From NCBI GenBank assembly GCA_902826815.1, contig CADEGF010000057.1, positions 1-45,026 on the forward strand: a DNA stretch of 45,026 nucleotides. Reading direction: 5' to 3'. Under the pieces are notes generated by a model that was not told the DNA's origin, did not search any database, and saw only the letters and a list, made by a program, of their open reading frames with translations. This DNA comes from an uncultured Mycobacteriaceae bacterium. Lineage in GTDB: Bacteria > Actinomycetota > Actinomycetes > Mycobacteriales > Mycobacteriaceae. The position numbers and the translations under genes are program-made. Below are positions 1-45,026 of the stretch, one piece after another (position 1 is the stretch's first letter; the number at the start of each line of letters is the position of its first letter).

Positions 1-91
1 TCCACCACAATCCGCAACCATCGCAGCGCCATCGGTGGCTGACTGCTTTCCAGCACTGTTGCCGCGCGGCCTGCGCAAGGAGGCCGACTCA

Positions 92-493
92 ATGTCGTTG
101 GAAACTTGGGACATTTTCCAGAGCACGTATGCGTCGACCGGCCCGCTGCGGCTCGGTCAGTGGAGCTGCACCGATGACGAGTGCCCTTCGGCCAGGCTCG
201 GTCCTCAGCCGCGGAACTACCAGGCGACATTGGCGATCGGCGACCAGATCAGTACCGCGACGGCGGCTGCGTCGGGCCCGATCGCCGCGTTGACGGAGAT
301 GCTGTACGAACACGGCATCCCCGTCGAGATGACGTCGTTCCACCAGATTGCCGCCAACGGCGAAACCGCCACGTTCATCAGAGGAGGCGACGGCTACCGC
401 GCCGAGTGGGCGATGGGTCTGGACGAAGACGCGACGCAGTCGGCGCTGCGCGCGGTCATCGCGTGTGCGAACCGGCTCTCGTCAACCGGATAA
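92..493 (+). CDS. Stand-alone LeuA regulatory-domain protein
   Basis: A 133-residue protein resembling the C-terminal regulatory (LeuA_dimer) domain of 2-isopropylmalate synthase without the catalytic TIM barrel. The family-like parts are the stretch with SGPIAALTEML and a following GIPVEM, and the C-terminal AVIACANRL, which parallels the SGP.AAL / VSAVNR pattern of LeuA tails. The start is ATG 92 because AAGGAGG at 77-83 lies 8 nt upstream; the longer reading frame from 35 has no such site. In LeuA this domain binds leucine, so a leucine-sensing or partner-binding role is possible but only inferred. A bidirectional-looking terminator follows at once. The family call rests on pattern recognition only. 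Confidence 0.65.
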   Translation: MSLETWDIFQSTYASTGPLRLGQWSCTDDECPSARLGPQPRNYQATLAIGDQISTATAAASGPIAALTEMLYEHGIPVEMTSFHQIAANGETATFIRGGDGYRAEWAMGLDEDATQSALRAVIACANRLSSTG

Positions 494-495
494 AC

Positions 496-529
496 GAAAC
501 CGCCCCGGCACTGAACCGGGGCGGCTTTC
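496..529 (+). terminator. Strong GC hairpin terminator
   Basis: A perfect 9-bp stem, CCGCCCCGG (500-508) and CCGGGGCGG (516-524), has a 7-nt loop and is flanked by GAAA before and CTTTC after. It starts 6 nt after the stop of the LeuA-domain gene. The near-symmetrical A/T flanks mean it could also stop transcription from the minus strand. Confidence 0.75.
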
Positions 530-541
530 ACAAATCCTCGA

Positions 542-739
542 CTAAGCGGATGAACTGGAACTAACCAGTTCCCGATCGGCTTCGCGCACGACCGCGTCGA
601 TTTCATCGCGCCTGCCGACCCTGCCGATGGCCGCAGATGCCTGCGACGGCGTGATCTGCCGCCGCTCGAGTGCGCGACCAATCGCAACGATTTCCATTGT
701 CTCTGATACGAACTGGCGCAACCTCGACCAATAACCCAT
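542..739 (-). CDS. Small hypothetical protein (65 aa)
   Basis: A possible small gene converging on the terminator at 496-529. The predicted protein has an amphipathic, charged core (ALERRQITPSQASAAIGRVG followed by RRDEIDAVVREADREL) and a serine-rich tail. It could form two or three short helices, and I recognise no domain. The start is uncertain: ATG 739 or ATG 697 (MEIVAIG...), and neither has a good Shine-Dalgarno. Composition is coding-like at the C-terminal end. Treat it as tentative. Confidence 0.4.
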   Translation of the reverse strand: MGYWSRLRQFVSETMEIVAIGRALERRQITPSQASAAIGRVGRRDEIDAVVREADRELVSSSSSA

Positions 740-991
740 GCGTCAAACACCGTCTTTCGTTCTCTCTGTGCCCACACATTCATGTGTCCATACAGTTCAA
801 CGACAACGGTGGCATTACTTTTCCTTGAAGCGCTGTGAAAATGCTCACGACCACGTGATATCCCGCACATCGCAATGGTTATATGGCTTAGGCCATCTTG
901 ACTCGATGAACTGTAAAGCCATTCAGGTATACCGTTCGTGGCCTGCTGGCCCTCGAGAGTCGTTGTCCGATATGCGAATTAGGCTCTGACG
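740..991. other. AT-richer intergenic gap
   Basis: The 252 bp between the small minus-strand gene and the 3' end of the P450 gene are visibly richer in A/T than their surroundings. A plus-strand reading frame of 83 codons crosses the stretch, but its product has no recognisable pattern, a high Cys/His/Arg content and no ribosome site. I see no RNA gene. The gap may hold the promoter of the small gene at 542-739. Confidence 0.4.
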
Positions 992-2476
992 TTACCGCAA
1001 CGGGCGCAATACGATCGGCATGCCGTCCATCGGCACCGGCATGCCGCCGTAGTCGTAGCGCGGCTCATAGCCCGGCCGGGGGAGTTCTAGGCGATAGCGG
1101 CGCAACAGCCGGTGCATGATCGTCTTGACCTCGAGCTGGCCGAACACCATGCCGATGCACTTGTGCGCACCGCCGCCGAACGGGGTGAAGCCGTAGCGAT
1201 GCTTCTTGTGTTCGTTTCGCGGTTCGGCGAAGCGGGCCGGATCGAATGTGTACGGATCGGGGTAGATCTCCTCGAGCCGATGATTCATGCCCGGGTAGGC
1301 GATCACGTTCGTGCCCTCGGGCAGGTAATAGCCGAGCAGTTCGGTATCGCGGACAGTTCGGCGCATCGCCCACTGCACCGGCGACACCAAGCGGATCGAC
1401 TCGTTCATCACCAGGTCCAGCGTTTCGAGCTTCTCCAGCGATTCGATATCTAGCGGTCCGTCGCCGAGTCGGTCCGACTCGTCGCGGCAGCGTTCCTGCC
1501 ACTCTGGGTTGGCGGCCAGGTAGTGCGACATGGTCGTCGCGGTGGACGTCGACGTGTCGTGGGCGGCCATCATCAGGAAGATCATGTGGTTGACGATGTC
1601 CTCGTCGGAGAACCTGTTGCCGTCCTCATCCTCGGACTGACACAACACGGTCAGCAGATCGCTGCCGTCCTTGCCGCGACGCTCCTTCACCCGCTGCTCG
1701 AAGTACCCCTCCAGATACTCGCGGGCTTTCAGGCCACGCCACCACGTGAACGGCGGCACGCCGGTGCGAATGATGGCGTTGCCCGCACGCGTGGTGACGG
1801 TGAAGGCCCGATTCACCTTGGTGACCAGTTCCTTGTCGGTGCCGGGCTCGTGGCCCATGAACACCATCGAGGCGATGTCGAGGGTGAGTTCCTTCATCGC
1901 CGGATACAACAGGAATCGGGGGTCGTTGGCCACCCAGTCCTGGGAGATGACCTTGGAAACCACCTTGTCGACGTGCTCGGTGTAGCCGGCCAGCCGGGTC
2001 CGGACGAACGCCTCCTGCATGATGCGCCGGTGGAACATGTGCTCGTCGAAGTCCAGGAGCATCAGGCCACGCTTGAAGAACGGACCGATGGCGGGCACCC
2101 AGCCTTGCTGAGAGAAGTCCTTGTTGCGGTTGGAGTAGATGGCCTGGATCGCATCGGGACCCAGCGCGGCTACCGACGGGATGATCGGCGAATCGATGAG
2201 CACCATGGGCCCACGAGTCCGGTAGAGGTGCAGCCACCAGTCGGGTCCTCCCCGGAACATCTCGACCATGTGGCCGACGATCGGCAGACCCGAGTCGCCC
2301 ATCACGGGCTTGAGATCGCTCCCTGGCGGCGGCTCGGCCCACGAGTGCTCGGGCCACTGTCGATCCAGGAGCCGCTTCTCGAGCAGACCCATGCCCGGGA
2401 CCGTGAGCATCGGCGAGGTCGTGATGCGCCGCCGGGCCTGGTCGATTACGTAATCCTTGGTGCTGATCGTCGGCAT
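992..2476 (-). CDS. cyp136: Cytochrome P450, CYP136 family
   Basis: A 494-residue haem-thiolate monooxygenase. The I-helix oxygen-activation motif AHDTS is at 305-309, the ExxR salt-bridge motif (E359, R362) in NESIRL, and the haem-binding loop FGGGAHKC at 433-440 makes Cys440 the axial ligand. Redox partners are not encoded nearby and the substrate is unknown. The start has AGGAG about 8 nt upstream. It is divergent from a TetR gene, with a 7-bp-arm palindrome between them, and an SDR follows that TetR gene. This trio is the same as Rv3059-Rv3058c-Rv3057c in M. tuberculosis, which supports the CYP136 assignment. The regulator and dehydrogenase probably act with the P450 on one hydrophobic substrate (inference). 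Confidence 0.88.
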   Translation of the reverse strand: MPTISTKDYVIDQARRRITTSPMLTVPGMGLLEKRLLDRQWPEHSWAEPPPGSDLKPVMGDSGLPIVGHMVEMFRGGPDWWLHLYRTRGPMVLIDSPIIPSVAALGPDAIQAIYSNRNKDFSQQGWVPAIGPFFKRGLMLLDFDEHMFHRRIMQEAFVRTRLAGYTEHVDKVVSKVISQDWVANDPRFLLYPAMKELTLDIASMVFMGHEPGTDKELVTKVNRAFTVTTRAGNAIIRTGVPPFTWWRGLKAREYLEGYFEQRVKERRGKDGSDLLTVLCQSEDEDGNRFSDEDIVNHMIFLMMAAHDTSTSTATTMSHYLAANPEWQERCRDESDRLGDGPLDIESLEKLETLDLVMNESIRLVSPVQWAMRRTVRDTELLGYYLPEGTNVIAYPGMNHRLEEIYPDPYTFDPARFAEPRNEHKKHRYGFTPFGGGAHKCIGMVFGQLEVKTIMHRLLRRYRLELPRPGYEPRYDYGGMPVPMDGMPIVLRPLR

Positions 2477-2540
2477 TCAAATGCTCCTGAAGCAGAAAGA
2501 CTGTGGCCGTTGTCACTCCTATCTCCATAGTGAATGGCAT

Positions 2541-2558
2541 ACTTGACGCATGTCAAGT
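2541..2558. promoter_or_regulatory. Palindromic TetR operator candidate
   Basis: ACTTGAC (2541-2547) and GTCAAGT (2552-2558) are perfect inverted arms with a 4-bp spacer. They lie midway in the roughly 100 bp between the divergent P450 and TetR genes. On the minus strand the palindrome contains TTGACA, a good -35 for the P450. The adjacent TetR protein is the natural ligand (inference). Confidence 0.65.
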
Positions 2559-2577
2559 TTTGCCGTGGTGAGTCGTG

Positions 2578-3231
2578 ATGCCAAGGTTCATGGACATGAC
2601 CGCTGAATCCGCGCCCCAGGAGATCCGCCGCAGCAGGGGCGACCGGCAACGCGACGCGATCATCGCGGCGGTCCGCGACCTACTTCACGAGAGGTCCTTC
2701 GCCGACCTGTCGGTCAGCACCATCAGCGAGCGGGCAGGCGTCGCGCGATCCGGCTTCTATTTCTACTTCGATTCGAAATACGCGGTCCTCGCGGTGATCC
2801 TGGCCGACGCGGGCGAGCTACTCGACAGCCTGACCCACCACTTCGCGCCGCGTGAACCGGGAGAGACGCCCGCGGCGTTCGCCCAGCGGATGGTCGGCAA
2901 CGCCGCAGAGGTCTGGGCGAACGACAATCCCGTGTTGGCGGCATGCGAGGTGGCCCGCAATACGGACGCGCAGATCCGCGAGATGATGGACGACTTCTAC
3001 GACGGCATCATCGACAAGCTCATCACCTTGCTGGAGCAGGACCCCGAGGCGCGCCCCGTCTCCGACGACCTGCCTGCCCTGGTGCGGACACTGGCGGCGA
3101 CGACCACGATGACGGTGACGAAGGACAGCGCATTCGTCGGCCGCGGCGCTGATCCCAGCCGTGCCGTCGATGCCGTCGAGCGGCTGTGGGTGTCCGCCAT
3201 CTGGGGGAGCGAACACGTCCGCAAGAAGTAG
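2578..3231 (+). CDS. TetR-family regulator of the P450 locus
   Basis: A 217-residue repressor-type protein. The N-terminal helix-turn-helix spans about residues 20-65 (RDAIIAAVRDLL, then FADLSVSTISERAGVARSGFY) and is followed by a helical ligand-binding domain with a C-terminal dimerisation part. ATG 2578 is preferred over GTG 2575 because GGTGAG at 2566-2571 is spaced 6 nt from it. It is transcribed away from cyp136 across a palindromic operator and is followed after 9 bp by an SDR gene, so it likely controls both directions. By position it matches Rv3058c. The inducer is unknown. Confidence 0.85.
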   Translation: MPRFMDMTAESAPQEIRRSRGDRQRDAIIAAVRDLLHERSFADLSVSTISERAGVARSGFYFYFDSKYAVLAVILADAGELLDSLTHHFAPREPGETPAAFAQRMVGNAAEVWANDNPVLAACEVARNTDAQIREMMDDFYDGIIDKLITLLEQDPEARPVSDDLPALVRTLAATTTMTVTKDSAFVGRGADPSRAVDAVERLWVSAIWGSEHVRKK

Positions 3232-3240
3232 GTCAGTATC

Positions 3241-4104
3241 GTGACCGCCATGGCGCAGAGCGGCTTTGACGGCAAACGTTGTTTCCTGACCGGTGCCGCC
3301 AGCGGCATCGGGCGCGCGACCGCGCTGAAGCTCGCAGCGCAGGGAGCCGAGCTGTACCTGACCGACCGCGATGCCGAAGGCCTCGAGACGACGGTCGCCG
3401 ACGCCCTTGCCCTCGGCGCGAAGGTGCCAGAGCACCGTGCGCTGGACATCTCGGATTACCAGGCCGTCACGCAGTTCGCCGCCGATATCCATGCCAACCA
3501 CCCGGCCATGGACGTGGTGATGAACATCGCCGGTGTCTCAGCCTGGGGCACGGTCGACCGCCTCACCCACGACCACTGGAAATCGATGGTCGACATCAAC
3601 CTGATGGGGCCGATCCACGTGATCGAGTCGTTCCTGCCGCCGATGGTCGAGGCGCGCAGGGGCGGCCACCTGGTCAATGTATCCTCGGCTGCCGGGCTGG
3701 TCGCGCTGCCATGGCACGCCGCCTACAGCGCGAGCAAGTACGGCCTGCGCGGGCTTTCCGAGGTGCTGCGGTTCGACCTGGCGCGGCATCGCATCGGGGT
3801 GTCCGTCGTGGTGCCCGGCGCGGTGAAAACGCCTCTGGTGCAGTCCGTTCAGATCGCAGGCGTGAACCGCGATGACCCCAACGTGAAGAAGTGGACCGAC
3901 CGCTTCGCCGGTCATGCGGTCTCGCCGGAACATGTCGCGGACCGGATCCTGCGCGGTGTCTCGAGAAACAGGTTCCTCATTTACACCTCGCCGGATATCC
4001 GCGCGCTCTACATGTTCAAGCGTGCGGCGTGGTGGCCCTACAGTGTCGCGATGCGGCAGGCCAACGTCGTGTTCAGCCGGGCGCTGCGATCCGGCCTGCA
4101 GTAG
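3241..4104 (+). CDS. Short-chain dehydrogenase/reductase
   Basis: A 287-residue classical SDR. The cofactor motif TGAASGIG is at 17-24, NIAG at 95-98, the catalytic Asn at 120, a Ser at 148/149, and Y162/K166 in YSASK. Such enzymes oxidise or reduce alcohols and ketones with NAD(P)H. It starts 9 bp after the TetR gene and is probably co-transcribed with it. ATG 3250 is an alternative to GTG 3241, and neither has a strong ribosome site. The C-terminus is basic and hydrophobic (FKRAAWWPYS) and may touch the membrane. It is positionally equivalent to Rv3057c. The substrate is unknown, plausibly shared with the neighbouring P450. Confidence 0.87.
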   Translation: MTAMAQSGFDGKRCFLTGAASGIGRATALKLAAQGAELYLTDRDAEGLETTVADALALGAKVPEHRALDISDYQAVTQFAADIHANHPAMDVVMNIAGVSAWGTVDRLTHDHWKSMVDINLMGPIHVIESFLPPMVEARRGGHLVNVSSAAGLVALPWHAAYSASKYGLRGLSEVLRFDLARHRIGVSVVVPGAVKTPLVQSVQIAGVNRDDPNVKKWTDRFAGHAVSPEHVADRILRGVSRNRFLIYTSPDIRALYMFKRAAWWPYSVAMRQANVVFSRALRSGLQ

Positions 4105-4110
4105 GTCCGC

Positions 4111-5298
4111 TCAGCGCTTGCCCCAGTCCCACGGCGGCGCGGTGAGCATGCCGAGACCGTCGATGCGTGTCTCGCCGACGTCTTTGTACAGCGGGAGCTC
4201 CACCGCAGGGGTATCGGCTTCGGCGTCGGCGATGGGCATCGTGCCCAGGGACTCCAGCATCGCCTTCGAGTGGGTGACCACGAGGACCTGGGTCGTGTTC
4301 GCTGCGGCCGCGATCAGGGATGCCAAGGGCGCCAACAGGTCCGGGTGCAGAGATGTTTCCGGCTCGTTGAGGACCATCAGCGACGGCGGCTGCGGGCTGA
4401 GCAGTGCGGCGGCCCACAACAGGAAACGCAGTGTGCCGTCGGAGAGTTCGGCCGCGCGCAGGGGACGCAGCATGCCGCGCTGGTGCAATTGGAGTTCGAA
4501 CAGCCCGTCGTTGACCGCCACCGACACCGTCGCGCCGTCGAATGCGTCGGCGACCGCGCGGGAGAGGTCGTCGAACCCGGCCTCGATGATCGTCTGGACT
4601 GCCGCCGCGACGTCGCGGCCGTCGTCGGACAGCACGGGTGTGCGGGTGCCGATGTGGGGGAGCCGCGACGGGGCGTCGGCGTCGACCCGGAATCCGTCGT
4701 AGAACCGCCAGGTACGAAGCCGCTGGCGCACCGCGGCCAACTCGGGGTGGGCGCCGGGATGGGCGTATTCGGCGAGCACACTGCGGTAGAGCGGCAGCGC
4801 GCGCGACACCTGGTCGAAACCCCGCCCGGTCTCGGAGCTGACCTCGACGTACTCCCTGGAGCGCCGGACCAGCGTCGAGCCGGAACGCATGATCGGGCCC
4901 GCGAACACCACCTCGCGCTTGATCTCGGGGTCGAACGCGAACAGCGAGCCATGGCCGGCCATCTGAGGGAGACCGAGGTCGACGAGATATCCGAAATCGT
5001 CTGATGCGAACCCGAGTTCGAGTGCGACGGGGCCCCTTCTGGTTGTTCCCTCGACCCGGCCGGTCCTGCGTGCGCCGGTCAGCTGTTCCGGGCCGGCCCA
5101 CAGCACCGAGTCCAACCCGCCCTCGCGGGCCAGCGATCCGATCACCTCGCCGCGCCCGCAGTCGGCCAGTAGGCGCAGTGCGCGGTATAGCGAGGATTTG
5201 CCGGTGCCGTTGGCGCCGGTGACGAGGGTGAGGCGACGGACCGGCAGCACGATCTCGCGTAGCGAGCGATATCCGCGGATCGCGATCGTCTGCAGCAT
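4111..5298 (-). CDS. RecF/OLD-like AAA ATPase (COG4637 type)
   Basis: A 395-residue ABC-type ATPase of the SMC/RecF/OLD group. It has Walker A GANGTGKSS at 28-36, a signature-like LSDGTLR at 285-291, Walker B LMVLNEPE at 307-314 and an H-loop His at 343 (VTHS). No nuclease (TOPRIM) domain is visible. Such stand-alone ATPases are poorly characterised, and roles in DNA repair or phage resistance are speculative. It lies 27 bp downstream of dinB2 on the same strand, which hints at a DNA-damage operon. A TACCCT hexamer at 5305-5310 ends 6 nt before the ATG, so a separate leaderless transcript is possible. It is convergent with the SDR, with 6 bp between stops. Confidence 0.8.
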   Translation of the reverse strand: MLQTIAIRGYRSLREIVLPVRRLTLVTGANGTGKSSLYRALRLLADCGRGEVIGSLAREGGLDSVLWAGPEQLTGARRTGRVEGTTRRGPVALELGFASDDFGYLVDLGLPQMAGHGSLFAFDPEIKREVVFAGPIMRSGSTLVRRSREYVEVSSETGRGFDQVSRALPLYRSVLAEYAHPGAHPELAAVRQRLRTWRFYDGFRVDADAPSRLPHIGTRTPVLSDDGRDVAAAVQTIIEAGFDDLSRAVADAFDGATVSVAVNDGLFELQLHQRGMLRPLRAAELSDGTLRFLLWAAALLSPQPPSLMVLNEPETSLHPDLLAPLASLIAAAANTTQVLVVTHSKAMLESLGTMPIADAEADTPAVELPLYKDVGETRIDGLGMLTAPPWDWGKR

Positions 5299-5325
5299 GT
5301 GGCGAGGGTATTGCCCGGGTCTGAC

Positions 5326-6408
5326 TCAGTAGCCGTCCGGCGGCGGTGCGAGCTCGAGCCGCACACCGAGCAGCCGGACGGGACGGTCGAGTTCGAACTG
5401 GTCGAGCAGCTGCAGCGCGGTCTGCGTGATGAGCTCGCCGTCGGTGCCCGCCGACGGCAGCTTGCGGATCTTGGTGCGGGTGTAGAACGTCTGGGTGCGC
5501 ACCGTCACGGCAACCCGGGTGACGATGCGACCCTGGCCGACGATCTCGGCGAGCGTCTCGCGGGCGAGGTCGACGACGGCCGAGTCCATCGCGGCGCGTT
5601 CGGTCAGATCCTCGGGAAAGGTGACGACGTGGCTGCGGGATCGCGGCACCCACGGCTCGGCGCTGACGTTCGTATCGCCGCCACCCTTGGCCAGCAGCAG
5701 GATCCACAGCCCCGTGGTCGGCCCGAACGTCGACGTCAGCAGCGCGGCATCGGCGGCGGCAAGGTCGGCGACAGTCGTGATACCAAGCCCGACAAGCTTT
5801 TTGGCGGTCTTCGGTCCGACGCCCCACAAGGCGTCGACCGCGCGGTCGCCCATGACGGTCATCCAATTGGCTTCGGTCAGCTGATAGATTCCCGCAGGCT
5901 TGCCGAAGCCCGTCGCGACCTTCGCGCGCTGCTTGTTGTCGCTGATACCGACCGAGCAGGACAGTCCGGCGCCCGCCGCGACGACCTGGCGGATCTGCCG
6001 TGCAAGTGCGATCGGGTTCTCCGCGTCCGCCAATTCGGCGCCGACGTAGGCCTCGTCCCAACCCCAGACCTCGACCGGATGACCTAGATCGCGCAGCAGA
6101 CCCATCACCTCTTCGGACGCTTCGTCATACGCATCGGTGTCCAATGGCAGAAAAACCGCGTCGGGGCATTTGCGTGCCGCCGTGCGAAGAGGCATCCCGG
6201 CGTGCACACCGCACTCACGTGCCGGATACGACGCGCACGTCACGACCTTTCGCGGCTCGGTCGGGTCGCCGTTACCGCCCACGACGATCGGCAGCCCTGC
6301 GAGATCGGGGTTGCGGCGCACTTCGACCGCGGCCTGGAACTGGTCGAGGTCGACGTGCAGGATCCAATTGCTCAATTGCCGCAGAGCTTGCGCGCCAAGC
6401 TCTCCCAC
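5326..6408 (-). CDS. dinB2: Y-family DNA polymerase IV, DinB2 type
   Basis: A translesion polymerase of up to 360 residues. The palm carboxylates D20 and D22 are in HVDLDQF, and D118/E119 are in WGWDEAY; the thumb/little-finger part ends at RLLGVRLEL. I see no C-terminal clamp-binding QL-LF motif, as is the case for mycobacterial DinB2. The residue after HVDLDQF, the steric-gate position, is Gln25; M. smegmatis DinB2 has Leu there and E. coli DinB has Phe. The start is uncertain: GTG 6408 overlaps the upstream TetR gene by 37 bp, or TTG 6375 would overlap its stop as TTGA and give a start near the known family start. It matches Rv3056 (dinP). Confidence 0.88.
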   Translation of the reverse strand: MGELGAQALRQLSNWILHVDLDQFQAAVEVRRNPDLAGLPIVVGGNGDPTEPRKVVTCASYPARECGVHAGMPLRTAARKCPDAVFLPLDTDAYDEASEEVMGLLRDLGHPVEVWGWDEAYVGAELADAENPIALARQIRQVVAAGAGLSCSVGISDNKQRAKVATGFGKPAGIYQLTEANWMTVMGDRAVDALWGVGPKTAKKLVGLGITTVADLAAADAALLTSTFGPTTGLWILLLAKGGGDTNVSAEPWVPRSRSHVVTFPEDLTERAAMDSAVVDLARETLAEIVGQGRIVTRVAVTVRTQTFYTRTKIRKLPSAGTDGELITQTALQLLDQFELDRPVRLLGVRLELAPPPDGY

Positions 6409-6971
6409 TTGTCGCCGAGGGATTCGAGGGTTTCGCCGCGGTCGGTGAGTTGGTGATGGACGTAGTCGGCGTCGAGTAGCGCCAGTAGTGCGTCGGCCTG
6501 CGCGTCGAGGTCACCGGTGGTGCCCGCGGTGTCGAGCAGAAGCCGAACGTGCGTGTGCCCCACCATCGCCGGAGCACTGTAGCGGGTTTCCGGATCGCGG
6601 TTGGCGGCCGACAGCAGCGCTTGGTGGGCCGCAGCGAAACACAGCCGGGCCCGCCCGAAGGCCAGCAGGCGTTCCAGTGCCGGTGCGTCCGGCCCTAGCG
6701 GCGGTGGGCCGAACAGGAACGCCTCCTGGATGGCCCGCTCGTCCTCGTCGAGCAGCACCATCATCAGCCCGGCCCTGCTGCCGAACCGGCGGAACACGGT
6801 GCCCTTGCCGACGCCGGCGGCCGCGGCGATATCGTCCATCGAAACCGCATCCGCGCCGTGTTCGGCGATGAGCCGACGCGCGGCGTCGAGCAGCAGCACC
6901 CGGTTGCGCGCGGCGTCGCCCCGCTCATGCGGAGTCGATACCGGCAGGTCGCCGAGCGGTTGGACGGTCAT
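6372..6971 (-). CDS. TetR-family regulator
   Basis: A 199-residue protein with an N-terminal HTH (DAARRLIAEHG, then VSMDDIAAAAGVGKGTVFRRFGSR) and a C-terminal helical effector domain resembling TetR_C_SBI-type mycobacterial regulators. ATG 6971 is chosen because TAAAGT at 6979-6984 leaves exactly 7 nt to it, the mycobacterial leaderless pattern. A perfect 14-bp palindrome at 7002-7015 lies over the expected -35 and in front of the divergent FMN reductase, so autoregulation plus control of that gene is likely. It overlaps dinB2 at its 3' end. It is positionally equivalent to Rv3055. Confidence 0.85.
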   Translation of the reverse strand: MTVQPLGDLPVSTPHERGDAARNRVLLLDAARRLIAEHGADAVSMDDIAAAAGVGKGTVFRRFGSRAGLMMVLLDEDERAIQEAFLFGPPPLGPDAPALERLLAFGRARLCFAAAHQALLSAANRDPETRYSAPAMVGHTHVRLLLDTAGTTGDLDAQADALLALLDADYVHHQLTDRGETLESLGDKWESLARKLCGN

Positions 6972-6978
6972 TTCTTGC

Positions 6979-6984
6979 ACTTTA
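6979..6984 (-). promoter_or_regulatory. Leaderless -10 (TAAAGT) of the TetR gene
   Basis: On the minus strand TAAAGT is followed by 7 nt and then the ATG at 6971, so transcription would begin at the start codon. The operator at 7002-7015 falls about 17 bp upstream, over the -35 region. Confidence 0.5.
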
Positions 6985-7001
6985 ACGCAGTCGGAATAAA
7001 G

Positions 7002-7015
7002 CGGACTATAGTCCG
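7002..7015. promoter_or_regulatory. Perfect 14-bp palindromic operator
   Basis: CGGACTATAGTCCG is a perfect palindrome in the divergent region between the TetR and FMN-reductase genes. It contains TATAGT, usable as a plus-strand -10 for the reductase. It is the obvious binding site for the adjacent TetR protein (inference). Confidence 0.7.
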
Positions 7016-7093
7016 GTTGGGTCGTGCGAGGATGGGCCGCAAGGGTCCGCGGCGTTTGGGTGGCTAGACGCGAAACATCGAAGGGAATGTGAA

Positions 7094-7636
7094 ATGGCGG
7101 ATGTCAAGGTATTGGCACTGGTGGGCAGCTTGCGCGCGGCATCGATCAATCGTCAGCTGGCCGAACTGGCCGCGGAGAACGCGCCGGACGGCGTCACGGT
7201 GACGGTGTTCGAGGGGCTGGGCGATCTGCCCTTCTACAACGAAGACATCGACAACGACGGCGTACCCGCTTCGGTCGTCGCGCTGCGCGAGGCCGCGGCC
7301 GGGTCGGACGCCGCACTCGTCGTCACCCCCGAGTACAACGGCAGCATTCCCGGTGTGCTGAAGAACGCGATCGACTGGCTGTCGCGCCCGTTCGGCAACA
7401 GTGCGCTGAAGGACAAGCCGACCGCGGTCATCGGCGCGGCACTCGGTCAGTACGGCGGCGTGTGGGCGCACGACGAGACCCGCAAGTCCTTCGGGATCGC
7501 CGGGCCGCGCATCGTCGAGGATCTCAAGCTCTCGGTGCCGGCCAAATCGCTGGACGGCAAGCACCCGAGGGAGAACGCCGAGGTCGTCGCGAACCTGCGC
7601 GACATCGTCGGCAAGCTGGCCGCCGAAGTCGGCTGA
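7094..7636 (+). CDS. NADPH-dependent FMN reductase
   Basis: A 180-residue flavodoxin-fold reductase. The N-terminal phosphate-binding loop LVGSLRAASINRQL (about residues 9-22) and the PEYNGSIPGVLKNAIDWLSR block (from about residue 81) are diagnostic. Such enzymes use NAD(P)H to reduce FMN or quinones and often answer oxidative or electrophile stress. GAAGGGA at 7080-7086 is the ribosome site. The gene is divergent from a TetR regulator with a palindromic operator between, so repressor control is likely. Positionally equivalent to Rv3054c. It converges on alkB with only 3 bp between stops. Confidence 0.88.
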   Translation: MADVKVLALVGSLRAASINRQLAELAAENAPDGVTVTVFEGLGDLPFYNEDIDNDGVPASVVALREAAAGSDAALVVTPEYNGSIPGVLKNAIDWLSRPFGNSALKDKPTAVIGAALGQYGGVWAHDETRKSFGIAGPRIVEDLKLSVPAKSLDGKHPRENAEVVANLRDIVGKLAAEVG

Positions 7637-7639
7637 CGT

Positions 7640-8812
7640 CTATACCGCGGCGAGGTGCACCTGTCCGCCGTAGTGCTCGATGACGCGCCAGTCCATCACC
7701 CGCCGCCACAACGGCGGGATCATCGCGATCAGCATCATCGTGGCGTAACCGGACGGCAGCTGCGGAGCCTCGTCGGCGTGGCGCAGCGTCTGGTACCGGC
7801 GCAGCGGATGGGCATGGTGATCGGAATGCCGCTGCAGATGGAACAAGCAGACGTTGGCGACGATCGTGTTGCTGTTCCAGCTGTGTGAGGCGCGTACGCG
7901 TTCGTAGCGTCCGTCGGCGAGCTTCTGTCGCCGTAGGCCGTAGTGCTCGAGGTAGTTGACGGCTTCCAGCATGCAGAAGCCGACGGCCGCCTGGCCGATG
8001 AGCCACGGCAGCACGACGACACCGAACCACGCGATCAGAATCGCGAACAGCACCAGCGTCAGCAGCCAGGCGTTGAGCACGTCGTTGCGCAGGCTCCAGT
8101 GCGTGGTCCCGATCCGGCCGAAACGTGCACGCTCGAGCCGCCACGCCGATCGCACACCGCCGGTCACCGACCGTCGGATGAATGCGTAGAGCGATTCCCC
8201 GAGTCGCGAACTCGCGGGGTCTTCCGGGGTGGCGACCTTCGCATGATGTCCGCGGTTGTGCTCGACGAAGAAATGGCCGTAGCCGGTTTGCGCGAGGGCG
8301 AGCTTGCTCAGCCTTCGTTCGAGACCCGCGCGCCGGTGGCCGAGTTCGTGAGCGGTGCTGATCGCGATTCCGCCGATGATTCCGACGGTGAACATCAGCC
8401 CGAGTTTGTCGACGGGCGACATCTCGACCCAACCGCCGCCTGCCCAAATCCAGCACGCGAAGATCAGCGAGAGGTATTGGCCGGGCAGATAGAGGAAGTT
8501 GACCCACCGATAGAAGCGGTCGTTCTCGAGCCATGCCAGTGCGCTGTCGGGAGGGTTCTCGGCGTCGGCGCCGACCAGGTAGTCGAGCACCGGAATGACG
8601 AAGAACGTCAGAATCGGCCCGAGCCACCAGAACAGGTCCAGGCCCGTCACCTGTACCAGGAACCACGATTCGGCGACGAGCGACGGCACAATCGGCGCCA
8701 GTAGCCAGAAATACCGTTTCCGGTCGCGCCACACATTCTCTGTGGCGGTCTTGTGGCCGGGCTCACTAAGCCCGCGATGTTCCGTCTTCGGTATCGATGT
8801 CATGTCTCCCAT
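7640..8812 (-). CDS. alkB: Alkane 1-monooxygenase (AlkB family)
   Basis: A 390-residue integral-membrane non-haem di-iron hydroxylase. Conserved histidine clusters are HELGH (155-159), EHNRGHH (184-190), NYLEHYG (286-292) and LQRHSDHH (326-333), the full AlkB signature. There are about six hydrophobic helices (around 36-80, 107-125, 137-153 and 245-285). It oxidises the terminal carbon of alkanes using electrons from rubredoxin. A rubredoxin gene lies 124 bp away but on the opposite strand, unlike the usual alkB-rubA operon. The start is ATG 8812 or ATG 8803. Chain-length range cannot be read from the sequence. Confidence 0.88.
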   Translation of the reverse strand: MGDMTSIPKTEHRGLSEPGHKTATENVWRDRKRYFWLLAPIVPSLVAESWFLVQVTGLDLFWWLGPILTFFVIPVLDYLVGADAENPPDSALAWLENDRFYRWVNFLYLPGQYLSLIFACWIWAGGGWVEMSPVDKLGLMFTVGIIGGIAISTAHELGHRRAGLERRLSKLALAQTGYGHFFVEHNRGHHAKVATPEDPASSRLGESLYAFIRRSVTGGVRSAWRLERARFGRIGTTHWSLRNDVLNAWLLTLVLFAILIAWFGVVVLPWLIGQAAVGFCMLEAVNYLEHYGLRRQKLADGRYERVRASHSWNSNTIVANVCLFHLQRHSDHHAHPLRRYQTLRHADEAPQLPSGYATMMLIAMIPPLWRRVMDWRVIEHYGGQVHLAAV

Positions 8813-8935
8813 TTCGTTGCCAAGACCACTATCGCAAACTACAAAAGATGGCTAATGTATTCAACCTGTAAGCGAAAATACTTGCGAAGTCACTTACCCC
8901 GCGATCGGAAGTGCGGACGAAGGGAGAAGGTCGTG

Positions 8936-9124
8936 ATGTCGGCGCGTTGCCCAGAATGTGACTATCACTACGATGAAATCACTGGTAATCCGCGTGAAGG
9001 ATTCCCGGCCGGCACGCTGTGGTCCACTGTTCCTGACGACTGGAACTGTCCGGACTGTGGTGTTCGCGACAAGCTGGACTTCGTCCTCCGGACTGATGAC
9101 TTGGCTTCTTGCGGGCCAAACTAG
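8936..9124 (+). CDS. rubA: Rubredoxin
   Basis: A 62-residue one-iron electron carrier with two knuckles, CPEC near the N-terminus and CPDCG after DDWN, and the usual acidic FPAGTLWSTVPDDWNCPDCG core. ATG 8936 is the start because GGGAGAAGG sits just upstream (8922-8930); an open frame from 8753 is only its upstream extension. The divergent alkB is its likely electron acceptor. The first knuckle reads CPECDYHYD rather than the common CPECGYIYD, still within family range. A GMC oxidase follows after 15 bp and may be co-transcribed. Confidence 0.88.
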   Translation: MSARCPECDYHYDEITGNPREGFPAGTLWSTVPDDWNCPDCGVRDKLDFVLRTDDLASCGPN

Positions 9125-9139
9125 CGATTACGGTTAAAT

Positions 9140-10870
9140 ATGAATCATTCGCCAGATTTGCAGATCACCGACAAGTTACCGATCCAGAAGCCGTCGGCCG
9201 CCGGGCCACGGCGACCGCAGGGGGCGCTGTCTCGGAGGCGGTTTCTCGGCGCTTCGCTCGGTGTTGCTGTGGGTGCGGCCGTCGGCGCCGGGTTCCTGGA
9301 ACTGCGGAATCGGCCATCCGCTGGAATCTCCCGAGCCCACTTCCCCGCCATCGTGGTCGGCAGTGGATACGGCGGCGGGGTGTCGGCACTGCGGCTCGGC
9401 CAGGCTGGGGTGCAGACCCTGATCCTGGAGAAGGGCAGGCACTGGAATACGCCGGACGATGACGGCAGACGATTCACCCGCATGTTGCCCGCCGATACCA
9501 GGGCCGGCTGGTTCACCGACGTCCCGCCGAGCCTGGTGCCGTCGTATATGGGCGTCTCCGTCGAGCAGGTGGCCAAGAACAATCCGTCGCCGCAACCGGT
9601 CCAGGCCGGGATCTGCGATAAATCGGAGCACGGTGCGCACAGCGTGTTCCGGGGCGTCGGCGTCGGCGGCGGATCGTTGATCAACGCGGCAATCGCCGCG
9701 GTGCCGACGGTCGATCAAGTCCGTGCCGCGTTCCCCGACATCCCCGCGGAGGAATTCCTCGGCACCTACATCGGCCGCGCGTCAGACGTCCTGCGAATCA
9801 ACCGACGCGATATGGACTGGTTCGAGGAGACTCCCTATTTCCAGTACGCCCGGGTGGGACGGCAGTACGCGCAGACCGCCGGGTACGGCATCGACTACAA
9901 CGCCAGCGCGTATTCGTTCGACTACATGAAACAGGAGGAGGCGGGCGAGGTTCCGAAGTCGGCACTCGACTTCGAGCAGCAGTACGGCAACAACTACGGA
10001 CGCTTCGGCAGCGTCGACGAGACGTACATCGCGGCGGCGCTCGCGACCGGCAATGTGAAACTGCGTCCGCTCACCGAGGTCACCGGCGTTCGCCGCGAAC
10101 CCTCCGGTGAGTATGTGGTGTCCATCCGGGAGATCGACCGGTGGGGAACCGAGGTCGCGCGTGATGAGCTCGGTTGCGATCAGCTGTATTTGAGCGCCGG
10201 TGTGCTCGGGACGTCGCAGATTCTCCTGCGGGCCCGCGATACGGGCGCACTTGGAAACCTCAGCGACGAGATCGGCCGCGGGTACGGCAACAACGGCGAC
10301 GTGATGGTCTCGCATATGACGAGCGAATCCGACCCGACCGGAACCCAGCAGTCCCTGATGGGAATGATCAACCTCGATGGCCGCGACGATCCGGACAACC
10401 CGGTGTACGCCAGCATGTTCTCGATCCCGCTTCCCGTCGAGACGCACGCGCTCGGTTACTACGTGATGGTCAAGACCGGCGACCGCGCGGCCATCGCCTA
10501 CGACCGCGCATCCGACGCCGTCAGAATCGACTGGCCCCAAGACCACACCGAACATCTGGAGGCGAGGGCGAGGGCGGTCTTCGACGGGGTGGTCGCCGCC
10601 AACGGCGTCGACTACCGCGACGACATCTTCAACGGCAAGGTCTTCGCGCCCCATACCGTGCACCCGCTCGGCGGCGCGGTGCGCGGTCGGGCCACCGACG
10701 CCTTCGGCCGGGTCAAGGGATACGACAATCTCTTTGTCAACGACGCGTCCCTGGTCCCTGGGTACATCGGGTGCAACCCGTTCATGTCGATCACCGCGCT
10801 GGCCGAACGCAATATCGAGGGCATCCTCCGGGGCAGGCATGACGCCGAGACCGCCGGGCGACTTTCATAA
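9140..10870 (+). CDS. GMC flavoprotein, cholesterol-oxidase-like
   Basis: A 576-residue secreted-type flavoenzyme. It has a twin-arginine signal with SRRRFLG at 31-37 and a hydrophobic stretch to about 53, a FAD-binding GSGYGGG at 74-80, RGVGVGGGSL at 171-180, and C-terminal HPLGG (H508) and CNPF (N546). The spacing H508-N546 equals that of His447 and Asn485 in class I cholesterol oxidases, and the flanking sequence aligns without gaps. However, the position of their catalytic Glu361 is Ser425 here (VYASMF), so sterol isomerisation may be lost or the substrate may differ. It follows the rubredoxin gene by 15 bp without a clear Shine-Dalgarno. Confidence 0.82.
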   Translation: MNHSPDLQITDKLPIQKPSAAGPRRPQGALSRRRFLGASLGVAVGAAVGAGFLELRNRPSAGISRAHFPAIVVGSGYGGGVSALRLGQAGVQTLILEKGRHWNTPDDDGRRFTRMLPADTRAGWFTDVPPSLVPSYMGVSVEQVAKNNPSPQPVQAGICDKSEHGAHSVFRGVGVGGGSLINAAIAAVPTVDQVRAAFPDIPAEEFLGTYIGRASDVLRINRRDMDWFEETPYFQYARVGRQYAQTAGYGIDYNASAYSFDYMKQEEAGEVPKSALDFEQQYGNNYGRFGSVDETYIAAALATGNVKLRPLTEVTGVRREPSGEYVVSIREIDRWGTEVARDELGCDQLYLSAGVLGTSQILLRARDTGALGNLSDEIGRGYGNNGDVMVSHMTSESDPTGTQQSLMGMINLDGRDDPDNPVYASMFSIPLPVETHALGYYVMVKTGDRAAIAYDRASDAVRIDWPQDHTEHLEARARAVFDGVVAANGVDYRDDIFNGKVFAPHTVHPLGGAVRGRATDAFGRVKGYDNLFVNDASLVPGYIGCNPFMSITALAERNIEGILRGRHDAETAGRLS

Positions 10871-11294
10871 CCTTCCGCAGCTTTGCTGTTACGTCACCGT
10901 GACGATCCGGGCCCGGCCATCTGTCGGTGCCTGCTGGTAAACCTGACGATAAAGCGCGACACGAACAGAATGTGACGTGCGACACGCCGAGAGCCTGATC
11001 CGCGATGGGCTTACGACCAGGGAATTTCACAAATGTTGTTTAGAAGATGTGGTATCCCCTCGGAATGTCGGACACTAGGTGTAGTGTTTTGCAAACCGAC
11101 AGACCCCCACAGTTCCACAGGTTTCACGGGTCGGCCGGAGCTGATGAATCCGGCGGAGTCGGTTTTCCGACAGGTCGGCCCAGGAGCCCGGACGGCAGGA
11201 ATTTTGAGGGCAGGCGGGTCGCTGAACCTAAGCGAAGAGCAGTAGCCGATCAGTTGCCAGTCAGTGTCCAGTTCGCAGAGGAGCCGTACCGCAG
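10871..11294. other. nrdHIE regulatory region and leader
   Basis: This 424-bp stretch has no gene I can support. It contains a NrdR box (11072-11087), a degenerate partner 32 bp upstream (11040-11055), then about 200 nt of GC-rich leader. The leader includes a GTCGG-TTTT-CCGAC hairpin (11158-11171) and several GGTCGGCC-type repeats before the nrdH ribosome site. The leader length suggests RNA-level control is possible but I see no known riboswitch core. Confidence 0.6.
11072..11087. promoter_or_regulatory. NrdR box upstream of nrdHIE
   Basis: ACACTAGGTGTAGTGT fits the NrdR consensus (ACACWATATATWGTGT): both 6-bp arms ACACTA and TAGTGT are perfect inverted copies. NrdR represses ribonucleotide reductase operons when dATP is high. 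A degenerate second box lies at 11040-11055, spaced 32 bp. Confidence 0.8.
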
Positions 11295-11537
11295 ATGAAC
11301 ATCACCGTCTACACCAAGCCGGCATGCGTGCAGTGCAACGCGACGTACAAGGCGCTGGAGAAGCAGGGCGTCGCCTACCAGACGGTGGACATCACCCTGG
11401 ACTCCGAGGCCCGTGACTACGTCATGGCGCTCGGCTACCTGCAGGCACCCGTCGTGGTGGCAGGAAACGATCACTGGTCGGGCTTCCGTCCAGATCGCAT
11501 CAAGGCGCTCGCCGGTGCCGGGGTACTCACCGCATAA
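11295..11537 (+). CDS. nrdH: Glutaredoxin-like NrdH redoxin
   Basis: An 80-residue thioredoxin-fold electron donor for class Ib ribonucleotide reductase. The active site CVQC is at 11-14, and the C-terminal [12 protein letters not shown] motif is typical of NrdH. GAGGAG upstream (about 11276-11281) serves as the ribosome site. It is first in the nrdH-nrdI-nrdE operon, behind NrdR boxes. Equivalent to Rv3053c. Confidence 0.95.
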
Positions 11538-11568
11538 CAAACGTTCCGACAGTCAGAAGGGGAATCAG

Positions 11569-12012
11569 ATGAGCAACCTCGTCTACTTCTCCAGCGTGTC
11601 GGAGAACACCCACCGCTTCGTCGAGAAGCTCGGCGGGCCCGCAATCCGGATCCCGCTGCACGGGCGCATCGAGGTCGACGAACCGTATGTGCTGGTGCTG
11701 CCCACCTACGGCGGTGGGCGCGCCACACCGGACATCAACAACGGGGGCTACGTCCCCAAGCAGGTCATCGCATTCCTCAACAACGAGCACAACCGGTCGC
11801 TGATCCGCGGAGTCATCGCGGCCGGTAACAACAACTTCGGTGCCGAGTTCGCCTACGCGGGCAACGTCGTGTCCACCAAGTGTGGCGTTCCGTACCTGTA
11901 CCGATTCGAACTGATGGGAACCCCGGACGACGTGGAAGCCGTCCGCGCGGGACTTGCCGACTTTTGGAAGGACCAGACGTGCCACCAACCGTCACAGCTG
12001 CAGAGCCTGTAA
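11569..12012 (+). CDS. nrdI: Flavodoxin-like NrdI
   Basis: A 147-residue FMN protein that supplies oxidant for assembly of the manganese-tyrosyl radical cofactor of NrdF. It shows the [16 protein letters not shown] phosphate loop (about residues 6-21), LPTYGGG (about 44-50) and AAGNNNFG (around 85). ATG 11569 is the start, with AGAAGGGG 6 nt upstream. nrdH lies 31 bp upstream, and the 3' end overlaps nrdE by 34 bp, implying translational coupling. Equivalent to Rv3052c. Confidence 0.95.
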
Positions 12013-15000
12013 CCTCCGCCGCGCCGGGCGCGCACTCTGCCGCGGGCGCAGGCGAGAACGATTACCACGCCCTGAACGCGATGCTGAATCTGTATGACGC
12101 CGACGGCAAGATTCAGTTCGAGAAGGACCGCGAAGCGGCGCATCAGTACTTCCTGCAGCACGTCAACCAGAACACGGTGTTCTTCCACGATCAGGACGAG
12201 AAGCTCGACTACCTGATCAAGGAGAACTATTACGAGCGCGAGGTGCTCGACCAGTACTCACGCAACTTCGTCAAGACGTTGATCAGCCGCGCCTACGCAA
12301 AGAAGTTCCGGTTCCCGACGTTCCTCGGCGCGTTCAAGTACTACACCAGCTACACGCTGAAGACGTTCGACGGGAAGCGCTACCTGGAGCGCTTCGAGGA
12401 TCGCGTCGTCATGGTGGCGCTGACGCTGGCCGCGGGCGACACAACATTAGCTGAGAAGCTGGTCGACGAGATCATCGACGGCCGATTCCAGCCTGCCACA
12501 CCAACTTTCCTGAATTCCGGCAAAAAGCAGCGCGGCGAGCCAGTTTCATGCTTCCCGGCCGGCACCCCGGTGGACACCCCAGACGGTCCGAAGGCGATCG
12601 AAACCCTACAGGCCGGTGACCGGGTGTTGTCGCACGACGGGTCGTTCTCCGTCGTCGAATCCATGATCGAGAATCCGAACGACCAAGCGCTGGTGTCGAT
12701 CTCACACTTCGGACATAAGGACCCGATCCTCTGCACCCCCGAGCATCCGATTCTTGTGTGGACCACCCGGGATGTCCAGACGCTCATCGACGGTGACGGT
12801 GCCGACCCGTTCAACGGGTTCGTGTGGCTGGCCGCAAAGGATGTTGATCCGGCAGACTTCATCGTGACCGCCGCGCCACTGGAGAATCGTGAGCGGCGCG
12901 TGCACGACTTGATGGACCACGTGGGTTCCGGTACCTACGAAGCGGTCGACGGGCTCATTCGCAAGGTGAACACGGACCTCAAGCATCGCAACAAGCAGCG
13001 CCACCACATGAAGTTCGTGTCGGTGAATCGCTATGTTGAGGAGTCCTACGAGCTCGGACTCGTCCTCGGTTGGTATCTGTCGGAAGGCCACGTCTCCAAG
13101 CGATCGGTGGGCACAGACCGTACCCCGAACGGAATTCACTTCACGCTCGGCGCGCACGAGCTCGAGTACCAGCACGAGTTGGCAGAGGCGTTCAAGCGGG
13201 TGTTCGCGACTGATCTATCCGTCAACGAGAGTTTCTCGGACAACTCTGTGCGCATGATCTGCAACAGCAAGATCGTCGCGTCGTTGTTCCTGTCCATGGT
13301 CGGTACCGGCTACAACGCGAAGCGCTTGTCGCACGACGTCCTGACGGCCGACGACGAGTTTCAGATTGGCCTGCTGGCGGGACTGTTCCGCGGCGACGGG
13401 TGCACTACCACCGGTGGCATGATGCTCGACCTCGTAAACCCGGAACTCATCGATCAGGTGCAGCTGATCCTCCGCCGTCTCGGCATGATGTCCGTCGTTC
13501 GGAAATACATGAACCAGGCGGGCAATGTCACGGGTCAGGTATTCGTCCCCGGGTTGCCTGGCATCAACGAGGACTTCATCTATTCCGTCGGCAAGAACTT
13601 GCACAATTACGTGGGCCGCAAGGGGTCGTTGCGCACCACCTACCAGGTGGTGCACGGGCGCCACGTGTACGGCATCCGCCAGCTCGAGCAGACGCAGCAG
13701 GTTCCGGAGAAGGTCTACAACCTGCACGTCGAAGGCACGCACACCTACACGATCCGCGGCGCCGTCGTGCACAATTGCTTCCTCCTTCGCATCGAGGACA
13801 ACATGGAGTCCATCGGTCGCTCCATCAACTCCGCGCTGCAGCTGTCCAAGCGCGGTGGCGGAGTTGCGTTGCTGTTGAGCAACATTCGCGAGCACGGAGC
13901 GCCGATCAAGAACATCGAGAACCAGAGCTCCGGTGTCATCCCGATCATGAAGCTGCTTGAGGACTCGTTCTCCTACGCCAACCAACTCGGTGCGCGCCAG
14001 GGCGCGGGAGCGGTGTACCTGCACGCCCATCATCCCGACATCTACCGCTTCCTCGACACCAAGCGCGAGAACGCCGACGAGAAGATTCGCATCAAGACGC
14101 TTTCTCTAGGTGTGGTCATCCCGGACATCACGTTCGAGCTGGCCAAGAAGAACGAGGACATGTACCTGTTCTCGCCCTATGACGTGGAACGGGTCTACGG
14201 GGTTCCGTTCGCCGACATCTCGGTGACCGAGAAGTACTACGAGATGGTCGACGACGCGCGCATCCGCAAGACGAAGATCAAGGCGCGCGAGTTCTTCCAG
14301 ACGCTGGCCGAGCTGCAGTTCGAGTCCGGCTACCCGTACATCATGTACGAGGACACGGTGAACCGGGCCAACCCGATCGAGGGCAAGATCACCCACTCGA
14401 ATCTGTGCTCGGAGATCCTGCAGGTCTCGACGCCGTCGGTGTTCAACGACGACCTGTCCTATTCGAAGGTCGGCAAGGACATCTCGTGCAACTTGGGCTC
14501 GATGAACATCGCCAAGACGATGGACTCGCCCGACTTCGCGCAGAGCATCGAGGTGGCGATCCGGGGCCTGACCGCGGTGAGCGATCAGACCCACATCTGG
14601 TCGGTGCCGTCGATCGAGCAGGGCAACAACGACTCTCACGCGATCGGGCTGGGGCAGATGAACCTGCACGGGTACCTCGCGCGGGAGCGGATCTTCTACG
14701 GGTCCGAAGAGGGCATCGACTTCACCAACATCTACTTCTACACGGTGCTCTACCACGCGCTGCGGGCCAGCAACCGCATCGCGATCGAGCGCGGCACGAC
14801 TTTCAAAGGCTTCGAGAACTCGAAGTACGCATCGGGGGAGTTCTTCGACAAGTACACCGAGCAGGTGTGGGAGCCCAAGACCGACAAGGTGCGGCAGCTG
14901 TTCTCCGACGCAGATATTCGCATTCCGACACAAGATGATTGGGCCAAGCTCAAGGAGTCCGTGCAGAAGGACGGCATCTACAACCAGAACCTGCAGGCAG

Positions 15001-15389
15001 TCCCGCCGACGGGGTCGATCTCCTACATCAACCACTCGACATCATCGATCCATCCGGTGGCGAGCAAGATCGAGATCCGCAAGGAAGGCAAGATCGGTCG
15101 CGCCTACTACCCGGCGCCGTACCTGACCAACGACAACCTCGAGTACTACGAGGATGCCTACGAGATCGGCTACGAAAAGATCATCGACACGTACGCCGCG
15201 GCCACCCAGCACGTGGATCAGGGGCTGTCGCTGACGCTGTTCTTCAAGGACACCGCCAGCACCCGCGATGTCAACAAGGCGCAGATCTACGCGTGGCGCA
15301 AGGGAATCAAGACCTTGTACTACATCCGGCTACGGCAGATGGCGCTCGAGGGCACCGAGGTGGAGGGCTGCGTCTCCTGCATGTTGTAG
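11979..15389 (+). CDS. nrdE: Ribonucleotide reductase NrdE with intein
   Basis: Class Ib ribonucleoside-diphosphate reductase alpha subunit, encoded as a 1136-residue precursor with a 409-residue intein at residues 191-599; the spliced product would be 727 residues, close to the 725 of M. tuberculosis NrdE. GTG 11979 (MPPTVTA...) is the start, with GGAAGGA at 11966-11972 inside nrdI. The active-site cysteines are C600 of the precursor (PVS|CFLL, right after the intein), one in NLCSEI (thiyl radical position) and one in ISCNLGS. The C-terminal CVSCML is the redox pair that NrdH reduces. It works with NrdF2, encoded 18 kb downstream, to make dNDPs. Activity needs intein removal because the intein splits the catalytic barrel. 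Confidence 0.95.
12549..13775 (+). mobile_element. LAGLIDADG intein in NrdE
   Basis: An in-frame 409-residue intein with all splicing blocks: Cys1 in CFPAGTPV, T63-x-x-H66 (TPEH), C-terminal VHN (H408, N409), and +1 Cys of the extein. The two homing-endonuclease motifs LGWYLSEGH (173-181) and [10 protein letters not shown] (275-284) both keep their acidic residues, so homing may still work. Removing it rejoins GEPVS to CFLLRIED exactly as in intein-free mycobacterial NrdE. The +1 nucleophile is the reductase's own redox-active cysteine. Confidence 0.95.
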
Positions 15390-15527
15390 GAGTCAGTCTT
15401 CGAGCCCTGGACGAAGAGCAGCTTCGGAAATCACGAATGCGCTCACTGCTCCGAAACTACGACTGTGCAGTTTTGGACGCGACTCGCCGCTTGAACGTAC
15501 GTAAATGCACACTCGCGGCGTCGACGG
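15390..15527. other. nrdE/TIR-WD40 junction
   Basis: The 138 bp between the nrdE stop and the convergent TIR-WD40 stop mark the left edge of the accessory island. A weak hairpin TCTTCG (15397-15402) with CGAAGA (15412-15417) follows nrdE and could end its transcript. I see no gene, att-like repeat or IS end. Confidence 0.4.
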
Positions 15528-18341
15528 CTACCCTTCGACGCACACCGGCGGCATGCCTTCGAGGCTATACCGCTCTTTCTCGGCGTCCGTCAGCTCCCGC
15601 TGGTGCACGTCACAACCTTCCCTGATCCAGTCTTCGGGATCCAGAGCCCATGTCCGGACCCGGCCGTCGCCAATGGAGGCCGTCACGGCGAGATCGGCCC
15701 CGACGCCCAGGCTGGTAGCCAGCAGACCGCCACCGGCGGCATCACTGTCCACTGCGGTCAGGGTGCGGTCGGAAAACCGACTACGGGTGGCCAGATCCCA
15801 AAGGATGAAGCTGCCGTCTTCCGACACCGTGACGAGTACATTGCCGTCGTCCCGGAACGCCAGGTCGGTAACTCGACTTGCCACCCGCATGTCGTCGCCG
15901 GTCTGCTCGCCCGTCGTCAAGTCGATCAACCGCACCGGTCCACTCCAGAGGCCGACCGCGGCCGTCGCACCATCCGGCGAGACGGCCAGCGAGCGGACGA
16001 TATCGTCCTCGAGATCGACAGTGACCGTTTTTCCGCCCTTCACAGGACGGATGGCGAGCTTGTCAGCGCCACCGATGACCAGTCGGGTTCCGTCCTGGGT
16101 GAACGCGAGGCCATAGCCATAGGGGACGTCCTCCACCCGATCCTGTTCGACAAGCCTGCGGCCATCCATCCGCCACAGCCGCACGCTGGCCGAGTCGTTG
16201 GTGTCGGCTTCGAGGTCCAGCGCCCCGGTCGCGATCGTGGTGCCGTCGGGAGAGACGGCGAGCCGATTCACCGGTTGGCCCGGTGCCACTTGGGTGAAGG
16301 TCGCCTCGCTGGTCTTGCCGTCCCATACGGCGACGGTTCCGTTGTCCATACCCGCGAGCAACAGTGTGCCGTCTGGTGTGAATGTGAGTCTTTCCACGTC
16401 TGCGTCCATGCGAGCCGACGGACCGTCCGGCTCGGGATTGTCCGGCTCAGTGAGAACCAGCTCGATCACGGGTGCCGTCCCATCTGTCGGGGTGTCCGTT
16501 GAGTCGTTGGGCTCGGCGCGGACCACGGCAAGCCGATCACCCGCAGGAGACAGAGCGACAAGGGCCGCGTTGGTCAACCCTTCTATCGTGCGAGAGAGTG
16601 GACGGCGTTCGTCGTCGCCGTACTCGAACAGCAAGGCCCCGCCCGCCTGGCCGCCGGTGACGCCGCGGTCGGGGTTCGCCGGGTCCCAGGCGACAGAATT
16701 GGCGGCGCGCTCGTCGACGCGGATAGGGGACAGCGGCACACCTCCGGTGAGGTGGTTCCAATAGACGACAGAGCCGTCATCGCCCACCGAAGCCACAGAC
16801 CCGGCCTCGGCTGCTTCCCCGGTGGCTGCGAGCCCGCGCACGCTGTCGACATGCACCATGTGGATGGCGGCATCGGTCAGGGTTCCATCCGAGGCGTTCC
16901 AGAACCCGACAGAGCCATCGGTGCCGCCGGTGACTACCGTGCCGTCCTGCACGACGGCCACCGCCGAGACCCAATCGCCCGGACGGGTGGCTTGCTTCTC
17001 TTCCCACACCGGATTGTCGGTTGCGTCGAGATCGTAGCGGCGAACGCTGCCGCTCTTGCTGGCAACGACCACGGCGCCGTCGGGCGTCCAGGCCAACGCA
17101 CTGATCGATGCGAACTGGCCGTCGGCGTCGTCGGGGACGGCGACGAACGACGTGCTCGGGTCCGCACGGTCTCGCTCCCACACCAGCACCTTGCCATCGG
17201 CCGTGCCCGCCGCTACCCGACCCGTCGATGGCTGCGCGGCCAGGCTGAGCACCGCATTGCCGGGGACGCGGACCAGTGTCTTCTTCGACGCACCATCGAT
17301 GGTGGTGACGACGGTGCCGTCGGTGGCGACGACGGTGTCGTCCGCGAGCTTGGTCATGGCCAGGACCTCGCCGACGAAAAGCCCGTCTGCCCGGCCGAGC
17401 TGCTCTCCGTCCGAGAAGCGGTGCACGATGACGTCGCCGTCGGCCGTGCCGATCCAAACCCGGTCAGCCGCATCGGACATGGCTACCGCTTTCACCGGCG
17501 AATCGGTGCGGATGCGCTGCTTGATCTCCGGCAGGTTGGCGACGCTGGTGAGAAGAGCGCTTTCGGTTCGCTCACTTTGATAAAGCCGGTAGCCATGCGC
17601 GGCGAGCAGGAAGGCCAGGTCCGGCTGCTCGAGCTCGGTCTGACTTTGTGCGGCCAGCCGTTGAGCGTCTGCCTGAATGCGCCGCTGCTCTGCGCGGTCG
17701 GCATTCACCACCGCGACGCCGCCCGCGACGACCGCCGCGACGGTGAGGACTGCGAGGGTGGCGGCGGCCGACCATGCGATGCGCACCGTCCGACGGTGCT
17801 GCCGAACATCCTCGCCCTCGATCTGGTCTTTCGACACCCCGTGCAGCGGGGCGGCGATTTCTGCGACGGCATTGCGGAACCGGCCGTTGTTGAGATCGAC
17901 CTGCTGTTCTTCTCGGGCCCATCGCAGGTCGAGATGTCGGGGCTCGTCGGTGAACACACCGCGCAAGGCCGGAGGCACGGCGTCGGATTCGGGTGTGAAG
18001 TCACCCGTCTTGTCGTCCCACTCCCAGTGACCGTCGGTGAGTATCGGCAGGATCCGGTCGACGGAGCGGTTGGCCCTCCAGTGCTCGATCTCGCGGCCTA
18101 CCCACTCGGACTGCGCCGCGAGCGGCGAGGTGAGCACCAGGAACCACTCGGAGTCGTCGAGAGCCTTGACGATGGCCCCCCACAGGTGCGGGTCCACCGA
18201 TAGGCCGGTCTCGTCGCGGAAGATCTCCAGAGACCGCCGCCGGAACCACGGCTTGGCCAATTTCTGCAACGCCTTCTGCAAAGCGGGTGCCAACCGACCA
18301 TCGGCCGCGTGCGAATAAGAGATGAAGCCGTCGTAGCGCAT
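15528..18341 (-). CDS. TIR-TM-WD40 protein
   Basis: A 937-residue protein. The N-terminal TIR domain (about 1-130) has YDGFISYSH, a BB-loop-like RDETGLSVDP (42-51) and SEWVGRE with E84 at the position of the catalytic glutamate of NADase TIRs. A transmembrane helix at about 188-212 is followed by the helical AAQSQTELEQPDLAFLLAAHG linker (from about 230) seen in STAND/WD40 proteins. About 14 WD40-like blades run from 281 to 900, with weak WD dipeptides. The start ATG 18341 begins exactly at the TIR domain; an upstream extension of the frame is non-homologous and overlaps the neighbour. It is divergent from another TIR gene. Function is unknown; sensing by the propellers and NAD-linked signalling or killing by TIR is inferred. 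Confidence 0.85.
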   Translation of the reverse strand: MRYDGFISYSHAADGRLAPALQKALQKLAKPWFRRRSLEIFRDETGLSVDPHLWGAIVKALDDSEWFLVLTSPLAAQSEWVGREIEHWRANRSVDRILPILTDGHWEWDDKTGDFTPESDAVPPALRGVFTDEPRHLDLRWAREEQQVDLNNGRFRNAVAEIAAPLHGVSKDQIEGEDVRQHRRTVRIAWSAAATLAVLTVAAVVAGGVAVVNADRAEQRRIQADAQRLAAQSQTELEQPDLAFLLAAHGYRLYQSERTESALLTSVANLPEIKQRIRTDSPVKAVAMSDAADRVWIGTADGDVIVHRFSDGEQLGRADGLFVGEVLAMTKLADDTVVATDGTVVTTIDGASKKTLVRVPGNAVLSLAAQPSTGRVAAGTADGKVLVWERDRADPSTSFVAVPDDADGQFASISALAWTPDGAVVVASKSGSVRRYDLDATDNPVWEEKQATRPGDWVSAVAVVQDGTVVTGGTDGSVGFWNASDGTLTDAAIHMVHVDSVRGLAATGEAAEAGSVASVGDDGSVVYWNHLTGGVPLSPIRVDERAANSVAWDPANPDRGVTGGQAGGALLFEYGDDERRPLSRTIEGLTNAALVALSPAGDRLAVVRAEPNDSTDTPTDGTAPVIELVLTEPDNPEPDGPSARMDADVERLTFTPDGTLLLAGMDNGTVAVWDGKTSEATFTQVAPGQPVNRLAVSPDGTTIATGALDLEADTNDSASVRLWRMDGRRLVEQDRVEDVPYGYGLAFTQDGTRLVIGGADKLAIRPVKGGKTVTVDLEDDIVRSLAVSPDGATAAVGLWSGPVRLIDLTTGEQTGDDMRVASRVTDLAFRDDGNVLVTVSEDGSFILWDLATRSRFSDRTLTAVDSDAAGGGLLATSLGVGADLAVTASIGDGRVRTWALDPEDWIREGCDVHQRELTDAEKERYSLEGMPPVCVEG

Positions 18342-18362
18342 GTCCTCACCGGTCGTCTGGGC

Positions 18363-18378
18363 GTCCCGAAAGTGGGAC
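18363..18378. promoter_or_regulatory. Inverted repeat between divergent TIR genes
   Basis: GTCCC (18363-18367) and GGGAC (18374-18378), separated by GAAAGT, lie in the 99-bp gap between the two TIR genes. It could be an operator or promoter element shared by both directions. No regulator gene is adjacent. Confidence 0.35.
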
Positions 18379-18440
18379 ACCCGCCCCACCTTTGAAGTAC
18401 GTTGGCAACGATATCCTTGTTTGCTGACAGTGAGGGCGGC

Positions 18441-21400
18441 ATGTCGAGAATCTTTCTCAGCCACTCGAGCTTGGACACGCGCGAAGCGATTGCGCTCAAG
18501 CACTGGCTCGCCGAACAGGATCCGCCGCTTGCCAATGAGATCTTCCTCGATGTCGACCCAGGCTCTGGATTGCAGACCGGGACACGATGGAAGGACGCGT
18601 TGCGGCGTGCGAACGCGCGATGTGAAGCGGTCATCTGCCTGCTGTCGCCAAATTGGGAGGCGTCCCAGGAATGCCGCGTCGAGTACCGCACCGCGGAAAA
18701 CCTGAACAAGCAGATCTTCATGGCCCGGATGGAACCGTCCACAGGCGATGACCTCACCTCTGAATGGCAGCGCTGCGACCTGTTCGGCGACGGGCCCACG
18801 ACACAGATCGACGTCGGCGACGCACCCGTGGAATTCTCGACCGCTGGCCTCTACCGCCTTCGCGACGGCATCCGCGGTGCAGGCATCGGCGCGGAGTCGT
18901 TCGTGTGGCCGCCACCCGGCGACCGCGACCGGTCGCCCTATCGAGGCTGGGAACCACTGGAGGAGAGGGACGCCGCGGTGTTCTTCGGCCGCGACGCTCA
19001 AATTGTGAAGGCGCTGGATGCAATTCGCGGCATGCGGTTGTCGGGCATCAACGCACTCTTCGTCGTACTCGGACCGTCGGGCACCGGCAAGTCGTCGTTC
19101 CTGCGGGCGGGTGTGTTGCCCCGTCTGCGTCGCGAAGACCGCCGTTTCGTACTGCTCGACATCGTGCGCCCTGAACGGAATGCGCTCGTCGGCGATTCGG
19201 GGTTGGCGCAGGCGATCGTGAAGACAAGGTCGTCGGTTGGGCTCTCCCAACCGAGCCTGGGCGAGATCAAGGCCGCTTGCGGCAACGGCGACGTCTCAGC
19301 GGTTGCCGGCTGGCTCGCCGAGATACGGCAAGAGGCTGCGGCGCGGCTGGTGAATCGCGGGGACGGTGAAGCGGATGCAGCGGCGGCGCCGACCCTGGTG
19401 CTGCCGCTGGACCAGGCCGAGGAACTGTTCTCCGCCGACTCGGGAGACTCGGCCGACGCGTTCCTCCGGCTGCTGGCCGGGGTGATAGGCGAGCTGAACA
19501 TCAACGAGATCGGCTTGGCCGTCGCTGCCACGATCCGCACTGACCGCTACGAGTTGATGCAGACCAACCCGGTCCTCGCACAGTTCGGCACCGTACTTTT
19601 CGACGAGCTCAAGCCAATGCCACCCACGCAGTTCAAGGAAGTCATCACCGGTCCGGGGCGGCGCTCCACGGAGGCAGGCAGACCCCTGTCGATCGCGCCT
19701 GACCTCGTCGACCGGTTGTTGGCCGACGCTTCTGAGGGCGCCGACACCCTGCCAATGCTCGCGCTGACGATGTCCCGGCTCTTCACCGACTACGGCAGCA
19801 CCGGCGAGCTCACCCTGGCCCACTACGAGTCGATGGGCGGCATGCGCCGCGTCGTAACAACCGAGATCGACGACGTGCTGTCGTCGGATGCGCAACGGCG
19901 GGCTGCCGAACTGGAGGCACTGCGCGCGGCGTTCATCCCGTGGCTGGCGACGATCAACCCCGACAACGATCAGCCGATGCGACGAGTGGCACGGTGGTCT
20001 GATCTGCCGGAAGCCGGCAGACCGTTGATCGACGCGCTCGTCGCAAAACGTCTGATGGTGAAGGACACTCGCGACGGCGAAACCGTGGTCGAAGTCGCGC
20101 TGGAAAGTCTTCTGCGGCAGTGGGACGAGCTGGCCGCCTGGCTACGCGAGCAGCGCCAAGAACTCAAAGACGCCGACGATCTGGAGCGCAGCGCTGCCGG
20201 ATGGAGCGCCAACGCAGAGGATCGGGCTTGGCTGCTCTCCGGCACCAGGCTGGTCGACGCCGAAACCCTCTCCAATAGACCAGGTTTCCGCCAACGTCTG
20301 AGTGAGACGTCGGCGTACCTCGCCGCATCGAGATATGCGGAGAACCAACGTAAAGCCGCCGAAGAAGAACAACGCCTGGCCGAATTGCGGGCGGCCGAAG
20401 AGCGTGCAGCGTATGCGCAAGAGCGTCAAGTCACCGCAGAATCACACGCGGCGACAGTGCGGAAGCGCTCGCGGATCTTGCGCGCGGTGCTCGCGGTGAC
20501 CGCCGTCGTCGCAGTCGCCGCCGCCGCCGGCTTTGTCTACGCCACGAAGGCCACCAGCGAGGCGCAGCGGCGATTCGAGCAAGCTACAAGTGTGCGGCTC
20601 ACCAACGAGGGTGTGGCGATGATGGTCGGTAACAAACCCGGCGGTGACACGCGTGCCATGCAGGAACTCATGGCCGCACGCGCGCTGACTACAAGCCCCG
20701 ACGATGACGCGCTCTACAGCATCGCCGTCAAGGACCGCAATACTCGCAAGGTCATTCCGACACCGGTGCCGATGTGGTCGGTCGCATACAGCCCCGACGG
20801 ACGGCACGTCGCTGGGTCGGGAAGGGACGGATTCATCGGTATCTGGGATGCCAAGAGCGGCGAACCGGTGGGTGAGCCGTTCGAGGGTCAGGGCGGACTT
20901 GTTCAGCAAGTCGTTTACAGCCTCGACGGAAGTGTGTTGGCCACCGCTGCGGCCGACGACACGGTGCGGATCTGGGATGCCAACTCGGGTAAGCAGATTC
21001 GTGAACTCGATGGTCATACTCCTGGGGCGACCGACGCTGCCTTCAGTGCTGAAGGTAGCCAGCTGGCCACCTTGAGTTCTGGCGGCCTGCTTCGGGTGTG
21101 GGACGTCGGATCGGGCCGCACACTGACGAGTGTGAACACCGGGCATACCGGGCCCACCAACTGTCTCGCCTACAGTCCGGACGGTCGTCTCCTGGCGACC
21201 GGGAGTGACGACGGCACGGTCAAAATGTGGGATGCGGGCACGGGTGCGCTGATCGGCGAGCCGATGACGCCCAACATCGGAAACGTGAATGCACTCGAGT
21301 TCAGCCCGGACGGTCGCCGCTTGGCCAGCGGCGGAAGCGATGCGGTCATCTGGGACACGGCGACCCGACAGCCGGTCGGAGAGCGCCTGACCGGGCACAC

Positions 21401-22628
21401 GAACGCCATCAGCAGCATCGCCTTCAGCCGCGACGGCCGGTGGATGGCCACCTCGTCTGCAGACTCCACGATTCGGGTGTGGGACGCACAAACGGGCTTC
21501 TGGACTGGTATCGGCATATGGGGACACGAGAGCACGGTGTTCGGCGTGGCGTTCAGTCCGGACGGAAGTCGGCTCGTCAGCGCCGGTCGCGATTCCACGG
21601 TGCGGATCTGGGAGCCTTGGAAAGGGGCGGCTGTTTACGCACATGGCGACAATGCCCGCGCAGTCGCGTACGCGCCAGACGGCAAAATGCTGGCCAGTGC
21701 CGGTTACGACGGGAAAATCCAATTCTGGAATCCGGACACGGGCCAGTCGATGGGTGATCCGATTATCGGAAGTGGCTGGGAGGCACTGAGCTTCAGTGAA
21801 GATGGCAGACAGCTGGCGGCCGGGGGCTTCAATGGCACGGTCGTCGTCTTCGACACAGCCTCGCGTCGGCCGATCGCCCAGACATCCACAGGTCATCCTG
21901 CTGGCATTCGATTCGTCGACTTCAGCCCTGACGCGTCACGGGTCAGTCTTGTCGACTGGGATGGCGTCGCCGGGGTGTGGGAGCTGGCCGGCGGAAAGCA
22001 GGTGGGCGCCGACGTTGCCGATATCAACGCGCTCGCGATGACCAAGGACTGGAAAATGCTCGCCGAGAGCCAGAACGTCGATGCGGGTCAGATCAGGCTT
22101 CTCAACCTCAACGAAAAGGAAGCCGAACTGACGGATCTGATGAAGGGGCACACCAACAGTCTGCGAAGCCTGGCCTTCGACCCGTCCGGAAAAATGCTCG
22201 CATCGGCAGGTGACGATACGACAATCCGACTGTGGGACGTGGAATCACAGAAGCAAATCGGAGACGAGATGACCGGCCACACGGACACTGTGTTCAGCGT
22301 CGCGTTCAGCCCGGACGGGAATCGCCTGGTCTCCGGTGGAGGCGATACCACTGTGCGCCTATGGGATATCAAGTCCCATAAGCAAATCGGCGATCCACTG
22401 CTCGGACACGGTGAACAGGTGATCAGTGTGGCGTGGCGACCGGACGGCACCGGGTTCGCCTCCGCGAGCAACGACGGCACCGTTTACCTGTGGCCCGCAT
22501 CTGCCGATCCCGGCGAGATCTGTTCGAAGCTGACGGCCAACATGAGCCGCAAACAGTGGAACGAATGGGTGTCGCCTGACATCGACTACCGGAAGGGATG
22601 TCCGGATCTGCCGATAGCGCCTCACTAG
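18441..22628 (+). CDS. TIR-nSTAND1 NTPase-TM-WD40 protein
   Basis: A 1395-residue multidomain protein. A TIR-like domain (about 1-100) starts MSRIFLSHSS and has SPNWEASQECRVE with E81 at the catalytic position. The junction PYRGWEPLEERDAAVFFGR (from about 166) is the nSTAND1 hallmark. The NTPase has Walker A GPSGTGKSS (211-219) and Walker B LVLPLDQAEELF (319-330). A charged coiled coil (about 630-675), one transmembrane helix (about 679-701) and 14 clear WD40 repeats (about 776-1354) follow, enough for two seven-bladed propellers. ATG 18441 is chosen because the TIR domain begins there and GAGGG lies 4 nt upstream. STAND proteins oligomerise on ligand binding to activate the N-terminal effector. 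Immunity is an inference. Confidence 0.87.
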   Translation: MSRIFLSHSSLDTREAIALKHWLAEQDPPLANEIFLDVDPGSGLQTGTRWKDALRRANARCEAVICLLSPNWEASQECRVEYRTAENLNKQIFMARMEPSTGDDLTSEWQRCDLFGDGPTTQIDVGDAPVEFSTAGLYRLRDGIRGAGIGAESFVWPPPGDRDRSPYRGWEPLEERDAAVFFGRDAQIVKALDAIRGMRLSGINALFVVLGPSGTGKSSFLRAGVLPRLRREDRRFVLLDIVRPERNALVGDSGLAQAIVKTRSSVGLSQPSLGEIKAACGNGDVSAVAGWLAEIRQEAAARLVNRGDGEADAAAAPTLVLPLDQAEELFSADSGDSADAFLRLLAGVIGELNINEIGLAVAATIRTDRYELMQTNPVLAQFGTVLFDELKPMPPTQFKEVITGPGRRSTEAGRPLSIAPDLVDRLLADASEGADTLPMLALTMSRLFTDYGSTGELTLAHYESMGGMRRVVTTEIDDVLSSDAQRRAAELEALRAAFIPWLATINPDNDQPMRRVARWSDLPEAGRPLIDALVAKRLMVKDTRDGETVVEVALESLLRQWDELAAWLREQRQELKDADDLERSAAGWSANAEDRAWLLSGTRLVDAETLSNRPGFRQRLSETSAYLAASRYAENQRKAAEEEQRLAELRAAEERAAYAQERQVTAESHAATVRKRSRILRAVLAVTAVVAVAAAAGFVYATKATSEAQRRFEQATSVRLTNEGVAMMVGNKPGGDTRAMQELMAARALTTSPDDDALYSIAVKDRNTRKVIPTPVPMWSVAYSPDGRHVAGSGRDGFIGIWDAKSGEPVGEPFEGQGGLVQQVVYSLDGSVLATAAADDTVRIWDANSGKQIRELDGHTPGATDAAFSAEGSQLATLSSGGLLRVWDVGSGRTLTSVNTGHTGPTNCLAYSPDGRLLATGSDDGTVKMWDAGTGALIGEPMTPNIGNVNALEFSPDGRRLASGGSDAVIWDTATRQPVGERLTGHTNAISSIAFSRDGRWMATSSADSTIRVWDAQTGFWTGIGIWGHESTVFGVAFSPDGSRLVSAGRDSTVRIWEPWKGAAVYAHGDNARAVAYAPDGKMLASAGYDGKIQFWNPDTGQSMGDPIIGSGWEALSFSEDGRQLAAGGFNGTVVVFDTASRRPIAQTSTGHPAGIRFVDFSPDASRVSLVDWDGVAGVWELAGGKQVGADVADINALAMTKDWKMLAESQNVDAGQIRLLNLNEKEAELTDLMKGHTNSLRSLAFDPSGKMLASAGDDTTIRLWDVESQKQIGDEMTGHTDTVFSVAFSPDGNRLVSGGGDTTVRLWDIKSHKQIGDPLLGHGEQVISVAWRPDGTGFASASNDGTVYLWPASADPGEICSKLTANMSRKQWNEWVSPDIDYRKGCPDLPIAPH

Positions 22629-24997
22629 GCGTCCTGGGGTTCGTAACGTCGCGCGAATTCGTCTGCGGGCACCGGCCATTCCTCTCCTTGCTCGCCGCGC
22701 ACCACCCAGTCGCCTTCGGCGGCGGTAACCTGACCCTCCAGCGTGTCGACGACCTCTCCGCTGCGGGCAGGACGCGCGGTGACGACGCCGTGTCGGCGCC
22801 AGGTGTCGCCGTCGATGTGTTCGTGCCGCGCGCGGAAGATGTCGTCGCGGACCGACCAGGGCCTCCCGTCGGGAGTTTCTCTCACGAACCAGTCGCCGGC
22901 CTGGGCGCTGACCGACTCGCCCGAGTCCGTCGTCCACGTCCACGGCTCGGACCTCTGCTCGGCGAGCACGGTGCCGACCTGCTTGAAGCGTCGCCACACC
23001 GGGCCATTGGTCATCGGCCTGGACCGGTATCCGAGTTCTCGAAGCTTGATCAACGTGGTCGCGAGGCTGCTCACCGCTTTTTCGAAAAGCTCAGGATCTG
23101 ATTCGATCTCAGCCCAGTCGACCAGTTTGTCGTGGATTTTCCTGGCGTCATCGCGCGGCTTCCCATACCGCCACTTCGCCGCGATGTAGTACCGCCGCCA
23201 GTCCTCGTGTTCCTCGCGCGCCATCGCGATCGCCGCATCACGGTCGAAACCCATGAGCCGCAACTGATCCAGTGGCTCCTTACCTCGCATGTTGGTGATC
23301 GGCACCGCGCTCTCGCCGTCCCAGACGTTCCAGGTGTGTCCGCCGATTTTCTCCACCATCCACAGCGCGTTGCTTACCTGGCGCCGGTTTGACTCGCGGT
23401 AGAACTCGTCGAGTTCGGCCCACGGCAGGCTGGCCGCCGACTTGCGCCCGGCCTCGGCGGCATACCGGTCGTGTATCAGCCGCGCGGCCCGCTCCCAGTC
23501 GTCCTGCGCCTGGCCCTTCGGCATGTCCATACTGAGTCGGTAGGTCGTCAGCCGACCGACGATCGACAATCGATCGTCGGTCACTTCGGCATCGGGATCC
23601 CATGCGTAGATCAGCGTGTTCGGAAACCGGGCAGCGAGCCGGGTACCCATCGTGGCGTCGACGGCAGATCCGGTCGACCCGTCGGCGTCCACCAGGATGA
23701 CCGCGGTCTGACTGGCTGAATCGTCTTTGCGCAACAGGGCGGACAACGATGCCACGGTGGGTGTTTCGGCGACTGCCTCGACGCGCAGTCCATCGCCGGA
23801 GATCCCGAGTTGGCGTTGCGAATGCTCGTGGTCCTCTTCGTATTCGGCGGCGTTCGAAGCGACGAGGACGAGCCGCGGTAGCGGCCGATCTCCCGGTGCG
23901 GAGTAATAGTCCTTCTCCAGCTGCCGCTGGCCGAGCTCGGAACACAGCGCCAACGTCAGCCGCGAGGCGCCGCAAACGAAAATCCTTCGCACCGAACCGC
24001 TTTCGATAGTTCGGTCGAGCAGCTGGCGGGCTGTGACCTCATACTTGCCGACTGCGTCTGCCGCCCACCGGGCACCCGATCTACCGAAGTGCTCAGCACG
24101 CCAGGCCTCGGCCTGCCACGGGTCGTCGATGCGCACGATCAGCGGGATGCGCACACGCTGGTCGACATCCTTGAGGCACTCCGTGATGGTCGCCAACCTC
24201 AACAAGTTGCTCGAGGGGTCTGCAGATAAGAGATAGAGCCTGTCGAGCTTTCGCCACAGCGATAGCGATGCCAGTGTCGCAGGATTTGTGAGGTTGACCG
24301 CCAGCACACGGGCGCCCTGCGCACGCGCTTCCTGGACACACGGCCGGTCGGGGTTGGCAGTGATGACGGCCAGCGTTCCGCGGTGGTCCATCGACCGCGC
24401 GACCGCACTGACCAGAGACTGCGCGTCGTCATCCATGTCGACGACGGCGGTCACCGAGCGGGCGAAGTAGACGCGCAGTCGGTCCACCCGCGACTGAAAC
24501 AACGCCATCGCGACGCCGACCACCGACAGGAATACCGCCGCCAGCGCGCAGATCTGGGCGACGTCGAGAGCCACCGGCGTCTGCGCCGGACACGCTCCGT
24601 CGCTCAGCGACTGGTCAGCGTTGGCGCCCTTGACCAAGTCGGCGGTCCAGATCAATGGCGTGAAAAAGGTCGGGTTCGAGTCGTCGTGACACCGCCAGTA
24701 CGACGACAGCCCCAGGAGTGCGCCTATCAACGCCAAGCCGGCCACGATCGCGACGGGTGCCCCGGGCCGTCGATTGGTTCCCGACCGCCACAGCGCAGTC
24801 GCGAGTCCAATCAGGACGATGATGACGATCGCGATGGTCGGCGCGGAATTAGGCTCGCCGAACCATTTGACCGCCGCGGGCAGTCCATTGCGCGCATGCG
24901 GCCATGAGGCGAGCACGGCGAGGTAGCAGATCAGGGTCACGGCAACGACCGACAGGACGGTCCTGATCGCGGTCAACCCGCTGACGGCGCTGCGCAC
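22625..24997 (-). CDS. Membrane TrkA-N/RyR domain protein
   Basis: A 790-residue protein with four likely transmembrane helices (about 10-30, 53-70, 82-100, 145-167), two Rossmann-like TrkA-N/RCK-like segments (about 180-330 and 335-490), a RyR domain (about 500-650) with REEHEDWRRYYIAAKWRYG (595-612 region) and KIHDKLVDWAEI (620-631), and two C-terminal AGDW/EGDW modules (699-725 and 760-786). Four helices plus two RCK-like domains recalls ion-channel layouts, but I see no selectivity filter. GTG 24997 follows a TAAAAT hexamer by 6 nt. It converges on the TIR-STAND gene with overlapping stops. RyR domains occur in bacterial conflict systems as putative ligand sensors (general knowledge); its role here is unproven. 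Confidence 0.75.
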   Translation of the reverse strand: MRSAVSGLTAIRTVLSVVAVTLICYLAVLASWPHARNGLPAAVKWFGEPNSAPTIAIVIIVLIGLATALWRSGTNRRPGAPVAIVAGLALIGALLGLSSYWRCHDDSNPTFFTPLIWTADLVKGANADQSLSDGACPAQTPVALDVAQICALAAVFLSVVGVAMALFQSRVDRLRVYFARSVTAVVDMDDDAQSLVSAVARSMDHRGTLAVITANPDRPCVQEARAQGARVLAVNLTNPATLASLSLWRKLDRLYLLSADPSSNLLRLATITECLKDVDQRVRIPLIVRIDDPWQAEAWRAEHFGRSGARWAADAVGKYEVTARQLLDRTIESGSVRRIFVCGASRLTLALCSELGQRQLEKDYYSAPGDRPLPRLVLVASNAAEYEEDHEHSQRQLGISGDGLRVEAVAETPTVASLSALLRKDDSASQTAVILVDADGSTGSAVDATMGTRLAARFPNTLIYAWDPDAEVTDDRLSIVGRLTTYRLSMDMPKGQAQDDWERAARLIHDRYAAEAGRKSAASLPWAELDEFYRESNRRQVSNALWMVEKIGGHTWNVWDGESAVPITNMRGKEPLDQLRLMGFDRDAAIAMAREEHEDWRRYYIAAKWRYGKPRDDARKIHDKLVDWAEIESDPELFEKAVSSLATTLIKLRELGYRSRPMTNGPVWRRFKQVGTVLAEQRSEPWTWTTDSGESVSAQAGDWFVRETPDGRPWSVRDDIFRARHEHIDGDTWRRHGVVTARPARSGEVVDTLEGQVTAAEGDWVVRGEQGEEWPVPADEFARRYEPQDA

Positions 24998-25003
24998 GGT
25001 CGA

Positions 25004-25009
25004 ATTTTA
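25004..25009 (-). promoter_or_regulatory. Leaderless -10 (TAAAAT) of the RyR gene
   Basis: TAAAAT on the minus strand ends 6 nt before GTG 24997, and no Shine-Dalgarno is present, so a leaderless transcript starting at the GTG is likely. Confidence 0.5.
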
Positions 25010-25088
25010 GTGGTTTTGTCGCGCCCGCTGGGCCTTCTTCGGCGGCGTAGCAAAGATGGCAACGTTTGATGACGGCCGGGCGGCCGTG

Positions 25089-25388
25089 CTACCCGACGGA
25101 GACTGCCTTGATGTCGGGCATGCGCGTCAGCACAGGCCTTTTCCGAGGGGTCTTCGGGCCGGGTTCGGCCTGTTCGACGGTGGCTTCGGGGTAGTCCCAG
25201 CACTCGCCGGACCGTTCGTCGTAGGTGCCGCCATAGAAGACACAGCAGACGCCGATGCCGTCGGTGTCCTGGTGGTCTGCGATGCACTCCCAGAAGTCGT
25301 CTTCCGGTGTGGCGCTTGCCGTCGCGGCCAGTCCGACAGCCAGGCTCAGGGCCATCGTGGCGCTGGCGATGAGTCGCTTCGTGTTCAT
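25089..25388 (-). CDS. Small secreted cysteine-containing protein
   Basis: A 99-residue protein with a clean Sec signal peptide: basic MNTKR, hydrophobic core and an ATASA cleavage site before TPEDD at about residue 27. The roughly 73-residue mature part is acidic at first, with four cysteines (WEC, VCC, GEC) that could form two disulfides, and ends in a Pro/Lys/Arg-rich tail. ATG 25388 starts the signal peptide; a longer frame upstream overlaps the next gene and is not homologous. It resembles small exported mycobacterial proteins of unknown function. It lies 91 bp upstream of the RyR gene on the same strand. Confidence 0.7.
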   Translation of the reverse strand: MNTKRLIASATMALSLAVGLAATASATPEDDFWECIADHQDTDGIGVCCVFYGGTYDERSGECWDYPEATVEQAEPGPKTPRKRPVLTRMPDIKAVSVG

Positions 25389-25515
25389 GGCGCCAATCGT
25401 GCTGCCATAGCCCGCGCTCCAAAACGGGGCGAACTCCGGTGGCTGCCGAAGCGCCGTAGGGCCTCTGCCGCCACATCGGGTAGGGGGCCTAGGGGTCACC
25501 CGCCGGCGGCTCGCC

Positions 25516-26700
25516 TTACTTGTACTTGTGCTGCGGGCCCTGTTCCTTCTTGTACAGCGCTTTGAGCATTCGGTCGCGGAAAAAAGCGTTGTCGATGAAC
25601 TTGATGCCGGTATTCGCCACCGCGGGGATACCCGCCAGCTTGTGGAAGTAGCGGCCGCGCTTGTATTCGCGGCCCCAGGCCGCTTCCATCCGCTGGGCAT
25701 AGTTGGTGAAGTCGTCGGGACCGCCGTTCTGCAGCGCCGCGATCGCGCATTCACCCGCGGCCAGGCCGGATTCGAGCGCCTTGGAGATACCGGCACCCGA
25801 CGCCGGTTTACCGGCACCGAGCGAGTCGCCGGTGAACAGCACACCAGGTCGCCACGGCGGCCAAGCGGTGAAGCCCATCGGCAGCCGCCACGCCCGCACA
25901 CTCTTGTTCTTCTTCAGCTCTTCGATTGCGGGCAGCTCCCAGTCGCCTGGCAGCGTCCGCAGGAACTCGCCGAGGAACTGCGTCGCGTTGATCGACTGCC
26001 AGTTCTTGTAGCTGTTGACGTAGCCGAGGCCGATGTTGAAGACCCCGTTGCCCATTGGGAACACCCAGCCGTAGCCGGGCAGCTGGTCGCCCTGGAACTC
26101 CAGCTTCAAATAGATGTCAAGCGAGTCGGAGTCCGGACGGTTGGCGTGCATCTCCGAGCGGATCGCGATCGCCGAGTAGCCGTTGTACTCCGAGTCGATC
26201 TTCAGCGCCCGCTTGATGGGGGAGTAGGCGCCGTCGGCGGCGATCACCGCGTCGCCGTACACCTTCTCGCCGCCCTTGAGCGTCACGCCGACCACGCGTC
26301 CGCTGGCGTCGAACTCGGGGCCGGTCACCTCGGAGCCCTGCCGTACCTCGGCGCCTGCCGACTCGGCGTGCTTCAGCAGCACCGTGTCGAGGTGCTCGCG
26401 GCTGACGGTGTGGCCGTGGTCAGGCATCCCCGGGCGTTTGGGGAACGACAGCTCCCACTGCGTCGGGCTGAACACCGTCACCCTGTTGACCCGGTGGAAG
26501 GTGGCGACCTCGTCGGCCAGGCCCATCTTCTGCAGGTAGCTGACCGCGCGGGCGGTCAGCCCGTCGCCGCACGGCTTGGCGCGGGGGAACTCCGCCTTGT
26601 CGAGCACCACTACTTTGGCGCCGGTTTGCGCGGCCTGCCACGCGGCGGCCGAACCCGACGGGCCGCCACCTGCGATGACCAGGTCGTATCGCTGCGTCAT
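25516..26700 (-). CDS. Geranylgeranyl reductase family flavoprotein
   Basis: A 394-residue FAD-dependent reductase. It has the N-terminal dinucleotide motif GGGPSG (11-16), the family signature PCGDG (43-47), PGYGWVFP (208-215) and the second FAD motif GDSLGAG (291-297). Family members reduce isoprenoid double bonds, for example MenJ on menaquinone in mycobacteria. The GDSLGAGKPASGAGI stretch differs from the usual GDAAG...GEGI, so it is a distinct subgroup and the substrate is unassigned. ATG 26700 is the start; a TACTAT -10-like hexamer sits at 26734-26739. It is divergent from a TetR gene that may regulate it. Confidence 0.82.
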   Translation of the reverse strand: MTQRYDLVIAGGGPSGSAAAWQAAQTGAKVVVLDKAEFPRAKPCGDGLTARAVSYLQKMGLADEVATFHRVNRVTVFSPTQWELSFPKRPGMPDHGHTVSREHLDTVLLKHAESAGAEVRQGSEVTGPEFDASGRVVGVTLKGGEKVYGDAVIAADGAYSPIKRALKIDSEYNGYSAIAIRSEMHANRPDSDSLDIYLKLEFQGDQLPGYGWVFPMGNGVFNIGLGYVNSYKNWQSINATQFLGEFLRTLPGDWELPAIEELKKNKSVRAWRLPMGFTAWPPWRPGVLFTGDSLGAGKPASGAGISKALESGLAAGECAIAALQNGGPDDFTNYAQRMEAAWGREYKRGRYFHKLAGIPAVANTGIKFIDNAFFRDRMLKALYKKEQGPQHKYK

Positions 26701-26811
26701 ATGTCTCGTCTCATCGGTTGGCTGTCGGGTGTGATAGTACCCAAGTCGGCGCAGGTCATCTGCATCGCCAAACGCGCCGGTTAGGTGTTCTGACGGCGTG
26801 TTCGGGCACGG

Positions 26812-26826
26812 TCTGAGCAGGTCAGA
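26812..26826. promoter_or_regulatory. Inverted repeat near the TetR promoter
   Basis: TCTGA (26812-26816) and TCAGA (26822-26826) with a 5-bp spacer lie between the geranylgeranyl-reductase-like and TetR genes, over the expected -35 of the TetR promoter. The arms are short, so this is only a candidate operator. Confidence 0.3.
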
Positions 26827-26840
26827 GACCCCTGGGCGGG

Positions 26841-26846
26841 TACAGT
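26841..26846 (+). promoter_or_regulatory. Leaderless -10 (TACAGT) of the TetR gene
   Basis: TACAGT is followed by 7 nt and then ATG 26854, the mycobacterial leaderless arrangement. This decides the start in favour of 26854 over GTG 26845, which would overlap the hexamer. Confidence 0.5.
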
Positions 26847-26853
26847 GATCCAA

Positions 26854-27594
26854 ATGCGCGGAAGGCCGAAGTCACGCTCCGGTCATGAACCGGGCGTCAA
26901 GGTCGACGCTCGAAGTGAACGCTGGCGTGAACATCGCAAGAAGGTACGGGCGGAGATCGTCGACGCCGCGTTCCGTGCCATCGACCGCCTCGGGCCCGAT
27001 TTGTCCCTGCGCGAGATCGCGGAAGAGGCAGGCACGGCCAAGCCGAAGATCTACCGGCACTTCACCGACAAGTCGGATCTGTTCCAGGCGATCGGCCAGC
27101 GGATGCGTGACATGTTGTGGTCGGCGATCATTCCGTCGGTCAACATGGAGACCGATTCCGCTCGCGAAATCGTCGGCCACGGTGTCGAGCACTACGTCGA
27201 GCTGGTCGACCAACACCCCAACGTGGTGCGCTTCCTGCTGCAGGGGCGGTTCGCCGACCAGTCCGCGGCGGCGATGGCGACGGTGAACAAGGGTCGCGAC
27301 ATCACGCTCGCCATCGCCGAGATGGTCAGCAGCGAGCTCGAGGAGATGGAACTCGACCCGGCGTCCTTCGAATTGGCGGCGTTCGCGATCTTCGGCACCG
27401 CGGCCTCGGCGACGGATTGGTGGCTGGGCGGTGACGGTGACAGCCCGCGCCGGATGGCGTCGGACAAGTTCGTCGCGCACCTGACGACCATCATGATGGG
27501 CGCGATCATCGGCACCGGCGACCTGCTCGGCGTCAAGATCGAAGCCGATCAGCCCATCCACACAGCGGTGCGCAGACAACAACCCGTCGCCTGA
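26854..27594 (+). CDS. TetR-family regulator
   Basis: A 246-residue protein with a basic N-terminal arm, an HTH at about 33-80 (VDAAFRAIDRLG, then LSLREIAEEAGTAKPKIYRHFTDKSDLF), and a long effector domain. The ATG is placed by a TACAGT hexamer 7 nt upstream. It is divergent from the geranylgeranyl-reductase-like gene and convergent with a cyclase gene, the two stop codons being directly adjacent (27592-27594 and 27595-27597). By backbone order it corresponds to Rv3050c, which in M. tuberculosis directly follows nrdE; here the TIR island separates them. Confidence 0.87.
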   Translation: MRGRPKSRSGHEPGVKVDARSERWREHRKKVRAEIVDAAFRAIDRLGPDLSLREIAEEAGTAKPKIYRHFTDKSDLFQAIGQRMRDMLWSAIIPSVNMETDSAREIVGHGVEHYVELVDQHPNVVRFLLQGRFADQSAAAMATVNKGRDITLAIAEMVSSELEEMELDPASFELAAFAIFGTAASATDWWLGGDGDSPRRMASDKFVAHLTTIMMGAIIGTGDLLGVKIEADQPIHTAVRRQQPVA

Positions 27595-28440
27595 CTAGCG
27601 ATTTGTGGAATCCCGTCCTGTTCCGAGGACAAAGGCGTCGATCGGTCGTTCATGTCCCCGCAGCGTCAAAGTGCGCCGCGGCGTCGCCGCCATCAGCTCA
27701 TCGGCAACTCCAGATCCGACGAGCAACTCCCCACCGGCTGCATGTTGTTGCATGCGCGCCGTGATGTTGACCGGATCGCCGAGGGCGGTGAAGTCCATGA
27801 CAGGCCCGCCGACGTTGCCGACGTATGCAACGCCCGCGTTGACCGCCACGCCCAATTCAACCCAGGGTTCCTCGTCCCTGCCGTAGCCGACAGCTGTGAG
27901 CAAGTCCATCCCTGCCTCAACAGCGCGGCGTCGGTAATCGGGACCGCTGATGCCCGCCACAAAGAAAGCCATGACCTCATCGCCGATGAGTTTGTCGATC
28001 ACCGCGTCATGCCGCAGAAGGGTGTGTGTCGCAGCGAGATAGAAGCGGTTGAGCAGTGAGGCGAAGTCCGTGGCCGCGCTCCGCGAGCTCAGCGCGGTCG
28101 AGCCGCGAACGTCGGCGAACAGGACCGCAACGTCGACCTCGGCGCCGCCTGACGGAAGCACGTCGCAACAGCGACTGCATAGATTGGGATTCTTGCGCGA
28201 GGGAGTGAAGCCGGCAACGGCGAGGACACGTCCTGCTGGCCCGCCAAAAGGGTTGCTACACATCTTGCATCGTGGCGCCGACGGCAAATACCGAAACAGC
28301 CGCCGCGCCCTCACCAAAGGCGCGTGACCGTCCGTTAGCACCTTCTGCCACGGGTTTTCCGGCTCCGCTCGAACGGTCTGCGGTGGGGTGCCGATGGTAA
28401 CCATGCAGAAATGATTCATCCGGCAGCCATTCCGGCGCAT
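27595..28440 (-). CDS. Class III adenylate/guanylate cyclase
   Basis: A protein of up to 281 residues. A four-cysteine zinc-ribbon-like module (C58, C61, C88, C91) precedes a class III catalytic domain (about 102-275). The catalytic residues look complete: metal-binding D110 (FADVRGST) and D154 (LIGDE), purine-selecting K150 and D216 typical of ATP use, and transition-state N225 and R229 (VNITARM). It should make cAMP as a soluble dimer; the cysteine module may sense redox or metal (inference). The start is ambiguous among ATG 28440, 28419 and 28404; GAGG about 10 nt before 28440 favours the longest. It is divergent from an HD-GYP-like/LuxR protein. Confidence 0.83.
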   Translation of the reverse strand: MRRNGCRMNHFCMVTIGTPPQTVRAEPENPWQKVLTDGHAPLVRARRLFRYLPSAPRCKMCSNPFGGPAGRVLAVAGFTPSRKNPNLCSRCCDVLPSGGAEVDVAVLFADVRGSTALSSRSAATDFASLLNRFYLAATHTLLRHDAVIDKLIGDEVMAFFVAGISGPDYRRRAVEAGMDLLTAVGYGRDEEPWVELGVAVNAGVAYVGNVGGPVMDFTALGDPVNITARMQQHAAGGELLVGSGVADELMAATPRRTLTLRGHERPIDAFVLGTGRDSTNR

Positions 28441-28454
28441 GAGGCATCGGCCTC
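28441..28454. promoter_or_regulatory. Short hairpin in the cyclase/LuxR gap
   Basis: GAGGC-ATCG-GCCTC is a perfect 5-bp-arm inverted repeat directly upstream of the cyclase ATG and within the 38-bp gap to the divergent LuxR-type gene. On the minus strand one arm carries the cyclase GAGG ribosome site, so the repeat could mask it or be an operator. Confidence 0.3.
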
Positions 28455-28478
28455 AAATACACCGCACCCAGGAAAAGG

Positions 28479-30128
28479 GTGACGGTGAACGCCTTCTGTT
28501 CATGCCGAAATAACCCTGATCAGATGCAGAATGAGGGCGTGCACCCGACCCGGACGCCGCGGGACCCCGGTAAAGGCCTGCGTAAAGCCGAGCTGCTGGC
28601 TGCGATATCGCTCGCGATTGATCTCGGTCTGGGTCAGCCAATGGAACATATGCTCCGGTCATCGTTGATCGCGACCCGCATCGCCGAGCGGATGGGGCTC
28701 GACGCGCAACAGCGGGCGACGGTGTACTACGCCAATCTGGTCGGGTGGATCGGTTGTCACGCCGATTCTCACGAGCTTTCAGTGCTATTCGGCGACGACA
28801 TCGCCTTCCGGGCCGATACCTACAGCGTGGACATGGCCGGTCTGCCATTCCTGCGGTTGATGCTCAATCACGTCGGACGTGGAATGCCGACGTGGGAACG
28901 TGGCGTCCGATCGGCGGCCTTTGTGCTCACTGCCCGCAATCAGGTTGCCAAGCTCATCAACTCGCATTGCGCCTCGGCGGGAGTGCTCTCCGACAGAATG
29001 GGTTTGGACCCGCAGGTCAGTGCGGCGCTGTCGTACATATTCGAGCGCTGGGACGGCAAGGGTATGCCCAACGGTGTTCGCGGAGAGGATATCCCGCTCG
29101 AGATCCGGATTGTCCGGCTCGCCGATGTCGTCGAGGTTCACCTGCGCACGGGTGGCCTCGAACAAGCGATCGAAGTCGTGCGCTCACGGCGGGGCACGCA
29201 GTTCAGCCCTGCGGTGGCGGATGCGTTCGAGCAGAATGTCGCCGACATCCTCGAGGGATTGCTCGAAATCGACGTCTGGACTGCGACGTTGGAGCAGGCG
29301 CCAGATCGCGGCCGCACGCTGATCGGCGACGAGATCGACGAGTTATTAAGAGCGATGGCTGATTTCGTCGATCTCAAGTGTCCTAGTTCGCCGGGCTACT
29401 CCCGTGGTGTCGCCGACCTGGCGGCCGCTGCCGCTCGAATCCGGCGGATGCCCGAGGCTGACACCACCAGGCTTTATCGGGCAGGCCTCGTGCACGGTCT
29501 GGGCAAACTGGGTGTGTCGAACCACATCTGGGAGAAGTCGGGCATGCTCACGACCGCTGAAACGGAGCGGATGCGGATGTACCCGTATCTGACTGGGCGG
29601 ATACTGAGCCGCGTCCAGGGGCTGGAGTCGGTGGTGTCCCTTGCGACCAAGCACGAGGAACGGATCGACGGATCGGGATTCCCCAGAGGCCTGGCCGGTG
29701 CGGAACTGACGGCGCAGGACCGATTGCTCTCCGCGGCAGTGGCTTATCAGCAGCTACGCGAAACGCGACCTGGCCGCGCCGGTCTCGACCCCGGCGATGC
29801 CGCGAGCGAACTGCGCCGGGAAGCGCGCGCTGGACACCACGATGATGAGTCTGTGGAGGCAGTGCTGGCGGCTGCCGGTCATCGGTCTTCAAGGCGGGCA
29901 CCATTTTCGGCGGGCCTCACCGCCAGGGAGGTCGAGGTTCTGCGTTTGGTCGCGCAGGGTAGGTCGAATCGTGAGATTGCCGACGAGCTTTTCATCGCGC
30001 AGAAAACAGCGCGTAACCACGTCGAGCGCGTCTACGCCAAGCTCGGGGTCAACAACCGCACACAGGCGACGCTCGCGGCAATCGACCGTGGTCTGACAGG
30101 CCACCCGCTCGACGCATCCGCGCCGTGA
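28479..30128 (+). CDS. Tandem HD-GYP-like, LuxR-HTH regulator
   Basis: A 549-residue protein. Two HD-GYP-like halves can be traced: the first (about 35-265) retains [12 protein letters not shown] (189-200), the second (about 285-435) has VHGLGK (338-343), [15 protein letters not shown] (391-405). The central HD pair reads HG in the second half and is unclear in the first, so metal-dependent phosphodiesterase activity is doubtful. A LuxR-type HTH (about 480-540; [30 protein letters not shown]) gives DNA binding. GTG 28479 has AGGA 5 nt upstream; ATG 28524 is an alternative nearer the conserved region. It probably couples a ligand signal, perhaps nucleotide, to transcription (inference). Confidence 0.82.
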
Positions 30129-30241
30129 AGCGGATGATGCGATAGCGCTGTCCGGATAGCGTTGGTGCGCAATAGGTCTGCCGAATCGTCCCGTCGCTTT
30201 CCCTTCGGCGTCATCTCGTACGCGAACCATCCAGCGCCGCG

Positions 30242-30272
30242 GGGGCATTTGCCTCTTTGAGGCAAACGCCCC
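30242..30272. promoter_or_regulatory. Long 14-bp-arm hairpin before the ABC transporter
   Basis: GGGGCATTTGCCTC and GAGGCAAACGCCCC pair over 14 positions with one mismatch and a 3-nt TTT loop. It sits 113 bp after the LuxR-type gene and 76 bp before the ABC gene. No T-tract follows, so it may be an operator or RNA processing/attenuation element rather than a simple terminator. Confidence 0.5.
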
Positions 30273-30348
30273 ATGTGACCTCGGAAGTGTCGGGCTGATG
30301 ATCAAGCCCCAAGCAAGACACGTTCCGGAATGACGGAGGTTACAGATC

Positions 30349-32088
30349 ATGACCGAATTGAGGTTCGGGCCACCAAACACCGAACAGATCGACCCGCTCG
30401 CGTCCAGTCGGGTGTCTCAAGCGCAGCGCGGCGGGCGAATCGACGCAATCAACGTGAGCCGCCATGCTGGCGGGCGGCAGATTCTGCCGAAGCTGTCGCT
30501 GACGGTGAAGCCAGGCGAGCTGGTCGCGATCGCGGGCGGTAGCGGCGCGGGAAAGACCACGTTGTTGGAGACACTCGCGGGACTTCAACCACCGTCTGCC
30601 GGTCAGGTTTGGCATGACGGCATCATTCGCGGTGCCAGAACGCGCATGGATGCCCGTATCGGGTACGTCCCACAGGACGACATCATCCATCTGGAGATGC
30701 CCCTCCGCCGCACGCTGCGCTACGCGGCGCGGTTGAGGATGCCGGCGGGCACTACGGCAGCCGAGGCGGATCGCGTCGTCGAGGAGACCATGCGAGACCT
30801 CGACCTGGCAGATCGTGCTGACGTGCCGGTCCGAGCGCTTTCGGGTGGCCAGCGCAAGCGGGCCAGCATCGCCGTGGAGCTATTGACTCGACCGAGTCTG
30901 TTCTTTCTGGACGAACCCACCTCCGGGCTCGATCCGTCGACGGCAGCCGACGTGATGCGCCTGCTACGCACGCTCAGCAGCCGAGGAGTCACCGTCGTGC
31001 TCACGACTCATGAGCCTGCGGGCATCGACAAGTGCGATCGGGTGATCTTTCTGGCCCGCGACGGACACCTGGCCTTCAACGGCAGCACGGCTGAGGCCCG
31101 CAGCTACTTCGAAGTCCGCGACCTCGCGGAGATCTACGAACGACTTGCTGAGCAGGACACCCCCGTGCGCTGGGCAAATCGTTTCGCACAGAAGGTCGGT
31201 ACCACGGAACCTCAACGCGGCGACGACATACCGCCGATCCCGGCCCACCGTCCGCCGGACAGCCACCCGAGCGCAGTCCGGCAATGGTGGCTTCTGACCC
31301 GGCGCAATATCGATGTCCTGTTCCGCAACCGGCTGACCCTCGCCATCCTGCTCGGCTCACCGGTGCTGGTCACGGTGATGATGGCGACGCTATTCAAGCG
31401 TGATGCATTCGACCCAAGCAGTGCAGCCGATATCGGGCCGGCCCAGATCGTGTTCTGGATCGCGTTCGATGGCTTCTTTTTCGGCTTGACGTACGGTCTT
31501 CTCCAAATCGTCGGCGAAATGCCGGTGTTCAAGCGGGAACGGTTGGCCGGGCTCAGCGTCGGGGCCTATGTGGCATCCAAGATCACCGCACTGCTTCCAG
31601 TGCTGGCGGGAGTGAGCGCGGTGCTCCTTGCTGTGCTCCGTGTGCTCGGCCGCCTCCCGGCGATGAACTGGCACGTATACGTTCTGTTGTTCGCGACGAT
31701 TGTGATCGAGGCGACGTCGGCGCTGGCGCTGGGACTGCTGGCGTCGGCTGCGGTCTCCAACGCAGCGCAGGCCGCCCTGGCCCTTCCGATGTTGTGCTTT
31801 CCGCAGGTTCTGTTCGGCGGCGCCATAGTCCCAGTCGACGACATGGCAGCTCCTGGGCGCTGGATGAGCTATGGCCTGGCCAATCGCCACGCCTTCGAGG
31901 CCCTCGGTCGAGATCTCGACCTCGACCGGTTCACGGAGACGGTGCCTGCCATGTCCGCCTACCGCGACACCTTCAGCGGAAGCACTACCGGCAGCCTGAT
32001 CGCGCTCGGAACATTCGCGGTGGCACTGACGGTGGCAACTGTGTGGGTCCTGCGCCGCAAATCCACCCCTGGCGCATCACGGCGATGA
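30349..32088 (+). CDS. ABCG-type ABC transporter half-molecule
   Basis: A 579-residue fused ATPase-permease in the White/ABCG order. Walker A GGSGAGKTT is at 63-71, the signature LSGGQ at 164-168, Walker B LFFLDEP at 184-190, and the H-loop His in LTTHEP. About six transmembrane helices follow from 325 to 573 (ABC2_membrane type). It resembles the transport part of mycobacterial Rv1747 but has no FHA domain at the N-terminus. It would work as a homodimeric exporter, probably of lipid or drug-like molecules (inference). GGAGG at 30335-30339 is spaced 9 nt from ATG 30349. A long hairpin lies upstream. Confidence 0.87.
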   Translation: MTELRFGPPNTEQIDPLASSRVSQAQRGGRIDAINVSRHAGGRQILPKLSLTVKPGELVAIAGGSGAGKTTLLETLAGLQPPSAGQVWHDGIIRGARTRMDARIGYVPQDDIIHLEMPLRRTLRYAARLRMPAGTTAAEADRVVEETMRDLDLADRADVPVRALSGGQRKRASIAVELLTRPSLFFLDEPTSGLDPSTAADVMRLLRTLSSRGVTVVLTTHEPAGIDKCDRVIFLARDGHLAFNGSTAEARSYFEVRDLAEIYERLAEQDTPVRWANRFAQKVGTTEPQRGDDIPPIPAHRPPDSHPSAVRQWWLLTRRNIDVLFRNRLTLAILLGSPVLVTVMMATLFKRDAFDPSSAADIGPAQIVFWIAFDGFFFGLTYGLLQIVGEMPVFKRERLAGLSVGAYVASKITALLPVLAGVSAVLLAVLRVLGRLPAMNWHVYVLLFATIVIEATSALALGLLASAAVSNAAQAALALPMLCFPQVLFGGAIVPVDDMAAPGRWMSYGLANRHAFEALGRDLDLDRFTETVPAMSAYRDTFSGSTTGSLIALGTFAVALTVATVWVLRRKSTPGASRR

Positions 32089-32249
32089 CAACGTAGCGAG
32101 GTCTTGCCGGCGAGATGACTGAAGAAGTCGCCTCGCGGGCAGACGCGCGAATACGCACGGGCGGGTCGGATGGTGGGCGGTACCCTGGTCGGCGAAGTAC
32201 CCGGTACCGCTGTTCCCGGGTGGGGCCACACCGAAGGCAGGGGATCCTC

Positions 32250-33737
32250 GTGACGGAGCCAGTGCACACCCGTGCGCTCATCATCGGGACCGGGTTCTCC
32301 GGGCTCGGGATGGGTATCGCGTTGCAGAAGCAGGGCGTGGAGTTCCTGATCCTGGAGAAGGCCGACGAAGTCGGCGGGACCTGGCGGGACAACACCTATC
32401 CGGGCGCGGCCTGCGACGTGCCCTCGCACCTGTACTCGTTCTCGTTCGCGCCGAAACCGGACTGGGGCTGCGTGTTCTCGCCCCAGCCCGAGATTCTCGA
32501 CTACCTCGAGGACGTCACCGACCGCCACCGGCTGCGGCCGAGCATCGTGTTCGGCGCCAAGGTGGCGCGGGCGCACTGGGACGACGCCGAATACCGCTGG
32601 CACGTATTCACCGACGGCGGGGAGGAATACGTCGCTCAGTTCCTGATCTCAGGCGCGGGCGCGCTGCACATCCCGTCGCTGCCCGACATCCCCGGCCTCG
32701 CCGAATTCGACGGCCCGGTTTTCCACACCGCGCAGTGGGACCACACCGTCGACCTCACGGGCAAGAAGGTGGCCGTCATCGGGACCGGCGCCAGCGCGAT
32801 CCAGGTGGTGCCCGAGCTGGTCGAGATCGCAAGCCAGGTGCAGCTCTATCAGCGCACCGCCGCGTGGATCAAACCGCGCATCAATTTCGCCTTCCCCGCT
32901 GCGGTCAAGCGGGCGTTCCGCTTTGTGCCGGGCCTGCGGGCGGCGCTGCGGGCGGCGACGTACACCGCCTTGGACAGCCGCGCGATCGCGTTGGCGAAGC
33001 GGCCCGAGCTGATGAACGTCGCGGGCTGGATGTATAAGGCCAACATGCGGCGCTACGTCAAGGATCCCGAGCTGCGCAGAAAGCTGACGCCGAACTACAA
33101 GCCCGGCTGCAAGCGAATCCTGGTCTCGGACAACTTCTATCAGGCGGTCGCCAACCCCAGGACCGAGTTGATCACCGACGGCATCGAGCGTGTCACGAAC
33201 AAGGGGATCGTGACGGTCGACGGCACCGAACGCGACGTCGACGCCATCGTCTGCGCGACCGGGTTCCACGTCACCGACTGGTACACCTACCTCGAAATCA
33301 AGGGTGCGGGCGGTGAAGATCTCGGTGATCGGTGGAACCGCGAGGGTGTGATGGCCCATCGCGGCATCACCGTCGCCGATGTGCCGAACCTGTTCCTGCT
33401 CCTCGGGCCGAACACCGGGCTTGGTCACAACTCGGTGGTGTTCATGATCGAGGCGCAGATCGGATACGTGGCGGACGCGATTGCCGCCGCCGACAAGGCA
33501 GGCGCCGCCGCGCTCGCGCCAACGCGCGCGGCGCAGGACCGTTTCAACGACGAGTTGCAGGACGATCTGTCGACGACGGTGTGGAACACGGGCGGTTGCC
33601 AGAGCTGGTACCTCGACGAGCACGGCGTCAACCGCTCGCTGTGGTCGGGCCTGGCGTCCGAGTACTGGCTGGCGACCAGGGAGTTCAAGCCGTCTGAGTA
33701 CAAGTTCCTCGGTGTCGGCAAGCCCGTTGCTGTTTAG
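32250..33737 (+). CDS. Flavin monooxygenase (Baeyer-Villiger type)
   Basis: A 495-residue FAD/NADPH enzyme. It has the FAD motif GTGFSG (13-18), the GGTWRDNTYPGAACDVPSHLY block (from 42), the type I Baeyer-Villiger fingerprint FxGxxxHxxxW at 153-163 (F153, G155, H159, W163), and a second Rossmann GTGASA (178-183). The start GTG 32250 has AGGGGA 5 nt upstream; the frame is open further upstream to 32115 but without homology. It corresponds by order to Rv3049c. It inserts oxygen next to ketones or oxidises N/S groups; the substrate is unknown. Confidence 0.87.
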   Translation: MTEPVHTRALIIGTGFSGLGMGIALQKQGVEFLILEKADEVGGTWRDNTYPGAACDVPSHLYSFSFAPKPDWGCVFSPQPEILDYLEDVTDRHRLRPSIVFGAKVARAHWDDAEYRWHVFTDGGEEYVAQFLISGAGALHIPSLPDIPGLAEFDGPVFHTAQWDHTVDLTGKKVAVIGTGASAIQVVPELVEIASQVQLYQRTAAWIKPRINFAFPAAVKRAFRFVPGLRAALRAATYTALDSRAIALAKRPELMNVAGWMYKANMRRYVKDPELRRKLTPNYKPGCKRILVSDNFYQAVANPRTELITDGIERVTNKGIVTVDGTERDVDAIVCATGFHVTDWYTYLEIKGAGGEDLGDRWNREGVMAHRGITVADVPNLFLLLGPNTGLGHNSVVFMIEAQIGYVADAIAAADKAGAAALAPTRAAQDRFNDELQDDLSTTVWNTGGCQSWYLDEHGVNRSLWSGLASEYWLATREFKPSEYKFLGVGKPVAV

Positions 33738-34847
<1,110 letters not shown>

Positions 34848-34856
34848 CGCCGGTAA

Positions 34857-36464
34857 TCAGGTCGCGGCAGCCTCGGTCCGCTCGTGTGCCTCCTCCAGCA
34901 CGGTGCGACCGATGGCGGCGTATTCGTCGGGTTTGGCCGAGCGCAGCCACAGGGCCCACCCGACGCCGATGACGAATGTCGCCAAGATCATGTACGGCCC
35001 GACCTTGAACACATCCGAGTTCGCCGCATAACCCGCTGCGAAGGCACGGTTGTCCCATAGCAGCCAGACGACGTAGAACATGGCGAGGCCGCCGATGAGC
35101 GGACAGATCAACGTGGTGATCACGTTGCCCTTGTGTGTCTTCTTGATCCAGAAGTACCAGATCACCGCTATCGAACAGATGGCCTGCACCAGCAGGATCG
35201 CCGCCGTGCCGATCAGGGCCAGCAGGCCATAGATGTTGACGAAGGGCACGAGCGTCGGGGTGTCGACGGGGGTGCCGTTCGCATCGGGCACCTGTACCGC
35301 GGTGAAGACGGTGAACAGCAGCACCAGCACCAGCGTGATGGCGCTCTGCAACGCCGACGCGATGTACGGGGAGCCGTGCGTCGGATGCGCCGCACCGATG
35401 GTCCTCCGCACTGCGGTAGAAGGGATTTCGCGGCCAAGCGCAAAGATGTAGCGGGAGGCGGCGTTGTGGAACGCCATGGCGCATGCGAAGGATCCGATGA
35501 CGAGCAGGATCTTGTAGACGTCCAGCAGTGTCCCACCGAGGTTGGCGTCGACAAGCTTGAACAGCAGGTCGGGCGGGTTCGCGCTGATTGAGGACTCGAC
35601 GGACTGTGTCTTGCCGTTGCCTGCGATCACCATTGCAGAGATGAACGTGTAGAACAGGCCGAGGCTGATCACCGCTATCAGGGTCGCTCTTGGAACGATC
35701 TTCTTCGGGCTGCGGGACTCCTCGCCATAGACCGCTGTGGTTTCGAAGCCGACCCACGACCAGAACGCGAAGAACAGACCGATCGCCGCCGAACCGGCCG
35801 CAGCGGCGGTGCCGAACGCTCCTCCGGGAAGGCTCTGGAACGCGTTCTGGGGCAGCACCGTCTGGTTGAGCATGAAGCCGTCGGGTCCGCCGCCCTTGAA
35901 GATCACCGAGCCGGCGAGTGCGAGCAGCACGAGCACCTCGCACGTCAGCGTTATGCTCAGGATCGCCGCCGTCAGGCTGATGTGGAAGTGACACAGCGCC
36001 GCGATGACCAGTATCCCGCCGATGGCCAACCACAGCCACGGGATGTTCACTCCCACAATGGTGTTCACGGCGTCGTTGGCGAAATACGCGAAGCCGCCGA
36101 TCAGCGAGCCCTCGAATACGACATAGGCGAACGTGGCAAGCGCGCCGCTGGCCATCCCCCATACCTGGCCGAGGCCGTGGGAGATGAAGCCGTAGAAGGC
36201 GCCCGCGGTGGTGATGTGCCTTGCCATCGCGACGTACCCGATCGCGAACAGCGTCAGGATGATCGTGGCGAAGAGAAAACCTGCAGGCGCACCGATCCCG
36301 TTGCCGAAGCCCACCGCTATCGGGGTGTTGCTCGTCATCGCGGTGATCGGCGCTGCGTTCGCAACGGCCATGAAGAGGACGGCGACGATACCGATTGCGC
36401 CCTTCTTCAGCCCGGCCGGTGCGGGGTTAGCTTCACTTTTCGGCGCTGCGGAATCGGTCGTCAT
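34857..36464 (-). CDS. APC-superfamily amino acid permease
   Basis: A 535-residue transporter with about 12 hydrophobic helices. Near the N-terminus, AVANAAPITAMTSNTPIAVG gives the unwound helix-1 substrate loop of APC carriers, and FWSWVGFETTAVYGEESRSPKK (about residues 234-255) matches the helix-6 region and GEE..P signature. It would import amino acids or amines by proton symport. It is convergent with nrdF2 (9 bp between stops) and divergent from a bicupin gene, which suggests shared control with that enzyme (inference). This block is absent from the M. tuberculosis backbone order. The substrate cannot be read from sequence. Confidence 0.85.
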   Translation of the reverse strand: MTTDSAAPKSEANPAPAGLKKGAIGIVAVLFMAVANAAPITAMTSNTPIAVGFGNGIGAPAGFLFATIILTLFAIGYVAMARHITTAGAFYGFISHGLGQVWGMASGALATFAYVVFEGSLIGGFAYFANDAVNTIVGVNIPWLWLAIGGILVIAALCHFHISLTAAILSITLTCEVLVLLALAGSVIFKGGGPDGFMLNQTVLPQNAFQSLPGGAFGTAAAAGSAAIGLFFAFWSWVGFETTAVYGEESRSPKKIVPRATLIAVISLGLFYTFISAMVIAGNGKTQSVESSISANPPDLLFKLVDANLGGTLLDVYKILLVIGSFACAMAFHNAASRYIFALGREIPSTAVRRTIGAAHPTHGSPYIASALQSAITLVLVLLFTVFTAVQVPDANGTPVDTPTLVPFVNIYGLLALIGTAAILLVQAICSIAVIWYFWIKKTHKGNVITTLICPLIGGLAMFYVVWLLWDNRAFAAGYAANSDVFKVGPYMILATFVIGVGWALWLRSAKPDEYAAIGRTVLEEAHERTEAAAT

Positions 36465-36735
36465 CGCGGCTCTCTCGTTCGAATTCAGTCCTGAGAGTCT
36501 GCAACAGTGCAGTTCCCGGAAGTGAGCGTGGCACTACCCGGGCTGTCGGACAACTTAAACGGCAAAAATTTTCGAGATTGCGGGGAGGTCGCGATTTGAT
36601 GGGGGCTGGCAGGTAGCCCGGCTTCCTGATTTCCGCTTCACAGATAGTTGCCAGCCTGGAAGACGTGCGCTTTCGCTGCGACGAGGGTTGAGGTTGCACC
36701 ACAGTGGACCTCACCCGGATCGACAGGAGCCCGCC
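36465..36735. promoter_or_regulatory. Divergent permease/bicupin promoter region
   Basis: The 271-bp gap holds CTGCA-ACAG-TGCAG (36499-36512), an inverted repeat 35 bp upstream of the permease ATG, and an AT-rich AAAAATTTT patch. AGGAG (36725-36729) is the ribosome site of the bicupin. I see no additional gene. Confidence 0.4.
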
Positions 36736-37797
36736 ATGACCGCCTCACTGACCCGCAGCGACCACACCGCCTCCCTGTTGGACGGGGAGATCGTCGAGGA
36801 GAACGACTTCGGCTCGATGCGTCGAATCACCGCCGACAACTTGCCGATCCTGAACCGGCTGTCGATCAAGAGGGTGTTGCTGAACCCGGGCGCGATGCGC
36901 ACCCCGCACTGGCACGCTAACGCCAACGAGCTCACCTACTGCGTGTCCGGCACTGCATTGGTCTCGGTGCTCGACGACCACAGCCGCTTCTCGAGCTCCA
37001 TCGTGACGGCCGGCCAGATGTTCCACATCGATTCTGGCGCACTGCATCACATCGAGAACATCGGCACCGACGTCGCCGAGTTCGTCGTCGCGTTCCGCAA
37101 CGAGCGCCCCGAGGACTTCGGGCTCGGCGCGACGTTCGGCGCCTTCACCGACGCCGTGCTCGGCAACACCTACGATCTGCCCGCATCGGATATGGCCAAG
37201 ATCCGGCGCACCACCACCGACCACAAGCTGGCGGCCCGCGCCGGCGGCCAGGAGGTTCCATCCTCGGCGTACTTCGACGATCCGCACAAATTCGATATCG
37301 AGGGCCAACCGGCCGGTCTGACCTACGCATACGGAAACGCGCGCTTCGCCCGCGCCCAGTTCTGGCCCGCCCTGAGGGACATCTCGATGTACTCGCTGCG
37401 CATTGCCGAGGACGGCATGCGCGAGCCACATTGGCATCCCGTCACCGCCGAGATGGGCTACGTGCATCATGGCGACGCGCGTATGACGGTCATGAATCCC
37501 GATGGCACGCTTGATACCTGGAACATGACGACCGGCGACATGTACTTCATTCCGCGCGCTTACCCGCATCACATCGAGAACATCGGCACCGACGAATGGC
37601 ACTTCCTGATCTTCTTCGACCAGCCGTTCCCCGCCGACATCGGCTACCGCGCATCGGCGAGCGCATACTCACGCGAGGTGCTGTCCGCCGCGTTCAACAC
37701 CCACATCGACGATCTGCCGCAGTACCCGTTCACCCCGGCGGATCCGCTGATCGTCAAGCGCCGCAACCCCGTCGACGATCGCGCGATCGGCCAGTAG
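36736..37797 (+). CDS. Bicupin, oxalate-decarboxylase-like
   Basis: A 353-residue two-cupin protein. Cupin 1 supplies metal ligands H58, H60, E65 and H104/H105 (TPHWHANANE, ALHHIENIG); cupin 2 supplies H232, H234, E239 and H278/H279 (EPHWHPVTAE, YPHHIENIG). The two halves mirror each other, including the repeated HHIENIGTD motif. This matches Mn-dependent oxalate decarboxylases/oxidases, but I do not see the SENST-type lid loop, so the substrate may differ. There is no signal peptide. AGGAG lies 6 nt before ATG 36736. It is divergent from the APC permease. Confidence 0.75.
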   Translation: MTASLTRSDHTASLLDGEIVEENDFGSMRRITADNLPILNRLSIKRVLLNPGAMRTPHWHANANELTYCVSGTALVSVLDDHSRFSSSIVTAGQMFHIDSGALHHIENIGTDVAEFVVAFRNERPEDFGLGATFGAFTDAVLGNTYDLPASDMAKIRRTTTDHKLAARAGGQEVPSSAYFDDPHKFDIEGQPAGLTYAYGNARFARAQFWPALRDISMYSLRIAEDGMREPHWHPVTAEMGYVHHGDARMTVMNPDGTLDTWNMTTGDMYFIPRAYPHHIENIGTDEWHFLIFFDQPFPADIGYRASASAYSREVLSAAFNTHIDDLPQYPFTPADPLIVKRRNPVDDRAIGQ

Positions 37798-37815
37798 CGG
37801 TAACCCCGCCGGGCG

Positions 37816-40404
37816 CTACTTCTCGGTCTCGTCTTCCTCGGCGGCTTCAGCCTCGGCGACGTCGCCTTCCTCGATGTCGTCGACTTCGTCTTCCGCTTCC
37901 TCAGCGGGCCTTTCTTCGTCGTCGACCGGTTCTTCGTCGACGGCTGGCTCGTCGTCGACCGCATCGACTTCGGTGTGCTCGGCAGCCGAGTCCTCAGTGT
38001 CCGAAGGCTCTTCCTCCTCGGGCCGATCCGCCAACGCCACCCCAGTGGCGGACGCCGAAGGAGCCAGTGCCGCCGCGGTCGGTCGCGACGGATCATGCAC
38101 CGGCTTCTGCCAGGCGGGCGCGCCCACGACCGTTCCGAACGCCATCGCCTCGTCCAACTGCTCGGGGCTCGGCTCCGATGCCTTGCGTTCGTCTTCGAGG
38201 GTGATCTCGCCGAGACCGATCTTTTCCTGCACTCGCTTCATCCATCGCGGTGCCCACCAGCAGTCGTTGCCAAGCAGTTTCATGACCGACGGCACCAGGA
38301 ACATCCGCACCACGGTCGCATCGAGTAGCAGCGCCGTGATGAGACCGATCGCGAGGTACTGCATCATCACCAGATCGGAGAACGCGAATGCGCCGCCGAC
38401 CACGACGAGAACCAAAGCGGCGGCGCTGATCAGACGGCCTGTGGTCGCGGTGCCGTGCCGGATGGCCTCTTCGGTCGTCATCCCGCGGGCGCGGGCCTCG
38501 ACCATTCGGGACACCAGGAAGACCTCATAGTCCGTCGACAGTCCGAATATCACCGCGATGATCAGCCCGATCACCGGCGCCGTCAACGGAGTCGGCGTGA
38601 AGTTCAGCACAGACGAGAAGTGTCCATCGACGAATATCCACGTCAGCACACCGAGCGTCGAACACAGCGTCAGCGCGTTCATCAACGCGGCCTTGATCGG
38701 CAGCACCAACGACCCGAACGCCAAGAACATCAGGATCGTCGTCGTCGAGACCGCGATCAGGATCATCGCGGGCAGCTTCGCGGAAATGGTTCGCACACTG
38801 TCTTGTTCGAGCGCGGGTGTGCCGCCGACAAACAATTCCAGGTCGTGAGGTCTTGAGATCGATCTCAGCTCGTCGACCTTCGCCTTGGCGTCGAGGCGGT
38901 TGACCAAGCCGTTCTGGATCACCCGGACGGATTCGTCCTTGGACGCGCCGTCGAGATACGGACGCTCCGGCCACATCTTCGTCGGGTCGTTGTTCGGCTC
39001 GGTGAATCCGGGAATCGCGCGCGCCTCACTGCGAACCTGTGCGACTTCCGCGTCGGTGACCGGTCTTCCGTCGGTGCTCTGAATCACCAGCGTGATCGGT
39101 TCGACGCGGAATCCGGGGAACGTTTTATCGAACTGCTCCTGCGCCTGGCGCACCGAATTGGTTGGCGGCAGGTACTTCTCACTGATGCCGCCGAGCGCGA
39201 TGTTGCCCAACGGAAGGATCAGAATGATCAGAACGAGGAGGATGGGGGCCGCGAACAGGACCGGTCTCTTCATGACGCGGTCGGCCAGCCTGCCCCAGAA
39301 CCCGTTCTCGACCTCCGCACTCGTCTTGGTTTTCTGCAGCTTGTCGCCAAGCCAGTTGATCAGCCGGCTGGTCTTCTCGTTGTCGCGCAGGAATGGGATC
39401 CGCAGCAGCGTGCGCACATTGAGGGCGTCGACGTTCGGGCCGAGCATCCCGAGGATGGCGGGCAGCACCGTGATCGACAGGATGGCCGCCAACGTGACCG
39501 ACGCGATCATGGCGTATGTCAGGGATTTCAGAAAGCCCTGCGGGAAGAGCAGCAGTCCGCCCACCGACGCAGAGATCAGCACCGACGAGAACGCGATCGT
39601 TCGGCCTGCCGTCACGACGGTGCGCCGGACCGCCGTTTCGGTGTCGTAGCCCTCGGCGATCTCCTCGCGGAAGCGGCTGACCACGAACAGCCCGTAGTCG
39701 ATCGCGATACCGAGCCCGATCAGCGTGACGACCGGTTGCGCGAAGTAGTGCACAGGCACGGACAGCGCCGTCAGCCGCATGATGCCGAGCGCGCCTGCGA
39801 TCGTCAGGCCGCCGATGATGCCGGGCAGGAACGCCGCGACCACACCACCGAAAACGAAGAACAGCAAAACCACCACCAGCGGCATGGCGAGCACCTCTGC
39901 CCGCTGCTGGTCGGTGGCGATGGTTCCGGTGAGCTCATTGGCCAACGGCAACAACCCGGCCAACTGCACGTTGACGTCCGGGTTGTCCAGGTCCGCCTGG
40001 ACCGCCTTGTAGTTCTTCAGGATGAGGTCGTCGTTGTCGCCCTTGAGCTGGATGGACATGAACGCGTGCTTCCTCGACGCGTCAGCCATGTTGCGAAGCA
40101 GGTCAGGGGATTTGAAATAGCCGATGGACCGCAGGATCTCGTCCGGGTGGTCCTCTTCGACCTGCGCGAGGTTGGCCAGCACCTTCTTGCGGAAGGCCGG
40201 GTCGTCGACGGTCTTGCCGTCCGGGGCGGTGTAGATCGCGACGACGTGGCTCGAGGTGTCTCTGCCGTAGTGCTCATCGCCGAGGCGCGACGCCTGCGCC
40301 GACTCGCTGCCGTCATCGAAGAAGCCACTCTGCGTGACGTGCTGGCCGAGGCTGCTGCCGTAGATACCGCTGCCAAGGCAGAGTGCCACCATCACTGCGA
40401 CCAC
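37816..40404 (-). CDS. MmpL3-like RND lipid transporter, start altered
   Basis: At least 862 residues, closely resembling mycobacterial MmpL3, the trehalose monomycolate exporter of the inner membrane. The proton-relay pairs D236/Y237 (IDYGLF) and D625/Y626 (TDYEVF), two porter domains and about 11-12 helices are intact, followed by a very acidic cytoplasmic tail (about 790-862). Homology extends upstream of GTG 40404: codons 40449-40405 encode VFAWWGRTVYRYRFA, matching MmpL3's N-terminal FAWWGRTVY. But the codon at the usual start (40449-40447) is GTT, with AGGGG perfectly placed 6 nt before it and an in-frame TAG just upstream. Starting at 40404 loses part of helix 1. It is probably a paralogue, not the essential mmpL3, whose locus differs. 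Confidence 0.82.
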   Translation of the reverse strand: MVAVMVALCLGSGIYGSSLGQHVTQSGFFDDGSESAQASRLGDEHYGRDTSSHVVAIYTAPDGKTVDDPAFRKKVLANLAQVEEDHPDEILRSIGYFKSPDLLRNMADASRKHAFMSIQLKGDNDDLILKNYKAVQADLDNPDVNVQLAGLLPLANELTGTIATDQQRAEVLAMPLVVVLLFFVFGGVVAAFLPGIIGGLTIAGALGIMRLTALSVPVHYFAQPVVTLIGLGIAIDYGLFVVSRFREEIAEGYDTETAVRRTVVTAGRTIAFSSVLISASVGGLLLFPQGFLKSLTYAMIASVTLAAILSITVLPAILGMLGPNVDALNVRTLLRIPFLRDNEKTSRLINWLGDKLQKTKTSAEVENGFWGRLADRVMKRPVLFAAPILLVLIILILPLGNIALGGISEKYLPPTNSVRQAQEQFDKTFPGFRVEPITLVIQSTDGRPVTDAEVAQVRSEARAIPGFTEPNNDPTKMWPERPYLDGASKDESVRVIQNGLVNRLDAKAKVDELRSISRPHDLELFVGGTPALEQDSVRTISAKLPAMILIAVSTTTILMFLAFGSLVLPIKAALMNALTLCSTLGVLTWIFVDGHFSSVLNFTPTPLTAPVIGLIIAVIFGLSTDYEVFLVSRMVEARARGMTTEEAIRHGTATTGRLISAAALVLVVVGGAFAFSDLVMMQYLAIGLITALLLDATVVRMFLVPSVMKLLGNDCWWAPRWMKRVQEKIGLGEITLEDERKASEPSPEQLDEAMAFGTVVGAPAWQKPVHDPSRPTAAALAPSASATGVALADRPEEEEPSDTEDSAAEHTEVDAVDDEPAVDEEPVDDEERPAEEAEDEVDDIEEGDVAEAEAAEEDETEK

Positions 40405-40576
40405 GGCGAATCGGTAGCGGTATACCGTTCGACCCCACCAGGCGAAAACGATTGGCCCCTAACTCGTAGTGATCACTGCGCACGCATTGGTGAGATTACA
40501 AGCAGGGCAGCGGTGCGCGGCCATCGATCCGCTGTATGACGAGCAAATCGGAGGGCCAACGGCCACACTTAGCGGT

Positions 40577-40903
40577 GTGACCACCTCGTCGTTGTTTCAG
40601 TCGATCCTGCAATGGCTGCGCGGCGGGTATCCCGAGGGCGTCCCAGGGCCCGACCGCGTCCCGCTGCTGGCGCTGCTGCGGGCGACTCCGTTGACCGAGG
40701 ATCAGGTCAAAGAAGTCGTGCGCAACATCACCGACACCGAAACGGGTGCTGCCGCCGACGGTGACATCACCCGCGACGAGATCGCGGAGTTCATCTCCGA
40801 CGTCACCAACCACGACGCAGGCCCGGAGAATATCGCGCGGGTCGCGGCCAGGCTGGCGGCCGCAGGTTGGCCGCTGGAAGGGTTCGACGAACCCGAGTCG
40901 TAG
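40577..40903 (+). CDS. DUF3349 family protein
   Basis: A 108-residue soluble protein of the mycobacterial DUF3349 family. It carries the characteristic WLRGGYPEGVPGPDRVPLLALLR stretch near the N-terminus, LTEDQVKEVV, and the C-terminal RLAAAGWPLEGF. GTG 40577 starts the conserved region; the open frame from 40469 is an extension without homology. It corresponds to Rv3046c. Structural work on relatives shows a small helical fold without a known reaction. It is divergent from the MmpL3-like gene. Confidence 0.8.
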   Translation: MTTSSLFQSILQWLRGGYPEGVPGPDRVPLLALLRATPLTEDQVKEVVRNITDTETGAAADGDITRDEIAEFISDVTNHDAGPENIARVAARLAAAGWPLEGFDEPES

Positions 40904-40927
40904 ATCACGCAGCGACACGGCGTCGTC

Positions 40928-40979
40928 TGTCGTCACCGCAGTGACTCCGTCTCCTATGTCGTCACCGCAGTGACTCCGT
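40928..40979. repeat. Tandem 23-bp direct repeat
   Basis: A perfect 23-bp unit occurs at 40928-40950 and 40957-40979, separated by 6 bp. Each copy contains the inverted repeat GTCAC-CGCA-GTGAC. The second copy encodes the last codons and stop of adhC, so the first copy is a duplicated adhC 3' end. The two hairpins may help end transcription from both convergent genes. Confidence 0.7.
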
Positions 40980-42011
40980 ATCGATGACGAAGCGGTACCG
41001 CACGTCACTGGCCAGTACCCGCTCGTAGGCCTCGTTGATGTAATCCGGTGTGATGACCTCGATTTCGGGCGTCACATCGTGCTCCGCGCAGAAGTCGAGC
41101 ATCTCCTGGGTTTCAGCGATGCCGCCGATCATCGAACCCGCGAGGCTGCGCCGCTTGGATACCACCGGAGGGGCGGCGAGCTCCATCGCATGCTCGGGCA
41201 TGCCGACCTGCACGAGGGTTCCGTCGACGGCGAGCAGGCCGATGTAGGCGTTCAGGTCCAGGTTGGCCGACACCGTGTTGATGATCAGATCGAATGACCC
41301 GGCGAGGTCGGTGAACGTGTTGGGGTCGCTGGTGGCGTAGTAGTGGGCGGCGCCAAGACGCAGGCCGTCCTCCATCTTCTTGAGCGACTGGCTCAGCACC
41401 GACACCTCGGCTCCCATCGCGACGGCGAGCTTGACGGCCATGTGGCCCAGCCCGCCGAGGCCGATCACCGCCACCCGGGAGCCCGGTCCGGCGTCCCAGT
41501 GCCGCAGCGGCGAGTAGGTGGTGATGCCTGCGCACAGCAGGGGAGCGGCCGCTTCGAGCGCCAAGCTGTCGGGGATGCCCAGCACATAGTTCTCGTCGAC
41601 GACAATCGCTCCGCTGTAGCCGCCGTAGGTCGCCTCGCCGTCGCCGCCGACGGCGTTGTAGGTGCCGACCATTCCGGAACCGGTGCAGTACTGCTCCAGT
41701 CCTGCCCGGCAGTTCTCGCATTCGCGACACGAGTCGACGAAACACCCGACGCCGACGCGATCGCCGACCTTGAACCTGGTGACATCAGCACCGACCTCGG
41801 TGACGACACCGGCGATCTCGTGGCCGGGTACGACGGGGTAGGCGGGCTGACCCCATTCGGCCTTGACCGTGTGAATGTCGGAGTGGCAGATGCCCGCGAA
41901 GTGAATGTCGAAAGCGACATCGTTAGGCCGCACGTCGCGGCGGGTGATGGTCGTCTTGGTCAGCGGTTCGGTGGCAGACGTGGCGGCGTACGCGGTTACG
42001 GAGTTCGTCAT
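40962..42011 (-). CDS. adhC: NADP-dependent alcohol dehydrogenase AdhC
   Basis: A 349-residue zinc medium-chain dehydrogenase. Catalytic zinc ligands are C42 (GICHSD), H64/E65 (GHE) and C160; structural zinc cysteines are C95, C98, C101 and C109. The Rossmann motif GLGGLG is at 184-189. The family (cinnamyl-alcohol-dehydrogenase-like, mycobacterial AdhC) reduces aldehydes with NADPH. GAGGG lies 8 nt before ATG 42011. The second copy of a 23-bp tandem repeat forms its 3' end. Equivalent to Rv3045. A palindrome/direct repeat cluster with ATACATG lies just upstream at 42028-42044. Confidence 0.92.
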
Positions 42012-42027
42012 CAGGGGTCCCTCTTCA

Positions 42028-42044
42028 ATACATGTCGATACATG
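42028..42044. promoter_or_regulatory. ATACATG repeats upstream of adhC
   Basis: ATACATG occurs at 42028-42034 and again at 42038-42044, exactly one helical turn apart, and CATGT-CGAT-ACATG (42031-42044) forms an inverted repeat. It lies 17-33 bp upstream of adhC, a plausible operator position. Confidence 0.4.
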
Positions 42045-42152
42045 CGAAAATCAGCTCAACGAGCAGGTGAATTGGCCGCGACTGTGCGGCCCGACCGTTG
42101 GAGCAACCGCTCGCGCGCCGGAACTAATCCCCGCGCAGCTGTGAACTGGCTC

Positions 42153-42428
42153 CTAGAGTCCTGGTGCGCGGACCGCGGTGCTGAACGACGTTCGCTCGTA
42201 GTTCGCGGCACCTGCCGCCGTGTAGGGGTCCCGCGCGACCATGTCGTCGGCCTCTTGGGCGTCGATGTCGGCGGTGATCAGCACGCCGCCGGAACCGTCC
42301 TCCTGCCGACCCGCGAGCAGGAGGCGACCCGCCGCGATCTCGTCCTTCAAGAACTCGAGATGAGCAGGCCGGGTCTGTGCGACGACATCGGGCGATTGCA
42401 GATACGTCGACTTCAAGACGTGGATCAC
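42153..42428 (-). CDS. YCII-domain protein
   Basis: A 91-residue YciI-like protein: a ferredoxin-like fold with a His in HLEFLK and the RDPYTAAG segment typical of the family, whose members are small dimeric enzymes or accessory proteins of uncertain function. GTG 42428 is the start; TAACGT at 42436-42441 ends 7 nt before it, so a leaderless transcript is likely. It lies 141 bp upstream of adhC on the same strand and 10 bp downstream of the fecB stop. It is not part of the M. tuberculosis gene order as I remember it. Confidence 0.78.
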   Translation of the reverse strand: MIHVLKSTYLQSPDVVAQTRPAHLEFLKDEIAAGRLLLAGRQEDGSGGVLITADIDAQEADDMVARDPYTAAGAANYERTSFSTAVRAPGL

Positions 42429-42438
42429 GGTGCCGACG

Positions 42439-45026
<2,588 letters not shown>

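Follow-up and report, generated by a model that had tools for sequence, protein, structure and literature searches.

Several described systems come close to parts of the locus studied here, which contains two genes for TIR proteins (g1 and g2) and one for a predicted membrane channel with a ryanodine receptor (RyR) domain (g3). As in Thoeris, a TIR with a conserved glutamate at the catalytic position, as read from its sequence, is encoded beside a protein with a domain of a family that binds ADP-ribose-type signals, and the TIR domain of g1 passes the Pfam cut-off for ThsB_TIR. The described Thoeris effectors are of the SIR2-SLOG or TM-Macro type, whereas g3 has no SIR2, SLOG or Macro domain in Pfam, its matches being RyR, a weak TrkA_N and a weak PGDYG, and it combines a Repeat12 sensor with a predicted channel output. 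The TIRs of g1 and g2 also differ from Thoeris in being membrane-anchored and in having a large sensor domain. The best account of these sequences is that the g3 locus may work like Thoeris, but it is not filed as a member, given that g3 has none of the known effector domains.

The RyR domain of g3 has a relative in RyDEP, a phage RyR-domain defence evasion protein which, according to passages of PMC13232231, binds cyclic ADP-ribose (cADPR) isomers with H75, W78, H100 and D117 (35TM) and cleaves its signal, while of eight tested phage homologs six bind and none cleaves. As far as those passages describe RyDEP, g3 resembles it in having a Repeat12 domain with matching H, W and H positions, and differs in being bacterial, fused to a predicted channel and encoded beside a likely producer of the signal, and in that the catalytic Asp is not conserved. 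With the channels GsuK, MthK, Slo1 and plant CASTOR/DMI1 the g3 model shares tandem RCK lobes, which in the model come after transmembrane (TM) helices with a pore-like helix; unlike them, g3 lacks TVGYG and has additional Repeat12 and PGDYG-like domains, and its membrane part fits them loosely. Animal ryanodine receptors also contain a Repeat12 domain, but their channel fold differs from that of g3 and no match was found to the rest of the receptor.

DUF4062 'Swarozyc' proteins are TIR-like NADases (passages of PMC13174449). DUF4062 genes lie beside RyR genes at three loci (L188-L190) and on a Rhodococcus plasmid, whereas the TIRs of our locus are of the TIR_2 family. Word searches for RyR gave nothing in PMC13174449, PMC9503650 and PMC7159879. 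Among the papers listed from the open-access (PMC) literature, a scope that leaves subscription journals and a 2025 preprint on TIR systems outside, we saw no description of a system of a TIR and a TrkA_N-RyR protein, and we did not find the effector type represented by g3 described earlier in the literature searched. The PADLOC models gave one weak match for g1 (PDC-S66, 3.2e-4), matches of HEAT-ARM_XIII over the WD40 repeats (4.8e-39) and, marginally, of mad8 for g2, and no match for g3.

Gene layout and domain structure

The window, i.e. the whole stretch of 45,026 nucleotides of DNA that was analysed, has the three genes at 15528-24997, in a gene order which we otherwise take to be like that of M. 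tuberculosis, with nrdE next to a TetR gene. An earlier note on this DNA had described g1 (minus strand), a divergent g2 (plus strand) and a convergent g3 (minus strand), all with membrane helices. An open reading frame check found all three frames intact and in the order first claimed, and with corrected starts the arrangement was borne out. The long minus-strand frame of g1, 15528-19250, is over-extended; its true start is the ATG at 18341, preceded by GGTGAGG, giving a protein of 937 amino acids (15528-18341). As g2 (18441-22628, 1395 amino acids) starts with the ATG at 18441, g1 and g2 are divergent with 99 bp between them. The 790-residue g3 (22625-24997) starts with the GTG at 24997 and converges with g2, their stops overlapping by 4 bases (22625-22628). 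One hydrophobic helix is predicted in g1, one in g2 and four in g3, in agreement with the note. Past g3 lie a GG-reductase-like gene and a TetR gene. No defence island was found among the genes examined around the locus in the window, nor any link to a known one.

The g1 protein is composed of a TIR, one TM helix and WD40 repeats, as found by Pfam, its TIR_2 domain (18030-18326, minus strand) scoring 1.9e-8 and its ThsB_TIR match 22.8 bits against a cut-off of 21.2. In g2, a STAND NTPase is inserted into the same plan: the TIR_2 domain (18450-18791, plus strand; 1.5e-11) is followed by an nSTAND1 domain (18936-20225, plus strand; 5.6e-64), one TM helix and WD40 repeats. Both TIR domains, together with six others aligned with them, have a glutamate in the alignment column E84, which we take to be the TIR catalytic glutamate. 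There are only two cysteines in g1, 910 and 934, both of them C-terminal, and a comparable pair is present in g2.

Pfam recognises g3 by its RyR match (1.7e-7; 31.8 bits, cut-off 27.4), with TrkA_N (5e-4) and PGDYG (5.3e-4) below their cut-offs. According to an AlphaFold2 model (pLDDT 84.5), the protein would begin with a membrane part of four helices, TM1 to TM4 (24464-24979), with a pore-like helix at residues 112-122, and continue with two Rossmann/RCK lobes (23498-24457), the Repeat12-like domain (23009-23440, residues 520-663) and C-terminal PGDYG-like beta repeats resembling a phage repeat (22637-22996), all on the minus strand. The Repeat12 domain (PF02026) is recognised by both profile and fold. 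The tandem lobes resemble those of RCK-gated cation channels, and the RCK region of the model matched KtrA, TrkA, CASTOR, DMI1, Slo1, GsuK and MthK. The alignments that extend into the membrane part start at model residue 79 for GsuK and at residue 80 for MthK, with rmsd values near or above 10. The pore segment has the pattern T-A-x-L-V-K-G, so that a Lys-Gly comes after the pore-like helix in place of the K+ selectivity filter TVGYG, which is absent. Among the g3 proteins with a residue at the position (79 rows from the best 80 of 94 relatives and the window), K123 is kept in 74 and G124 in all 79, and the two cysteines of the TM3-TM4 loop, C103 and C136, in 79 and 76, respectively. Because TVGYG is missing and the membrane part fits with such rmsd values, it is possible that g3 is no K+ channel or does not conduct at all.

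Pairing of g3 with TIR genes

Conservation of the locus was assessed in the best 80 of 94 relatives of g3, which together with the window give 81 proteins. A TIR domain was located at most 5 kb from g3 in 73 of these best 80 of 94 loci, with a median distance of 184 bases and a largest of 4888, which is the adjacency seen in Thoeris, with g3 as the putative effector. At two loci (L081 and L115) a g2-type gene beside g3 is cut by the contig end, and at five of the best 80 of 94 (L075, L083, L102, L143 and L153) no TIR was found near g3, three of them (L083, L102 and L153) sharing one site. The 78 genomes carrying these loci hold 160 TIR_2 matches, 40 genomes having exactly one; with so few matches per genome, chance predicts only 0.61 loci with a TIR within 10 kb. 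In an initial set of 20 neighbourhoods of the genus, 18 have a TIR gene next to g3, recognised by Pfam in L074 and with its TIR part cut away in L060, and the partner varied.

When the g3 proteins of the best 80 of 94 loci were grouped at 80% identity, 32 of the 37 groups were paired, and by their flanking genes the same loci represent 17 sites, 16 of which have a paired member, one by a cut gene. On the tree of the 81 proteins (the best 80 of 94 and the window) the class of the partner, 'none' included, changes 14 times. The nearest tree neighbour of the window's g3 is from an uncultured Mycolicibacterium MAG, and g3 is present at the window's site in several other genomes of the genus. Many of the loci are related by descent.

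Across 148 genomes of the genus, 52 had both g3 and a TIR partner, 3 had g3 only, 7 the partner only and 86 neither (Fisher p 2.2e-28, kinship being ignored). For this table, nine genomes in which g3 matched weakly or in fragments were scored as lacking g3, the lists were set by hand, and the thresholds were E ≤1e-128 for g2, ≤1.1e-38 for g1 and ≤3.1e-69 for TIR-PknH_C rows that include the TIR end. In three of the seven partner-only genomes (G028, G118 and G133) the TIR is accompanied by a short adjacent TrkA_N-RyR gene. The small genomes G114 and G154 (3.3 Mb) contain g3 and the TIR-PknH_C gene as pieces only, most of them with internal stops. Based on the pairing rate, the number of sites, the changes on the tree and the co-occurrence, chance adjacency was rejected for mycobacteria, and g3 with some TIR gene is a conserved unit that is common in them.

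The partner itself varies. Classified by domain matches, the partners in the best 80 of 94 loci are TIR-PknH_C in 48 (47 and L141, where the gene is in split frames), g2-type in 18 (16 and two cut genes), g1-type in four and other in five, with none in five. The commonest partner is thus a TIR followed by a TM helix and PknH_C, the 'PknH-like extracellular domain' of Pfam, which scored 1.5e-43 and 1.4e-33 in the two partners searched (L086 and L084, respectively); the partner in L134, one of the class 'other', has a TIR and no sensor domain named by Pfam. The sensors, WD40 or PknH_C, probably lie outside the cytoplasm, to judge from the positively charged residues that precede the TM helix in both g1 and g2 and from the name that PknH_C bears. 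The glutamate at the catalytic position was present in 72 of the 73 nearest partner TIRs of loci from the best 80 of 94, the remaining one having a gap. In 10 of the best 80 of 94 loci a motif marks a patatin-like gene located between g2 and g3, which Pfam confirmed in L076 (2.1e-27). In five loci (L126, L127, L130, L132 and L138) g3 is split, its C-terminal domain forming a frame of its own beyond g2, so that g2 and the patatin gene sit between the two halves, which speaks for a link between these genes; these loci are close on the g3 tree and the split is therefore one event.

The earlier note had proposed an undescribed membrane system of all three genes. The joining of a TIR to the TrkA-N/RyR protein stood, through both adjacency and co-occurrence, but a fixed set of three did not: a g1-type and a g2-type gene accompany the same g3 in just two cases, the window and, in the stretches examined around the best 80 of 94 loci, L076, and the three-gene system was rejected. 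The TIR of g1 as query matched 14 of the 148 genomes. Independent occurrence of the three genes, which that note had named as speaking against its proposal, holds for g1 versus g2 and fails for TIR versus g3.

Of 296 genomes sampled from the class, 41 had an RyR match, and 33 of the 41 lie outside the genus. Many of the latter hold many TIR genes, and in one of the 33 (G073, locus L191) a TIR gene overlaps the RyR gene. At 20 RyR loci taken from these 33 genomes, the two gene models on either side included no TIR gene, so the presence of a TrkA_N-RyR protein need not mean that a TIR gene is near. Universal pairing of TIR and RyR was rejected; it is in the mycobacterial branch, and in some further ones, that the two are closely paired. 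Among 12 loci from outside the genus (L180-L191), a TIR gene lies within three genes of the RyR gene in L182, L184, L186 and L191, the TIR of L186 having a Septum_form match just below the cut-off. The genes beside RyR in L188-L190 are DUF4062-like (Pfam on L188), L181 has a WD40-like gene near by as judged by eye, and L187 has a RelA_SpoT-RyR gene whose TPR-S and SLOG matches fall short of the cut-offs. No TIR, DUF4062-like or WD40-like gene was found within three genes of the RyR gene in L180, L183 and L185. At another locus (L233) a TPR-S gene adjoins the RyR gene (58.5 bits, cut-off 27.6), with a possible SLOG gene below the cut-off. A plasmid search returned one record (E 1e-8), a mobilizable Rhodococcus plasmid on which the g3 homolog lies beside the DUF4062 gene and both a WD40 and a TIR gene follow downstream. 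In phages, tblastn with the RyR region of the window gave weak matches, the best at 0.03, whereas 51 phage records matched the RyR domain of L191.

A candidate signalling pathway and its alternatives

From the observed genes and the way they pair, from the folds predicted for them and from the conservation of ligand and catalytic positions, we infer the enzyme product, its binding by g3, conduction and gating, the topology of the sensor and the biological purpose as follows. A Thoeris-like membrane pathway, in which an NAD-derived signal of a TIR receptor acts on the g3 channel, is in our opinion the rather likely explanation. The TIR protein, anchored by its one TM helix, would sense a stimulus with the sensor at its C terminus, which is WD40 in the window and PknH_C in the majority of relatives, and its cytosolic TIR, once activated, would turn NAD+ by cleavage into an ADP-ribose-type messenger, with the nSTAND1 ATPase of g2 serving as an additional assembly switch. 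Binding of the messenger by the Repeat12 domain would cause the RCK lobes to open or close the channel and thereby change the ion balance or the membrane potential. The resulting growth halt could be an abortive phage defence or possibly an envelope-stress response. The mycobacterial pair of a TIR and an RyR-domain channel thus suggests bacterial signalling by cyclic ADP-ribose onto a channel. More tentatively, TIR receptors that cross the membrane once and can exchange their extracytoplasmic sensors (WD40, PknH_C) may make cADPR itself, which would gate the channel through Repeat12 and so mirror two animal pathways.

The Repeat12 domain of g3 aligned with 6uhi, a Bacteroides/human chimera, at 25% identity over 159 residues. 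The ligand-site equivalents are nearly invariant in the 81 proteins (the best 80 of 94 and the window): H597, the equivalent of H75, in 79, and W600 and H622 in all 81, with a spacing of 3 and 22 residues that equals the spacing of H75, W78 and H100 in RyDEP. In L128 and L146 a tryptophan replaces the first histidine, yet TIR genes adjoin both. It is conceivable, though unlikely, that g3 soaks up or cleaves the TIR signal and thereby shields the cell from its own TIR. Signal removal is the closest characterised function of Repeat12, by cleavage in RyDEP and by binding without cleavage in six of the eight phage homologs, as given in the passages of PMC13232231 cited above, and the H75 equivalent is retained. 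However, the second residue of the RyDEP glycosidase dyad (H75 and D117) is not: located by spacing and alignment in the same 81 rows, the D117 position has Asn in 44, Asp in 14, Ser in 8 and Glu in 4, the window having Glu. Because the H, W and H are kept and the catalytic Asp is not, a binder fits the site better than an enzyme. A mere sponge would also have no need of four TM helices and two RCK lobes, and 7 of the 148 genomes have a TIR partner but no strong g3 match, although an adjoining short TrkA_N-RyR gene is present in three of them.

The order of signalling might also be reversed, with g3 as a membrane protein that senses adenine nucleotides or NAD and controls the TIR by contact, the TIR alone being an NAD+-depleting killer. 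The RCK matches of g3 include structures of GsuK with NAD and ADP, the Repeat12 domain of RyR3 is known from structures with AMP-PCP, ADP and ATP, and all three proteins have predicted membrane helices. We nevertheless find this improbable, as the sensors and linkers of the partner TIRs are very different and a diffusible signal explains such variety more easily than a common contact surface. That g3 is an ordinary ion channel whose TIR neighbours have no functional link to it agrees with TrkA_N-RyR genes of other genera of the class lying without TIR amid housekeeping-like genes (metK- and def-like by eye), but is very unlikely given the many sites, the varied TIR types and orientations far above chance and the near one-to-one co-occurrence in the genus, and coincidence is disfavoured in mycobacteria.

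Whether, and how, cADPR acts on ryanodine receptors has long been debated. Passages of PMC13232231 point to this debate. If a TIR signal does act on the g3 channel, prokaryotes would have a working axis from cADPR through an RyR domain to a channel, and an ion-channel effector would be added to TIR signalling. With Repeat12 joined to a small RCK-type channel beside the likely enzyme for its ligand, the question of cADPR and RyR would become testable in a simple system. The pathway would also be the likely reason that some phages carry free Repeat12 proteins, and could account for a mycobacteriophage Repeat12 enzyme that destroys cADPR isomers. Mycobacteria, in turn, would gain a native TIR signalling system for study.

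Phage relatives of the g3 repeats

The C-terminal repeat (22628-23020, minus strand) of g3, the predicted RCK-type membrane channel gene with an RyR domain, shares homology with small PGDYG-type proteins of phages (phrog_419, 6.3e-13), with matches on 43 viral contigs. Two modules of g3, RyR and PGDYG, are thus found as phage proteins.

Altered and apparently decayed copies

In the g3 of two mycobacterial loci, L128 and L146 (about 10001-12289 in both), GEWESW replaces EHEDW at the first ligand histidine (H597 in the g3 of the window), and these copies still adjoin TIR genes. Near the L146 locus there are a DNA methyltransferase-like ORF and a GHKL-like ATPase ORF (18435-21146), both named by eye. 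In another genome (G107:C20:99163-100166), short fragments of g3 and of the TIR-TM-WD40 gene g1 adjoin each other in head-to-head orientation and seem to be a decayed copy.

Other genes of the window

The nrdE gene (11979-15389, plus strand) contains an intein with Pfam matches to Hint and LAGLIDADG; the 722-aa nrdE of the mycobacterial loci L055 and L075 appears intein-free. Between g3 and a GG-reductase-like gene lies a 99-aa, cysteine-containing ORF with a signal-like start (25089-25388, minus strand), for which the Pfam search gave no match. At 4111-5298 (minus strand) an AAA_21 ATPase is encoded (Pfam, 6.1e-33), described in Pfam as putative AbiEii-type.

RyR beside RelA_SpoT

At L187, a locus outside the genus, a gene for a RelA_SpoT-RyR protein (9178-11622) adjoins a TrkA_N-RyR gene. 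The protein also has TPR-S and LSDAT_prok (SLOG) matches, both under the cut-off. This locus is a further nucleotide-signalling setting for the RyR domain.
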